Position numbers and translations under genes: made by a program. The notes under the pieces were generated by a model that was not told where the DNA came from, ran no database searches, and was given only the letters and a program-made list of their open reading frames with translations. Below, piece by piece: positions 1 through 64,000 of a stretch of 64,000 nucleotides of DNA (position 1 is the first letter of the stretch; each line of letters starts with the position of its first letter). Source of the DNA: Azonexus sp. R2A61 (GTDB taxonomy: Bacteria; Pseudomonadota; Gammaproteobacteria; Burkholderiales; Rhodocyclaceae); contig NZ_JACBFO010000007.1 in NCBI RefSeq assembly GCF_021401135.1, positions 62,001-126,000 of the forward strand. The letters are read 5' to 3'.

Positions 1-2301
<2,301 letters not shown>

Positions 2302-2349
2302 CAGGGGTCCTTTCGGTGGGGTCGAAATTGAAAAAGAAAAACGGAAAAA

Positions 2350-3117
2350 TCAGGAAGTCGAGAAATCGGTGTTCAGACGGCGTTCGGCGGTTTCGCGCCG
2401 GGCGACCGAACGCAGCGAATGCGCCAGCGTCTCGCGGACGAAGTCGATGTGCGTCTCGGCGGCAGCGCGCGCGGCCTGCGGACGATGTTCGACGATCGCG
2501 TTATGGATGGCCGTGTGCTGGCTCAGCAGCAGGTTGTCCGCCGCCGGCACGCTCTTCAGTTCGCCGAGGTTGAGGCGGATGTTGTCGTGCATCAGGCGCA
2601 GCAAGGCGGCCGACAGATGGCCGATCAGCACGTTGTGCGAGGCATCGCCGATTGCCTGATGGAAGGCGATGTCGGCGTCGGAGCGCTTTTCGGTGTCGTG
2701 GGTTTCAAAGGTGGTCTGCAAGGTCTTGAATGCCTGCGACAGGCGTTGCAGATCGGCATCGGTGGCCCGCTCGGCCGCCCACTCGGCCGCCTGCCCTTCC
2801 AGCATGCGGCGGAATTCCAGCATGTCCTCGCGCAAGTTCGGGTAGGAACCCATCATGTCCTGCCACGGGTCGAAGAAGCTTTTCTCCAGCGCGGCCGTCA
2901 CATAGGTGCCACCGCCCTGGCGACTCTGCACCATGCCGCGCGAGGCCAGCTTCTGGATCGCCTCGCGCAGGCTGGGCCGCGAAACGCCGAGTTCGGTCGC
3001 CAGTTCGCGCTCGGGCGGCAGACGATCTCCCGGTTTCAAGGAACCTTCGAGAATCCGGCGTTCGAGCGTCGACGCAACGGCGTCGGAAATGCGCGGTACC
3101 TGCAGTCGGTTAGGCAT
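2350..3117 (-). CDS. lldR: GntR/FadR-family lactate regulator (LldR/LutR-like)
   Basis: The 255-residue protein has an N-terminal winged helix (about residues 8-70, with LPPERELATELGVSRPSLRE) and an all-helical C-terminal FCD ligand domain (about 80-235). Members of this class repress lactate-use operons and release DNA on binding lactate. The gene is divergent from the lut operon. I chose the ATG at 3117. An in-frame TTG at 3129 would lie inside an operator palindrome. The gene probably represses itself, because two TTGGT-N3-ACCA sites sit immediately upstream of its start. The lactate ligand is inferred from context; related FadR-type regulators sense other acids. Confidence 0.88.
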   Translation of the reverse strand: MPNRLQVPRISDAVASTLERRILEGSLKPGDRLPPERELATELGVSRPSLREAIQKLASRGMVQSRQGGGTYVTAALEKSFFDPWQDMMGSYPNLREDMLEFRRMLEGQAAEWAAERATDADLQRLSQAFKTLQTTFETHDTEKRSDADIAFHQAIGDASHNVLIGHLSAALLRLMHDNIRLNLGELKSVPAADNLLLSQHTAIHNAIVEHRPQAARAAAETHIDFVRETLAHSLRSVARRETAERRLNTDFSTS

Positions 3118-3147
3118 TGGTATGACCAAATTGATTGGTAAGACCAG
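3117..3147. promoter_or_regulatory. Two operator palindromes at the lldR start
   Basis: TTGGTATGACCAA (3117-3129) is a perfect inverted repeat touching the lldR start codon. TTGGTAAGACCAG (3135-3147) is a second near-perfect copy, 18 bases away centre to centre. Both match the TTGGT-N3-ACCAA form expected for FadR/LldR-type GntR proteins and repeat the palindrome found before lutA. Autoregulation is inferred. Confidence 0.75.
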
Positions 3148-3203
3148 GCAATTCTAAAACACCGCCCGGGCTTTATGCAAGCCTAGGGATTTCCCTTGAT
3201 TTA

Positions 3204-3232
3204 TTGACCAAGTTTTGGATTTGCCGTAAATT
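3204..3232 (+). promoter_or_regulatory. Sigma-70 promoter of the lut operon
   Basis: TTGACC at 3204-3209, a 17-base spacer and TAAATT at 3227-3232 form a good sigma-70 promoter facing lutA. The operator at 3248-3262 falls about 10-25 bases downstream of the likely start point, a position suited to blocking transcription. Confidence 0.65.
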
Positions 3233-3247
3233 TTCGCCTCGGTGAAT

Positions 3248-3262
3248 ATTGGTCTTACCAAT
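3248..3262. promoter_or_regulatory. Operator palindrome of the lut operon
   Basis: ATTGGTCTTACCAAT is a perfect inverted repeat (6-base arms, 3-base centre) between the promoter and lutA. It shares the TTGGT/ACCAA arms with the two sites at the lldR start and is the probable lactate-responsive repressor site. Confidence 0.75.
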
Positions 3263-3289
3263 GATCCAACAAAACAATCAGGAGACAAG

Positions 3290-4066
3290 ATGCTTCCTTC
3301 CGTTGCTCGGCCGACCGACGTCTATTTTTTTGCCACCTGCGTGGTCGATCAGTTTTTCCCGACCGCCGGCATTGACGCCATCACCCTGCTCGAACGCCAG
3401 GGTATCCGCGTGCATTTCCCCGAAGATCAGACCTGTTGCGGTCAACCGGCCTACAGCAGCGGTTTTCCGGACGAGGCCCGCAAGGTCGCCGCGCGCCAGT
3501 TGACGCTGTTCCCGAACGACTGGCCGATCGTCGTGCCGTCCGGTTCCTGCGCCGGCATGATGAAACACCACTACCCGACCCTGTTCGCCGACGATCCGGT
3601 GCGCAAGCCGCTGGCCGAATCGCTGTCGTCGCGCGTCTGGGAACTGACCCGCTTCCTGGTCGATGTGCTGGCGTTCTCGCCGGAAGACTGCGGCACCGAC
3701 TGCACGGTCGTCCTCCACACCTCCTGTTCGGCCCGTCGTGAAATGGGTGTGCATCTGAGCGGCCGCCAGTTGCTCGGCGGTTTGCGCCATGTCACCGTGG
3801 CCCAGCAGGATCACGAATCCGAATGCTGCGGTTTCGGTGGCACTTTCTCGGTCAAGCAGCCGGAAATTTCCGCGGCGATGGTCGAGGACAAGGTCAAGGC
3901 GCTCAAGGCGACCGGCGCCGAACGCGTGGTCAGCGCCGATTGCGGCTGTCTGCTCAACATCCTCGGCCACGCCGCCTGGCAGGACGAACAGGCGGGTCGC
4001 CCGCCCAGCCTGCCCGGCGAACACATTGCCAGCTTCCTGCTGCGCCGTACCGGGGGTGCGCAATGA
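3290..4066 (+). CDS. lutA: L-lactate dehydrogenase complex protein LutA/LldE
   Basis: This is the CCG-domain subunit of the three-part L-lactate oxidase (LutABC, also called LldEFG), which oxidises lactate to pyruvate and feeds electrons to the respiratory chain. The 258-residue protein has two cysteine-rich repeats: CCGQPAYSSG in the first half, and SCSARRE followed by CCGFGGTFSVK in the second. These bind iron-sulfur or related cofactors. The ATG at 3290 follows AGGAGA at normal spacing. An upstream in-frame GTG at 3242 would put the operator inside the gene and is rejected. The stop overlaps the next start by ATGA. Confidence 0.93.
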   Translation: MLPSVARPTDVYFFATCVVDQFFPTAGIDAITLLERQGIRVHFPEDQTCCGQPAYSSGFPDEARKVAARQLTLFPNDWPIVVPSGSCAGMMKHHYPTLFADDPVRKPLAESLSSRVWELTRFLVDVLAFSPEDCGTDCTVVLHTSCSARREMGVHLSGRQLLGGLRHVTVAQQDHESECCGFGGTFSVKQPEISAAMVEDKVKALKATGAERVVSADCGCLLNILGHAAWQDEQAGRPPSLPGEHIASFLLRRTGGAQ

Positions 4067-4740
4067 GCGCGCGCGACCGCATCCTGGCCAAATTGCGCCG
4101 TAATGCGCCGTCGACCGCAACCCCGTTGCCCGATGTCGGCGCCTGGTTCGCCGATCATCGTCCGGTCGAGACGGCGGCCGACAAAGCCGCGCGCTTCCGC
4201 CACTTCATCGAACTGGCGCACGCCGAGGTTCATCCGGTCGACGCCGACAACTGGCTGGATACCTTGCACGGCGTCCTGAAAGCCCGCGGCATCGACAAGC
4301 TGCTGGTTGCCGAAGACACCGCACACGGCGACGCCGCACTCGATGCGCTGCCACCGCGCGGCATCGAATGCAGCGTCTACGACATGGCCATCGAAGCCTG
4401 GAAAACCGAGATGTTCACCGCCACACCGGCCAGCCTGACCGGCGCCCGCGCGGCGATTGCCGAGACCGGCACGCTGATCCTGTGGCCCGATCAACACGAG
4501 CCGCGGCTGATGTCGCTGGTACCGCCGGTTCATGTCGTGCTGCTCGATGCGACGAAGATCTACAACACCTTCTTCGAAGCGATGAGCCACGAAGGCTGGA
4601 AAGACGGCCTGCCGACCAATGCGCTGCTGATCTCCGGCCCGTCGAAGACGGCCGACATCCAGCAAACGCTGGCCTACGGCGCGCACGGGCCGAAGGAACT
4701 CATCGTGCTGATGCTGACCGCGAAGGAGGATGCGCAATGA
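4063..4740 (+). CDS. lutC: L-lactate dehydrogenase complex protein LutC/LldG
   Basis: The 225-residue protein is of the LutC/YkgG family, the third subunit of the L-lactate oxidase. The C-terminal half carries the conserved AIAETGTLIL stretch and a PRLMSLVPPVHVVLL segment, as in the related domain of LutB. It has no cysteine clusters. It starts at the ATG overlapping the lutA stop and ends in an ATGA overlap with lutB, so translation of all three is coupled. The order A-C-B differs from the more usual A-B-C. Confidence 0.9.
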   Translation: MSARDRILAKLRRNAPSTATPLPDVGAWFADHRPVETAADKAARFRHFIELAHAEVHPVDADNWLDTLHGVLKARGIDKLLVAEDTAHGDAALDALPPRGIECSVYDMAIEAWKTEMFTATPASLTGARAAIAETGTLILWPDQHEPRLMSLVPPVHVVLLDATKIYNTFFEAMSHEGWKDGLPTNALLISGPSKTADIQQTLAYGAHGPKELIVLMLTAKEDAQ

Positions 4741-6191
4741 GCGAACAGACCACCGAACATCCGTTGCATTTCCGCCCCGACGAAGCCTTCCGCGCCCGTG
4801 CCAAGGCGGTCGTCGACAGCCCCTTCCTGCGTCAGAGCTTCCGCGGCGCGATGGATTTCCTGATGAGCAAGCGCGCCGCCCAGTTCCCGGATGCCGACGA
4901 ACTGGAAACCCTGCGCAGCCTCGGCGAACAGATCCGCCAGTACAACCTTTCCCGCCTGCCCGATCTGCTTTTGCAGCTGGAAACGCGGTTGACCGCAAAT
5001 GGCGTCAAGGTGCATTGGGCCGAGACGCCGGACGACGCCAACGCGATCATCCTCGGCATCATCCAGGGCCACGGCGCGACCAAGATGGTCAAGGGCAAGT
5101 CGATGGTCAGCGAGGAAATCGAGCTCAACCACGCCGCCGAGGCGGCCGGCATCGAGGCGCTGGAATCCGACATGGGCGAGTACATCGTCCAGCTGGCCGG
5201 CGAAAAGCCGTCGCACATCATCATGCCGGCGATCCACAAGACCAAGGAAGAAATCGCCCGCCTGTTCGCCGAAAAGGTGCCCGGCGTCGATTACACCGAC
5301 AACGTCGATGCGCTGATCCAGATCGGCCGCAACGTGCTGCGCCGCAAGTTCCTGGAAGCCGAGATCGGCCTTTCCGGCGTCAATTTCGCCGTCGCCGAGA
5401 CCGGTACGCTATGCCTGGTCGAAAACGAAGGCAACGGCCGCATGTGCACGACGGCGCCCGGCATCCACATCGCCATCACCGGCATCGAGAAGATCGTCGA
5501 GAAGCTCGAGCACGTACCGCCGCTCTACTCGCTGCTGACCCGCTCGGCGACCGGCCAGAACATCTCGACCTACTTCAACATGATTTCCTCGCCGAGAAAA
5601 CCCGGCGAGAAGGACGGCCCCGAGGAAGTGCACCTGGTGCTGCTCGACAACGGCCGCAGCCAGGCCTACGCCGACGAGCAGTTGCGCAAGACGCTGCAGT
5701 GCATCCGCTGCGGCGCCTGCATGAACCACTGCCCGGTCTACACCCGCATCGGCGGCCACGCCTACGGCACGACCTATCCCGGGCCGATCGGCAAGATCAT
5801 TTCGCCGCACATGCTCGGGCTCGACGGCACGTCGGGACTGGTCACCGCCTCGTCGCTGTGCGGCGCCTGCGGTGAAGTCTGTCCGGTGAAGATTCCGATT
5901 CCCGAACTGCTGATCCGGCTGCGTAGCGAAGCCTTTGCCGAACCCCCGGGTCACGCCGGAAAGCCGTCGGCGATGCGCGACCAGGGCGCCGGCTACAGCC
6001 CGCTGCAAGCCGCCATCTGGCGTGGCTGGGCGGCGGTTTACAGCACGCCGGCGCTGTATCGCGCCGTCTCCTGGCTGGGCAGCCGCCTGCGCGCGCTGAC
6101 ACCGCGCCGCCAGGGCGGCTGGACCTCGGTCCGCACGCCCCTGCAACCGGCGCCGCAACGGCTGCGTGACCTGATGAAGCAGCGCCACTGA
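4737..6191 (+). CDS. lutB: L-lactate dehydrogenase iron-sulfur protein LutB/LldF
   Basis: The 484-residue protein is the electron-transfer subunit of the L-lactate oxidase. The N-terminal two thirds are the LUD domain (KGKSMVSEEIELN, AVAETGTLCLVENEGN). Two 4Fe-4S binding motifs follow: CIRCGACMNHCP from residue 322 and CGACGEVCP from residue 375. A C-terminal tail rich in Arg and Pro completes it. The start overlaps the lutC stop (ATGA). It is the last gene of the lut operon, followed by a strong terminator. One GTTGACCGCA word lies in frame at 4988. Confidence 0.94.
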   Translation: MSEQTTEHPLHFRPDEAFRARAKAVVDSPFLRQSFRGAMDFLMSKRAAQFPDADELETLRSLGEQIRQYNLSRLPDLLLQLETRLTANGVKVHWAETPDDANAIILGIIQGHGATKMVKGKSMVSEEIELNHAAEAAGIEALESDMGEYIVQLAGEKPSHIIMPAIHKTKEEIARLFAEKVPGVDYTDNVDALIQIGRNVLRRKFLEAEIGLSGVNFAVAETGTLCLVENEGNGRMCTTAPGIHIAITGIEKIVEKLEHVPPLYSLLTRSATGQNISTYFNMISSPRKPGEKDGPEEVHLVLLDNGRSQAYADEQLRKTLQCIRCGACMNHCPVYTRIGGHAYGTTYPGPIGKIISPHMLGLDGTSGLVTASSLCGACGEVCPVKIPIPELLIRLRSEAFAEPPGHAGKPSAMRDQGAGYSPLQAAIWRGWAAVYSTPALYRAVSWLGSRLRALTPRRQGGWTSVRTPLQPAPQRLRDLMKQRH

Positions 6192-6201
6192 TCCCTCCTT
6201 G

Positions 6202-6236
6202 CCCGATGCCGTCGATGGCGGCATCGGGTTTTTTTT
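6202..6236 (+). terminator. Rho-independent terminator of the lut operon
   Basis: CCCGATGCC (6202-6210) pairs with GGCATCGGG (6220-6228) across a 9-base loop, followed by eight T residues. It sits just after the lutB stop. Confidence 0.9.
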
Positions 6237-6288
6237 GCCCTGACCCGACAACGCATCCGTTCGCCCTCTCAAGTCATCTATAAGACAC

Positions 6289-9084
6289 ATGAATGCACTG
6301 ATCCCTACGCTTGAGGCTAGTCTGCCCGCCCGACAGGTCATCACCGACGATCTGCGCCGACTCGCCTACGGTACCGACGCCAGTTTCTACCGCCTGGTAC
6401 CGCAGGCCATCGCCATCGTCGAAAACGAGGACGAGGTGCGCAAGGTGCTAGCCGCTGCACGGCAGCACGCCACGCCGGTGACATTCCGGGCAGCCGGCAC
6501 CAGCTTGTCCGGACAGGCGCTGTCGGACGGCGTACTGGCGCTGATCGGCGAGGGTTTCGCCAGTTTCGAGCTGGCCGACGACGCCAGCCAGGTCCGCGTC
6601 GGCCCGGGCATGATCGGTGGCGAAGTCAATCGCCGGCTGGCGCCGTTCGGCCGCAAGATCGGGCCCGATCCGGCGTCGATCGGAGCGGCCAAGATCGGCG
6701 GCATCGCCGCCAACAACTCGTCGGGCATGTGTTGCGGCACCTCGCAGAACAGCTACAAGACACTGGCCGGAATGCGCGTCATGCTGGCCGACGGCACGCT
6801 GCTCGACACCGAGGATCCGGCAAGCATCGCCGCATTCAAGGCGACGCACGGCGAACTGCTCGACGAACTGGCGCGCATGGGCCGCGACACCCGCGCCGAT
6901 GCGACGCTGGCCGAACGCATCCGGCACAAGTTCAAGATCAAGAACACGACCGGCTACAGCCTCAACGCACTGGTCGATTTCGAAGACCCGATCGACATTC
7001 TGGCGCACCTGATGATCGGCTCCGAAGGCACGCTCGGCTTCATTTCCCGGGTGACCTACCAGACCGTCGCCGAAGACCCGCACAAGGCCTCGGCGCTGGT
7101 CTTCTTCCACGATATCCGCAGCGCTTGCGAAGCGGTCATCCGCTTGAAGAACCTGCCGGCCGAGGTCGCCGTCAGCGCCGTGGAATTGCTCGACCGCCCG
7201 GCGCTGCGCTCGGTCGAGGACAAGCCCGGCCTGCCGCTGGTCATCCGCACGCTGGGCGATGACGCCGCTGCGCTGCTGATCGAGGTCCGGGCTGCTGCGG
7301 TCGACGGCCTGCAGACGCGGATTTCTGCCGCGCTCGGTACGCTCGACGGCATCGCCACCGTCGAACCGGCGATGTTCTCCAGCGATCCGGTGACCTGCGA
7401 GATGTACTGGAAGGTGCGCAAAGGCACCTTCCCGGCGGTCGGCGCAGTGCGCCGCACCGGCACCACGGTGCTGATCGAGGACGTTGCCTTCCCGATCGCC
7501 TCGCTGGCCGACGCCACGCTCGATCTGCAGGTATTGCTGAGAAAGCATGGTTACGACGAAGGCATCATCTTCGGCCACGCACTCGACGGCAACCTGCACT
7601 TCGTGATCACCCAGGATTTCGCCACGCCCAGCGAAATCGACCGCTACGCAAGGTTCATGGACGAACTGTGCGACATGGTGGTGAACAAGTACGACGGCTC
7701 GCTGAAGGCCGAGCACGGCACCGGCCGCAACATGGCGCCTTTCGTCGAACTCGAGTGGGGCAAGGCGGCAACCGACCTGATGCGGCGGATCAAGACGCTG
7801 TTCGATCCGGAAAACCGGCTCAACCCCGGCGTCATCATCAACGACGATCCGCAGGCCCACCTGGCCAACCTGAAACCGATGCCGGCGGCCGAGGACATCG
7901 TCGACCGCTGCATCGAATGCGGTTTCTGCGAGCCATTGTGCCCGTCACACCGGCTGACGCTCAGCCCGCGCCAGCGCATCACCAGCGTACGCGAACTGGC
8001 CCGGCGCACGGCGGCCGGCGAAACCCCCGGCACGCTGGCCGAGGATTACGCCTACATGGGCCTCGACACCTGCGCCGGCTGCGGCCTGTGCTCGACGGCC
8101 TGCCCGGTCGGCATCGATACCGGCGACCTGACGCGCCGCCTGCGCGGCCGTCGCCTGAGCGGCAGCGCCCGTGCGGTCCACACCTGGAGCGGCGAACATT
8201 TCGCCGGCTTCAGCAGCCTGGCCCGACTCGGGCTCAAGGCCGGACATGCCGTGGCGTCGGTGTTCGGCGACGGGCTGGTCGAGCGGGTGTCCGGCGGGGC
8301 CTGGCGCGCACCGATGCCGCAGGCCGGCAGCACACCGGCCCCCAGCGCCGCCCACGGCGATCCGGTGGTCTATTTTCCGACCTGCGCCGGCCGCATCTTC
8401 GGCCCGACGACGGCGGGCGAAGCGCCGCTCGGCGATGTCGTCCTGACGCTGCTCGAACGCGCCGGCTACGCGCCGATCCTGCCGGCAGACGTCGATACGC
8501 TGTGCTGCGGCCAGATGCTGGCCAGCAAGGGCATGGCCGACGAGGCCGAACGCATGGCGACGCGTCTCGAAGCGGCGCTGCTGAAGGCCTCGGACAACGG
8601 GCGCCTGCCGATCGTCATGGATGCCAGCGCCTGCTCGGCACGCATGCAGAAATTCATCGCCGGCCGGCTCAAGGTTTACGACTTCCACGAATTCGCCCAC
8701 GACGCACTGCTGCCGCGCCTGGCCATCGTCAAGCAACGTGAGCCGGTCGCGCTGCACGTCAATTGCAGCGTCCGGCGCACCGGTGCCGACGGCAAGCTGC
8801 GTGCCCTGCTCAACGCCTGCGCAGAACAGGTCGTCGAACCCGGCGGCGTGACCTGCTGCGGCTTCGGCGGTGATCGCGGCTTTGCCGTACCGGAACTGAA
8901 CCATCACGCGCTGCGCCACGTTCATGACGCGGACAACGAAGCGAAACTCGCCGGCTGTGCCTGCGGGGTATCCACCAATCGCACCTGCGAGATCGGCCTG
9001 ACCGCCGAAACCGGCATCAGCTACCGCTCGGTCGCCTACCTGCTCGAAGCGTGCTCGCGCAAGGAGGAAAACATGGCCTGTTGA
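6289..9084 (+). CDS. dld: FAD/Fe-S D-lactate dehydrogenase (Dld-II type)
   Basis: This 931-residue fused oxidase should convert D-lactate to pyruvate and pass electrons to the quinone pool, so the cell can use both lactate isomers. Domains in order: FAD-binding PCMH fold (about 35-260, with GTSLSGQALSDG and GGIAANNSSGMCCG), FAD-oxidase C-terminal domain (about 270-520, with HGTGRNMAPF), two 4Fe-4S motifs (CIECGFCEPLCP from residue 541, CAGCGLCSTACP from 595), then two CCG-type cysteine modules (LCCGQMLASKGM; CCGFGGDRG from about 856). The ATG at 6289 has a weak ribosome site. A D-2-hydroxyglutarate or glycolate oxidase of the same family is possible, but the neighbours favour lactate. Confidence 0.88.
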   Translation: MNALIPTLEASLPARQVITDDLRRLAYGTDASFYRLVPQAIAIVENEDEVRKVLAAARQHATPVTFRAAGTSLSGQALSDGVLALIGEGFASFELADDASQVRVGPGMIGGEVNRRLAPFGRKIGPDPASIGAAKIGGIAANNSSGMCCGTSQNSYKTLAGMRVMLADGTLLDTEDPASIAAFKATHGELLDELARMGRDTRADATLAERIRHKFKIKNTTGYSLNALVDFEDPIDILAHLMIGSEGTLGFISRVTYQTVAEDPHKASALVFFHDIRSACEAVIRLKNLPAEVAVSAVELLDRPALRSVEDKPGLPLVIRTLGDDAAALLIEVRAAAVDGLQTRISAALGTLDGIATVEPAMFSSDPVTCEMYWKVRKGTFPAVGAVRRTGTTVLIEDVAFPIASLADATLDLQVLLRKHGYDEGIIFGHALDGNLHFVITQDFATPSEIDRYARFMDELCDMVVNKYDGSLKAEHGTGRNMAPFVELEWGKAATDLMRRIKTLFDPENRLNPGVIINDDPQAHLANLKPMPAAEDIVDRCIECGFCEPLCPSHRLTLSPRQRITSVRELARRTAAGETPGTLAEDYAYMGLDTCAGCGLCSTACPVGIDTGDLTRRLRGRRLSGSARAVHTWSGEHFAGFSSLARLGLKAGHAVASVFGDGLVERVSGGAWRAPMPQAGSTPAPSAAHGDPVVYFPTCAGRIFGPTTAGEAPLGDVVLTLLERAGYAPILPADVDTLCCGQMLASKGMADEAERMATRLEAALLKASDNGRLPIVMDASACSARMQKFIAGRLKVYDFHEFAHDALLPRLAIVKQREPVALHVNCSVRRTGADGKLRALLNACAEQVVEPGGVTCCGFGGDRGFAVPELNHHALRHVHDADNEAKLAGCACGVSTNRTCEIGLTAETGISYRSVAYLLEACSRKEENMAC

Positions 9085-9106
9085 GGGGAGACCGGACGAA
9101 AAAAAC

Positions 9107-9139
9107 GGCCGGCAGCGAGGTTCCAGCTCGCTGCCGGCC
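9107..9139. terminator. Strong hairpin after dld
   Basis: GGCCGGCAGCGAG (9107-9119) pairs perfectly with CTCGCTGCCGGCC (9127-9139) across a 7-base loop. The flanking A-run lies on its left, so the ideal U-tract is on the minus-strand transcript. On the plus strand only TT follows. It probably still ends dld transcription. Confidence 0.65.
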
Positions 9140-9224
9140 TTGAGACATCGCACGCAGGAGGCCGGCACAGTCAAAAAACACAGACGCCGGCCACTCAATT
9201 CGTTTTTGTTATAAGGATCATTGT

Positions 9225-11045
9225 ATGACTTGGCAAATGAATGTCGATCCGTTCGACAACATCGGCCTCTCGGCGCTGGTCGCCGCGCTGCCGATTGCCT
9301 TCCTGTTCTGGGCGCTGGCCATCAAGCGCATGAAGGGGCACTTCGCCGCGCTCGGCGGTACCGCTCTGGCGGTGCTGATCGCCGTCACCGTCTACGGCAT
9401 GCCGATCGACCTGGCCGCGCTGGCCACGCTGTACGGCGGCGCCTTCGGCCTGTTCCCGGTGTGCTGGATCGTCATCACCGCGCTGTTCATCTACAACATG
9501 TCGGTCAAGACCGGCCAGTTCGAGGTGATCAAGAACTCGCTGGCGTCGATTTCCGACGACCGTCGCCTGCAGGCGCTGCTGATTGCCTTCTCGTTCGGCG
9601 CCTTCATCGAAGGCGCGGCCGGTTTCGGTACGCCGGTGGCGATCACCGCGGCGATGCTCGCCGGCCTCGGCTTCAACCCGCTGTATGCCGCATCGATCTG
9701 CCTGATCGCCAACACCGCGCCGGTCGCCTGGGGCGCCATCGGCATTCCTATCGTGGTCGGCGGCCAGGTGGCCGGCATTCCCGACCTAGCGCTCAGCCAG
9801 ATGGTCGGCCGCACGCTGCCTTTCCTCAGCTTCCTGGTGCCGCTCTACCTGGTGATCCTGATGTCCGGCTGGAAAAAGGGCCTGGAAGTCTGGCCGGCCT
9901 GCCTGGTCAGCGGCGGCTCGTTCGCCATCGCCCAGTATTTTTCGGCCAATTCGCCGTTGACCGCACCGCTGCTGCCCGACCTGATCGCCTCGATCACGTC
10001 GATCATCTGCACGGTCGCCTTCCTGAAGATCTGGCATCCGAAGGAAAGCTGGCACTTCCCGGATGAACCGAAGCGCGAAGGCAAGGCCGAACTGCGCTAC
10101 TCCGGCGGCCAGATTTTCCGCGCCTGGGCACCGTTCATCATCCTGTCGCTGTTCGTCTGCGCCTGGGGCATCAAGCCGGTCAATCAGGCCCTCGACCAGA
10201 TCACCAAGACCGTCTTCAACTTCGCCTTCCCGATTGCCGGTCTCGACCAGATGGTGATCGACCAGGCCGGCAAGGCCAAGGCTGCGGTGTACAAGTTCAA
10301 CGTGCTGTCGGCAGCCGGTACCGCCATCCTGTTTGCCTGGTTCTTCTCCATCGTCGTCATGGGCGCCTCGCTGAAGACCGCCGGCGGCGTTGCCCGCGAC
10401 ACGCTGAACACGCTGAAATGGCCGATCGTGACGATCGCCACCATCCTCGGCTTCGCCTACATCATGAACTTCTCCGGCATGGCCATCACGCTGGGTTACG
10501 CGGTTGCCACCACCGGCGCCGCCTTCCCCTTCTTCGCCGCGCTGCTCGGCTGGCTGGGCGTGTTCATGACCGGTTCCGACACTTCGACCAACGCGCTGTT
10601 CGGCAAGCTGCAGGCCGTCACCGCCGAGAAGATCGGCATCGACCCGGTGATCACGATGTCCGCCAACACCTGCGGCGGCGTCTGCGGCAAGATGATCTCG
10701 CCGCAGTCGATCTCGGTCGCCACCGGCGCCACCGGCATGGTCGGCCGCGAATCGGAAATCTTCCGCTTCACGTTCAAGCACTCGATCGGCATGGCCATCG
10801 TCGTCGGCGGCATGCACATGCTGTGGGCCTATGTCTTCCCGGGCATGGTGCCGCATTACGTCAAGCCGGTGGCCGCCGCCGCTGCGGCAGCCGCCAATGC
10901 CGTGCAGGCCGCGATCAATCCGGAAGGCCTGATGTGGCTGGGCGTGTTCGTCGGTCTGGCCGCTTTCGTCACTTTCCTGTCGCGGGCGCTGGGTGCCAAC
11001 CTGGCCGCGCCGGTGGAAGGCCACGACGAAGTGCATTTCCACTAA
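9225..11045 (+). CDS. lctP: L-lactate permease (LctP/LldP family)
   Basis: The 606-residue inner-membrane protein has a dozen or more hydrophobic spans and imports lactate with protons. Family marks include the EGAAGFGTPVAITAAML loop (from about residue 127) and the FMTGSDTSTNALFG and ANTCGGVCGKMISPQS segments in the second half. The ATG at 9225 follows AAGGATCATTGT. It stands between the D-lactate dehydrogenase and PEP carboxylase, all on the same strand. It is bounded by hairpins on both sides, so it is probably a separate transcript. A GTTGACCGCA word lies in frame at 9956. Confidence 0.94.
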   Translation: MTWQMNVDPFDNIGLSALVAALPIAFLFWALAIKRMKGHFAALGGTALAVLIAVTVYGMPIDLAALATLYGGAFGLFPVCWIVITALFIYNMSVKTGQFEVIKNSLASISDDRRLQALLIAFSFGAFIEGAAGFGTPVAITAAMLAGLGFNPLYAASICLIANTAPVAWGAIGIPIVVGGQVAGIPDLALSQMVGRTLPFLSFLVPLYLVILMSGWKKGLEVWPACLVSGGSFAIAQYFSANSPLTAPLLPDLIASITSIICTVAFLKIWHPKESWHFPDEPKREGKAELRYSGGQIFRAWAPFIILSLFVCAWGIKPVNQALDQITKTVFNFAFPIAGLDQMVIDQAGKAKAAVYKFNVLSAAGTAILFAWFFSIVVMGASLKTAGGVARDTLNTLKWPIVTIATILGFAYIMNFSGMAITLGYAVATTGAAFPFFAALLGWLGVFMTGSDTSTNALFGKLQAVTAEKIGIDPVITMSANTCGGVCGKMISPQSISVATGATGMVGRESEIFRFTFKHSIGMAIVVGGMHMLWAYVFPGMVPHYVKPVAAAAAAAANAVQAAINPEGLMWLGVFVGLAAFVTFLSRALGANLAAPVEGHDEVHFH

Positions 11046-11131
11046 GCAATTCCGCCTGGCCGGTGGCTGAACGCCGCCGGCCGGCGATTTTCAACGCCAG
11101 GGCGTCGCCGCTTCCCGGCGCGATTCGGGCA

Positions 11132-11157
11132 AAAGGCTGCGGTCGACCGCAGCCTTT
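11132..11157. terminator. Palindromic terminator built from inverted GTCGACCGCA words
   Basis: A 26-base perfect palindrome (AAAGGCTGCGGTC followed by its complement) lies 87 bases after lctP and before ppc. Its centre, TGCGGTCGACCGCA, is two overlapping opposed copies of the dispersed 10-base word. The arm ends give a short T-run on either strand, so it could terminate in both directions. Confidence 0.75.
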
Positions 11158-11231
11158 GCTCAAAAAGCGTCTTGCCCGACCGGTGCCCTTGCGTTGACAA
11201 TCGTCCCCCGACCCCGATCCAGGAGCCCTGC

Positions 11232-13994
11232 ATGTCCGACCTTCCGCTCGATACCGCCAAGGAAGAACCCCTGCGCAACGATATCCGCCTGCTCGGCCGC
11301 CTGCTCGGCGACACCGTACGCGAGCAGGAAGGCGATGCCGTTTTCGAGATCGTCGAGAAGGTCCGCCAGACGGCCATCCGTTTCGCCCGCGACGGCAACC
11401 CCGACAGCCGCGCCGAACTGGCCGCCCTGCTCGACCCGTTGCCGCGCGACACCACGCAGTCGGTGGTCCGTGCTTTTTCCTACTTCCTGCAACTGGCCAA
11501 CATCGCCGAGGACGAACACCACATCCGCCGGCGCCGTGCGCACGATCTGGCCGGCTCGCCGCCGCGCGAAGGCAGCCTGATTTTTGCCCTCGATGCGCTG
11601 TCGACCGCAGGCGTGACGCCGGAAGCCCTGGCCGATTTCTTCGCCCACGCCCTGGTCGCGCCGGTGCTCACCGCGCACCCGACCGAAGTCCAGCGCCAGA
11701 GCCTGATCCGCAACCACCGCGACATCTCCCGTCTGCTCGACCAGCGCGAGCGCCAGCAGCTGACGCCCGAGGAAGATGCCGACAACAGCCTGGCGCTGGC
11801 CAACGCCATCCTCACGCTGTGGCAGTCGCGGATGCTGCGCCCGGTCCGCCTGAAAGTCATCGACGAGGTCAAGAACGGGATTTCCTACTTCCAGGAAACC
11901 TTCTTCACCGAACTGCCGCGCCTGTACATCCAGGCCACGCAACAACTGCAGAAGCGCCATCCGGAAACGGTCTGGGCACTGCCGCCGTTCTTCCGCGTCG
12001 GCTCATGGATCGGCGGCGACCGTGACGGCAACCCCTTCGTCACCGCCGATATCCTGCGCGAAGCCTTGCGCCTCCAGTCGGCCGCCGCGCTAACCCATTA
12101 CCTCGACGAAGTGCATGCGCTGGGTGGCGAATTGCCGTTGTCCGACCTGCTCGTCCAGGTGACGCCGGAACTGGCCGCGCTGGCCGCGACATCGCCCGAC
12201 CAGTCGCCGCAGCGGATCGATGAACCCTACCGGCGCGCGCTATCCGGCATCTACGCCCGTCTTGCCGCCACGGCGCGGGCCCTCGACCATGTCGAGCCGG
12301 TCCGTCACGAAATCGGCCAGGCCGACGCTTATGCCACGCCGGAAGCACTGCGTGCCGATCTCAAGGTGCTGGCCAATTCGCTCAAGCTGAACGGCGCCGC
12401 CAACCTGGCCGGCGGCCGCCTGCGCCGGCTGTTGCGCGCGGTACAGGTGTTCGGCTTCCACCTGGCGCCGATCGACCTGCGCCAGAACTCCGACGTTCAT
12501 GCGCGCAGCGTCGCCGCCCTGCTGGCCGCTGCCGGGCGCTGCCCCGATTACGAAGCGCTGCCGGAAAACGAACGGATTGCGCTGTTGACCGCAGAAATCG
12601 CCACGCCGCGCCCGCTCTACTCGCCCTGGCTGACCTACGACGAGGAAACGCAGGGCGAACTGGCGATCTTCTTCGCCGCCCGCGAACTGCGCGAAAAATA
12701 CGGCGAGGCCGCGCTGCCTAACTGCATCATCTCGAAGACCGACGGCGTTTCCGATCTTCTCGAACTGGCCCTGCTGCTCAAGGAAGCCGGCCTGCTGCTG
12801 CCCGGCGTCCAGCCGCGGCTGGACGTCAACATCATCCCGCTGTTCGAAACCATCGAAGATTTGCAGAAGAGCGCGGCGACGATGGACACCCTGTTCTCGC
12901 TGCCCTGCTACCGCGAACTGGTCGCCGGCCGTGCCGACGAACACGAGGTCATGCTCGGCTATTCGGACAGCAACAAGGACGGCGGCTTCCTGACCTCGGG
13001 CTGGGAACTGTACAAGGCCGAAATCGCGCTGACTGCCGTATTCCGCAAACACGGCGTGCGGCTGCGCCTGTTCCACGGGCGCGGCGGCTCGGTCGGCCGC
13101 GGTGGCGGCCCGTCCTACCACGCCATCCTGGCCCAGCCGGCCGGCGCCGTATCCGGCCAGATCCGGCTGACCGAACAGGGCGAAGTGATCTCGACCAAGT
13201 ACGGCGCGCCGGATACCGGCCGCCGCAACCTCGAAGTGCTGCTCGCCGCGACGCTGGAAGCCAGCCTGACCGATCACGAGAACCGCGTCGAACCGGCCGA
13301 GCCCTTCCATCCGGTACTGGACGAACTGTCGGACCGTGCCTTCCGCGCCTACCGCGGCCTGGTGTATGAGACGGAAGGTTTCCGCACCTATTTCCGCCAA
13401 TCGACGGTCGTTTCCGAAATCGCCGCCTTGAACATCGGCAGCCGCCCGGCCTCGCGCAAGGCTTCCGATCGCATCGAAGACCTGCGCGCCATTCCCTGGG
13501 TTTTCTCGTGGGCGCAATGCCGCCTGATGCTGCCCGGCTGGTATGGCTTCGGTTCTGCGGTCGACGGCTGGCTGGCCGAAAATCCCGACGGCCTCGCCAC
13601 GTTGCGCCGGATGGTCCGGTCGTGGCCCTTCTTCCAGAGCCTGCTGTCGAACATGGACATGGTGCTGGCCAAGACCGATCTCGCCATCGCTTCGCGCTAC
13701 GCCGAACTGGTGGCTGACACCACGCTGCGCGAACACATTTTCGGCCGCATCTGCGGCGAATGGGAACTCACCCGCCGTCACCTGCTGAACATCCTGGAGC
13801 GCGACGATTTCCTGGCCGACAACCCGATGCTGAAGCGTTCGCTGCAACTGCGCGCACCCTACATGGATCCGCTCAACCACCTGCAGGTCGAACTGCTCAA
13901 GCGGCACCGCGCCGGCGACACCGACGAACGCGTGGCCCGCGGCATCCACATCACGATCAACGGCATCGCCTCCGGCCTGCGCAACAGCGGCTAG
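11232..13994 (+). CDS. ppc: Phosphoenolpyruvate carboxylase
   Basis: Ppc adds bicarbonate to PEP to make oxaloacetate, refilling the TCA cycle. The 920-residue length is normal. Visible catalytic marks are [11 protein letters not shown] with the essential His (about residue 150), [11 protein letters not shown] (about 576) and the [14 protein letters not shown] loop (about 614). The protein ends in GLRNSG, close to the usual C-terminal NTG. I chose MSDLPLDT at 11232, preceded by AGGAG. An in-frame upstream start would run back towards the lctP terminator. With PpsA this gene carries lactate-derived pyruvate to C4 acids. Confidence 0.96.
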
Positions 13995-14016
13995 CAAACG
14001 GTTAGAATCGCGCCCC

Positions 14017-14835
14017 ATGACCCAACCGATCAAACGCACCGTCTTCTTCATTTCCGACGGCACCGGCCTGACCGCCGAAGCCCTTGGCCACAGCCTGCTG
14101 ACGCAGTTCGAGGACGTCGAGTTCAAACAGGTCCGCATCCCCTTTCTCGACAGCGTCGAAAAAGCCCAGGAAGCGGTAGCCCGGATCAACGCCCAGGGCG
14201 AATCCGACGGCCTGCGGCCGATCGTGTTCACCACGCTGATCAACCTCGAACTGGCGGCCATCGTGCACCAGGCCGACGCCTTCAGCCTGTCCTATTTCGA
14301 AACCTTCCTGGCACCGCTGGAAGCCGAGCTGGGCATCAAGTCCAGCCATACCGTCGGCCGCTCGCACGGTACCGCCGACAGCTCCGACTACAAGAAGCGG
14401 ATCGAGGCAATCAACTACACGCTGGCCCACGACGACGGAATCACCGACCGCGATCTCGAGGAAGCCGACATCATCCTGGTTGCCGTCTCGCGTTGCGGCA
14501 AGACGCCGACCTCGCTTTACCTGGCCATGCAGTTCGGTCTGAAGGTTGCCAACTTCCCGTTGATTCCCGAGGATTTCGACCGCGGCCGCCTGCCGAGCAG
14601 CCTGGAGCGCCACCGCCCGAAACTCTTCGGGCTGACCATCCAGGCCGAACGCCTGACGCAGATTCGCGAGGAAAGGCGTTCCGGCAGCAAATATGCTTCG
14701 CTGGCCAACTGCCGTTTCGAGATCGCCGAAGCAGAAAAGATGATGCGCCGCGAAGGCATCCGCTGGCTGGATTCCTCGACCAAATCGATCGAGGAAATTT
14801 CGGCGACCATCCTGCAGGAACTGGGCTTACGCTGA
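14017..14835 (+). CDS. ppsR: PEP synthase regulatory protein (bifunctional kinase/pyrophosphorylase)
   Basis: The 272-residue protein belongs to the PpsR (DUF299) family. It switches PEP synthase off by ADP-dependent phosphorylation of a Thr near the catalytic His, and on by Pi-dependent dephosphorylation. It begins with the [19 protein letters not shown] signature and carries the P-loop-like [18 protein letters not shown] near residue 152. It lies 22 bases after ppc, with a TAGAAT hexamer in that gap, and is transcribed away from ppsA 12 kb to the left. In many genomes ppsR sits divergently beside ppsA; here the lactate and ppc genes lie between them. Confidence 0.95.
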
Positions 14836-14846
14836 GCCCTCGGCCG

Positions 14847-14873
14847 AACAGCGGCGGCTCGCCGCCGCTGTTT
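14847..14873. terminator. Bidirectional terminator between ppsR and the lipoprotein gene
   Basis: AACAGCGGCGG and CCGCCGCTGTT form an 11-bp stem with a CTCG loop, with T-runs on both strands, between two convergent genes. Confidence 0.8.
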
Positions 14874-15946
14874 CAGAATACAACCTGCTCCAGAACCGCT
14901 TCTTCATCAGCCAGGACGTCGTCGACCAATCCCTGGCTATTCCATTCAATTTCAAAGACTTCACCATCGACGGTTTCATACTTCCAGCGGGTTTCCTGGA
15001 GGGTCGCTGTCTGATCGGTCCGGGGATAACCGAGGGCAATCAATACCTGTTCCCGATTCATGCCCAGACTTACCTTGCCGGCACGAATGGCATCGCGAAC
15101 GGCCGCCGGCTGTCGCTCGATATAGATTCCGGGATCGATCCCGCGCATCAGTTTTGCAAGATACGCCTGCTTGCTTTCCTGCTGACGACCGTAATCATGT
15201 CCGACCGTCATCGGGCGACCATCGATCAGCACGTGGATCCGATTACCCCCCTCCTCCGTGGGCAAAATACGGGCACCGGCCGGAATGAAGGGGAGTCCGA
15301 CGAAATTGGAGTCACTGATCCACTGATCCTTGTAGCGCAAATTGCAGCCGGTATAGGACGACGCTGCCAATATTTCCTGGCGTGAGCGCTCGACTTCCCG
15401 ATTGATTATTTTCTGGCCAATGATCTCCCCGGAATCGACGTCTTCCAGCCAGACTTCCTGATAGTAGGGTTCCAGCCTTCCGCGTACCTGATAAGTCCGG
15501 CCGACGCCAAGATCCACAACGATTTCACCCTCCGCCCGGTACGCAGTTTCCTTGCCCATACGAAGCAGCACCTCGATCGGCGCCGCAAAAAAATAGGTCG
15601 CCAGCAAGTGCAAGCGATGGCGACCAGCTGCCACCCGAATCTCATTGGACCGAGGAGTCATCCATAAACCTTGTCCCTCGCTTGCCGTGAGAGAACGCCT
15701 GGCGCTATTGTCTTCAATCTCGACACCATCGATTTTGGCAACGAGGAAGAAGGCTTTGCCGGATCTCAATGGTGAGGGGAAATCGTTTCCCGGGGAGGAT
15801 TTGACGCCGGGAGCCAGACCGGAGTTCGAGAACGAATCGCGCAGCAGGGCACTGGGGGTTCCCGGTTTGACGAATTCCTGCGGAATGGCGCTACAGCCGG
15901 CCATGACGAGCAGAAAAGGCAAAAATCGTAGCACGCGAAGCTTCAT
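14873..15946 (-). CDS. Lipoprotein of unknown function with BamE/SmpA-like C-terminal region
   Basis: The 357-residue protein begins with a lipoprotein signal peptide (MKLRVLRFLPFLLVMAGC; acylated Cys18), so it should be anchored in the outer membrane. The middle is a beta-rich region I do not recognise. The last 80 residues (AIRAGKVSLGMNREQVLIALGYPRTD, then an RWKYE strand) resemble the BamE/SmpA fold, in which SxGMxxxxVxxxLGxP is typical. The GC content looks lower than in its neighbours. It is convergent with ppsR and separated from the following minus-strand genes. A role in envelope assembly is possible but unproven. Confidence 0.7.
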   Translation of the reverse strand: MKLRVLRFLPFLLVMAGCSAIPQEFVKPGTPSALLRDSFSNSGLAPGVKSSPGNDFPSPLRSGKAFFLVAKIDGVEIEDNSARRSLTASEGQGLWMTPRSNEIRVAAGRHRLHLLATYFFAAPIEVLLRMGKETAYRAEGEIVVDLGVGRTYQVRGRLEPYYQEVWLEDVDSGEIIGQKIINREVERSRQEILAASSYTGCNLRYKDQWISDSNFVGLPFIPAGARILPTEEGGNRIHVLIDGRPMTVGHDYGRQQESKQAYLAKLMRGIDPGIYIERQPAAVRDAIRAGKVSLGMNREQVLIALGYPRTDQTATLQETRWKYETVDGEVFEIEWNSQGLVDDVLADEEAVLEQVVF

Positions 15947-16032
15947 GACCAGGGATTTAAATATAACCGCGCCATACTACTGCAAACGCTGTTGTTCGTC
16001 CCCGGGGCAGCGGGCTGGCCGGGAGAATATCG

Positions 16033-16800
16033 TCAGGTTTTTCGGCGCACTGCCTCGAACAGGCAGACCGCCGCCGCCGCAGAGACGTTGAGCGATTCGA
16101 CGGCGCCCGACATGGGAATCCTGACCTTAAGATCGGCCAGGTCGATCAGCTCGCGGCGAACACCCTGGCCTTCGGCGCCGAACACCCAGGCCAGCGGCGT
16201 AGACCACACCGCGTCGTAAAGCGACACGGCGCCGTCGAGACAGGTGACGGCGACCGTTCCGGCGTAATTCTGGACGAAGGCTGGCAGGTCGACGTCTTCA
16301 TGAACGTCCAGCACGAAATGCGCGCCCTGCCCGGCGCGCAGGACCCGCGGCGACCAGGCCGAGGCGCAGCCCGGCCCAAGCAGCGCCTGACGCACGCCGG
16401 CCGCCGCTGCAGTGCGCAGCAAGGTGCCAACGTTTCCCGGATCCTGGACCCCATCGAGCAAAATGCTGTCGATCCGGCCGTCGACCGCAAGTGGCGACGA
16501 TGGCGTGGTCACCACCGCCAGCACGCCGCTCGGCGTATCGACCAGGCCCAGTTCACGCATCAACGGGTCGGTCAGCACGATGCCGTGGCGACCGGCAAGG
16601 TAATCGGCGATTTCGCCGCCCTTGATTGCCGATTCGCTGACCACCGGCGTGTCGACCAAACCGCGGGCCGCTTCCCAGGCTTTCAGCAGATGCAGGCCGT
16701 CGAGCACGGTCTGTCCGGCCTTGCGCCGCTCGCGCCCGGAGCTGGCCAGTTTTTTCAACTGTTTGTAGAAGGGATTGTCGCGCGACTGGATCGGCTTCAT
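16033..16800 (-). CDS. TrmH (SpoU) family RNA 2'-O-methyltransferase
   Basis: The 255-residue protein has an N-terminal substrate-binding part starting [16 protein letters not shown] and a C-terminal knotted SPOUT domain with all three motifs: [35 protein letters not shown] and [18 protein letters not shown]. It should methylate a ribose in rRNA using SAM; the target base cannot be told from sequence alone. Its ATG overlaps the rnhB stop (ATGA). It is the last gene of the envelope cluster. A GTCGACCGCA word occurs at 16480. Confidence 0.88.
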
Positions 16801-17387
16801 AGCAACGACAACTGGCGGGCGACCGGGCCGAAGCTGCGTCGATGCACCGGCGACGCTCCATGCGCTTCCAGCGCCGCCAGATGAGCGGGCGTCGGATAGC
16901 CCATATGCTCGGCGAAACCGTACTGCGGATAATGTTCGTGCAGCGCCAGCATGCCGGCATCGCGCGCGGTCTTGGCCAGAATCGAGGCGGCGGCGATCGA
17001 GGCAATCTTGCCATCGCCCTTGACCACGGCTTCGACCGGTAGGTCGAGATCCGGGCAGCGATTGCCGTCGACCAGCGCCGAGGTGGGCCGAACGGCCAGC
17101 CCGGCCACGGCGCGCTGCATCGCCAGCATGGTCGCCCAGAGGATGTTCAGGCGGTCGATTTCCTCGATGTTCGCCTCGGCGACACACCACGCCAGCGCAC
17201 GTTCGCGGATCAGGACGGCCAAGGCTTCGCGTTTTTTTTCTGAGAGCTTTTTCGAGTCGTTCAGACCGTCGACCGGACGCGTCGGATCCAGGATCACCGC
17301 GGCGGCAACGACCGGCCCGGCCAGCGGCCCGCGCCCGGCTTCATCGATGCCGCAGACCAAACCGTCGGGAACGATCAGCGCAGGCAT
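16797..17387 (-). CDS. rnhB: Ribonuclease HII
   Basis: The 196-residue enzyme removes ribonucleotides misincorporated into DNA. Metal-binding acidic residues are visible in [20 protein letters not shown], in [13 protein letters not shown], and in [10 protein letters not shown] followed by [19 protein letters not shown]. The ATG at 17387 overlaps the lpxB end by 13 bases. The lpxA-lpxB-rnhB order is common in proteobacteria. Confidence 0.95.
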
Positions 17388-18523
17388 TCGACGACCGCCT
17401 GTGCCGCCTTGTCGGCATTGCCCTGGCGCAGGTTCATGTGCAGTTCGGTGAATGCTTCCTCGATGGCCTTGGCGCCTTCCTTGTCCTGGTAAAGCGCGAC
17501 CAGCGCCTCGGCCAGTTTCTCCGGCGTTGCGTCGTCCTGCAGCAACTCCGGCACGACAAAGCGGCCGCACAGGATATTCGGCAAACCGACGTAAGGCAGG
17601 TAGCCCATGCGCTTCATCAGCCACGCCGACAGTCTGGCGATCTTGTAGGTAATGACCATCGGACGCTTGACCAGCGCGGTTTCCAACGTCGACGTACCAC
17701 TCTTGACCAGGGCCACGTCGCAGGCGCCAAGCGCATCCTGGGCGTGCCCGAACAGCAGCCGGAACGGAATGTCGGCAGCCTGCTGCCGATAGATCGCCAT
17801 TTCGAACTGCAGACGCGTCTCGCGCGTGGTCAGCGGCACGACAAAATGGGCGTCGGGAAGATGCCGTTCACGGATCAGGCGCGCCGTCTGCACGAACAGA
17901 TCGGCCATCAGTGCCAGTTCGCCTTGCCGGCTGCCCGGCAGCATGGCGATGATCGGCAGATCGCGTGGCAACGACAGCTTCTCGCGCACCGCCTTGCGTT
18001 CGGTATGCAGCGGAATGCTGTCGGCCAGCGGATGGCCGACGTAGCTCACCGGAATACGGGCCTTTTCGTAGATCGGCGGTTCCATCGGAAACAGCGCCAG
18101 CACGCGGTCGACCGCACGCGCGATCTTCTTGATCCGGCCGCCGCGCCAGGCCCAGATCGAGGGACTGACATAATGCACGGTGCGAATGCCCTCGTGCTTG
18201 AGGTCGCGTTCGAGGCCGAGATTGAAATCCGGCGCATCGACGCCGATGAAGATATCCGGGCGCATTTCCAGCAGACGCCGTTTCAACTGGCGCCGGATGG
18301 CGTAAATCTCGCGGAAGTTCTTCAAGGCGTCGGCGTAGCCCATGACGGACAGCTTGTCCATCGGCCACCAGGCATCGAAGCCCTGCCCCGACATCTTGGG
18401 ACCGCCGATGCCGTAAAAGGCAGCATCGGGGAAACGCTGTCGCAAAGCCGCGATCAACTGGCTGGCCAGCAGATCGCCGGAGGCTTCGCCAGCCACCAGG
18501 GCAATACGAAGCGGCGTGACCAT
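17375..18523 (-). CDS. lpxB: Lipid-A-disaccharide synthase
   Basis: LpxB condenses UDP-2,3-diacylglucosamine with lipid X to form the lipid A disaccharide on the inner face of the inner membrane. The 382-residue protein opens with [18 protein letters not shown] and carries [28 protein letters not shown] and a C-terminal [18 protein letters not shown] donor-binding region, all typical of the family. Its ATG overlaps the lpxA stop in TGATG. Confidence 0.96.
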
Positions 18524-19302
18524 CAGCGGATGATGCCGCGCTTCGATACGTCCAGAAAGTCGAGCATCGTCCGGATTTCGGGTACCGTCTCCGCCTGCTC
18601 GGTCAGCTTCGCCTTGGCTTCTTCAAGCATCAGCCCGGACTTGTACAGCGTACGATAGGCCCGCTTCAGGCCCTGAATGGTGTCGCTGGAGAAGCCGCGA
18701 CGCTTCAGGCCTTCCACATGGATGCCATAGGGCTGCGCGGTATTGCCGGCCGCCATCAGGAACGGCGGGACATCCTGCAATACCAGCGACGAGGCCGCGG
18801 TGATCACATGTGCGCCGATCCGGCAGAACTGGTGGACCCCGGTGAACCCGCCGAAAATCACCCAGTCATCGACGATCACGTGTCCGGCCAGCGAAGCGCC
18901 GTTGGCGAAAATCGTCTTGTTGCCGACACGGCAGTCGTGGGCGATATGGACATAGGCCATCAGCCAGTTGTCGTCGCCGATGCTGGTCACGCCCTCGTCC
19001 TGGATGGTTCCCAGGTTGAAGGTGCAGAATTCGCGGATCGTGTTCCGGTCGCCAATCTCCAGACGGGTCGGCTCGCCTGCGTATTTCTTGTCCTGCGGTA
19101 CCTCGCCCAGCGAGCAGAACTGGAAAATCTTGTTGTCGCGACCGATCCGGGTATGGCCGTTGATGACCACATGCGGGCCGATTTCCGTGTTATCGCCGAT
19201 TTCGACGTTCGGGCCAACGATCGTATACGGCCCGATGCTGACATTGGCACCGATCTTCGCACCGGGATCGACGATGGCGGTGGGATGAATCATCTCAGAC
19301 AT
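18523..19302 (-). CDS. lpxA: UDP-N-acetylglucosamine acyltransferase
   Basis: LpxA performs the first step of lipid A synthesis, acylating UDP-GlcNAc at O-3 from acyl-ACP. The 259-residue protein consists of hexapeptide repeats forming a left-handed beta helix ([20 protein letters not shown] and similar), with the catalytic His in the [14 protein letters not shown] segment, and a C-terminal helical domain. ATG codons at 19302 and 19293 are both possible starts. I kept the first, which overlaps fabZ by 8 bases. Confidence 0.96.
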
Positions 19303-19750
19303 CCTTCTTGGCGCAGATCAACTGGGCTTCGGCCGCCAGTTCACCATCGACGCGTGCTTCCGCCTTGAGCTTGAGCACGTTGCGCATCCAGCGCTCGATT
19401 TCGACGTGCAGGTGCAACTGGTCGCCCGGCATGACCTGACGCTTGAAGCGCGCGCCGTCGATACCGGCGAACATGAATAACGAATCCTGGGTCGGTTTTT
19501 CGCCGGCCGTCTTGAATGCCAGAATGCCGGCCGCCTGGGCCAGAGCCTCCATGATCAGTACGCCCGGCATCACCGGATGGTGCGGAAAGTGACCGGTGAA
19601 ATGCGGTTCGTTGAAACTGACGTTCTTGTAGGCGTGAATGCGTTTGCCCAGTTCCATCGAGACGACCCGATCCACCAGCAGGAAGGGGTAACGGTGCGGG
19701 AGATGCTCCATGATCTCCTTGATTTCCATAGAATCAAGAGTTTGCGTCAT
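19295..19750 (-). CDS. fabZ: 3-hydroxyacyl-ACP dehydratase FabZ
   Basis: FabZ dehydrates 3-hydroxyacyl-ACP in fatty acid elongation, competing with LpxA and LpxD for the same acyl-ACP. The 151-residue hot-dog-fold protein carries [13 protein letters not shown], the catalytic His in [19 protein letters not shown] with the following Glu, and the [17 protein letters not shown] strand. The gene overlaps lpxD by 17 bases and lpxA by 8, in the usual lpxD-fabZ-lpxA-lpxB order. Confidence 0.96.
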
Positions 19751-20777
19751 TTTCTTTCAGTTTTTTCTCAAGTTCAGAAACCCGTTCGGCGAGATGGGAA
19801 AGGCGGCGGATGTGCGCCGCATTCCTGATCCACTCGTCGTGCTCGTCCAGCGGAAACACGCTGGTGTAATGCCCTGCCTTCCTGATGCTCTTCATGACCA
19901 GCGACCCGCCCGAGATCATCGTCCCGGCGGCCAGCGTAACATGGCCGGCAATCATCCCGGCACCGCCAACCACGCAGTGCTCCCCAAGTTCGACACTGCC
20001 GGCGATCCCGACACAACCGGCCAGGACGCTGTGATCGCCGATCCGACAGTTATGCGCAATCTGGACCAGATTGTCGATCTTGCAACCCTGACCGATCACC
20101 GTATCTTCGATTGCGCCACGGTCGACCGTCGTATTCGCACCAATTTCGACGTCATCGCCAATGACGACGGCGCCAACCTGCGGAATCTTGATCCATGCCT
20201 TGCCCTCCGGTGCGAAACCGAAGCCGTCAGCCCCGATCACGCTCCCCGAGTGAATGACGACCCGCTTGCCCAGCCGGCAGCCATGGTAGATCGTCACATT
20301 CGGATGAATCACACTGCCTTCGCCGATCTCCACCCCATCACCGATCACGGCACCCGCATGAATGACGACCCTGTCGCCCAGGCGGACATTCCGCCCGACA
20401 ACGGCGTGCGGGCCGATCGCCACGCTGTCCGGCACGGCGGAATCAACGACCGCAGTAGCGTGCATGCCGGTAAAACCGGCTTCATCCGGGTAAAGCAATG
20501 CCGCAACGCGTGCGTAATAGACATAGGGATTGGCGGTGACAATACGCGGCCCGGCGAAGGCATCCGCTGCGTCCGGGGACAGGATGACTGCCGCAGCGCC
20601 GGTCGCCTGCAGTTGGCCCTTGTACTTCCGGTTGGCAAGAAAGCCAATATCGCCCTCTCCGGCCGTGGCCAGCGTGGCGATGCGACGGATTAGCGTTTCG
20701 CCGTCTCCAAGCACATCGCCGCCCAGGCGGGCGGCGATCTGTGCGAGCGAGAATGCCTGCTGCCCGGATACAGCCAT
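19734..20777 (-). CDS. lpxD: UDP-3-O-(3-hydroxyacyl)glucosamine N-acyltransferase
   Basis: LpxD adds the second acyl chain in lipid A synthesis. The protein is 347 residues from the ATG at 20777. It has an N-terminal uridine-binding domain ([21 protein letters not shown]), a long hexapeptide-repeat helix with [19 protein letters not shown] and the catalytic His in [16 protein letters not shown], and a C-terminal helix ending [16 protein letters not shown] one codon upstream is a less likely start. The ATG shares one base with the skp stop (TGATG). Confidence 0.96.
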
Positions 20778-21280
20778 CACTTGGCTTCGGACAGCGCCTT
20801 GATGACGCGTTCGGTAATGTCGAGGCGCGGGCTGACCCAGACGACGTCCTGCAGGATGAGGTCGTACTTGTCGCTTTCGGCAATCTGCTTGATGGCACGA
20901 TTGGCCTTCTCGATGACGGCGGCATTTTCCTCGTTCTGGCGCAGGTTCAGGTCTTCACGGAATTCCCGTTGCCGGCGCTGGAATTCGCGCGACAATTCGC
21001 CGAACTCCTTTTCCTTCGAGCGACGCTCGTTTTCCGACATGGTCACGGCATTCTTTTCCAGATTTTCCTGCAGGCCCTGCAACTGCTTGGCCATGCGCTG
21101 CAGGTCCTGATCGCGCTTGGAAAACTCGCTTTCCAGCTTCTTGGCTGCCTTCTGGGCAGCCGGCGCATCGCGGAAGATACGCTGGGTATTCACATAGCCC
21201 ACCTTCAGTTCGGCGGCCTGCACGGCCGACAGGCTCAGTGCGGACAACAAGGAAACGAGAACGAGCGATTTAACTTTCAA
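20777..21280 (-). CDS. skp: Periplasmic chaperone Skp/OmpH
   Basis: Skp holds unfolded outer-membrane proteins in the periplasm on the way to BamA. The 167-residue protein has a signal peptide ([22 protein letters not shown]) and then the Skp core: [14 protein letters not shown], a long charged coiled coil (about 45-120) and a C-terminal [23 protein letters not shown] strand. The start codon is TTG, which the AGGAG seven bases upstream supports. It lies 14 bases after bamA. Confidence 0.94.
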
Positions 21281-21294
21281 GGCGATACTCCTGA

Positions 21295-23580
21295 TTAAAA
21301 GACGGTACCCAACTGGAACTGGAAGGACTCTGTCTTGTCGGTTTCCTTCTTGTTGAGCGGGAAGCCGATACTGAACTTGAGCGGACCGACCGGCGACAAC
21401 CAGGCGGCAGAAATACCCGTCGAATACCTCAACTGCCCAAGATCCAGGGTTTCGCCGGACGCGTATACCTGCCCGGCATCAAAGAACAAGCCAATACGGG
21501 CTGCACTTTCCATTCCAGGCATGCCCCACAGCAACTCAGTGTTGGCAACGATACGTCTGTTACCGCCAACCCGGTACTCCGTACCAGTCACGGGATCCGG
21601 CTCAACTCGGCCAAGGCTGGATGTCTTGTAGCCACGAACCGAGGTGATGCCACCGGCAAAATAGTTTTTGAAGAACGGCAAATCCATATTGCCAATACCA
21701 TTGCCGTAACCAACTTCACCGTTAAGCATCAAGGTGAACCGCTTGCTCAGCGGAATGTAATGCTGAAGCTGGTAATTTGCCTTGTAGTAAGTCAGGTCGC
21801 CACCGGGAATAGCCACCTCGATGCCGGCTTTCTGATAGGTGCCGCGGGTCGGGAAGAAATAGCTGTCCTTGCCGTCACTGACCCAGTTCACCGTGACCGG
21901 CAGTGAAAGATTGGTTTCGCCATAATCGCGAACATAGTTCTGATAGCGTGTCGGACTGGTCTGGTCGACAGAAATCGAGGTCGAGTCCACCGCCAGGCCT
22001 ACGCTGATCGATTCTTTCTCGCCAATCGGAAAGCCCAGGCGGATACCGGCACCCGTAGACACGGACTTGTAGTAAGCGACCGCCAGATTCTGCGTATTGA
22101 CGGTCCGCTGGTAGATGTCGAAGCCCTGGCTGACGCCGTCCGGTGTGAAGTACGGATTGGTGTAGGAAAAGGCGTAGGTCCGGTAACTTTTCGCCGAATT
22201 GACCTGGATCGAGACGTTATTGCCGCTTCCCAGGAAATTATTCTGGGAAATAGAACCTGACAGGATGAACTTGTCGGTACTGGAGGTACCGACACCAAGC
22301 ATCAAATTGCCCGTCGGCTTTTCGACGACATTCAGATTGACATCGAGTTGATCCGACGTGCCAGGGACAGGCGGCGTCTCCACCGTGACTTCGCTGAAGA
22401 AGCCAAGGCGGTCAATACGCTGGCGCGAATTAGCGACCTTGTCGGCATCGTACCAACCGCCTTCCATCTGACGGATTTCGCGTCGAACGACCTCGTCCCG
22501 CGTTTTCGTGTTGCCGGTAACATTGACCCGCCGGACGTAAACCCGCTTGCCTGGATCAACGAACACGGTAAAAGCCACCAGATGCTTTTCCTTGTCGATT
22601 TCCGGTGCTGCATTGACGTTGGCGAAGGCGTAGCCTTCCTGCCCGAGGCGGTCGCTGATCGCCTTGGTGGAAGCGTTGAGGCGCTCGCGGGAAAAGACGT
22701 CGCCGGCACGTACCTGAACCAGCTTCTTCAGTTCGCTTTCCGGAATGTTGAAATCGCCGGCCAACTTGACTGACGAAACCTTGTAACGCTCACCCTCGGT
22801 AATGCCGACCGTGATGTACACGTCACGCTTGTCCGGAGAAATGGATACCTGGGTCGATTCGACATTGAACTCCAGATAACCCTGATCCAGATAGAAGGAC
22901 TTGAGCTTTTCCAGATCACCGGAGAGCTTCTGGCGGGAATACTGATCGTTCTTCGTGTACCAGGTCAGCAAGCCGGGCGTCGTCAACTCGAAGCGCGACA
23001 ACAATTCCTTTTCGGAAAAGGCCTTCGCGCCGACGATGTTGATCTGCTTGATTTTGGCGGCGTCGCCTTCCTCAATATTGAAATTGATGCCAACCCGGTT
23101 GCGCTCAAGCGGCGTGACGGTTGTCGTGATCGTTGCCGAATATTTACCGCGCGACAGATACTGCCGTTTCAGTTCCTGCTCGGCCTTGTCGAGCAGCGAA
23201 CGGTCGAAGATGCGGCCTTCGGCGATGCCGGTTTCCTTGAGCGCCTTGAGGATGACGTCCTTGTCGAATTCTTTCAGGCCAACGAAATTCAGATTGGCGA
23301 TTGCCGGCCGTTCCTGGACGACGACAACCATCACATCCTTTTCGACCTCGATCCGGACATCCTTGAAGAAACCGGTCGCAAACAGCGATTTGATGGACTG
23401 CGCCGCCTTGTCGTCGTTGAGGGTATCGCCGACCTTGACCGGCAGATAGCTGAACACCGTACCGGCTTCGGTACGCTGGATACCCTCGACGCGGATGTCC
23501 TTGACGGTAAACGGCTCGAACGCCATCACCGGCAGCGAAAACAGCCCGGTAATCAGGACGGACAACAAGGATTTCTTCAT
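21295..23580 (-). CDS. bamA: Outer membrane protein assembly factor BamA
   Basis: BamA is the central pore of the BAM machine that folds and inserts outer-membrane beta barrels. The 761-residue protein has a signal peptide ending VMA, five periplasmic POTRA domains (about 22-420) and a 16-strand barrel, with the conserved ITSVRGY motif near residue 650 and a C-terminal Phe that marks barrel substrates. It lies between rseP (3-base gap) and skp, the standard order. Base composition is visibly less GC-rich than flanking enzymes. Confidence 0.97.
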   Translation of the reverse strand: MKKSLLSVLITGLFSLPVMAFEPFTVKDIRVEGIQRTEAGTVFSYLPVKVGDTLNDDKAAQSIKSLFATGFFKDVRIEVEKDVMVVVVQERPAIANLNFVGLKEFDKDVILKALKETGIAEGRIFDRSLLDKAEQELKRQYLSRGKYSATITTTVTPLERNRVGINFNIEEGDAAKIKQINIVGAKAFSEKELLSRFELTTPGLLTWYTKNDQYSRQKLSGDLEKLKSFYLDQGYLEFNVESTQVSISPDKRDVYITVGITEGERYKVSSVKLAGDFNIPESELKKLVQVRAGDVFSRERLNASTKAISDRLGQEGYAFANVNAAPEIDKEKHLVAFTVFVDPGKRVYVRRVNVTGNTKTRDEVVRREIRQMEGGWYDADKVANSRQRIDRLGFFSEVTVETPPVPGTSDQLDVNLNVVEKPTGNLMLGVGTSSTDKFILSGSISQNNFLGSGNNVSIQVNSAKSYRTYAFSYTNPYFTPDGVSQGFDIYQRTVNTQNLAVAYYKSVSTGAGIRLGFPIGEKESISVGLAVDSTSISVDQTSPTRYQNYVRDYGETNLSLPVTVNWVSDGKDSYFFPTRGTYQKAGIEVAIPGGDLTYYKANYQLQHYIPLSKRFTLMLNGEVGYGNGIGNMDLPFFKNYFAGGITSVRGYKTSSLGRVEPDPVTGTEYRVGGNRRIVANTELLWGMPGMESAARIGLFFDAGQVYASGETLDLGQLRYSTGISAAWLSPVGPLKFSIGFPLNKKETDKTESFQFQLGTVF

Positions 23581-23583
23581 CGT

Positions 23584-24951
23584 TCAGCCGCCGAAAAGGC
23601 GATTCAAGTCATTAAAAAATGCAAAAGCCATCAGCACGAACAAGATGGACAGGCCGACCTGCTGGGCGACCGCCAAAGCCCGCTCTGAGAGCGGCTTGCG
23701 CCTGACGACTTCGATCATATGATACATCAAATGCCCGCCATCCAGCACCGGGATGGGAAGCAGGTTCAAGACCCCGAGACTGATGCTGACCAGCGCCATG
23801 AACTTGATGTAGTAGTCGATCCCCATGCGGGCCGACTGACCGGCGTAATCGGCAATCGTCACCGGACCGGAAAGGTTCTTCCAGGAAACTTCGCCAACCA
23901 GCATCTTGCCTAGCATGACCAGGCTGAAAACCGATTTGTCCCAGGTTTCGCGAAATGCCCTGACGCCCGCTTCAAAAAAGCTGTAACGAACGACGGTGCT
24001 GAATTCGCGACGGGGCATCTCCGACTCGGCCAGCGCAATACCGATACGACCGATACGCTGCCCGCGCTCGGAAATCGCATCGGGAACAACGTCGACCGCA
24101 AGACGCTGTCCAGCGCGATCGACGACCAGGGTCAGCGGGCGTTCCGCTGCCTGTCGAATGCCAAGCACCGCCTCGTGCCACCAGGCGACCGGCTTGCCAT
24201 CGACTTCGACGATACGGTCTCCGCTCTGCAGGCCCGCCCGCGCGGCAGGGCCATCCGGCTCGACTTTTCCGATTTGCGCCGGCAACTGCGGACGATAGAA
24301 GCGCACCCCGAGCCGCTCCAGACCATCGCCCTCCCAACCCTCTTCAGCGACGGCATCGAGAAGCAGACGTCGCGCGGCCGGCTCGCCATTCTCGCCGACG
24401 ATCTGCAGCTCGACGGCATCCCGGGATGCCGCCTTCTTCAGCAACAACCAACGAAAATCTTCCCAGGTCCGCACCGGCTCGCCATCGAGCGCACGCACCT
24501 GGTCGCCGTTGCGCAAACCGGCCATGGCCGCCGGGGACTGTGCCGGCGGGTCGCCGACGATGGGCAGCAGTTCGCTGCCGCCAACCATGAAGATGGCCCA
24601 GTAAAGGACGATAGCCAGCACAAAGTTGGCCAATGGCCCGGCAGCGACGATCAGGCTGCGCTTGCCGACGGACTGCCGGTTGAAGGCGCGGTATCGCTCC
24701 TCGACGGGCACTTCGCCCTCCTGCTCATCGAGCATCTTGACGTAACCGCCAAGCGGGAAGGCGCTGAGCGCCCATTCCGTGCCGTCGCGCCCCAGGCGTT
24801 TCTGCCAGACCACCGGTCCGAAACCGATCGAGAAGCGCAACACCTTGACGCCGCACCAACGCGCGGCCAGATAATGCCCGAACTCGTGAACAACGATCAG
24901 AACACCGAGGACGACGGCAAAAGCCGCCAGATAGAACGGCAGCTCGCTCAC
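23584..24951 (-). CDS. rseP: Site-2 intramembrane protease RseP
   Basis: RseP cuts the anti-sigma factor RseA inside the membrane to release sigma-E under envelope stress. The 455-residue protein has the zinc HEFGH motif at residues 22-26 in the first transmembrane span, two periplasmic PDZ domains (about 125-290), and the third zinc ligand in [12 protein letters not shown] near residue 405. The start is GTG, overlapping the dxr stop as GTGA. Gene order dxr-rseP-bamA is conserved across proteobacteria. A GTCGACCGCA word lies at 24091. Confidence 0.96.
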
Positions 24952-26141
24952 GCGAAAGCCGCCTCCGCAACCAGTTGCTCCGCCAGTCGACGAGCCGCTG
25001 CGTCCGCATCGACCACCTCGCCGAGCGAACTTTCCGGCAAGGCCGGCATGGCGCCGAGCACGGCTTCGTTGAGCCGGGCAATCCCCAGAAACGGCAGGCG
25101 TTCGGCCAGGAAGGCCGCAACCGCCACTTCGTTTGCCGCATTCAGGATGGCCGGCGCGGTTCCGCCTGCAGCGATGGCGTCATAGGCCAACTGCAGACAA
25201 CGGAAACGCTCGAAGTCCGGTGCCTGAAAATCCAGGCGGCCGATCCTGAACAGGTCCAGCGCCTCGACGCCGGCGGCGATCCGCTCGGGCCAGGCCATGG
25301 CATAGGCGATCGGCGTGCGCATATCGGGATTGCCGAGTTGGGCGAGCACCGATCCGTCGCTGTATTGCACGGCAGAATGAACCACGCTCTGCGGATGAAC
25401 GACCACCTGGATCAATTCGGGCGGTGCGTCAAACAACCAGCAGGCCTCGATCACCTCCAGCCCCTTGTTCATCATGGTCGCCGAATCGACCGAAATCTTG
25501 CGTCCCATGCTCCAGTTCGGATGGGCACAGGCCTGTGCCGGCGTTACCGACTGTAAATCGGCCAGCGAGGCATTGCGGAACGGACCACCGGAAGCGGTCA
25601 GCAGGATGCGTTGCACGCCGGCGGCCGTCAGCCCTCTGGAAAAATCGGCGGGCAAGGCCTGGAAAATCGCATTATGTTCGCTGTCAACCGGAAGCAATAC
25701 GGCGCCATGGGCGCGTACTGCGCGCATGAAAAGTTCGCCAGCCATCACCAGCACTTCCTTGTTGGCGAGCAGGATACGCCGGCCGGACTCGGCCGCCGCC
25801 AAGGTCGGCGCCAGACCCGCGGCCCCGACGATCGCCGCCATCACCATGTCGGCTTCAGGCAGCGTTGCGGCGGCGACCAGCGCGGCTTCGCCATGCAGGA
25901 CCTCGGTCTTGCTCCCCTGCTCACGCAACAGCCGGTTTGCCTCGGCCGCCGACCCGGCATCGCCGAGTACTGCCAGCAAGGGTGAAAACTCGAGGCAATC
26001 GGCGACCAGCCGCTCGATCTGGCGATGCGCCGTCAACGCGACAACCCGGTAACGATCCGGATGACGACGCACGACATCCAGCGTGGACTGCCCAATCGAT
26101 CCGGAAGCACCCAGAATGGTGATGCCCTGGCGCCGGCTCAT
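24948..26141 (-). CDS. dxr: 1-deoxy-D-xylulose 5-phosphate reductoisomerase
   Basis: Dxr makes 2-C-methylerythritol 4-phosphate, the committed step of the MEP isoprenoid pathway; the next gene but one upstream, uppS, uses the product. The protein is 397 residues from the ATG at 26141. It shows the NADPH-binding [31 protein letters not shown], the metal and substrate loop [13 protein letters not shown], and [14 protein letters not shown] three codons upstream is possible but the ATG gives the usual ATGA overlap with cdsA. Confidence 0.95.
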
Positions 26142-26944
26142 GCCAGCCACCCGAGCAGCAGCGCCAGCATCGGCAAAGCCGCCGTATGGCTGTCGATCCG
26201 GTCGAGCACCCCGCCGTGCCCGGGCAGTAGCTGACTGCTGTCCTTCAGCCCGACCTGGCGCTTGAGCATCGACTCGAACAGATCGCCCATGATCGACACC
26301 AGGGTCAGCAAAGGCATGACGACCATGAGAATGAGGATTCGCCCAGCATCGACACCGACCAATGCGATCTGGGATGAGACCGCCAGCACGGTGACCGTGG
26401 CCATGGCACCCCAGGCCCCTTCCCAGGTCTTGCCCGGGCTGATGTTGGGCGCCAGCTTGCGACGGCCAAAGGCGCGCCCGAAGAAATAAGCGGCGATATC
26501 GGCCAGCGCAACGAGCAGCAAGGCAGCGAATAGCCAGCCGGGCGAGTTTTCCCGCAAGGCAATCAAGGCATACCAGGTCGGCAAGAGGACGATCAACCCG
26601 ACCGGCAGCATTCGCCAGGCGGACAGGCCCTGCCAGCGGTTACGCAGCCAGAACGGCACCAGACAGAGCCAGAATGCCGCGGAGAGCAACATCGAAAACA
26701 GACCGGCATCCGCCAGTTGACCGGGCGTCAGCCCCAGTATCGCAACCAGCAGCAGCAAGGCAACCAGCACGCCGAAGCCCCACTGGCCGACAACCGGAAA
26801 AGCAGCCAGCCGGGCGAATTCCCACGCGGCAACGGCGGTGATGGCAGCCGTCAGCAGCATCCAGGCTCGGGGATCGAGCAGGAAAATGGCGGGAATCAAC
26901 AGTGCCGCGATGACCAGCGCGGTGATCACGCGCGTTCTAAGCAT
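26138..26944 (-). CDS. cdsA: Phosphatidate cytidylyltransferase
   Basis: CdsA makes CDP-diacylglycerol from phosphatidic acid and CTP for all phospholipids. The 268-residue inner-membrane protein has about eight hydrophobic spans and the family signature near its C-terminus, [36 protein letters not shown] (residues quoted in parts: [29 protein letters not shown]). ATG at 26944 overlaps uppS by 8 bases. Confidence 0.95.
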
Positions 26945-27698
26945 TCGGGGTGTCCGATAACTGCTCGCTGGTCCGTCCGAACCGGCGTTCGCGCTGCTGG
27001 TAGGAGGCAATGGCCTTGTCGAACTCGGTCGCGTTGAAATCCGGCCACAGCGTCGGCGTGAAATAAAACTCGGTATAAGCCAGTTGCCAGAGCAGGAAGT
27101 TGCTGATGCGCTCTTCGCCACCGGTGCGGATGAAGAGGTCCGGCTCGGGCGCGAAATGCATCGACAGACGGCTTTCAAGATCGGCTTCGGACCACCCGCC
27201 GGCCTGATCGGCTTTTTCCGTCGCCAGGCGGTTGACCGCCTGCATGATGTCCCAGCGACCGCCGTAGTTGGCGGCAATCGTCAGCTCGAGGGCGGTATTG
27301 CCGGCGGTCTGCGCTTCCGCCTGGCGGATCAGTTGCTGCAGCGGTTCGTCGAAACGCGCGAGATCGCCGATCACGCGCAACCGGACGCCGTTGCGATCGA
27401 GTTTTTCGACTTCCTGCTGCAGGGCCTTGACGAACAACTGCATCAGCAGGCTGACCTCTTCCTGCGGTCGACGCCAGTTTTCCGAGGAAAAGGCGAACAA
27501 GGTCAGGTAACGGATGCCGCGCTCCAGGCAGCTGCGCACCATCTCGCGAACCAGTTCGACGCCCTTGACGTGACCGGCCACCCGCGGCAGGAAGCGCTTC
27601 TTGGCCCAGCGCCCGTTGCCATCCATGATCACGGCGACGTGACGAGGCACCTCCGCCACAGACGGGACATCCCGCGTCGAACTCGAAAAGAGGGCCAT
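26937..27698 (-). CDS. uppS: Undecaprenyl diphosphate synthase
   Basis: UppS (IspU) extends farnesyl diphosphate to C55 undecaprenyl diphosphate, the lipid carrier for peptidoglycan and O-antigen. The 253-residue cis-prenyltransferase shows [16 protein letters not shown] with the catalytic Asp, the [11 protein letters not shown] segment, and the C-terminal [19 protein letters not shown] and [14 protein letters not shown] motifs. It lies 23 bases after frr and overlaps cdsA. Confidence 0.96.
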
Positions 27699-27721
27699 TC
27701 AGGCGTTCTGCTGCGCCGGGG

Positions 27722-28279
27722 TCAGATCTGCATCAGCTCGGCCTCTTTGGCGGCGAGCATCTTGTCGACTTCGGCGACGTACTTGTCGGTCAGCTTCTGG
27801 ATATCGTCCTGCGCCTTGCGCTCGGCATCCTCGGGGATCTCCCCCTTCTTCAGGGCATCCTTCAGGTGATTGTTGGCATCGCGACGAAGATTGCGGATCG
27901 CCACCTTGGCCCCCTCGCCTTCATTCTTGACGACCTTGATCATTTCCTTGCGCCGCTCTTCGGTCAGCGCCGGCATCGGCACGCGGATCAGGTCACCCTG
28001 GGTGGCCGGATTGAGGCCGAGATCGGAATCGCGAATGGCTTTCTCGACCTTCTGGACCATGTTCTTTTCCCAGGCCTGGACGCCCAGCGTACGGGCATCG
28101 ACCAGGGTGATGTTGGCAACCTGATTTACCGGCACCGGCGAGCCGTAATAATCGACCATCACATGATCGAGCAGGCCGGTATGCGCGCGGCCGGTACGGA
28201 CTTTCAGCAGGTCGTTCTTCAGGGCTTCCAAAGACTTCTGCATCTTGCCTTCGGCGCTCTTCTTGGTTTCGGCAATCAT
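27722..28279 (-). CDS. frr: Ribosome recycling factor
   Basis: Frr splits post-termination ribosomes together with EF-G. From the ATG at 28279 it is 185 residues, the exact family length. Marks include [36 protein letters not shown] and the C-terminal [18 protein letters not shown] helix. GAGGAGAGACAA precedes the start. A longer in-frame start 14 codons upstream is rejected because it lacks a ribosome site and exceeds family length. Confidence 0.96.
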
Positions 28280-28289
28280 TTGTCTCTCC

Positions 28290-29006
28290 TCAGCAATAGA
28301 CCAGCGTCCCCTCGTCCTCACCGCAGACCACGCGCTTCAGCGCGCCGGACTTGAAGATCGAGAAAACGTTGATCGGCAGTTTCTGATCGCGGCACAGCGC
28401 AAAAGCCGTCGCGTCCATGACCGCGAGATTCTTCGAGATCGCTTCGTTGAAGCTGATCTTGTCGTAGCGGGTTGCGGCGGGATCCTTTTTCGGATCGGCG
28501 GTATAGATACCGTCAACCTTGGTCGCCTTCAGCACGATCTCCGCGCCGATTTCCGAACCGCGCAGGGCTGCAGCGGTATCGGTGGTGAAGAAGGGGTTGC
28601 CGGTACCGGCACCGAAAATCACGATCTTGCCTTCTTCAAGGTAGCGGATGGCCTTGCCGCGGATGTACGGCTCGATCACCTGCTCGATATTCAGGGCCGA
28701 CTGCACACGGGCATTCAGACCGCATTGACGCATTGCGTCGGATAGCGCCATGGCGTTCATCACCGTGGCCAGCATGCCCATGTAATCCGCAGTGGCGCGA
28801 TCCATCCCGGTAGCCGTACCGGCCATGCCGCGGAAGATGTTGCCACCGCCGATCACGACGCCGATTTCCACACCCAGGTCGGCGACCGCCTTGATCTCCG
28901 CACAGATTCCCGCGATCACCTGCGGGTTGATCCCGTAGGCATCGCTGCCCATCAGGGCCTCGCCGGAGAGTTTGAGGAGGATGCGCTTGTACTTGGGTGC
29001 GGTCAT
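28290..29006 (-). CDS. pyrH: Uridylate kinase
   Basis: PyrH phosphorylates UMP to UDP in pyrimidine synthesis. The 238-residue amino-acid-kinase-fold protein shows [39 protein letters not shown] and the uridine-binding [16 protein letters not shown]. The ATG at 29006 follows AAGGAAAGCCG. It lies 10 bases before frr and 25 after tsf, the usual rpsB-tsf-pyrH-frr order. Confidence 0.96.
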
Positions 29007-29031
29007 CGGCTTTCCTTTCCAGGAATGTTTT

Positions 29032-29931
29032 TTATTTCTTGGCAGCAGCAGCGGCAGCCTGGGCGGCGACTTCGGCGGCGAAATCGTCAACCTTCTTTTC
29101 GATGCCTTCGCCGACGATGTACAGCGTGAAACCGGCAACGGAAGCGCCCTTGGCCTTCAGCAACTGCTCGATCGTCTGCTTGCCGTCTTCGGCCTTGACG
29201 AAAACCTGGCCGAGCAAGGTGACGTCCTTCAGGTACTTCTGCACGGTACCTTCGGCGATCTTTTCCAGCATCGCTTCCGGCTTGCCGGCTTCACGGGCCT
29301 TTTCAATGGCAACGCGGCGCTCGGTATCCAGCAGTTCAGCGGAAACGCCCGAGGCATCCAGCGACTTCGGCTTGGAAGCAGCGATATGCATCGCCAGATC
29401 CTTGCCCAGTTGCTCGTCGCCACCGACGACATCGACCAGAACGCCAACCTTGGCGCCACCGTGGATGTAGGAAACCAGCTTGCCTTGCGCGGCGCAACGG
29501 ACGAAGCGACGGATCGTCATGTTCTCGCCGATCTTGCCAACCAGCGCCGAGCGGGTCGACTCGACCGTACCCTCGCCCATCGGCAGTTCGGACAACGCAG
29601 CGACATCAGCCGGGTTCTTGTCGGCGACCAGTGCGGCACAGCCGTTGGCCAGCGCGATGAATTCGTCGTTCTTGGCGACGAAGTCGGTTTCCGAATTGAC
29701 TTCGATGATCGCGCCGGTCTTGCCGTCGGCTGAAATGCTGATCGCGACGATGCCTTCAGCGGCAACGCGGGCAGCGGCCTTGGAAGCCTTGTTGCCCAGC
29801 TTGACGCGAAGGATTTCCTCGGCCTTGGCCATGTCGCCGTCGGCTTCGGTCAGCGCCTTCTTGCATTCCATCATCGGGGCGTCGGTCTTGCCACGCAGTT
29901 CCGCCACCATGCTTGCGGTGATTGCCGCCAT
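29032..29931 (-). CDS. tsf: Elongation factor Ts
   Basis: EF-Ts exchanges GDP for GTP on EF-Tu. The 299-residue protein has the N-terminal UBA-like domain ([19 protein letters not shown]), the EF-Tu-contacting [13 protein letters not shown] motif (about residues 79-92), the core subdomains and a C-terminal module ending in an Ala/Lys tail. AGGAGAAAGAAC precedes the ATG. It follows rpsB by 63 bases that contain a hairpin. Confidence 0.96.
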
Positions 29932-29957
29932 GTTCTTTCTCCTGAGCTTTTGAGACG

Positions 29958-29979
29958 GGCGGGAGCCTGAACTCCCGCC
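29958..29979. terminator. Intercistronic hairpin between rpsB and tsf
   Basis: GGCGGGAG and CTCCCGCC form an 8-bp stem with a 6-base loop in the 63-base gap. No U-run follows on the minus strand, so it may be a partial attenuator or an RNA-processing or stability element rather than a full terminator. Confidence 0.45.
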
Positions 29980-29994
29980 GTTACAACTAGATGA

Positions 29995-30741
29995 TTACTC
30001 GGCTGCTTCTTCGACTTCGACGAATTCGTCGTCGCCGCCGGCAGCGACGATGTCGGCGACAACCTGGCTGCGACCTTCGAGGATCGCATCGGCCACACCG
30101 CGGGCGTACAGCTGGATGGCGCGCGAAGAGTCGTCGTTACCCGGAATGACGTAATCGACGCCGTCCGGAGAGTGGTTGGTATCGACCACGCCGATGACCG
30201 GAATACCCAGCTTCTGGGCTTCGGTGATGGCAATCTTGTGGTAGCCGACGTCGATGACGAAGATGGCGTCCGGCAGACCAGCCATGTCCTTGATGCCGCC
30301 GATCGACTTCTGCAGCTTTTCCAGTTCGCGACGGAAGGTCAGGGCTTCCTTCTTGGACATCTTTTCCAGGTCGCCGGCTTCGACGGCCAGTTCCATGTCC
30401 TTGAGACGCTTGATCGAGGTCTTGACCGTCTTGAAGTTGGTCAGCATGCCGCCCAGCCAGCGCTGGTCAACATACGGAGCACCGGCGCGCGCGGCTTCTT
30501 CGGCGAGGATTTCGCGAGCCTGGCGCTTGGTGCCGACAAACAGGATGTTGCCGCGATTGGCGGCCAGCTTCTTCACGAAAGCCATGGCTTCGTTGTACTT
30601 GGCCAGGGTCTTTTCGAGGTTGACGATGTGAATCTTGTTGCGGGCACCGAAGATGTACGGGGCCATCTTGGGGGACCAGAAACGGGTCTGGTGGCCGAAG
30701 TGGACACCGGCTTCCAGCATTTCGCGCATGGTAACGGACAT
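29995..30741 (-). CDS. rpsB: 30S ribosomal protein S2
   Basis: S2 sits on the back of the small ribosomal subunit. The 248-residue protein begins [20 protein letters not shown] and carries [37 protein letters not shown] and [17 protein letters not shown], followed by a short acidic C-terminal tail. Its 5' leader has a potential pseudoknot touching the ribosome site, fitting the autoregulation known for S2 in Gammaproteobacteria. Confidence 0.97.
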
Positions 30742-30748
30742 TGCATAA

Positions 30749-30825
30749 CTCCTATTAAGGGTTGAACCGCCATCCGCCGCCAACGTCCGACGCCTATTGC
30801 GACGAACACCCTTAATCGGCGGATG
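30749..30825 (-). ncRNA. Candidate S2-responsive leader with pseudoknot in rpsB mRNA
   Basis: Reading the minus-strand mRNA, CAUCCGCCG (30825-30817) can pair with CGGCGGAUG (30779-30771). The adjoining AUUAAGGG (30816-30809) can pair with CCCUUAAU (30761-30754), which directly abuts the AGGAG ribosome site (30753-30749). The two helices interlock in the order B'-A'-B-A, an H-type pseudoknot. Both arms are perfect. Leaders with a pseudoknot near the start site mediate S2 autogenous control in enterobacteria; the same role here is inferred. Confidence 0.6.
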
Positions 30826-30896
30826 TGAGGATTTGACCGCCCGCAACACGCGGACAGCCGTTTTTTCCAGCCGGACAGGCCGGGAAAAACCTGCGG

Positions 30897-30905
30897 ATTA
30901 TAGCA
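30897..30905 (-). promoter_or_regulatory. Extended -10 promoter of rpsB
   Basis: On the minus strand TGCTATAAT is a perfect extended -10 element about 150 bases before rpsB. No good -35 is visible (best hexamer is weak), as is common with TGn promoters. Confidence 0.6.
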
Positions 30906-31070
30906 GAATGGCCGATGAATAGAAGTCTCCGACGTATTTCCCGGGATCCCGCGGGGAACCCCGGAAGCCCCACGCGGACAAAGACCTGGCGAGGCAGACG
31001 AACCCGACGGTCTTTGCGTCGCCCCACCCCTTTCCTTTATCCTTGCTGCTTTGAAATCTCCCGAATCCCC

Positions 31071-31874
31071 ATGAGCATCACGATCAAGACGGCCGAAGAC
31101 GTTGCCAAAATGCGCATCGCCTGCCGGCTCGCTGCCGAAGTCCTCGACTACATCGAACCCTATGTCAAGGCCGGCGTCACCACCGAAGAGATCGACCGGC
31201 TCTGCCACGACTACATGGTCGATGTGCAGGGCTGCATCCCGGCACCGCTGAACTACGCGCCGTCGGGCTACGACCCTTATCCGAAATCGATCTGCACCTC
31301 GATCAACCAGCAGGTCTGCCATGGCGTGCCTAGCGACCGGGTGCTGAAGAACGGGGACATCATCAACCTCGACATCACGACGATCAAGGACGGCTACCAC
31401 GGCGACACCAGCCGCATGTTCATCGTCGGCGAGGGCTCGATCCAGGCCAGGCGGCTGTGCGAGATCACTTTCGAATGCATGTGGCTGGGCATTTCGGTCG
31501 TTCGTCCGGGTGGCCATCTCGGCGATATCGGCGCGATCATCCAGAAGCATGCTGAGAAGAACGGCTATTCGGTGGTCCGCGAATTCTGCGGTCACGGTAT
31601 CGGCAAGAAATTCCACGAAGACCCGCAGGTCCTGCACTACGGCAAGACCGGTACCGGTGTCCGTCTCGAGCCCGGCATGATCTTCACGATCGAGCCGATG
31701 ATCAACGCCGGCAAGGCGGCGATCCGCGAGATGCCCGACGGCTGGACGATCGTCACCAAGGATCGCAGCCTGTCCGCGCAATGGGAACACACGGTGCTGG
31801 TCACCGAAACCGGTTACGAGGTACTGACGGTCTCCGACGGCAGCCGCCCGAAGCCCGACTGGATCACGCCGTGA
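31071..31874 (+). CDS. map: Methionine aminopeptidase type I
   Basis: Map removes the N-terminal Met from nascent proteins. The 267-residue protein shows the five metal ligands in context: the two Asp of [22 protein letters not shown], His in [14 protein letters not shown], Glu in [11 protein letters not shown] and Glu in [14 protein letters not shown] chose [11 protein letters not shown] at 31071. The upstream in-frame extension covers the rpsB promoter region and has no family match. It is divergent from rpsB, a common arrangement. Confidence 0.95.
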
Positions 31875-34429
31875 GTGTCGATGTCGCGGCACTGCGGGCC
31901 GAGGTCAAGGCACGCCAGCTTGCCTTGCGCGAAGCCTACGAACGCGACGGCGACGCCCCTGCCCTGCTGCGCCAGCGCAGCGCCGATGTCGACGACATCC
32001 TGTGCCGCCTGTGGTCGGCGCTCGATTTCCCGACCTCGATCACGCTGGCCGCCGTCGGCGGCTACGGGCGCGGCGAACTCTACCCGGCGTCCGACATCGA
32101 TCTGCTGATCCTGTTGCCGCAAGCCGCCAGCGCTGCAACCGAAGCCAAACTCGAACGCTTGGTCGGGCATTTCTGGGACATCGGTCTGGAAATCGGCCAC
32201 AGCGTGCGCACCATCAGCGAATGCCTGAACGAAGCTGCCGCCGACATCACGGTGCAGACGGCGTTGCTGGAGGCCCGGCTGCTGACCGGCAGCGACAAGC
32301 TGTTCGCCACTTTCCGTCGGCGCCTGTTCGGCAACCTCGATCCGCTTACCTTCTACGAAGCCAAGCGCCTGGAGCAGCAGGAACGCTACCTGCGTTTCAA
32401 CGAAACCCCTTACAGCCTGGAACCGAATTTCAAGGAAGCGCCCGGCGGCCTGCGCGACATCCAGGTCATTTTCTGGATCGCCAAGGCCGCCGGTTACGGT
32501 TCGACCTGGGAAGCGCTGGAAACCAGCGGCATCATGAGCCAGGAAGGCGTGACCTTCGGCAAGCAGTTCGAGCGCTACCTGCAGCACCTGCGCATCCGCC
32601 TGCATTTTCAGGTCGGCCGGCGCGAGGATCGCCTGCTCTTCGACTACCAGACCCTGCTGGCGCAGCGCTACGGGTTCACCGGCTGCGACGGAAAACGTCC
32701 GTCGGAGCAGTTGATGCAGGAGTACTACCTGAACGCCAAGGGCGTGACGCTGCTCAACACCATCGTGCTGCAGAACATGGGGGCAGCGCTGGCCCCCGAG
32801 GCCGAACAGGTGCCGCAACCGCTGGACGAGCATTTCCAGATGATCGGCAGCCTGCTCGACATCCGTGACGAACAGCTGTTCGAGCACCACCCGTCGCTGG
32901 TCTTCGATGCCTTCCTGATCATGCAGGAAAGTCACGAACTGCAAGGGATGACGGCGCGCACGCTGCGTGCACTGTGGATCGCCGCCGACACGATGACCCA
33001 GTCGTTCCGCGACGATCCGGCCAACCGCGCGATGTTCCTGCGCCTGCTGCAGAGCGAGCGCGGCATCGTTCACGAATGCCGGCGGATGAACCAGCTCGGC
33101 ATCCTCGGCGCCTACCTGCCCGCCTTCGGCCGCATCGTCGGCCAGATGCAGCACGACCTTTTCCACGTCTATACGGTCGACCAGCACATCCTTCAGGTTT
33201 TGCGCAACCTGCGCCGCTTCACGATGAGCGAATTCGCCCACGAGTACCCGCTGTGCTCGCGCATCATCAACGAATTCGGCGACCCCTGGCTGCTCTACGT
33301 CGCATCGCTGTTCCACGACATCGCCAAGGGGCGCGGCGGCGACCATTCCGAACTGGGTACGGTCGACGCCCGGGAATTCTGCGAAAACCACGGGTTGACC
33401 GCAGCCGACACCGAACTGATCGTCTGGCTGGTCAAAAACCACCTGACGATGTCGCAGGTTGCCCAGAAGGAAGACCTCACCGACCCGCAGGTCATCGGCA
33501 AATTCGCCGCCCTGGTCGGCGACGTCCGCCACCTGCAGGCGCTCTACCTGCTGACTCATGCCGACATCCGCGGCACCAGCCCCAAGGTCTGGAACCAGTG
33601 GAAAGGCAAGCTGCTGGCCGACCTCTACTTCCAGACGCTGCATTTCCTCAGCCAGGACGAAGCCCCGCAGGCGCACGGCATCATCGCCGAACGGCAGGCC
33701 GAGGCGATGCGCCTGCTGCGCTTCTTCGCGCTGTCGGATACCGTTCACGAACGCCTGTGGAAGCAGCTCGACACGGTCTATTTCCTGCGCCATTCGGCCG
33801 AGGAAATCGCCTGGCACACACGTTCGCTGCACTACCGCATCTTCAACAACCAGCCGGTCGTCCGCGCCCGCTTGTGGCAGGAAGGCGTCGGCCTGCAGGT
33901 GATGGTCTACACGCAGGACCAGCCCGACCTGTTTGCCCGTATCGTCGGCTTCTTTGCCCGCGCCGGCTACAGCATCGTCGATGCCAAGATCCACACCACG
34001 GCGCACGGCTACGCGCTCGACAGCTTCGTGCTGCTCGACATCGAAAACCGCGACAACGCACGCGACATGCTGCCCTTCATCGAGCATGAACTGGAGGAAC
34101 GGCTGATCCGCCAGTCGCCGCCGGAAGCCCCGTCGTCCGGCCGCCTGTCGCGGCAGGTGAAGCATTTCCCGATCAAGCCGGAAGTCAGCATCCGGGGCGA
34201 CGAAAAGGGCGCTCATTTCATCCTGACCCTGACCGCCGCCGACCGTCCCGGGATGCTCTACACGGTCGCCAACACGCTGACCCAGCACGGTGCCAACCTG
34301 CATACCGCCAAGATCACCACGCTGGGCGAGCGGGCCGAGGACGTCTTCCTGATCAGCGGCGGCGACCTGCGCGACACCGCCAATCGCATCCGGCTCGAAA
34401 CCGAGCTGATGGAGCGTCTGAAGATCTGA
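31871..34429 (+). CDS. glnD: Bifunctional uridylyltransferase/uridylyl-removing enzyme GlnD
   Basis: GlnD senses glutamine and modifies PII proteins, controlling nitrogen assimilation. The 852-residue protein starts at a GTG that overlaps the map stop (GTGA). Domains: nucleotidyltransferase with [19 protein letters not shown] (about 64-82), the GlnD linker, an HD phosphohydrolase domain with [16 protein letters not shown] (about 481) for UMP removal, and two C-terminal ACT domains (about 676-745 and 782-850) that bind glutamine. A GTTGACCGCA word lies in frame at 33394. It converges with mtnP. Confidence 0.95.
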
Positions 34430-34432
34430 TGC

Positions 34433-34462
34433 TGCGGCCTGCCGCCGAAACGGCGGGCCGCA
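34433..34462. terminator. Hairpin between convergent glnD and mtnP
   Basis: TGCGGCCTGCCG and CGGCGGGCCGCA pair with one wobble across a CCGAAA loop in the 36-base gap. No T-run is present, but the position suggests a shared terminator. Confidence 0.5.
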
Positions 34463-34465
34463 CGG

Positions 34466-35236
34466 TCAGACCGACAAGCCGAGCGGCTGGCAGGCCTGCG
34501 GGCAGCCGACCACCGTTTCGATGATCGCCCGCACGCGGCCCATCGACTCCTGCAGCACCGTTTCCAGACTGGCGAACTGGATGCCGTGCAGGCTGCTGCC
34601 CCGCCCGGCCGCATGGTTGGCGACCAGGCTGATCGCCGCATAGGGAATGTTCAGTTCGCGCGCCAGCACCGCTTCCGGCATGCCGGTCATGCCGACGATG
34701 TCGGCCCCGTCGCGCGCCAGCCGGTTGATCTCGGCGGCCGTTTCCAGCCGCGGCCCCTGCGTTGCCGCGTAGACGGCATTTTCCTTGATGTCGATCGACA
34801 ACTGCCGGGCCGCTTCGAGGATGCGGGCGCGCAGCGCGCCATCGTAGGGCTCGGTGAAATCGACGTGGGTTACCGGCTTGCCGGGACCTTCGAAAAAGGT
34901 CGACGGGCGGCCCCAGGTGTAATCGATGATCTGGTCCGGCACCACCAGCACGCCGGGTCCCAGGTCGGCACGGATGCCGCCGACCGAAGCCACCGAAATG
35001 ATGCCGCTGACGCCGTGTTGATGCAGCGCCCACAGGTTGGCGCGGTAATTGACCATGTGCGGCGCGATGGTGTGACCGTAGCCATGCCTGGGCAGGAAAA
35101 CCGCCGGCTGATCGCAGATGCGGCCGAAGACCAGCGCGCCGGAAGGTTCGCCAAAGGGGGTGCGCACCACTTCGCGGTGCGAGACGTCGAGATTGGACAG
35201 CGTGGTCAGTCCGCTGCCGCCGATGATGGCCAGCAT
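34466..35236 (-). CDS. mtnP: S-methyl-5'-thioadenosine phosphorylase (or related phosphorylase)
   Basis: The 256-residue enzyme cleaves methylthioadenosine (or a related thio- or deoxypurine nucleoside) with phosphate, giving adenine and a ribose phosphate for methionine salvage. PNP/MTAP family features are IIGGSGLTTL, FLPRHGYGHTIAPHMVNYRAN, VASVGGIRADLGPG, YAATQGPRLETAAEINRLARDGADIVGMTGMPEAVLA (quoted in parts) and SLVANHAAGRG. S-methyl-5'-thioinosine phosphorylase is a close alternative. It is 2 bases after a methyltransferase gene, with hpt beyond. Confidence 0.88.
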   Translation of the reverse strand: MLAIIGGSGLTTLSNLDVSHREVVRTPFGEPSGALVFGRICDQPAVFLPRHGYGHTIAPHMVNYRANLWALHQHGVSGIISVASVGGIRADLGPGVLVVPDQIIDYTWGRPSTFFEGPGKPVTHVDFTEPYDGALRARILEAARQLSIDIKENAVYAATQGPRLETAAEINRLARDGADIVGMTGMPEAVLARELNIPYAAISLVANHAAGRGSSLHGIQFASLETVLQESMGRVRAIIETVVGCPQACQPLGLSV

Positions 35237-35238
35237 GT

Positions 35239-35937
35239 TCAGTATCTCCTGTGCGCCAGCAGCGAGGCCAGCACGGGTGCGACGCTCTTCAGCGCCGGGT
35301 GGTTCGATCCGGGACGCCGCAGGTCGACGACCTTGTCGTCCAGCTTGCGGTACAGCGCATCGCTGCGCGTCGCCGAAAACGGCAGGTCGCGCAGCGTCTT
35401 GTCCAGATGGTAGCGGACCAGCGTATCGCGGCCGATATCCTTGGCCTGCCAGGGAATCGCCGTGCGGTCGACGAAATGCACTTGGCCGATGCCGGGCAAC
35501 GAGGCGGCCAGCTCGGCGACCGCACGATGCACCTTCTCGCGATAGGCGGCCACAGCGTTGCCGCCATCGGACCCGCCGGCACCGGTGGTTTCGGCTGGCG
35601 CACCCATCAGCCAGCAAACCGCGGCATCCGGCGCGAACGCCTGAATTTCCGCGTGCTGCGCTGCATTCAGCGCGCCCACGTCGGCACACAGCGTGGCAAC
35701 GCCCTGCCCGGCCCTTTCGCGTGCCGCCGCCAGGCATTCGGGCAAGGTATCGACGACGAGCACCGTACAGCCGCGGTCGACCAGCGCCTGCGTGCCAAAA
35801 CCCGGTCCGCAGCCGATTTCCAGCACGCGCCGGCCGGCGACCTGCGCGGCCATCCAGGCATAATCGCCGTGCCGTGCGTAGGCGTCGCCCTCGTTCTGCC
35901 AGTAGGCGAGAAAATCGGCGACCGTCCGACCGCTCAC
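35239..35937 (-). CDS. Class I SAM-dependent methyltransferase of unknown substrate
   Basis: The 232-residue protein carries the SAM-binding motif RRVLEIGCGPGFGTQALVD (about residues 36-54) and a VLVVDTLPECLAAAR acidic strand end, so it is a Rossmann-fold methyltransferase. The substrate is not evident. The start is GTG, overlapping the hpt stop (GTGA). Its tight coupling to hpt and mtnP links it to purine or methylthioadenosine metabolism, which is only contextual. Confidence 0.75.
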   Translation of the reverse strand: MSGRTVADFLAYWQNEGDAYARHGDYAWMAAQVAGRRVLEIGCGPGFGTQALVDRGCTVLVVDTLPECLAAARERAGQGVATLCADVGALNAAQHAEIQAFAPDAAVCWLMGAPAETTGAGGSDGGNAVAAYREKVHRAVAELAASLPGIGQVHFVDRTAIPWQAKDIGRDTLVRYHLDKTLRDLPFSATRSDALYRKLDDKVVDLRRPGSNHPALKSVAPVLASLLAHRRY

Positions 35938-36485
35938 GCGCTTTCCTTCTTCGCGTAGATCGCCGGCAGGTTGCGCCAGGCGCCGCCGGCATCCATGCCG
36001 CAGCCGAACACGAAACGGTCGGGCACGCTCAGGCCGACGAAATCGGCGGCAATCGGCTTCGGGCGGCCGTGCGCCTTGTCGGCCAGAACCGCCACCAGCA
36101 CTTCGCTGGCGCCTTGCTGCAGCAGACTGTGGCGAACGGCGGCCAGCGTGATGCCTTCATCGAGAATGTCGTCAACCACCAGCACCGTGCGCCCCTTCAC
36201 CGACTTCCAGGGGGCCGCACGCCAGGCCAGCTTGCCGCCCTCGTTTTCGGCGCCGTAGCGCGTCGCGTGCAGGTAGTCGAAATCGAGCGGAAATTGCAGC
36301 CGGGTGAGCAGTTGACCGCAGAACACCACGCCGCCGGTCATCACGCACAGCACCAGCGGATAAGCTTCGGTCAGCCGCGCGCAGATTTCGTCGCCGACGC
36401 GGTCGACCGCCGCCTGGACGGTTTTTTCGTCGAAGATCACTTCGGCATCGGCCCGCATGGCCAGCGCTTCGAGTCGATCCATCAT
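35934..36485 (-). CDS. hpt: Hypoxanthine-guanine phosphoribosyltransferase
   Basis: The 183-residue purine-salvage enzyme joins hypoxanthine or guanine to PRPP. The PRPP-binding motif [14 protein letters not shown] is plain (about residues 105-118), with [16 protein letters not shown] before it and [11 protein letters not shown] near the C-terminus. Two adjacent ATG codons (36485 and 36482) are possible. The first overlaps the galU stop as ATGA. Together with mtnP it would recycle the purine base. Confidence 0.92.
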
Positions 36486-37347
36486 GCCTCCAGCGATTTC
36501 AGGTAAGCGTCGAAATCGGCGCCGATTTCGGGATGGCGACGGCCAAAGGTAACCATCGCCTGCAGGTAGCCGAGCTTGGAACCGCAATCGTAGCGCGTGC
36601 CGTCGTAGCGATAGGCCAGCACCTGCTCCTCGGCGAGCAGCGAGGCGATGCCGTCGGTCAGCTGGATTTCGCCGCCGGAACCGGGCTTGATCGTCTCCAG
36701 GTGATGGAAGATGCGCGGCGTCAGGATGTAGCGGCCGACCACGGCCAGCGTGGACGGCGCCTCTTCCGGCTTCGGCTTTTCGACGATGGCGTTGACCTGC
36801 TCCAGCCGCTCGGCCACCGAACGGGCATCGACGATGCCGTAGCTGCGCGTGTCGGCGCGCGGCACGTCCTGCACGCCGAGCACCGAACAGCGGTAGTAAT
36901 CGTAGGTGTCGGCCATCTGCTTCATCACCGGCGTCGTGCCGTCGAGCAGATCGTCGGCCAGGATCACCGCGAACGGCTCATCGCCGATCACCGGCTTGGC
37001 GCAGAGCACCGCGTGGCCGAGACCAAGGGCTTCAGGCTGACGGATGTAGATGCAGTTGATGCTCTTCGGAATCATGTTCTGCACGAATTCCAGCATCTGC
37101 TGCTTGCCGCGCGCCGCGAGCTCGCTTTCCAGCTCGTAGGCCTTGTCGAAATGATCCTCGATCGCCCGCTTCGAACGACCGGTGACGAAAACCATCTCGG
37201 TGATGCCGGCCGCCACCGCTTCCTCGACCGCGTACTGGATCAGCGGCTTGTCGACGATCGGCAGCATTTCCTTCGGGCTGGCCTTGGTCGCCGGCAGGAA
37301 ACGCGTCCCCATGCCGGCAACCGGGAAAACGGCTTTCCTGACTTTTT

Positions 37348-37351
<4 letters not shown>
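36482..37351 (-). CDS. galU: UTP-glucose-1-phosphate uridylyltransferase
   Basis: GalU makes UDP-glucose for surface polysaccharides. The 289-residue protein shows [39 protein letters not shown] and [12 protein letters not shown] with [10 protein letters not shown] near the end. Its ATG is preceded by AAGGGAGTATGA. Its first eight codons and ribosome site are repeated 113 bases upstream as the start of a 38-codon frame whose stop overlaps the galU start. Confidence 0.95.
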
Positions 37352-41146
<3,795 letters not shown>

Positions 41147-44100
41147 TTAAGCCGCATCCCTCATCTTCAAGGCTTCTTCGATATCCACTTCGACCACGCG
41201 CGACACGCCGCTCTCCTGCATCGTCACGCCGACCAGCTGCTCGGCCATTTCCATGGCGATTTTATTATGGGAAATGAACAGGAACTGCGTGGCACCGGAC
41301 ATTTTCTTGACCATACCGCAGAAACGCTCGGTATTGCTATCGTCGAGCGGCGCATCGACCTCGTCGAGCAGGCAGAACGGGGCCGGATTGAGCTGGAACA
41401 TCGAGAAGACCAGCGCGATCGCGGTCAACGCCTTCTCGCCGCCGGACAGCAGGTGGATGGTCGAATTCTTCTTGCCCGGCGGCTGCGCGATCACCTGGAC
41501 GCCGGCGTCGAGGATTTCCTCGCCGGTCATCACCAGCTCGGCACGGCCGCCGCCGAACAGTTCCGGGAAAAGCTTGCCGAAATGGCCGTTGACCGTATCG
41601 AAGGTGTTCTGCAGCAGGTCGCGGGTTTCGCGGTCGATGCGGCGGATGGCGTTTTCCAGCGTTTCCATCGCCTCGGTCAGGTCGGCCGCCTGCATGTCGA
41701 GGTAGCCCTTGCGCTCGCTCGCCGTCTCCAGTTCCTGCAGCGCCGCCAGGTTGACCGCGCCGAGTTCGGCGATGGCGTTGGTCAGCCGGGTGATTTCGCC
41801 CTGCAGCGACGACGGGCGCAGCGCGTTGCCCGAGGCTTCGCCGATCAGCGGCAGCAGCGCCGCTTCGTCGGCGCCGGCTTCGAGCAGTTGCATGGCGAAC
41901 TGCTCGGCGTTGAGCGCCGCCGCCTGCTCCTTCAGCTTGAGATCGCCGATCCGCGCACGCAGCGGTTCCAGGCCCTGCTCGATCTTCAGTCGTTGCTCTT
42001 CGAAGGCGCGTAAGGCCTGGGTGGCTTCTTCCAGCGCATCGCGCTTGCCGGCCAGCGCCTTTTCCGCCACCTGGCGGGCTTCCAGCGCCTGCTGCAGCTG
42101 TTCTTCCATGACATCGGCCGGCGCCGCCTGAACCTGCTCGGCGCAGGCCAGACGGTCGCGTTCGATGCGGCCGAGTTCGCGCTGGGCCACCGCTTGCTGC
42201 GCGAAGATGTCCTGCAACCGGCTTTCGGCCTCGCGGGCGGCAAACTGCGCCTCGCGCAGCGCACGATCGAAGTCGGCATTCTTCTCGCGTTCGGCACGCA
42301 CCGCCCGCTCGCACTCGTCGAGCCGCGACTGGGCGCCGGAGACCAGCACGCGGATGCGGTTCAGGCCGTCGCGAATCTCGGCGATGCGCTCGTCGGCGGC
42401 CATGTCGCGCTCGCGCTCGGCTTCTTCTTCCTCGGTCAGTTCGGCCAGTTGCTCGGCGACGCGTTCCTTCTGTTCGTTGTAGCGGGCCAGCGCCTGGCTC
42501 AGCTTCAATACTTCGACCTGCACGGCATGCACGCGCTGTTGGCGGTCATTGACGTACTGGCGCGTCTCGTCAAGTTCTTCCTGCTTGTCGGCGTATTGCT
42601 CGTCGAACAGCGCCAGCTGCTCGCGCAGCGTTTCGGCCTTTTCCTCGGCCAGTGCGACACCGTCGGCCAGCGCCTCGATCTCGCGCTGGCGCTCGAGCAG
42701 GCCGTGCTCGCCCTGGTCCGGCGCGAAGAAGGTGATGCCGGCGCGGGTCAGCAGATCGCCGCCGCGGGTGACGATGACGCTGCCGGCCGCCAGCGTCTGG
42801 CGCTGGGCCAGTGCGTCGGCCAGGGTCTCGGCGGTAAGTACCGGCGCGAGCCAGTCGGCGAGCGCGCCGCGAACCGCCGGATCGTCGGCGCGCACGCGGT
42901 CGGCCAGACGGTTTTGTGCGGTCGACGGGCCGTCGACCGCACAATCGCCGAGAAGCACCGACAGCCGGGCCGCCGGGCGGTCGTGCAGCCATTCGGCAAG
43001 CTTGCCGGGATCGTCGCAGGCAATCGCCGACAAGCGTTCGCGCAGCACCGCTTCGACGGCCGTTTCCCAGCCGGCGTCGACATGGATTTTCTGCCACAGC
43101 GCCGGCGCCGTCGCCAGACCGTGGCGTTGCAGCCAGGCCGGCAGTTCGCCGCTGCCGGCGGTCTTCGCCTGCATCTGTTCGAGCGCTGCGCGGCGCGCCT
43201 GGGCCGCGGCCAGCTCGCGTTCCAGGCGCTGCAGTTCGCCCTGCACCGTCCGTCGCCGCGTATCGAGCTGCGGGATTTCTTCCTGCAGTTGCTGCAGATG
43301 TTCCTGGTCGCCGGCCAGTTCCTCGCGCAGCAATTCGAGTTCTTCTTCCTTCTCGGCCAGCGCGAGTTCGTCCGGCGCCTCGCCGAAGGTTTCGTCGCGC
43401 AGCCGCTCGCGGCGCTGGGCAATCGCCTGCAGCGCGCGCTGGGCGTGCGACTTGTTGGTCAGCTCCACTTCCAGCTTCTGCTCGCCGTTGGTCGACCGGG
43501 CCTTCAGCCGTTGCAGTTCGTCGAGCGCCTGCGCATGGTCTTCCTCGACCTGCGGCGCCAGATCCATCTGGGCGTGCAGCCTTTCCTCGGCTTCGTCGAC
43601 GCGCAAACGGGTCAGTTCCCGCGTTTCTTCCCATTGTTCGCGGTCGACCGCAAGTTTTTCGGCATTTTGCGTCCAGTGCGCCAGTTCGTCTTCCAGCTGG
43701 ACCAGCCGCGCTTCCAGCTGACTGCGCGATTCGCGGCGATGGCGGATTTCGGCTTCCAGCCGGGCGACTTCGGCGTTGGCCGCATACATGTCGCTCTGCG
43801 CGGCATGCAATGCGTCGCCGGCGGCGAAATGCGCCTCGCGGGTTTCCTCGGCGCGCGCTTCGGTTTCGCGCAGCGCAGCACTCTGCGCTTCCAGATCGGT
43901 CGTCGCCTTGCCGACTTCCAGCGCCAGCCGCTGACGTTCGGCCTCGGCTTCGCGCTTCCTGAGCAGCCACAGCAACTGTTGCTTCTGCACCAGTTGTTCG
44001 TTGAGCGCGTGGTAGCGGCGGGCGACCTCGGCCTGCGATGCCAGCCGCTCGATCTGGTGGCCGAGTTCTTCGCGGATGTCCTCGACGCGCAGCAGGTTTT

Positions 44101-44665
44101 CCCGCGTGTCTTCCAGTCGTCCCTGGGTTTCCTTGCGCCGCTCCTTGTAGCGGGTGACGCCGGCGGCTTCCTCGAGGAAGACGCGCAGGTCGTCCGGCTT
44201 GGCCTCGATGATGCGCGAGATCATCCCCTGGCCGATGATCGCGTAGGCGCGAGGCCCCAGCCCGGTACCGAGGAAGAGATCGGTGATGTCCTTGCGCCGG
44301 ACTTTGAGGTTGTTGATGAAATAATCCGACTGGCCCTGCCGCGTCAGCACCCGCTTGACCGACAGCTCGGCGTACTGCGACCACTGGCCCATGGCCCGGC
44401 CGAGCGAGTTGTCGAAGATCAGCTCGACCGAGGCGCGCGACACCGGCTTGCGGTTGGTCGAGCCGTTGAAGATGACGTCCATCATCGACTCGCCGCGCAG
44501 TTCCGAGGCTTTCGACTCGCCGAGCACCCAGCGCACCGCGTCCATGATGTTTGACTTGCCGCAGCCGTTCGGACCGACGACGCCGACCAGCTGCCCGGGC
44601 AGGGACACCTGGGTCGGATCGACGAAGGACTTGAAGCCGGCGAGTTTGAGTTTGGTCAGACGCAT
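41147..44665 (-). CDS. smc: Chromosome segregation protein SMC
   Basis: The 1172-residue ATPase compacts and resolves chromosomes. The N-terminal Walker A is VGPNGCGKSNIMDAVRW (about residue 30). Long coiled-coil arms surround a hinge near 520-660. The C-terminal head has the signature LLSGGEKALTAIAL (about 1070) and Walker B CLLDEVDAPLDDSN. The ATG at 44665 fits the conserved MRLTKLKLAGFKSF start. Three GTCGACCGCA words lie in the gene, two as an inverted pair in the hinge. Confidence 0.96.
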   Translation of the reverse strand: MRLTKLKLAGFKSFVDPTQVSLPGQLVGVVGPNGCGKSNIMDAVRWVLGESKASELRGESMMDVIFNGSTNRKPVSRASVELIFDNSLGRAMGQWSQYAELSVKRVLTRQGQSDYFINNLKVRRKDITDLFLGTGLGPRAYAIIGQGMISRIIEAKPDDLRVFLEEAAGVTRYKERRKETQGRLEDTRENLLRVEDIREELGHQIERLASQAEVARRYHALNEQLVQKQQLLWLLRKREAEAERQRLALEVGKATTDLEAQSAALRETEARAEETREAHFAAGDALHAAQSDMYAANAEVARLEAEIRHRRESRSQLEARLVQLEDELAHWTQNAEKLAVDREQWEETRELTRLRVDEAEERLHAQMDLAPQVEEDHAQALDELQRLKARSTNGEQKLEVELTNKSHAQRALQAIAQRRERLRDETFGEAPDELALAEKEEELELLREELAGDQEHLQQLQEEIPQLDTRRRTVQGELQRLERELAAAQARRAALEQMQAKTAGSGELPAWLQRHGLATAPALWQKIHVDAGWETAVEAVLRERLSAIACDDPGKLAEWLHDRPAARLSVLLGDCAVDGPSTAQNRLADRVRADDPAVRGALADWLAPVLTAETLADALAQRQTLAAGSVIVTRGGDLLTRAGITFFAPDQGEHGLLERQREIEALADGVALAEEKAETLREQLALFDEQYADKQEELDETRQYVNDRQQRVHAVQVEVLKLSQALARYNEQKERVAEQLAELTEEEEAERERDMAADERIAEIRDGLNRIRVLVSGAQSRLDECERAVRAEREKNADFDRALREAQFAAREAESRLQDIFAQQAVAQRELGRIERDRLACAEQVQAAPADVMEEQLQQALEARQVAEKALAGKRDALEEATQALRAFEEQRLKIEQGLEPLRARIGDLKLKEQAAALNAEQFAMQLLEAGADEAALLPLIGEASGNALRPSSLQGEITRLTNAIAELGAVNLAALQELETASERKGYLDMQAADLTEAMETLENAIRRIDRETRDLLQNTFDTVNGHFGKLFPELFGGGRAELVMTGEEILDAGVQVIAQPPGKKNSTIHLLSGGEKALTAIALVFSMFQLNPAPFCLLDEVDAPLDDSNTERFCGMVKKMSGATQFLFISHNKIAMEMAEQLVGVTMQESGVSRVVEVDIEEALKMRDAA
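42914..42944. repeat. 31-base inverted repeat inside smc made of two opposed dispersed words
   Basis: TTGTGCGGTCGACGG (42914-42928) and CCGTCGACCGCACAA (42930-42944) are perfect complements with one base between. Each contains a full copy of the 10-base word. It is translated as CAVDGPSTAQ in the SMC hinge. Confidence 0.85.
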
Positions 44666-44713
44666 GCGCGAATCGGGGCGAGGTTCCGGCCGATGCCGGA
44701 AGAATGGGGGCGA

Positions 44714-44722
44714 ATGATAGCA
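44714..44722 (-). promoter_or_regulatory. Extended -10 promoter upstream of smc
   Basis: On the minus strand TGCTATCAT is a TGn-extended -10 hexamer 49 bases before the smc ATG. No clear -35 is seen. It would drive smc-zipA-ligA and perhaps galU-hpt and beyond. Confidence 0.5.
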
Positions 44723-44846
44723 TCGCCGCCCCGGCGCGCCGCCTTCTCGCCGGCCGGACGCCGTCGTCAGGCAGGGCAACGGATGGGAAACGGTGGCATC
44801 GGCGACTCCCGCGCAAGGCAAACGCCGACGATCACCGTGCGGACGC

Positions 44847-45689
44847 TCAGCCGACAGCTTCCTGCGTCTGCGCGTAGCGCCCGGCGATCAATTGCTCGAC
44901 CTGGCGGGTCAGCGCATGACCGTCAAAACGACTGGCCAGCTCGCGCGCCGCGGTCATGAATTCGGATTCGGAAAAACCGGCGGCGTCGGCCATCTGCAGC
45001 CACAGCGAACGCGTCGCCAGCGGTTTGAACGACGGCATCTCCAGTCCGGCCGCCTGCCAGCGCTCCGACCAGCTGTCGAGCGGGGTCTCTGGCCCCTTGC
45101 CGGCCTCCGTCTTGGTGTCGGCCGGCGGCGCCAACGTCGGATCGTCACGAACCAGCGCCGCCATCGCATTGGCAACATCGAACTCGTGCTGAGCGTCGGC
45201 CTCGCTGGCCATCGGCGTTTGCCAACCCTGCATCTGGACGCGCATCGACAGGTTGAGCAGCAGGTTGTAGCGGGCCGATGCGGTTTCGTCCATGTTCGCG
45301 TGGCCGCCTGCCGACAGGCTGCGCATCTCGGCGCGGAAATCGTCGAGCAGCGCCTGGCTTTCCGGCTGCAGCGGCAGCCCGAGCGGACCTTCGGCACCGA
45401 GCGCGCCGGATTCGCGGATCGCGGCCAGCCGGGACCGCGCTTCGCTCAACACATCCTCGGAGAAATCCTTGTCGAACCAGTCACGGACCGACTGCGGCAA
45501 AGCCATGCCGGCGGATTTTGCCGCTGCCTCGGCTTTCTGGGCCGCCATCGCCGCCGCCGACAGACTAACTTTGCTGCTCGCAGCGGCGCTTGCGGTAGCG
45601 GCCACCGGCGTTTCCGGCACAGTACCGCGGGCTGTCGCGAGATAGGAGACCAGTCCTTGGGTACCGCCAAGCGGATTGATCGAAAGCAT
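44847..45689 (-). CDS. Unknown protein with N-terminal VSLS motif
   Basis: The protein is 280 residues from the ATG at 45689; a TTG at 45758 would add 23 residues. I do not recognise a family. After an Ala/Thr-rich N-terminus comes SSKVSLSAAAMAAQKAEA, and then a soluble, mostly helical body without signal peptide or membrane spans. The VS(L/I)SxAA pattern recurs in the two unknown proteins at 52978 and 53510. It stands alone, 181 bases upstream of smc. Function unknown. Confidence 0.65.
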   Translation of the reverse strand: MLSINPLGGTQGLVSYLATARGTVPETPVAATASAAASSKVSLSAAAMAAQKAEAAAKSAGMALPQSVRDWFDKDFSEDVLSEARSRLAAIRESGALGAEGPLGLPLQPESQALLDDFRAEMRSLSAGGHANMDETASARYNLLLNLSMRVQMQGWQTPMASEADAQHEFDVANAMAALVRDDPTLAPPADTKTEAGKGPETPLDSWSERWQAAGLEMPSFKPLATRSLWLQMADAAGFSESEFMTAARELASRFDGHALTRQVEQLIAGRYAQTQEAVG

Positions 45690-45786
45690 GCCGAGCTCAC
45701 TGTGGTAAATGACGAGGCCCGTTCCACGCAAAGCGCATGCCACCCAAAACTTGCTCAATGAAGTGATGCACCAGCGGCATCGACAG

Positions 45787-45827
45787 CCCCGCCGTCTCCC
45801 CGCCGTCTCCCCGCCGTCTCCCCGCCG
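45787..45827. repeat. Tandem repeat of an 11-base unit upstream of dapC
   Basis: The unit CCCCGCCGTCT occurs three times exactly from 45787 to 45819, plus a partial fourth copy to 45827, in the gap between the unknown minus-strand gene and dapC. Perfect short tandem copies of this kind often vary in number between strains. Confidence 0.85.
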
Positions 45828-45916
45828 ACCTATTCCCGGGGATCGCGCCGGCGGTCGAGCCGGCCCGGCGGATTTCGGCGATAATCGCGGCTTTCGACCG
45901 TACTGTCCGTAGCCCC

Positions 45917-47107
45917 GTGAATCCCCATCTCGCCCAACTCCAGCCCTACCCCTTCGAAAAACTGCGCGCGCTGTTTGCCGGCGTGACGCCGAATCCGGAT
46001 TACGCGGAGATCAAGCTGTCGATCGGCGAGCCGCAGCACGCCACCCCGCCGTTCATCATGGAAGCGCTGCAGCACAACCTGATCGGCCTGGCCAATTACC
46101 CGACGACACTGGGCATCCCGGCGCTGCGCCATGCCATCGGCGAATGGTGCGGACGACGCTACGGCATCGCGCTGGATCCGGAAACCGAGATTCTTCCGGT
46201 CAACGGCTCGCGCGAGGCACTTTTCTCCTTCGCCCAGTCGGTGATCGACGCCAGCCGCCCGCGGCCCATCGTCGCCAGCCCGAATCCGTTCTACCAGATC
46301 TACGAAGGCGCCGCCTACCTGGCGGGCGCCGAACCGCGCTTCCTGAACAACCTGCCGGAAAACGGCTTCGCTTTCGACTACGAGCAACTGACACCCGAAG
46401 AATGGGCGCGCGTGCAACTGTTCTACGTCTGTTCGCCGGGCAATCCGACCGGCAAGGTGATGTCGCTGGACGACTGGAAAACGCTGTTCGAACTGTCCGA
46501 CAAGTACGGCTTCGTCATCGCCTCCGACGAATGCTATTCGGAAATCTACTTCGACGAGGCCAATCCGCCGATCGGCGGACTGCAGGCCGCCCGCTTGCTC
46601 GGTCGCTCGTTCGACCGGCTGGTGATGTTCTCCAGCCTGTCGAAACGCTCCAATGTGCCCGGCATGCGTTCCGGTTTCGTCGCCGGCGATGCCAAGCTGC
46701 TCAAGGCCTTCCTGCTCTACCGGACCTACCACGGCTGCGCGATGGCGCCACCGGTCCAGGCCGCGTCGGTCGCCGCGTGGAACGACGAGGCGCACGTGCT
46801 CGACAACCGCAATCAATACCGCGAGAAATTTGCCGCCTGCACGCCGTTGACCGCAGAAGTGCTCGGTACCGCCATGCCCGACGCCGGCTTCTACCTGTGG
46901 GCCCGGACGCCGATCGCCGACACCGACTTCGCCCGCGGCCTGCTCGAACACTATAATGTCGTGGTTCTGCCCGGCAGCTTCCTGGCACGCGAGTCGCAAG
47001 GCGTCAATCCGGGAGAAAATTTCATCCGCATCGCGCTGGTTGCCGGTCTCGGGGAATGCCTCGAAGCGGTCCGGCGTATCCGCGAGTTCGCCAAGAAACT
47101 CGCCTGA
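45917..47107 (+). CDS. dapC: Succinyldiaminopimelate transaminase
   Basis: DapC transfers an amino group from glutamate to N-succinyl-2-amino-6-ketopimelate in lysine and peptidoglycan precursor synthesis. The 396-residue class I aminotransferase has the PLP Lys in [18 protein letters not shown], with [10 protein letters not shown] and [13 protein letters not shown] upstream. The start is GTG at 45917. It is followed 25 bases later by dapD, and then by dapE after pilU, so the succinylase branch is encoded in order. Confidence 0.93.
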
Positions 47108-47132
47108 CAATCACCATCAAGAGAGAAAGCAC

Positions 47133-47948
<816 letters not shown>

Positions 47949-47974
47949 CCCCACTTCCCGCGAAGGCCAGGGCC

Positions 47975-51197
<3,223 letters not shown>

Positions 51198-51220
51198 GCG
51201 GAGATGAAAGGAGTCTGCTG

Positions 51221-51793
51221 ATGCCAACTTGCTGGATCATTGCCGGTCCCAATGGCGCCGGCAAGACTACCTTTGCCCTGAAGTATCTCCCCTTGGTCGC
51301 AAAATGCTCGCGCTTTGTTAATGCCGATCTGATCGCAGCAGGCTTGTCACCACTCGCCCCTGAGCAGGAATTGGTCAATGCCAGTCGAATTTTTCTCAGC
51401 GAGATTGAGCAGAACATTACCACCGGCTCAGACTTTGCCTTTGAAACCACGCTTTCCGGACGTAGCTATCTGAGGCTGATACAACGCCTGCGAGCAACCG
51501 GATGGCAAGTAGAACTGATCTATCTCGCTTTACCCAATCTGGAAGTATCACGCCAGCGTGTCGCAGAGCGAGTCGCTCACGGTGGGCATAACATTCCTAG
51601 CAAAGCAATTGAGCGCCGTTTTTCGCGTAGCTTGAGCAACCTCTTCAACGAGTTTTCAGCTGTCGTGGATAACTGCCGCTGCTTTATGAACGATGGACCC
51701 TGTCCGCAACTCGTTTTTGAACAACGCGGCGATTTTCGCTATATCGTTAAACAAGCGCTTTACCAAAACCTACTCCAAGAGACCAAGCGATGA
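51221..51793 (+). CDS. Zeta-toxin-like P-loop kinase
   Basis: The 190-residue protein begins [19 protein letters not shown] (Walker A at residues 9-17), then [34 protein letters not shown] and an Arg-rich segment ([25 protein letters not shown] quoted in part), the layout of zeta-toxin-like nucleotide kinases. Zeta toxins phosphorylate UDP-N-acetylglucosamine; that activity here is not proven. An AGGAG precedes the ATG. Base composition is clearly less GC-rich than prmB before it, and the stop overlaps a 65-codon partner gene (ATGA). Confidence 0.75.
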
Positions 51794-51987
51794 CCATCGT
51801 TCCATCACAGCCTTCCGATCAAGCCAAGGCAATACTGGAATCGCTGCGCCAGGCAGTTCACGAAACGCTCGAACGCAAGCAACGTCTCGGTCAGTACGCA
51901 GTCATCTGGGAAGATGGCGAGTTACGCCTCATCGGCGCCGAGTCGGATCAGGCCGCTCCCAAGGCAATTGCCCATAGCAATCGCTGA
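51790..51987 (+). CDS. Small partner protein of the zeta-like kinase
   Basis: The 65-residue protein has a charged helix ([24 protein letters not shown]) followed by a short strand-like [14 protein letters not shown]. It shares the lower GC of the kinase gene and overlaps its stop, so the two form a translational pair. An antitoxin or regulatory partner is possible from position and size alone. The downstream gene continues in the same reading frame after this gene's TGA. Confidence 0.6.
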
Positions 51988-51990
51988 CCC

Positions 51991-52863
51991 TTGCCAGAAA
52001 AACTCTACGAACTCCCCAGCCCGTTCGAGATCGAGACCGGCACGGTCCTGATGCTCGAACCGGCCTGGACGCGGGCCGGCGAACTGCGCGCCCAGTTGCT
52101 CGACGAAAGCTACCCCAAGCCCTTCATCATCGACGACGGCAAGTCGCGCTATCTCTACTTCAATGTCCGCCTGATGCAGAGCGAGATGGCGCTGAAGGCG
52201 CCGCACGACCTCGCCTTGCGCTACACGCAGAAGATGATGGGCTTCCTGCTCTTCCATCCGCGGCCCAAGCGCATCGCATTGATCGGCCTGGGCGGCGGTT
52301 CGATCGTCAAGTTCTGCCACCGCCGCCTGCCCGGCGTGCACATCACCGCCGTCGAACTCGACCCCGACGTGATCGCGCTGCGCGACGCCTTCTTTGTTCC
52401 TGCCGACGACGAACGCCTGCAGATCGTCGAAGGCGACGGTGCCGCCTTCATCGAAGAAACCGAAAAAGGCATCGATGCCCTCCTCGTAGACGCCTTCGAC
52501 CGCACCGGCTTCGCCCCGGCGCTGGCCAACCGCGAGTTCTTCGAAAACGCCTACGCCAAGCTCTCCGGCAATGGCGTGCTGGTGGTCAACCTGGCCGGCG
52601 ACAAGGAAAGCTACGCCGGGCTGATCGGCGAGGCGATGCACGTCTTCGACGACCAGGTGATCGTCATCTCGGTGCCCGACGACGGCAACCACATCCTCTA
52701 CGCCTTCAAGGAAAAGTACTTCGAACCGCGCTGGCGCTGGCTGCACAACCACGCCAAGGAACTGCGCGCCCGCCTCGGTCTCGACTTCCCGGCCTTCGCG
52801 CAGAAGATGGAACGCTCGGCCAAGCTCGGCTTCGCCCGGCGCGAGGCGATCCGCGGCCGGTAA
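51991..52863 (+). CDS. Spermidine-synthase-like protein
   Basis: The 290-residue protein has a polyamine-synthase-type Rossmann fold: KRIALIGLGGGSIVKFCHR (about 90-108), HITAVELDPDVIALRD, IVEGDGAAFI and ALLVDAFDRTG. It lacks the full acceptor-site pattern of true SpeE, so another aminopropyl or methyl transfer is possible. The frame opens right after a TGA, with TTG at 51991 as the first start. ATG at 52051 would lose 20 residues. It sits next to the low-GC pair, whose insertion may have changed its 5' end. Confidence 0.75.
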   Translation: MPEKLYELPSPFEIETGTVLMLEPAWTRAGELRAQLLDESYPKPFIIDDGKSRYLYFNVRLMQSEMALKAPHDLALRYTQKMMGFLLFHPRPKRIALIGLGGGSIVKFCHRRLPGVHITAVELDPDVIALRDAFFVPADDERLQIVEGDGAAFIEETEKGIDALLVDAFDRTGFAPALANREFFENAYAKLSGNGVLVVNLAGDKESYAGLIGEAMHVFDDQVIVISVPDDGNHILYAFKEKYFEPRWRWLHNHAKELRARLGLDFPAFAQKMERSAKLGFARREAIRGR

Positions 52864-52977
52864 ACGGTTTTTGCCGGAATTCCACGGTCGACCGCAAATT
52901 CCGCGAATTTTGCCGACGCGGCACAACTGGCATGCTGTTTGCGATGACTCCACATCCATCAACTGCGGAGTTTCCCG

Positions 52978-53478
52978 ATGATCGTCACTGGCACCCAAGC
53001 CACGCTTTCCGCCTGGAATACCGGCAAAACCACCGATAACGGGCGGCAAACCGCTGCCGCCGCAGCGGCAAGTTTTACCGAACCAGTCAGCATTTCCAGT
53101 GCCGCCCGCCAGGCGCTGGCGGCCGACGGCGCGAGCAGTGCCATCGAGCAATACGCGATTCCGGGCTGGCTCGCCGATTTCGGGGTCTCCCTCAATGACA
53201 AGCTTGGCACCAACGGCAACGGGGTCGCCGACAAATATCCGGAAGCCACCGCCGCCGCGCAGAGCGACCGCAAGGCCTATGCGCAGGGCATCGACAGCCA
53301 TTACCGCTCGCTACTGGAGGACAACGGCATCACCGACACCGCCAGCCACTACCAGAACCTGATCGTCGATCAGGCGGCAAGCGAAAAGCTGCAGCAGCAG
53401 ATGCTCGAGCGGATCAAGGCCGATCCGGCGCTGATGGCGCTGCTCCCCAGAATGGGCAAAGCACACCTGGTTGCCTAG
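52978..53478 (+). CDS. Unknown protein with N-terminal VSIS motif (166 residues)
   Basis: The protein starts MIVTGTQATLSAW, with low-complexity Ala/Thr sequence and then EPVSISSAARQALAADG (about residues 37-53). The body is soluble and helical, with no Cys and no signal peptide. GCGGAG precedes the ATG. It is immediately followed by another gene whose product starts MIVDRSS and has the same motif, so the two are probably diverged relatives. A GTCGACCGCA word lies 82 bases upstream. Function unknown. Confidence 0.65.
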   Translation: MIVTGTQATLSAWNTGKTTDNGRQTAAAAAASFTEPVSISSAARQALAADGASSAIEQYAIPGWLADFGVSLNDKLGTNGNGVADKYPEATAAAQSDRKAYAQGIDSHYRSLLEDNGITDTASHYQNLIVDQAASEKLQQQMLERIKADPALMALLPRMGKAHLVA

Positions 53479-53509
53479 CGCACAACATCGCCCGCATGAA
53501 GGAGCAAGC

Positions 53510-54142
53510 ATGATCGTCGACAGAAGCAGCCTGCCGTCCGGCATCCATGGCACGACCATCGGCGCGGTCCGTGCCGTCGGAACACTCAACGGGAACAACG
53601 CCCCGGCAACGCTGGCCGACAAGGTCAGCATTTCCAACGCAGCCCGTGCCCTGCTCGCCAGCGAATCGGCGGCTAACGACCCGCGCCTGGCCGCGATCAA
53701 GGCAAAGCCGGCGCTCGAACGCAGCGCCGCCGATACCGAATACCTGCTGACCAACGACAAGCGCCTGGCCGAAATCAACGCCAAGGACCCACAAACCCTG
53801 ACCGCCGACGAAATCGACTACATGCAGAAGGCCGCCGGCTTCGTGAACACCATGGCCAACCTGTCGGCCTCGGAAAAGGCCCTCTACGACGAGATGGTTG
53901 CCGCCGGCAACTACGACGCCGTCCAGGGCATGAACCTGATCGCGCTCGCCCGCCAGGGCATGGGCGGCCAGCAGGTGACGCTGCCGGACGGCAGCAGCTT
54001 CGATCCGACGAAAACCGAGATCACGCCGGAGAACATCCGCAAGCTTTTCGCACAGATGTTCGTCGACAGCGACGGCGCCTCGGCCCAGCGCCTGGGCGCG
54101 CTGGCCAGTTATCTGGAACGGCGATCGACGACCGGCGCCTGA
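53510..54142 (+). CDS. Unknown protein with N-terminal VSIS motif (210 residues)
   Basis: From the ATG at 53510, preceded by AAGGAGCAAGC, the 210-residue protein reads MIVDRSSLPSG, then LADKVSISNAARALLASES (about 36-54) and a helical body with KALYDEMVAAGNYDAVQ and a C-terminal ITPENIRKLFAQMF. It has no signal peptide, Cys or membrane span. The motif matches that of the preceding gene and of the gene at 44847. FlgM-type and some secreted proteins carry similar short serine motifs, but no assignment is safe. Confidence 0.65.
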   Translation: MIVDRSSLPSGIHGTTIGAVRAVGTLNGNNAPATLADKVSISNAARALLASESAANDPRLAAIKAKPALERSAADTEYLLTNDKRLAEINAKDPQTLTADEIDYMQKAAGFVNTMANLSASEKALYDEMVAAGNYDAVQGMNLIALARQGMGGQQVTLPDGSSFDPTKTEITPENIRKLFAQMFVDSDGASAQRLGALASYLERRSTTGA

Positions 54143-54197
54143 GCAAACCCGAATCGGCCGCCGCAAACGCCGGGCGACATCGTCGCCGGCAACGCCG

Positions 54198-54722
54198 TCA
54201 GTTCAGGCCGGGGCCGTAGTCGAGCGTATAAACCGCATCGCCCATCGAGGTTTCGGTGCTGCTCACCGCATAATCGGCGCGCTGACTGCACTGCCAGCCA
54301 GGCCGAGCGGGGTCGTTCGATTTGTTGTGGCAGGCGACGGGCTCGAGCCTGACTTCGCGCCACGAGGCTTTACCGTGTTTCCCTGCCGCATGGCGCGCAA
54401 CGGCATCCCTGAACAGCGTTTCCTGGTGGGCTCGCGTTTTCGCCACCTGGTCCCGGGCCTCCTGCTCGCTCGGCCGGCCAGGCTGACTCCTGAAACGGTA
54501 TTTGACAGTCCATTGGTACAGCGGCAGCGGGCTGGCGGCAGACGCAGATGCAGCCGATGTCTCCCGAGCCAGTGCGGCCCGCCGCATCCGTTCCTGGGTC
54601 TCGGCCATCGCCAGCTTTGTCCTGGATTCCGCCGCATCGCGGGCTTCATCCGCACGCTGGCGAGTTTCCTGTTCCCGTTTCCGGCGCGCCCGCTCATTCG
54701 CTTCCGTCTGGATGTCGGCCAT
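54198..54722 (-). CDS. Unknown coiled-coil protein
   Basis: The 174-residue protein begins with a strongly charged helix (ERARRKREQETRQRADEARD to about residue 50), a Ser/Ala linker and a C-terminal part with two Cys (VACHNKSN, GWQCSQRADYAV). There is no clear signal peptide. It is followed on the other strand by the 210-residue unknown gene and lies downstream of a Sel1-type gene. Function unknown. Confidence 0.55.
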   Translation of the reverse strand: MADIQTEANERARRKREQETRQRADEARDAAESRTKLAMAETQERMRRAALARETSAASASAASPLPLYQWTVKYRFRSQPGRPSEQEARDQVAKTRAHQETLFRDAVARHAAGKHGKASWREVRLEPVACHNKSNDPARPGWQCSQRADYAVSSTETSMGDAVYTLDYGPGLN

Positions 54723-54767
54723 CGCCCGATCATGAATTCTGGATACGCGTGCGCTATTGCGCTGGAA

Positions 54768-55439
54768 TTAAGTCAGGCCTTCGGCAATCCCTTGCGCTGC
54801 CCAGTTGCCGTTCGATGCCCGGTTTTCCTCCTGCTCGCGGCGAAATTCCTCTTCTGCCGCAGCGCGTTGCGCGGCTTTTTCGGCTTGCTCGGCCGCGCGT
54901 TCGGCTTCCCGGAGCGGTGCTTCGATTTCCGCGATGGTCCGGGTCAGCGCTTCGTAACGACGCAGCGAAACCTCGTCGCCGTTCATCCGTGCCTGGTCGT
55001 ACCAGTATTGCGCCTGCTTCATGTCCGAGGCTTCATAAATCTCGCCCAGACGACGCTGGGCCAGCACGTATTGCTGTCGGGCCGAGCGCGTGTACCACGC
55101 GACCGCCTCACGCGGCGATTGCACCACGCCGGCTCCCTGCTCGTGGAGATAGCCCATGTTGTACTGCCCGACCCGGTTGCCATTCTCGGCCGACAGCTTC
55201 GTCCAGATCGCTGCGGCAGCAGGATTCTTCTTGACGCCTTGCCCGTTGAAGATCATTTCGCCGAGCAAGCGCTGCGCCTCGTCATCACCGCCATCGGCCA
55301 GCGGTGTCAGGATGCGCAGCGCCTCCGGGTATCGTTTGGCGCCCAGTGCTCCGATGCCGTCGGCCAGCGTGTTGGCAACGGCCGACGCGGGTAGCAGGCC
55401 GATCGCCAGACAGAGCAACATCCATCCGCTTTTCTTCAT
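54768..55439 (-). CDS. Exported Sel1-repeat protein
   Basis: The 223-residue protein has a signal peptide (MKKSGWMLLCLAIGLLPASAVA, cut before Asn), then three or so Sel1-like helical pairs: QRLLGEMIFNGQGVKKNPAAAAIW, VGQYNMGYLHEQGAGVVQSPREAVAWY and AQRRLGEIYEASDMKQAQYWY (quoted in parts). A Glu/Ala-rich helix closes it. Such periplasmic repeats bind other proteins. It lies 18 bases after the next unknown gene on the same strand, probably in one transcript. Confidence 0.75.
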   Translation of the reverse strand: MKKSGWMLLCLAIGLLPASAVANTLADGIGALGAKRYPEALRILTPLADGGDDEAQRLLGEMIFNGQGVKKNPAAAAIWTKLSAENGNRVGQYNMGYLHEQGAGVVQSPREAVAWYTRSARQQYVLAQRRLGEIYEASDMKQAQYWYDQARMNGDEVSLRRYEALTRTIAEIEAPLREAERAAEQAEKAAQRAAAEEEFRREQEENRASNGNWAAQGIAEGLT

Positions 55440-55457
55440 CGTTCCCTCGTTGACCGG

Positions 55458-55997
55458 TCAGAACGGTTCGTTCGGTTTTTTCGCCGACTTGGCCAATTCC
55501 GCCTGACGGTTCGCCGCTTCCTGCGCTCGGCAAAGATTGGCGGCATGAATGAATGCGTTGGCCAATCGTGATTGCATCGACTCATCGAGCGTATCGAACT
55601 GCAACATCCAGGTGAAGACCTTGGCGATCTCTCGCTGCTCGGGCAACAGCGCCGCAATCGTCGCTCGATCGCCATTCATCACTTTTGTGACAACAGGTCC
55701 CTGAATAGCGTCAAAACTGCGCTTGCCAGCCGCAGTGATCTTTTTGGCACCAGCGATGGTTGTGATGGCATTTTTCGACCGGTCATCCGACAGATCGGCC
55801 AGAGATCCGTCGTACACCATGAAATGCACCGCATCGTAATCGACGATGTTGGTATTTGCAGACACGACAGAAAATCTGCAGCCGTCGAAGAAAGCTTCAT
55901 AACGGTAACGGGTCTTGTAATCGGGCCTGTCCGGAAACATGGAATTTGGATTGGCATGCAGGCCGATTTCGCGCAATTTTTCGACGATCACCGCCAA
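55458..55997 (-). CDS. Unknown protein, uncertain start
   Basis: The 179-residue frame opens with a TTG at 55997 (AVIVEKLREIGLHANPN) and has no ATG until Met20. I see no recognisable domain. The segment DYDAVHFMVYDGSLADLSDDRSKNAI and a helical C-terminus are the main features. An ATG at 56040 lies just upstream in another frame (reading MKAFGFDRIL), so a frameshift or a lost N-terminus is possible. It is the first gene of the three-gene minus-strand group. Lower GC than pepD upstream. Confidence 0.5.
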   Translation of the reverse strand: MAVIVEKLREIGLHANPNSMFPDRPDYKTRYRYEAFFDGCRFSVVSANTNIVDYDAVHFMVYDGSLADLSDDRSKNAITTIAGAKKITAAGKRSFDAIQGPVVTKVMNGDRATIAALLPEQREIAKVFTWMLQFDTLDESMQSRLANAFIHAANLCRAQEAANRQAELAKSAKKPNEPF

Positions 55998-56119
55998 ACG
56001 GCGGCTTTCGCAAGATTCTATCGAAGCCGAACGCCTTCATGTCGAGCTAACCCCGACCAATCCTTGGCCGAAGAAAGGCTCGGGATGACGACGAATTGCC
56101 GGCACGCCGGACGACGCGA

Positions 56120-57577
56120 TCAACCGCCCGCGATTTCCCCCAGGACTGCCGCCAGCAGCCTTGCGCAATGCCCCACCGACGCCACCTCGACGCGCTCGCC
56201 CGGCGCATGCGCGCCGTGGATGGTCGGGCCGAAGGAGACGATGTCGAGGCCCGGATACTTGGCGCCGATCAGCCCGCATTCGAGGCCGGCGTGGATCACC
56301 TGGACCGTCGAATCACCGCCGAAATCGCGCTTGAACACCGCCTGACAGGTCTGCAGCAGCGCCGAGCCGGGATTCGGCGCCCAGCCCGGATACTGGCCGG
56401 ATTTTTCGGCCACCGTGCCGGACAGCGCGAACAGGCTGACGATCTCGTCGGCCAGCGCATCGGCCGCGCGGTCGACCAGCGAACGGACCATGAAATTGCA
56501 GTAGCCGGCTTCCGGCGTCAGTTCGACGATGCCGAGATTGTTCGAAGTTTCGACGACGCCCGCCACCTGCCGGCTGACCCGTTTGACGCCGTGCGGCGCG
56601 GCGTGCAGCGAGGCCAGCCAGACGAACTGTTCCTCGGCCCCGAGCACCGTCTGCGCCTCGGCCGTTTCGGACGACAGTTCGACGCCGTCGTCGACACCGC
56701 GCAAGCGTTCGCGCAGTTCGGCCTGATGGCCGGCCAGCCAGGCATCCAGGGGGCCGGCATCGGGCAGCGCCAGCACGGCGAAAGCCTCGCGCGGCAGCGC
56801 ATTGCGCGCCGTGCCGCCATGCAGCGACACCAGCCGGTACGGCAGGACGCCGGCCAGATCGTGCAGCGCGGTGACCAGCAGCTTGATCGCATTGCCGCGC
56901 TCTTCGTGGATGTTCACGCCGGAATGGCCGCCGCGCAGACCGCGCAGCGCGATCCGGCGCACCGTCCAGCCGGCCGGCAGCGGCTCGGCATCGCCGTCGC
57001 GGCGCACGTCGACGTCCAGCCCGCCGGCGCAGCCGAGATAGAACTCGCCCCAGGCTTCGGTATCGAGGTTGAGCATCAGGCTGGCGTCGAGCAGGCCCGC
57101 TTCGAGGCCGCGCGCGCCGCCCATGCCGGCTTCCTCGTCGACGGTGAGCAGCGCTTCCAGCGGCCCGTGGCGCAGGGTTTCGTCCGCCAGCGCGGCGAGG
57201 ATCAGCGCCACGCCGATGCCGTTGTCGGCGCCCAGCGTCGTCTGCTCGGCGATCAGCCAGCCGTCGCGCAGCACCGGCACGATGGCGTCGCGCGAGAAAT
57301 CGTGCGCGCTGTCGGCGTTCTTCTGGCAGACCATGTCGAGGTGCGCCTGCAGCACGACGGTCGGCGCGTGCTCGCAGCCGGGCGTCGCCGGCTTCTTCAA
57401 AATCAGGTTGCCGGCGCGGTCGACCGTGGCAGACAGGGATTTCTCCTCCGCCCAGGCCCGCAAACGGTCGCGCAGTGCGGCTTCGGCCTTGGATGCACGC
57501 GGTATCGCACAGAGCGTCGCAAAATGGCGCCAGACCGCGGTATCGGGCAGTTGCGTCCAGGGGGAAGGATGGGACAT
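56120..57577 (-). CDS. pepD: Aminoacyl-histidine dipeptidase (cytosol non-specific dipeptidase)
   Basis: The 485-residue M20 metallopeptidase cleaves dipeptides such as beta-Ala-His or Xaa-His. Zinc ligands and catalytic residues appear in VVLQAHLDMVCQKN, EQTTLGADNGIGVAL, LLTVDEEAGMGGARGL, LMLNLDTEAWGE and the C-terminal FGPTIHGAHAPGE. A GGHSGVNIHEERGNAIK lid segment is typical of PepD. It is a single-gene unit divergent from the deoxyribosyltransferase-like gene. Confidence 0.94.
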   Translation of the reverse strand: MSHPSPWTQLPDTAVWRHFATLCAIPRASKAEAALRDRLRAWAEEKSLSATVDRAGNLILKKPATPGCEHAPTVVLQAHLDMVCQKNADSAHDFSRDAIVPVLRDGWLIAEQTTLGADNGIGVALILAALADETLRHGPLEALLTVDEEAGMGGARGLEAGLLDASLMLNLDTEAWGEFYLGCAGGLDVDVRRDGDAEPLPAGWTVRRIALRGLRGGHSGVNIHEERGNAIKLLVTALHDLAGVLPYRLVSLHGGTARNALPREAFAVLALPDAGPLDAWLAGHQAELRERLRGVDDGVELSSETAEAQTVLGAEEQFVWLASLHAAPHGVKRVSRQVAGVVETSNNLGIVELTPEAGYCNFMVRSLVDRAADALADEIVSLFALSGTVAEKSGQYPGWAPNPGSALLQTCQAVFKRDFGGDSTVQVIHAGLECGLIGAKYPGLDIVSFGPTIHGAHAPGERVEVASVGHCARLLAAVLGEIAGG

Positions 57578-57686
57578 CGTGAAACTCCGGCGAATTCGTC
57601 AAACGCCGCAGCTTACCGGCGAAGCGGCCTGCGGTCGACGGCCTCGGACCGCTAGAATCCGGCTTTTCGCCCACCTCGTTCACGTC

Positions 57687-58184
57687 ATGAAAATCTATCT
57701 CGCCGGCCCCGACGTTTTCCGTCCCGACGCCCTCGCCCACTTTGCCGATGCTCGCGCCTTGCTCGCCGCCCACGGCCATCAGGCGCTGGTCCCGCTGGAC
57801 AACGAGGAAACCACGGCCAGCGGCATCTACGCCGCCAACCTCGGCCTGATCCGGCAGGCCGACGCGGTGCTCGCCAACCTCAATCCGTTTCGCGGCAGCG
57901 AACCCGATGCCGGCACCGCCTTCGAAGTCGGCTTCGCGCTGGCGCTCGGCTTGCCGGTGATCGGCTATCTCGACGACGCGCGGCCGCAGATCGTCAAGCT
58001 GGCCGAACGCCAGGGCGGCGAACTGGCCCGACACAACGGCCGGCCGGTCGATGCCGACGGCCTCGGCGTCGAGGATTTCGGCCTGCCGCTCAACCTGATG
58101 CTGGCCGTCCCCTGTCCGATCGTCGAAGGCCGGCTGGCCGCCGCGCTGCAGGCGCTTGACGCGCGTTTTCCGGCAGCGACCTGA
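57687..58184 (+). CDS. Nucleoside 2-deoxyribosyltransferase-like protein
   Basis: The 165-residue protein begins MKIYLAGPDVFRPDAL and has ADAVLANLNPFRGSEPDAGTAFEVGFALALG with the family's catalytic Glu (in GTAFEVGFA) and substrate Asp (quoted in parts). It should cleave or transfer deoxyribose between bases, in nucleotide salvage or DNA precursor clean-up. A TAGAAT hexamer lies at 57653 and a GTCGACCGCA word (minus strand) at 57630 in the upstream gap. The ribosome site is weak. Confidence 0.85.
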   Translation: MKIYLAGPDVFRPDALAHFADARALLAAHGHQALVPLDNEETTASGIYAANLGLIRQADAVLANLNPFRGSEPDAGTAFEVGFALALGLPVIGYLDDARPQIVKLAERQGGELARHNGRPVDADGLGVEDFGLPLNLMLAVPCPIVEGRLAAALQALDARFPAAT

Positions 58185-58268
58185 GCCGCTCGAACATCGC
58201 GCCGGCGTTCGGCAATCCGCGTTACGGGCGGTCGGGAGCGGCGTCGTTCGGCGCCGCCGCGCCAGCGT

Positions 58269-59435
58269 TCAATCGCGCCGTTCGCGGATCGCCAGCAAGG
58301 CAGCCAGCGCCAGCAAGCTGAGCAGCGACGAGACCAGCAAGGCCGACAGCGGCCCGCCGGCATCGAGCAGCAGCGCAAACAGCAGCGGCGCGGCGGCCTG
58401 GGCCAGACGCTGGGCGAGCGCCAGCCTTCCCTGCAAGGCGCCATAGCCCTGCGCACCGAACAGATGCAAGGGAATCACGCCCTTGGCGATGGTCAGCATG
58501 CCGTTGCCGATACCGTGCAGCGCGGCGAACACCATCGCCACCGGCAGACCGACGCCACCCAGCGCAAGCACCGCCGCGCCGAGCGGATGCAGGGCGCTGG
58601 CCAGCCGGCCCGAACGCAGCGGCGGCAGATGACCGCTGCGGGCCACGGCAAATTCGGCCAGCCGCCCGGCCACCTGCGCCGGGCCGACGACGGCCGCCGC
58701 GGCGAGCACCCCGGCCAGCGGCAACCCCAGCGCCAGCAACACACCGGGCAGATGCGACGCCAGGGCCGAGGTCACGAACGCCGTCATCGCGCTGAACGCA
58801 ACCAGCAACCAGAAGGTTCTGCCGCGATGCGTCGGCGAAGCTGCCGCCGGCACCGCTGCCACTGCTGCGGTCGACGCCGCAAGCGGCACAAAACGCCAGT
58901 ACAACGGCAGGGCCAGGCAAAGATTGATCGCTGCCCAGACAAAACAGGCCTCGCGCCAGCCCCAGGCGGCGACCAGCCAGCCGGTCAGCGGCCAGCCCAG
59001 CGTGCTGGCAAAACCGCCGAGCAGCGTGATGCCGGTGATCGGCCCGCGCGCAGCCGTTCCGTGCAGACGGACCAGCGCGGCAAACGCCGCGTCGTACAGC
59101 CCGCAGCCCATGCCCAGCCCGAGCAGCAGCCAGCCGGCAAACAAGGTCGCCGGCCCCGGCGCGCTGCCGAGCACGCACAGTGCGGCGGCAATGATCAGGC
59201 TGGACACGCACAACACGCCGCGGCCGCCGACCCGGTCGATGTGCCTGCCCAGCAGCGGCCCGACACCGCCCATCAACAGCAGGGCCGCCGAGAACGCACC
59301 ATAGACGCTGGCCGGCGACAGCCCGAGCGATTCGGCCTGAGGCCGGGCCACGATGGCGATCAGGTAGGTCGTCGATGCCCAGGCGATCAGTTGCGCAACG
59401 CCGATCGCCACGATTTGACGCAGCAGCGGCGTCAT
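58269..59435 (-). CDS. MFS transporter
   Basis: The 388-residue inner-membrane protein has about 12 hydrophobic segments, with the MFS loop LGRHIDRVGGRGVLC after the second span and a pseudo-repeat in the second half. The substrate cannot be read from sequence. It lies downstream of the encapsulin operon on the same strand but beyond that operon's terminator, so it is probably separate. It converges with the deoxyribosyltransferase-like gene across an 84-base gap with a GC-rich hairpin. Confidence 0.85.
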   Translation of the reverse strand: MTPLLRQIVAIGVAQLIAWASTTYLIAIVARPQAESLGLSPASVYGAFSAALLLMGGVGPLLGRHIDRVGGRGVLCVSSLIIAAALCVLGSAPGPATLFAGWLLLGLGMGCGLYDAAFAALVRLHGTAARGPITGITLLGGFASTLGWPLTGWLVAAWGWREACFVWAAINLCLALPLYWRFVPLAASTAAVAAVPAAASPTHRGRTFWLLVAFSAMTAFVTSALASHLPGVLLALGLPLAGVLAAAAVVGPAQVAGRLAEFAVARSGHLPPLRSGRLASALHPLGAAVLALGGVGLPVAMVFAALHGIGNGMLTIAKGVIPLHLFGAQGYGALQGRLALAQRLAQAAAPLLFALLLDAGGPLSALLVSSLLSLLALAALLAIRERRD

Positions 59436-59550
59436 GCCGGGCTGCGCCGAAAGAGGCCGGCAAGGTCGGAAAAAGGATGCATGGGCGAATTGTCCGGATA
59501 AGACGCGCAGTCCGGCAACAAGCTTTTTTATGGCGCCACCGCGCGCACCC

Positions 59551-59577
59551 CAAAAAAACGGGCGCCGCAGCGCCCGT
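59551..59577 (-). terminator. Rho-independent terminator of the encapsulin operon
   Basis: On the minus strand ACGGGCGC pairs with GCGCCCGT across a four-base loop and is followed by seven T residues. It sits 22 bases after the desulfurase stop. Confidence 0.85.
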
Positions 59578-59598
59578 GGGTGAACCGCCAGTGGCCGC

Positions 59599-61446
59599 TC
59601 AGCGTCGGCCGTTGGCCAAACGTTTGACGACGACCAGCAGGCGGTCGATTTCCTCGCAGGTGTTGTAGAACGCCAGCGACGGCCGCACCGTCTGTTCGAC
59701 GCCGAAACGACGCAGGATCGGCTGCGCGCAGTGATGCCCGGAGCGCACGGCGATGCCTTCCTCGTTGAGCGCCTTGCCGACTTCCTCGGTCGAGTAGCCG
59801 GCCAGCACGAAGGACGCCACGCTGGCCTTGTCCGCCGCCGTGCCGATCAGGCGCACACCGGGAATCGCAGACAGCCCGCGCATCGCATAAACCAGCAGAT
59901 CGTGCTCGTAGCGGGCGATGTTCTCCAGGCCGATGCGCTCGACGTAATCGAGCGCCGCGCCCAGACCGACCGCGTCGGCGATGTTGCCGGTGCCCGCTTC
60001 GAACTTGTTCGGTGCCGGCTGGAACAGCGTCTTCTCGAAGGTCACGTCGGCGATCATGTTGCCGCCACCCTGCCAGGGCGGCATCTGCTCCAGGATCGCC
60101 TTCTTGCCGTAAACCACGCCGATGCCGGTCGGGCCGAAAATCTTGTGGCCCGAGAACACGAAGAAATCCGCGTCCAGCGCCTGCACGTTCACCCGCAGAT
60201 GCGACACCGACTGCGCGCCGTCGACCAGCACCTTGGCGCCGGCCGCGTGGGCCATGTCGATCACCTGCTTAATCGGCGTCACCGTGCCCAGCGCGTTCGA
60301 GACCTGCGTCACCGAAACGAGCTTGACCTTCGGCCCGAGCAGCTTCTGGTACTCGTCCAGACGCAGCTGGCCGGTGTCGTCGACCGGGATGACCTTGATC
60401 TTGGCGCCGACCTGCGCCGCCAGTTGCTGCCAGGGGACGATGTTGGCGTGGTGTTCGAGCAGCGAGACGATGATCTCGTCGCCCTCGACTATGTTCTGCA
60501 CGCCCCAGGTCTTGGCGACCAGGTTGATGGCTTCCGTCGCGCCGCGCACGAAGATGATCTCGTCGCTGGAACCGGCGCCGAGGAAGCGTTGCACCTTGTT
60601 GCGCGCGGCTTCGTAGGCGTCGGTGGCACGCGCCGCCAGTTCATGCGCCGCTCGGTGAATGTTGGAATTCTCGTGGGCGTAGAAGTAGGCGAGGCGGTCG
60701 ATGACGGATTGCGGCTTCTGCGTCGTCGCGGCGTTGTCGAACCAGACCAGCGGCTTGCCGTTCACCCGCTCCTGCAGGATCGGGAAGTCGCGGCGGACGG
60801 CGTTGACGTCGAAGGGCGGTCGCGCACTCGGTGCAATTTCCGGCTCCCGCGCCGTGGCGTCGAGGAAATAGAAATTGCCCGAATGTTGCGGTCGACCGTG
60901 GAAATCGTCCGTTTTCCGTTCGCCGGCAATCTCGGCCAGCAAGGCATGCAGTTCGCCGTCGCCCGGCAAACCGAATGGCTGCGCGACAACGCGGTTTTCC
61001 GGCACCTTGGGCGCGGCCGCCTGCTGATAGGGACTGGCTTCGCCGAGGAAATAGTACGGCGAGCCGGGAACCGAAACAGGCAAAGTCAGCGGCAGGCTGT
61101 CGATGAAGCTGCTCGGCGGCTGCGGCGGCGCCACCGGCGGCAAGGCGGCCGCGTAGGCTTCCGGCACGCCGAGTTCGCCACCGCCACCACCGACCGGATC
61201 GACCGGGTCCGGCGCCACCGGCACCGGTGCCACGCTCGGGCCAGACTGGATCAGGCTGGGCTCCGGCGCTGGCGTGCTGCCGGCAGCAAGCGAGCTTGGC
61301 AGATCGAAAGACGGCAACGCGGCCCCCGGCAAGGCGCGGAAGAATTCCGAGGCCAGCCGGCCAAGCGTGGCTTCATCCGGGATGCCGGGCACAGGCGCGC
61401 CGGACAGCCCTTCGACGCCCTTACTTGTAGGTGTCGGGATAGTCAT
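59599..61446 (-). CDS. Encapsulin-cargo cysteine desulfurase with long N-terminal targeting domain
   Basis: The 615-residue protein has two parts. Residues 1 to about 205 are a Pro/Ala/Gly-rich, probably disordered extension with islands of conservation (TLGRLASEFFRALPG at 27-41; FIDSLPLTLPVS and SPYYFLGEASPYQ near 130-155). From about 213 it is a SufS-type (group II) desulfurase, with the PLP Lys435 in FSGHKIFGPTGIGVVYGK and the catalytic Cys573 in RSGHHCAQPIL. It converts cysteine to alanine and a persulfide or sulfur. Its ATG lies inside the shell gene (26-base overlap). Such extensions load the enzyme into family 2A encapsulins. Confidence 0.93.
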   Translation of the reverse strand: MTIPTPTSKGVEGLSGAPVPGIPDEATLGRLASEFFRALPGAALPSFDLPSSLAAGSTPAPEPSLIQSGPSVAPVPVAPDPVDPVGGGGGELGVPEAYAAALPPVAPPQPPSSFIDSLPLTLPVSVPGSPYYFLGEASPYQQAAAPKVPENRVVAQPFGLPGDGELHALLAEIAGERKTDDFHGRPQHSGNFYFLDATAREPEIAPSARPPFDVNAVRRDFPILQERVNGKPLVWFDNAATTQKPQSVIDRLAYFYAHENSNIHRAAHELAARATDAYEAARNKVQRFLGAGSSDEIIFVRGATEAINLVAKTWGVQNIVEGDEIIVSLLEHHANIVPWQQLAAQVGAKIKVIPVDDTGQLRLDEYQKLLGPKVKLVSVTQVSNALGTVTPIKQVIDMAHAAGAKVLVDGAQSVSHLRVNVQALDADFFVFSGHKIFGPTGIGVVYGKKAILEQMPPWQGGGNMIADVTFEKTLFQPAPNKFEAGTGNIADAVGLGAALDYVERIGLENIARYEHDLLVYAMRGLSAIPGVRLIGTAADKASVASFVLAGYSTEEVGKALNEEGIAVRSGHHCAQPILRRFGVEQTVRPSLAFYNTCEEIDRLLVVVKRLANGRR

Positions 61447-62347
61447 GGTACTTGCCGATCTCCACGTCATCGAGAACTGCCAGTGCATCCGGAACCAGCA
61501 CGGCCAGCGAGCAATACAGCGAAATCAGGTAGGACGCGATGGCGTTGCGGTTGATGCCCATGAAGCGTACCGACAGGCCCGGCGACTGCTCGCCGGCGAG
61601 GCCCGGCTGGAACAGGCCGACCACGCCCTGGCGTTTCTCGCCGACGCGCAGCAGCAAAATCTTGGTTTTTCCGCCGTCGACCGGAACCTTGTCCGACGGG
61701 ATCAGCGGAATGCCGCGCCAGGTCAGGAACTGCGCGCCGAACAGCGAAACGGTCGGCGGCGGCACGCCGCGGCGGGTGCACTCGCGGCCGAAGGCGGCGA
61801 TGGCCAGCGGATGGGCGAGGAAGAAAGCCGGCTCCTTCCAGACCTTGGTCAGCAGCTCGTCGAGGTCGTCCGGCATCGGCGCGCCGGTCAGCGTCGAGAT
61901 GATCTGGTCGTCGGCGACGTTGGCCAAGAGGCCGTAATCCGGGTTGTTGATCAGCTCGGATTCCTGGCGCTCCTTGATCGTCTCGATGGTCAGGCGGAGT
62001 TGTTCCTTGATCTGGTCGTGCGGGCTGGAATAGAGGTCGGAAACACGGGTATGGACGTCGAGGATGGTGGTGACGGCATTGAGGAAGTATTCACGCGGTT
62101 GCTCGTCGTAATCAACATAGGTCTGCGGCAGCTCCGACTCGTCGCGCTGCGAGCACGCAACCCGCACGTCGCGCGGGTTCTTGACGGTATTCAGGCGATA
62201 GATACCAGCTTCAACCGGCAGCCATTGCAGCAGATGCACCAGCCAGCGCGGGGTGATCGTCGACAGCTGGGCCGTCGTCTTGGTCGCATTGGCTAGCTGC
62301 CGTGCGGCGGCATCGCCGAGGGCGGTGGGTTCGGGGGTCTGGGCCAT
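61421..62347 (-). CDS. Family 2A encapsulin shell protein (SrpI-like)
   Basis: The 308-residue protein matches the SrpI-type family 2A encapsulins in length and in segments such as LVHLLQWLPVEAGIYRLNTVKNP, REYFLNAVTTILDVHTRVSDLYSSPHDQ, FLTWRGIPLIPSDKVPV and FMGINRNAIASYLISLYCSLAVL (quoted in parts). It has the HK97-like fold with no cyclic-nucleotide insertion, so it is 2A rather than 2B. About 60 copies should form a hollow shell around the desulfurase encoded next. AAGGAG precedes the ATG. A 117-base gap separates it from the XRE gene. Confidence 0.93.
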   Translation of the reverse strand: MAQTPEPTALGDAAARQLANATKTTAQLSTITPRWLVHLLQWLPVEAGIYRLNTVKNPRDVRVACSQRDESELPQTYVDYDEQPREYFLNAVTTILDVHTRVSDLYSSPHDQIKEQLRLTIETIKERQESELINNPDYGLLANVADDQIISTLTGAPMPDDLDELLTKVWKEPAFFLAHPLAIAAFGRECTRRGVPPPTVSLFGAQFLTWRGIPLIPSDKVPVDGGKTKILLLRVGEKRQGVVGLFQPGLAGEQSPGLSVRFMGINRNAIASYLISLYCSLAVLVPDALAVLDDVEIGKYHDYPDTYK

Positions 62348-62464
62348 GAAACACTCTCCTTAGATCAAAATCGGAAATGGTTATGAAAATCGTGGATAAG
62401 GATTGTCGAAAGCCGGCGCCCTGCCTTCAACATGCTATAGCCATCAAAAGGGCTGAAAAGACGC
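62348..62464 (-). promoter_or_regulatory. Gap before the encapsulin gene: possible promoter and operator
   Basis: This is the only sizeable gap inside the operon and is AT-richer than its surroundings. On the minus strand TTGAAG, 17 bases and GACAAT form a mediocre sigma-70 promoter. GCTATAGC (62434-62441) is a perfect 8-base palindrome, part of an imperfect ATGGCTATAGCAT, lying just upstream of it. An internal promoter controlled by the adjacent XRE protein is plausible but unproven. Confidence 0.35.
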
Positions 62465-62692
62465 TCAGGCCGGTCGTTGCTCGCAATGTGCAAGCAGCCC
62501 GGAGAGCGGCAGATCCAGCGCCGAAGCCAGCTTCGCGGCGGTGGCCAGCGACGGCATCGCATCGCCGCGCTCGACCTCGCCGAGATAGGAACGATTGAGA
62601 TCGGCACGCTCCGCCAGCAACTCCTGGGACCAGCCGCGCTGTTCGCGGAAATGCCGAACCGAGGCGCCGAAATCGTCGATCTGTCGGCTCAT
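62465..62692 (-). CDS. Small XRE-family regulator
   Basis: The 75-residue protein is almost entirely a helix-turn-helix domain: FGASVRHFREQRGWSQELLAERADLNRSYLGEVERGDAMPS (quoted in parts, about residues 8-48), with a C-terminal AAKLASALDLPLSGLLAHC helix. It has no ligand domain. Its ATG shares one base with the epsC stop (TGATG). A longer open frame upstream overlaps epsC and has no match. It probably regulates this operon or the promoter in the following gap. Confidence 0.8.
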   Translation of the reverse strand: MSRQIDDFGASVRHFREQRGWSQELLAERADLNRSYLGEVERGDAMPSLATAAKLASALDLPLSGLLAHCEQRPA

Positions 62693-63654
62693 CACGCCAC
62701 CCTCCTCGGCTGCGCCGGCTCCTGTTGCAGGCTGGCCTGCGACACCTGGCTGCCCGGCGGCACGCTGCGGGTCAGCCAGACGTTGCCGCCGATGCTGGAG
62801 CCCTGGCCGATGACGATGCGTCCGAGGATGGTCGCGCCGGCATAGACCACCACGTCGTCCTCCAGTACCGGGTGCCGGGGTGCGCCCTTTTCCAGCGCGC
62901 CGCTCTCGTCGACCGTGAAACGTTTGGCACCCAGCGTGACCGCCTGGTAGAGGCGGACGCGCTCGCCGATGACGGTGGTTTCGCCGATCACCACGCCGGT
63001 GCCGTGGTCGATGAAAAAGCCGCCGCCGATGGTCGCGCCGGGATGGATGTCGATGCCGGTCGCCGAGTGGGCGATTTCGGACAGGATGCGGGCGATCAGC
63101 GGCACGCCCAGCGCATACAGCGCATGCGCCAGCCGGTAATGGATCACCGCCAGGATGCCCGGATAGCACAACAGCACCTCATCGACACTGCGGGCCGCCG
63201 GATCGCCGAGGTAGGCCGCCTCGACATCGCTGTCGAGCATCCGCCGGATGGCCGGCAACTCCCCGGCAAAGCGTTTGACGATTTCCGCCGCCTGCGTCTC
63301 GACGCCTTCCTTCTCGTCGCAATTCAGGCGCCGGTGGTAGCCCAGTTCCAGCTGCACTTGCTGGAACAGCGCGTTGAGCGCGCTATCCAGCGTATGGCCG
63401 ACATAGAAATCCTCGCCTTCCTGATGCAGGTCGGCCGGGCCCAGGCGCATCGGGAACAACACGCCGCACAGCGCCTCGGCAATCTGCTTCAGTGCATCGC
63501 GCGACGGAAACTCACGTACGGCGAACTCGCGCGAACGCTGCTGCGCGGCCCGCCAGTTATCGCGCGCCAAACGCAGTTCGGCAACGATGTCCTTGACGCC
63601 CCAGCCGCCGAGCTGCGCGTAAGCCGGGGAGGAACCGGGCGCACCGATCGTCAT
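62692..63654 (-). CDS. epsC: Serine O-acetyltransferase (EpsC type)
   Basis: The enzyme acetylates serine from acetyl-CoA, giving O-acetylserine for cysteine synthesis. The 320-residue protein has a long helical N-terminal half and a C-terminal hexapeptide beta helix with [34 protein letters not shown] and [18 protein letters not shown]. The extended length fits EpsC-type forms rather than compact CysE. It overlaps the cysK stop as ATGA, so the two cysteine-making steps are coupled. These genes feed the encapsulated desulfurase. Confidence 0.92.
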
Positions 63655-64000
63655 GCCGGCAACCCTGCCTCGTTGAAGAGGCCTTCGAACAGGATCGAAC
63701 TCAGGTAGCGCTCGCCCGAATCGGGCAGCACGACGACGATGGTCTTGCCCGCGTTCTCGGCTTTCTGCGCCAGCCGGACCGCGGCGGCGACGGCGGCGCC
63801 GCTGGAAATGCCGGAGATGATGCCTTCTTCGCGGGCCAGGCGACGGGCGTAGGTCACCGCATCCTCGTTGGATACCTGCTCGACGGCATCGATCAGCGAC
63901 AGATCGAGCACGCCCGGCACGAAGCCGGCGCCGATCCCCTGAATCTTGTGCGGCCCCGGTTTCACCGGCTCGCCGGCCAGGGTCTGGCTGAGAACCGGGC
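63651..64000 (-). CDS. cysK: Cysteine synthase A, N-terminal part beyond the window
   Basis: The last 116 codons are visible, starting [29 protein letters not shown]. That motif ([14 protein letters not shown]), [20 protein letters not shown] and the end [15 protein letters not shown] are typical of O-acetylserine sulfhydrylase, which makes cysteine from O-acetylserine and sulfide with PLP. The PLP Lys lies outside the window. It is the first gene visible of the encapsulin operon. Confidence 0.93.

Follow-up and report, generated by a model that had tools for sequence, protein, structure and literature searches.

What is the purpose of some 200 flexible residues placed ahead of a cysteine desulfurase whose gene begins inside that of an encapsulin shell protein? 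This question is raised by a stretch of 64,000 nucleotides from Azonexus sp. R2A61 (contig NZ_JACBFO010000007.1, positions 62,001 to 126,000; hereafter, the window), in which the desulfurase and all the features given below are encoded on the minus strand. Our analyses suggest, with a probability of roughly 0.85 and by homology with an arm tested experimentally in Synechococcus elongatus, that the desulfurase is encapsulated and that this extension serves as the arm by which it is loaded into the shell as cargo.

The desulfurase gene (59599..61446) encodes a cysteine desulfurase cargo protein (CyD) of 615 amino acids counted from the ATG at 61446. The protein matches the NCBIfam model NF041166 (f2_encap_cargo1) over residues 13-610 with 910.7 bits, passing the curated cut-off of 800. 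Its PLP-dependent catalytic domain (residues 212-615, 59602..60813) scores 493.3 bits against Pfam PF00266 and, together with a score of 563.5 bits against TIGR01979, above the cut-off of that model, places the enzyme among the SufS-type desulfurases. H434, K435 and C573, which we take to be the catalytic positions with roles as in SufS, are invariant in the 56 sequences aligned. The adjoining gene (61421..62347) encodes a family 2A encapsulin shell protein of 308 amino acids, with 540.8 bits against NF041162 (cut-off 380) and a single, SrpI-like Pfam match (PF19307). This protein also passes the cut-off of 400 of the family 2B model NF041163 with 425.5 bits. An assignment to family 2B, whose shells carry a cNMP-binding insertion, was rejected because the best stretch corresponds only to model positions 210-449 of 450, the NF041162 score is higher and the sole Pfam match is SrpI-like.

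The surroundings of this pair are shared with related loci. A shell-profile scan of genome contigs provided 572 loci, of which the best 80, mostly from Betaproteobacteria judging by the record titles, were compared. In 79 of these best 80, a desulfurase lies directly downstream of the shell; in the remaining one (L127), the contig ends 162 nt past the shell gene and contains no desulfurase. In the window, a serine O-acetyltransferase-like gene (62692..63654; PF00132 hexapeptide, 36.5 bits) is followed by a gene for a helix-turn-helix protein of 75 amino acids (62465..62692; PF01381, 58.2 bits), located between the acetyltransferase and shell genes. Homologues of the acetyltransferase were found in 71 of the best 80 loci, and the shells of relatives are adjoined by genes annotated as epsC or cysE. 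In 44 of the best 80, the shell gene is preceded by one for a homologue of the helix-turn-helix protein, which, therefore, may act as the regulator of the operon. A partial gene at the end of the window is presumably the terminus of a cysteine synthase gene, and CysK homologues were detected in 14 of the best 80 loci. For the analyses of the arm, the best 80 loci were complemented with 12 from the order of the window, four from plasmids and three from the phylum, resulting in 98 loci in addition to the window; of the 102 examined, L127, L136 (family 2B), L051 (without a shell) and L016 (open 5' end) were left out.

The shell and cargo genes overlap by 26 nt (61421..61446), in agreement with the earlier note on this DNA, which had located the ATG of the desulfurase within the shell gene. 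Of the 98 other loci, 71 have an in-frame ATG that gives precisely this overlap. The start at 61446 is not certain because a second in-frame ATG, at 61488, would extend the overlap to 68 nt; this position has an ATG in 34 of the 98 loci, and in a Variovorax relative, devoid of an ATG at the 26-nt position, the NCBI annotation uses the 68-nt overlap. Such an overlapping start would probably couple cargo translation to that of the shell. Synonymous change is nearly absent (dS 0.1 or 0) from the eight or nine codons at the beginning of the desulfurase gene, which overlap the shell gene; therefore, the conserved N-terminus MTIPTPTS is probably a consequence of the last codons of the shell gene and has little bearing on the arm.

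The catalytic part of the desulfurase starts at FDVNAVRRD, and the disordered arm that precedes it covers residues 1-211 (60814..61446), close to the Pro/Ala/Gly-rich extension of about 205 residues originally described. Proline, alanine, glycine and serine make up 50.2% of the arm vs 28.5% of the catalytic part, with 18% Pro, 13% Ala and 10% Gly in the arm. We modelled the protein with AlphaFold2 using 56 sequences, namely the window and 55 of the best 80 of the 572 loci, with at most three per cluster and omitting broken or truncated genes. The mean pLDDT was 73, with values below 50 over residues 1-18, 42-162 and 176-207 and high confidence from about residue 211. Within the arm, helices were predicted only at residues 25-38 (blocks of 77-78) and 163-175 (block of 62), corresponding to the islands A and D described below. 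The low pLDDT over 42-162 and 176-207 rules out an arm ordered as a continuation of the catalytic domain. A search of PDB sequences for a solved structure of the arm returned two chance-level matches (E 0.35 and 0.7).

Two motifs of such arms, LARLANEFFS and AASPYYFLDG, are reported from most SrpI-associated desulfurases by Nichols et al. 2021 (PMC8049743). Both are recognizable in the window, the first as LGRLASEFFR (BLOSUM score 34, p 0.003, the minimum possible with 300 shuffles) and the second as PGSPYYFLGE (p 0.003), of which NFYFLDA represents a second copy. The first motif belongs to island A, GIPDEATLGRLASEFFRALPG (residues 21-41, 61324..61386), which includes the predicted helix 25-38. 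It is followed by island B, LGVPEAYAAALP (residues 92-103, 61138..61173), recognized by a held-out profile and with the pattern GVPEAYAAALP, and by island C, SPYYFLGEASPY (residues 129-140, 61027..61062), which corresponds to the second published motif and is the distal YFL copy. Island D, ENRVVAQPFGLPGDGELHALLAEIA (residues 150-174, 60925..60999), was also recognized by a held-out profile, has the pattern ENRVVAQPFGLPG.GELHALL and contains the predicted helix 163-175. The proximal YFL copy, island C' (NFYFLDA, residues 191-197, 60856..60876), was placed by the position of its YF motif. The arm thus reads helix A, B, YFL, helix D, YFL, with drifting Pro/Ala/Gly-rich linkers between them. The earlier note had proposed two conserved islands separated by a variable linker. 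Its first island persists as island A, which exceeds shuffled sequences in most arm clusters. Its second island is conserved in the half formed by SPYYFLGEASPY, but its first half, FIDSLPLTLPVS (61072..61107), shows gaps and substitutions even when compared with just the four closest relatives and is linker. The sequence between the two islands does drift, but three further islands (B, D and C') interrupt the proposed linker.

To quantify this conservation, arms were grouped into 48 clusters at 55% identity of the shorter arm, clusters that are not fully independent of each other. Each arm was started at the ATG nearest the 26-nt overlap, with the start of L042 shifted upstream by hand. The broken genes of L055 and L050 were kept as cluster representatives, as were L084, L085 and L113, in which the contig ends inside the enzyme. 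The published consensus LARLANEFFS scored above shuffles of the same arm (p<0.01) in 44 of the 48 representatives, failing in four, S. elongatus included, and AASPYYFLDG did so in 37, failing in 11. With held-out profiles, significant matches (p<0.01) were obtained in 47/48 clusters for A, 24/48 for B, 42/48 for C and 33/48 for D. In 44 of the 48 clusters, the enzyme is preceded by a YF motif at a distance of 20-50 residues; a distal one is found in 31 and both are present in 29, the expectation from shuffled arms being 0.02 [FYLW]YF per arm. All five islands co-exist in 20 of the 48 clusters, and in all 20 they follow the order A, B, C, D, C'. At the residue level, conservation in 56 full-length sequences is complete or reaches at least 90% for L28, L31, A32, F36, Y132, F133, Y193 and F194. 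An alignment of desulfurase arms beside family 2A shells had been proposed together with the two islands; once made, it shows islands conserved among orthologues above the linker background.

The arm-bearing enzyme also co-occurs with the shell. Among 150 genomes sampled from the order, the shell was found in 14, and a cargo above the NF041166 cut-off in 13 of these 14 but in none of the 136 genomes without a shell; this co-occurrence must be read as that of the arm plus enzyme, rather than of single islands, because the NF041166 cut-off favours arm-bearing proteins. In the fourteenth genome (G049), the desulfurase is split into two open frames. In two loci, L050 (6232-7934) and L055 (6823-7915), which come from G049 and a Propionivibrio MAG, the desulfurase frame is interrupted within the catalytic domain and the shell frame is intact over its full length, which reflects either a sequencing error or a real loss.

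A disordered N-terminal extension of about 200 residues, as found here, would set CyD-type proteins apart from ordinary desulfurases. In 17 ordinary SufS-type genes of the order (those among 30 loci listed, rather than the full set of the order), the open frame preceding the enzyme contains no YF motif; in the 12 of them long enough to be scored, the island A motif reaches at most 1.1 bits, compared to at least 16.1 bits in A-bearing arms. We also considered, and discarded, another cargo with such motifs encoded in this genome. A profile scan of the open frames of the window retrieved the desulfurase with 53.6 bits and, as next best, a frame with 13.0 bits, and a genome search using the entire arm as query (E up to 10), which could miss a lone 21-residue motif elsewhere, matched only the arm itself.

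Some desulfurases beside family 2B shells display related features. In four loci from one genus (L154-L157), the arm is 260-285 residues long and has a YYFL at a distance of 45 residues from the enzyme, together with a helix-like DLVGRLAREIYGQG close to its beginning. The island C profile recognized this YYFL with p<0.01 in three loci and 0.014 in the other (range 0.001-0.014). The island A profile had its best match at DLVGRLAREIYGQG in three of them, without significance (p 0.42-0.69), and elsewhere in the fourth (p 0.004). The family 2B locus of Kitasatospora (L136) had no significant island.

How the islands could contribute to loading is best considered in light of the S. elongatus system. 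According to PMC8049743, the arm of the SrpI-associated desulfurase is disordered, comprises 225 residues, and is necessary and sufficient for bringing cargo into the SrpI shell. Residues 1-100 load, although less well than the full arm, and the fragment 155-183, with the YFL motif alone, fails to do so. Cargo density was located in the shell interior, at the three-fold axis and close to F262 and Y273 (PMC8049743). These two residues are invariant in the 99 shells of our dataset, which is weak evidence because 98 columns of the shell alignment have an identity of 99% or more. In the arm of the window, the spacing of L28, L31, A32 and F36 fits one helix face, and helix A, in which these residues are near-invariant, could be the main grip on the inner wall of the shell. 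Helix D may likewise grip the wall, but more weakly, and the YFL motifs could act as stickers adding avidity, or as a second contact. One flexible chain would then reach several equivalent shell sites, leaving the enzyme hanging free in the lumen. This division between helical grips and YFL stickers fits the S. elongatus fragments because the loading fragment 1-100 contains two A-like stretches and no YFL, while the fragment 155-183, which does not load, contains its only YFL. The suggestion that several shell-binding motifs share a flexible arm is thus retained as regards a disordered arm with multiple motifs, three more than initially listed. Each island could in principle bind the shell, but contact by every one of them exceeds the evidence, since the YFL fragment of S. 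elongatus did not load.

Alternatively, shell binding could be restricted to island A, perhaps with D, and the YFL motifs would serve contacts with the catalytic dimer, packing between arms, or the recruitment of a sulfur acceptor such as the rhodanese that some of these operons encode. This is rather unlikely in our view, even if several observations point in its direction. Beyond the insufficiency of the fragment 155-183 in S. elongatus (as described in PMC8049743), the proximal YF copy keeps its distance of 20-50 residues from the enzyme in the 44 of 48 clusters mentioned above, is present in arms failing the B or D test (such as L044, L047, L048 and L090), and has a counterpart in the proximal YYFL, 45 residues before the enzyme, of the four desulfurases beside family 2B shells. 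In contrast, both YFL stretches are of low confidence in the AlphaFold2 model, although this is a monomer model that leaves room for dimer or partner contacts, and the complete S. elongatus arm is more efficient in loading than residues 1-100 alone (PMC8049743). We retain loading by the arm, with helical grips and YFL stickers, as the preferred reading.

The two helical islands resemble each other, sharing the pattern GLPxE..L..L. With a profile trained on D, island A was recovered in register in 37 of 47 arms, with p<0.01 in 32 of 47. In the reverse direction, the A profile applied to the rest of the arm reached p<0.01 in only 4 of 33 and was in register in 21 of 33, with 1 of 33 in the control from which D had been excised. 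Copy number also varies. L045 contains two A-like stretches (15.4 and 13.3 bits), and a tandem repeat of about 64 residues holding B and C was read by eye in L088 (6935-8962). The arm of L055, in front of a broken enzyme, is devoid of B and C and keeps A, D and C'. S. elongatus has a single YF motif, as do Azospirillum and several members of the order of the window, and a proximal and a distal copy are present in the 29 clusters mentioned above and in Acinetobacter baumannii. Together, the likeness of A and D, the arms with two A stretches, the tandem in L088, the loss in L055 and the stretches of Acinetobacter baumannii described below suggest repeating units of helix and YFL. We tentatively propose, as a possibility that is somewhat doubtful, that the arm is a repeating module in which a YFL sticker comes after a short helix (A or D), the number of copies depending on the lineage. 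If true, evolution would tune the avidity for the shell by the gain or loss of short modules in a modular arm.

A very different view is that the arm works by its bulk properties, as a flexible crowding spacer, the islands being remnants or phylogenetic coincidence. The linkers are indeed long and variable, and the shortest and longest arms among the 48 cluster representatives have 100 and 345 residues, values that depend on the start choice because starts were set at the ATG nearest the 26-nt overlap. Moreover, the arm encoded on the Aliarcobacter cibarius plasmid (L135, 4929-6437), of 100 residues, fails the tests for islands A, B, C and D. As an observation by eye, this arm is asparagine-rich and stands beside an annotated family 2A shell. 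It has either a different loading signal or strongly diverged, and the island motifs are therefore not universal. This bulk view is nevertheless highly improbable, as A, C and D exceed shuffles in most clusters and B in half of them, the clusters with five islands keep one order, and the islands evolve more slowly than the neighbouring linker at the protein level, with synonymous sites free to change.

The latter was estimated within three groups of the 99 sequences: the window with four close relatives (five sequences), eight Zoogloea-type loci and seven Janthinobacterium loci. In the group of the window, dN/dS was 0.06 for A, 0.06 for B, 0.02 for C, 0.15 for D and 0.02 for C', vs 0.39 for the linker, and the alignment has no gaps in the islands and 124 gap cells in the linker. 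The borders of A and C follow the motifs already published; those of B, D and C' were set in knowledge of the wider alignment, which makes the values of these three islands partly circular. In the Zoogloea-type loci, the islands range from 0.01 to 0.16 vs 0.45 in the linker. In the Janthinobacterium loci, dN/dS was 0.04 for A and 0.09 for C, and C' showed no extra constraint in this group (0.26, equal to the linker); the cluster of these sequences (L075) also fails the B and D profile tests. The idea that conservation stems from a second overlapping gene or a DNA signal, instead of the protein, has practically nothing left to explain beyond the first eight or nine codons, which overlap the shell gene and are nearly free of synonymous change, since dS in islands A to C' (0.75-1.4, group of the window) is not below that of the linker (0.72), which contradicts an overlapping-frame constraint outside 61421-61446.

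The arm and two of its motifs are mostly known since the 2021 description in S. elongatus, and what our analysis adds is modest: the map of five islands and the detail of their repetition. A literature search for YYFL and encapsulin found only Nichols et al. 2021, and a wider search on desulfurases and encapsulins listed nothing further on arm motifs; the sections of a 2025 paper on family 2B that we consulted (PMC12407261) held nothing on this arm. In the literature found, as far as the sections consulted go, the family 2A loading signal amounts to two motifs at most. The relevance of the system is broad, as family 2A encapsulins with desulfurase cargo span 12 phyla according to a 2021 survey (PMC8346489). 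The five-island map, the copy-number variants and the natural losses offer short testable peptides and a natural set of variants for studying arm-shell loading.

Regarding known systems, the arm resembles the targeting peptides of family 1 encapsulins in being a conserved motif-based signal that directs cargo into an HK97-fold shell (PMC8346489), but those peptides are short and C-terminal, as opposed to an N-terminal arm of 211 residues with several islands. In Foldseek, the catalytic domain matches SufS structures, the best being the Mycobacterium smegmatis cargo desulfurase (8kg1), with 70% identity and a TM-score of 0.97 by target, whose solved chain of 426 residues corresponds to the catalytic part, the match beginning at residue 206 of the protein in the window. 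The family 2A system of Acinetobacter baumannii is reportedly the topic of Benisch et al. 2024. From its DNA, we identified in the arm of that species, by eye and with the YF pattern, an A-like FPDESTIARLANEFFSAVP, ESPYYFLNDFS, a D-like AQSFQLPHGDQLKSLLTED and SSAFYFLDLP, thus the same kinds of elements set among linkers that differ from those of the window.

The closest parallel is the pair formed by CyD (Synpcc7942_B2661) and SrpI in S. elongatus PCC 7942. Both systems combine a SufS-type desulfurase with a disordered arm of similar length (225 vs 211 residues) containing a helix motif and a YFL motif, a desulfurase gene adjoining the shell gene, and acetyltransferase and cysteine synthase genes alongside (epsC and cysK in S. 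elongatus). They differ in that the S. elongatus genes are separated by a gap of 234 nt instead of overlapping, and in the composition of the arm: S. elongatus has two A-like stretches, starting at residues 83 (20.2 bits) and 20 (7.1 bits), and one YF motif at a distance of 47 residues from the enzyme, with neither B nor D reaching significance, whereas the arm of the window presents a single island A, two YFL copies and the additional islands B and D.
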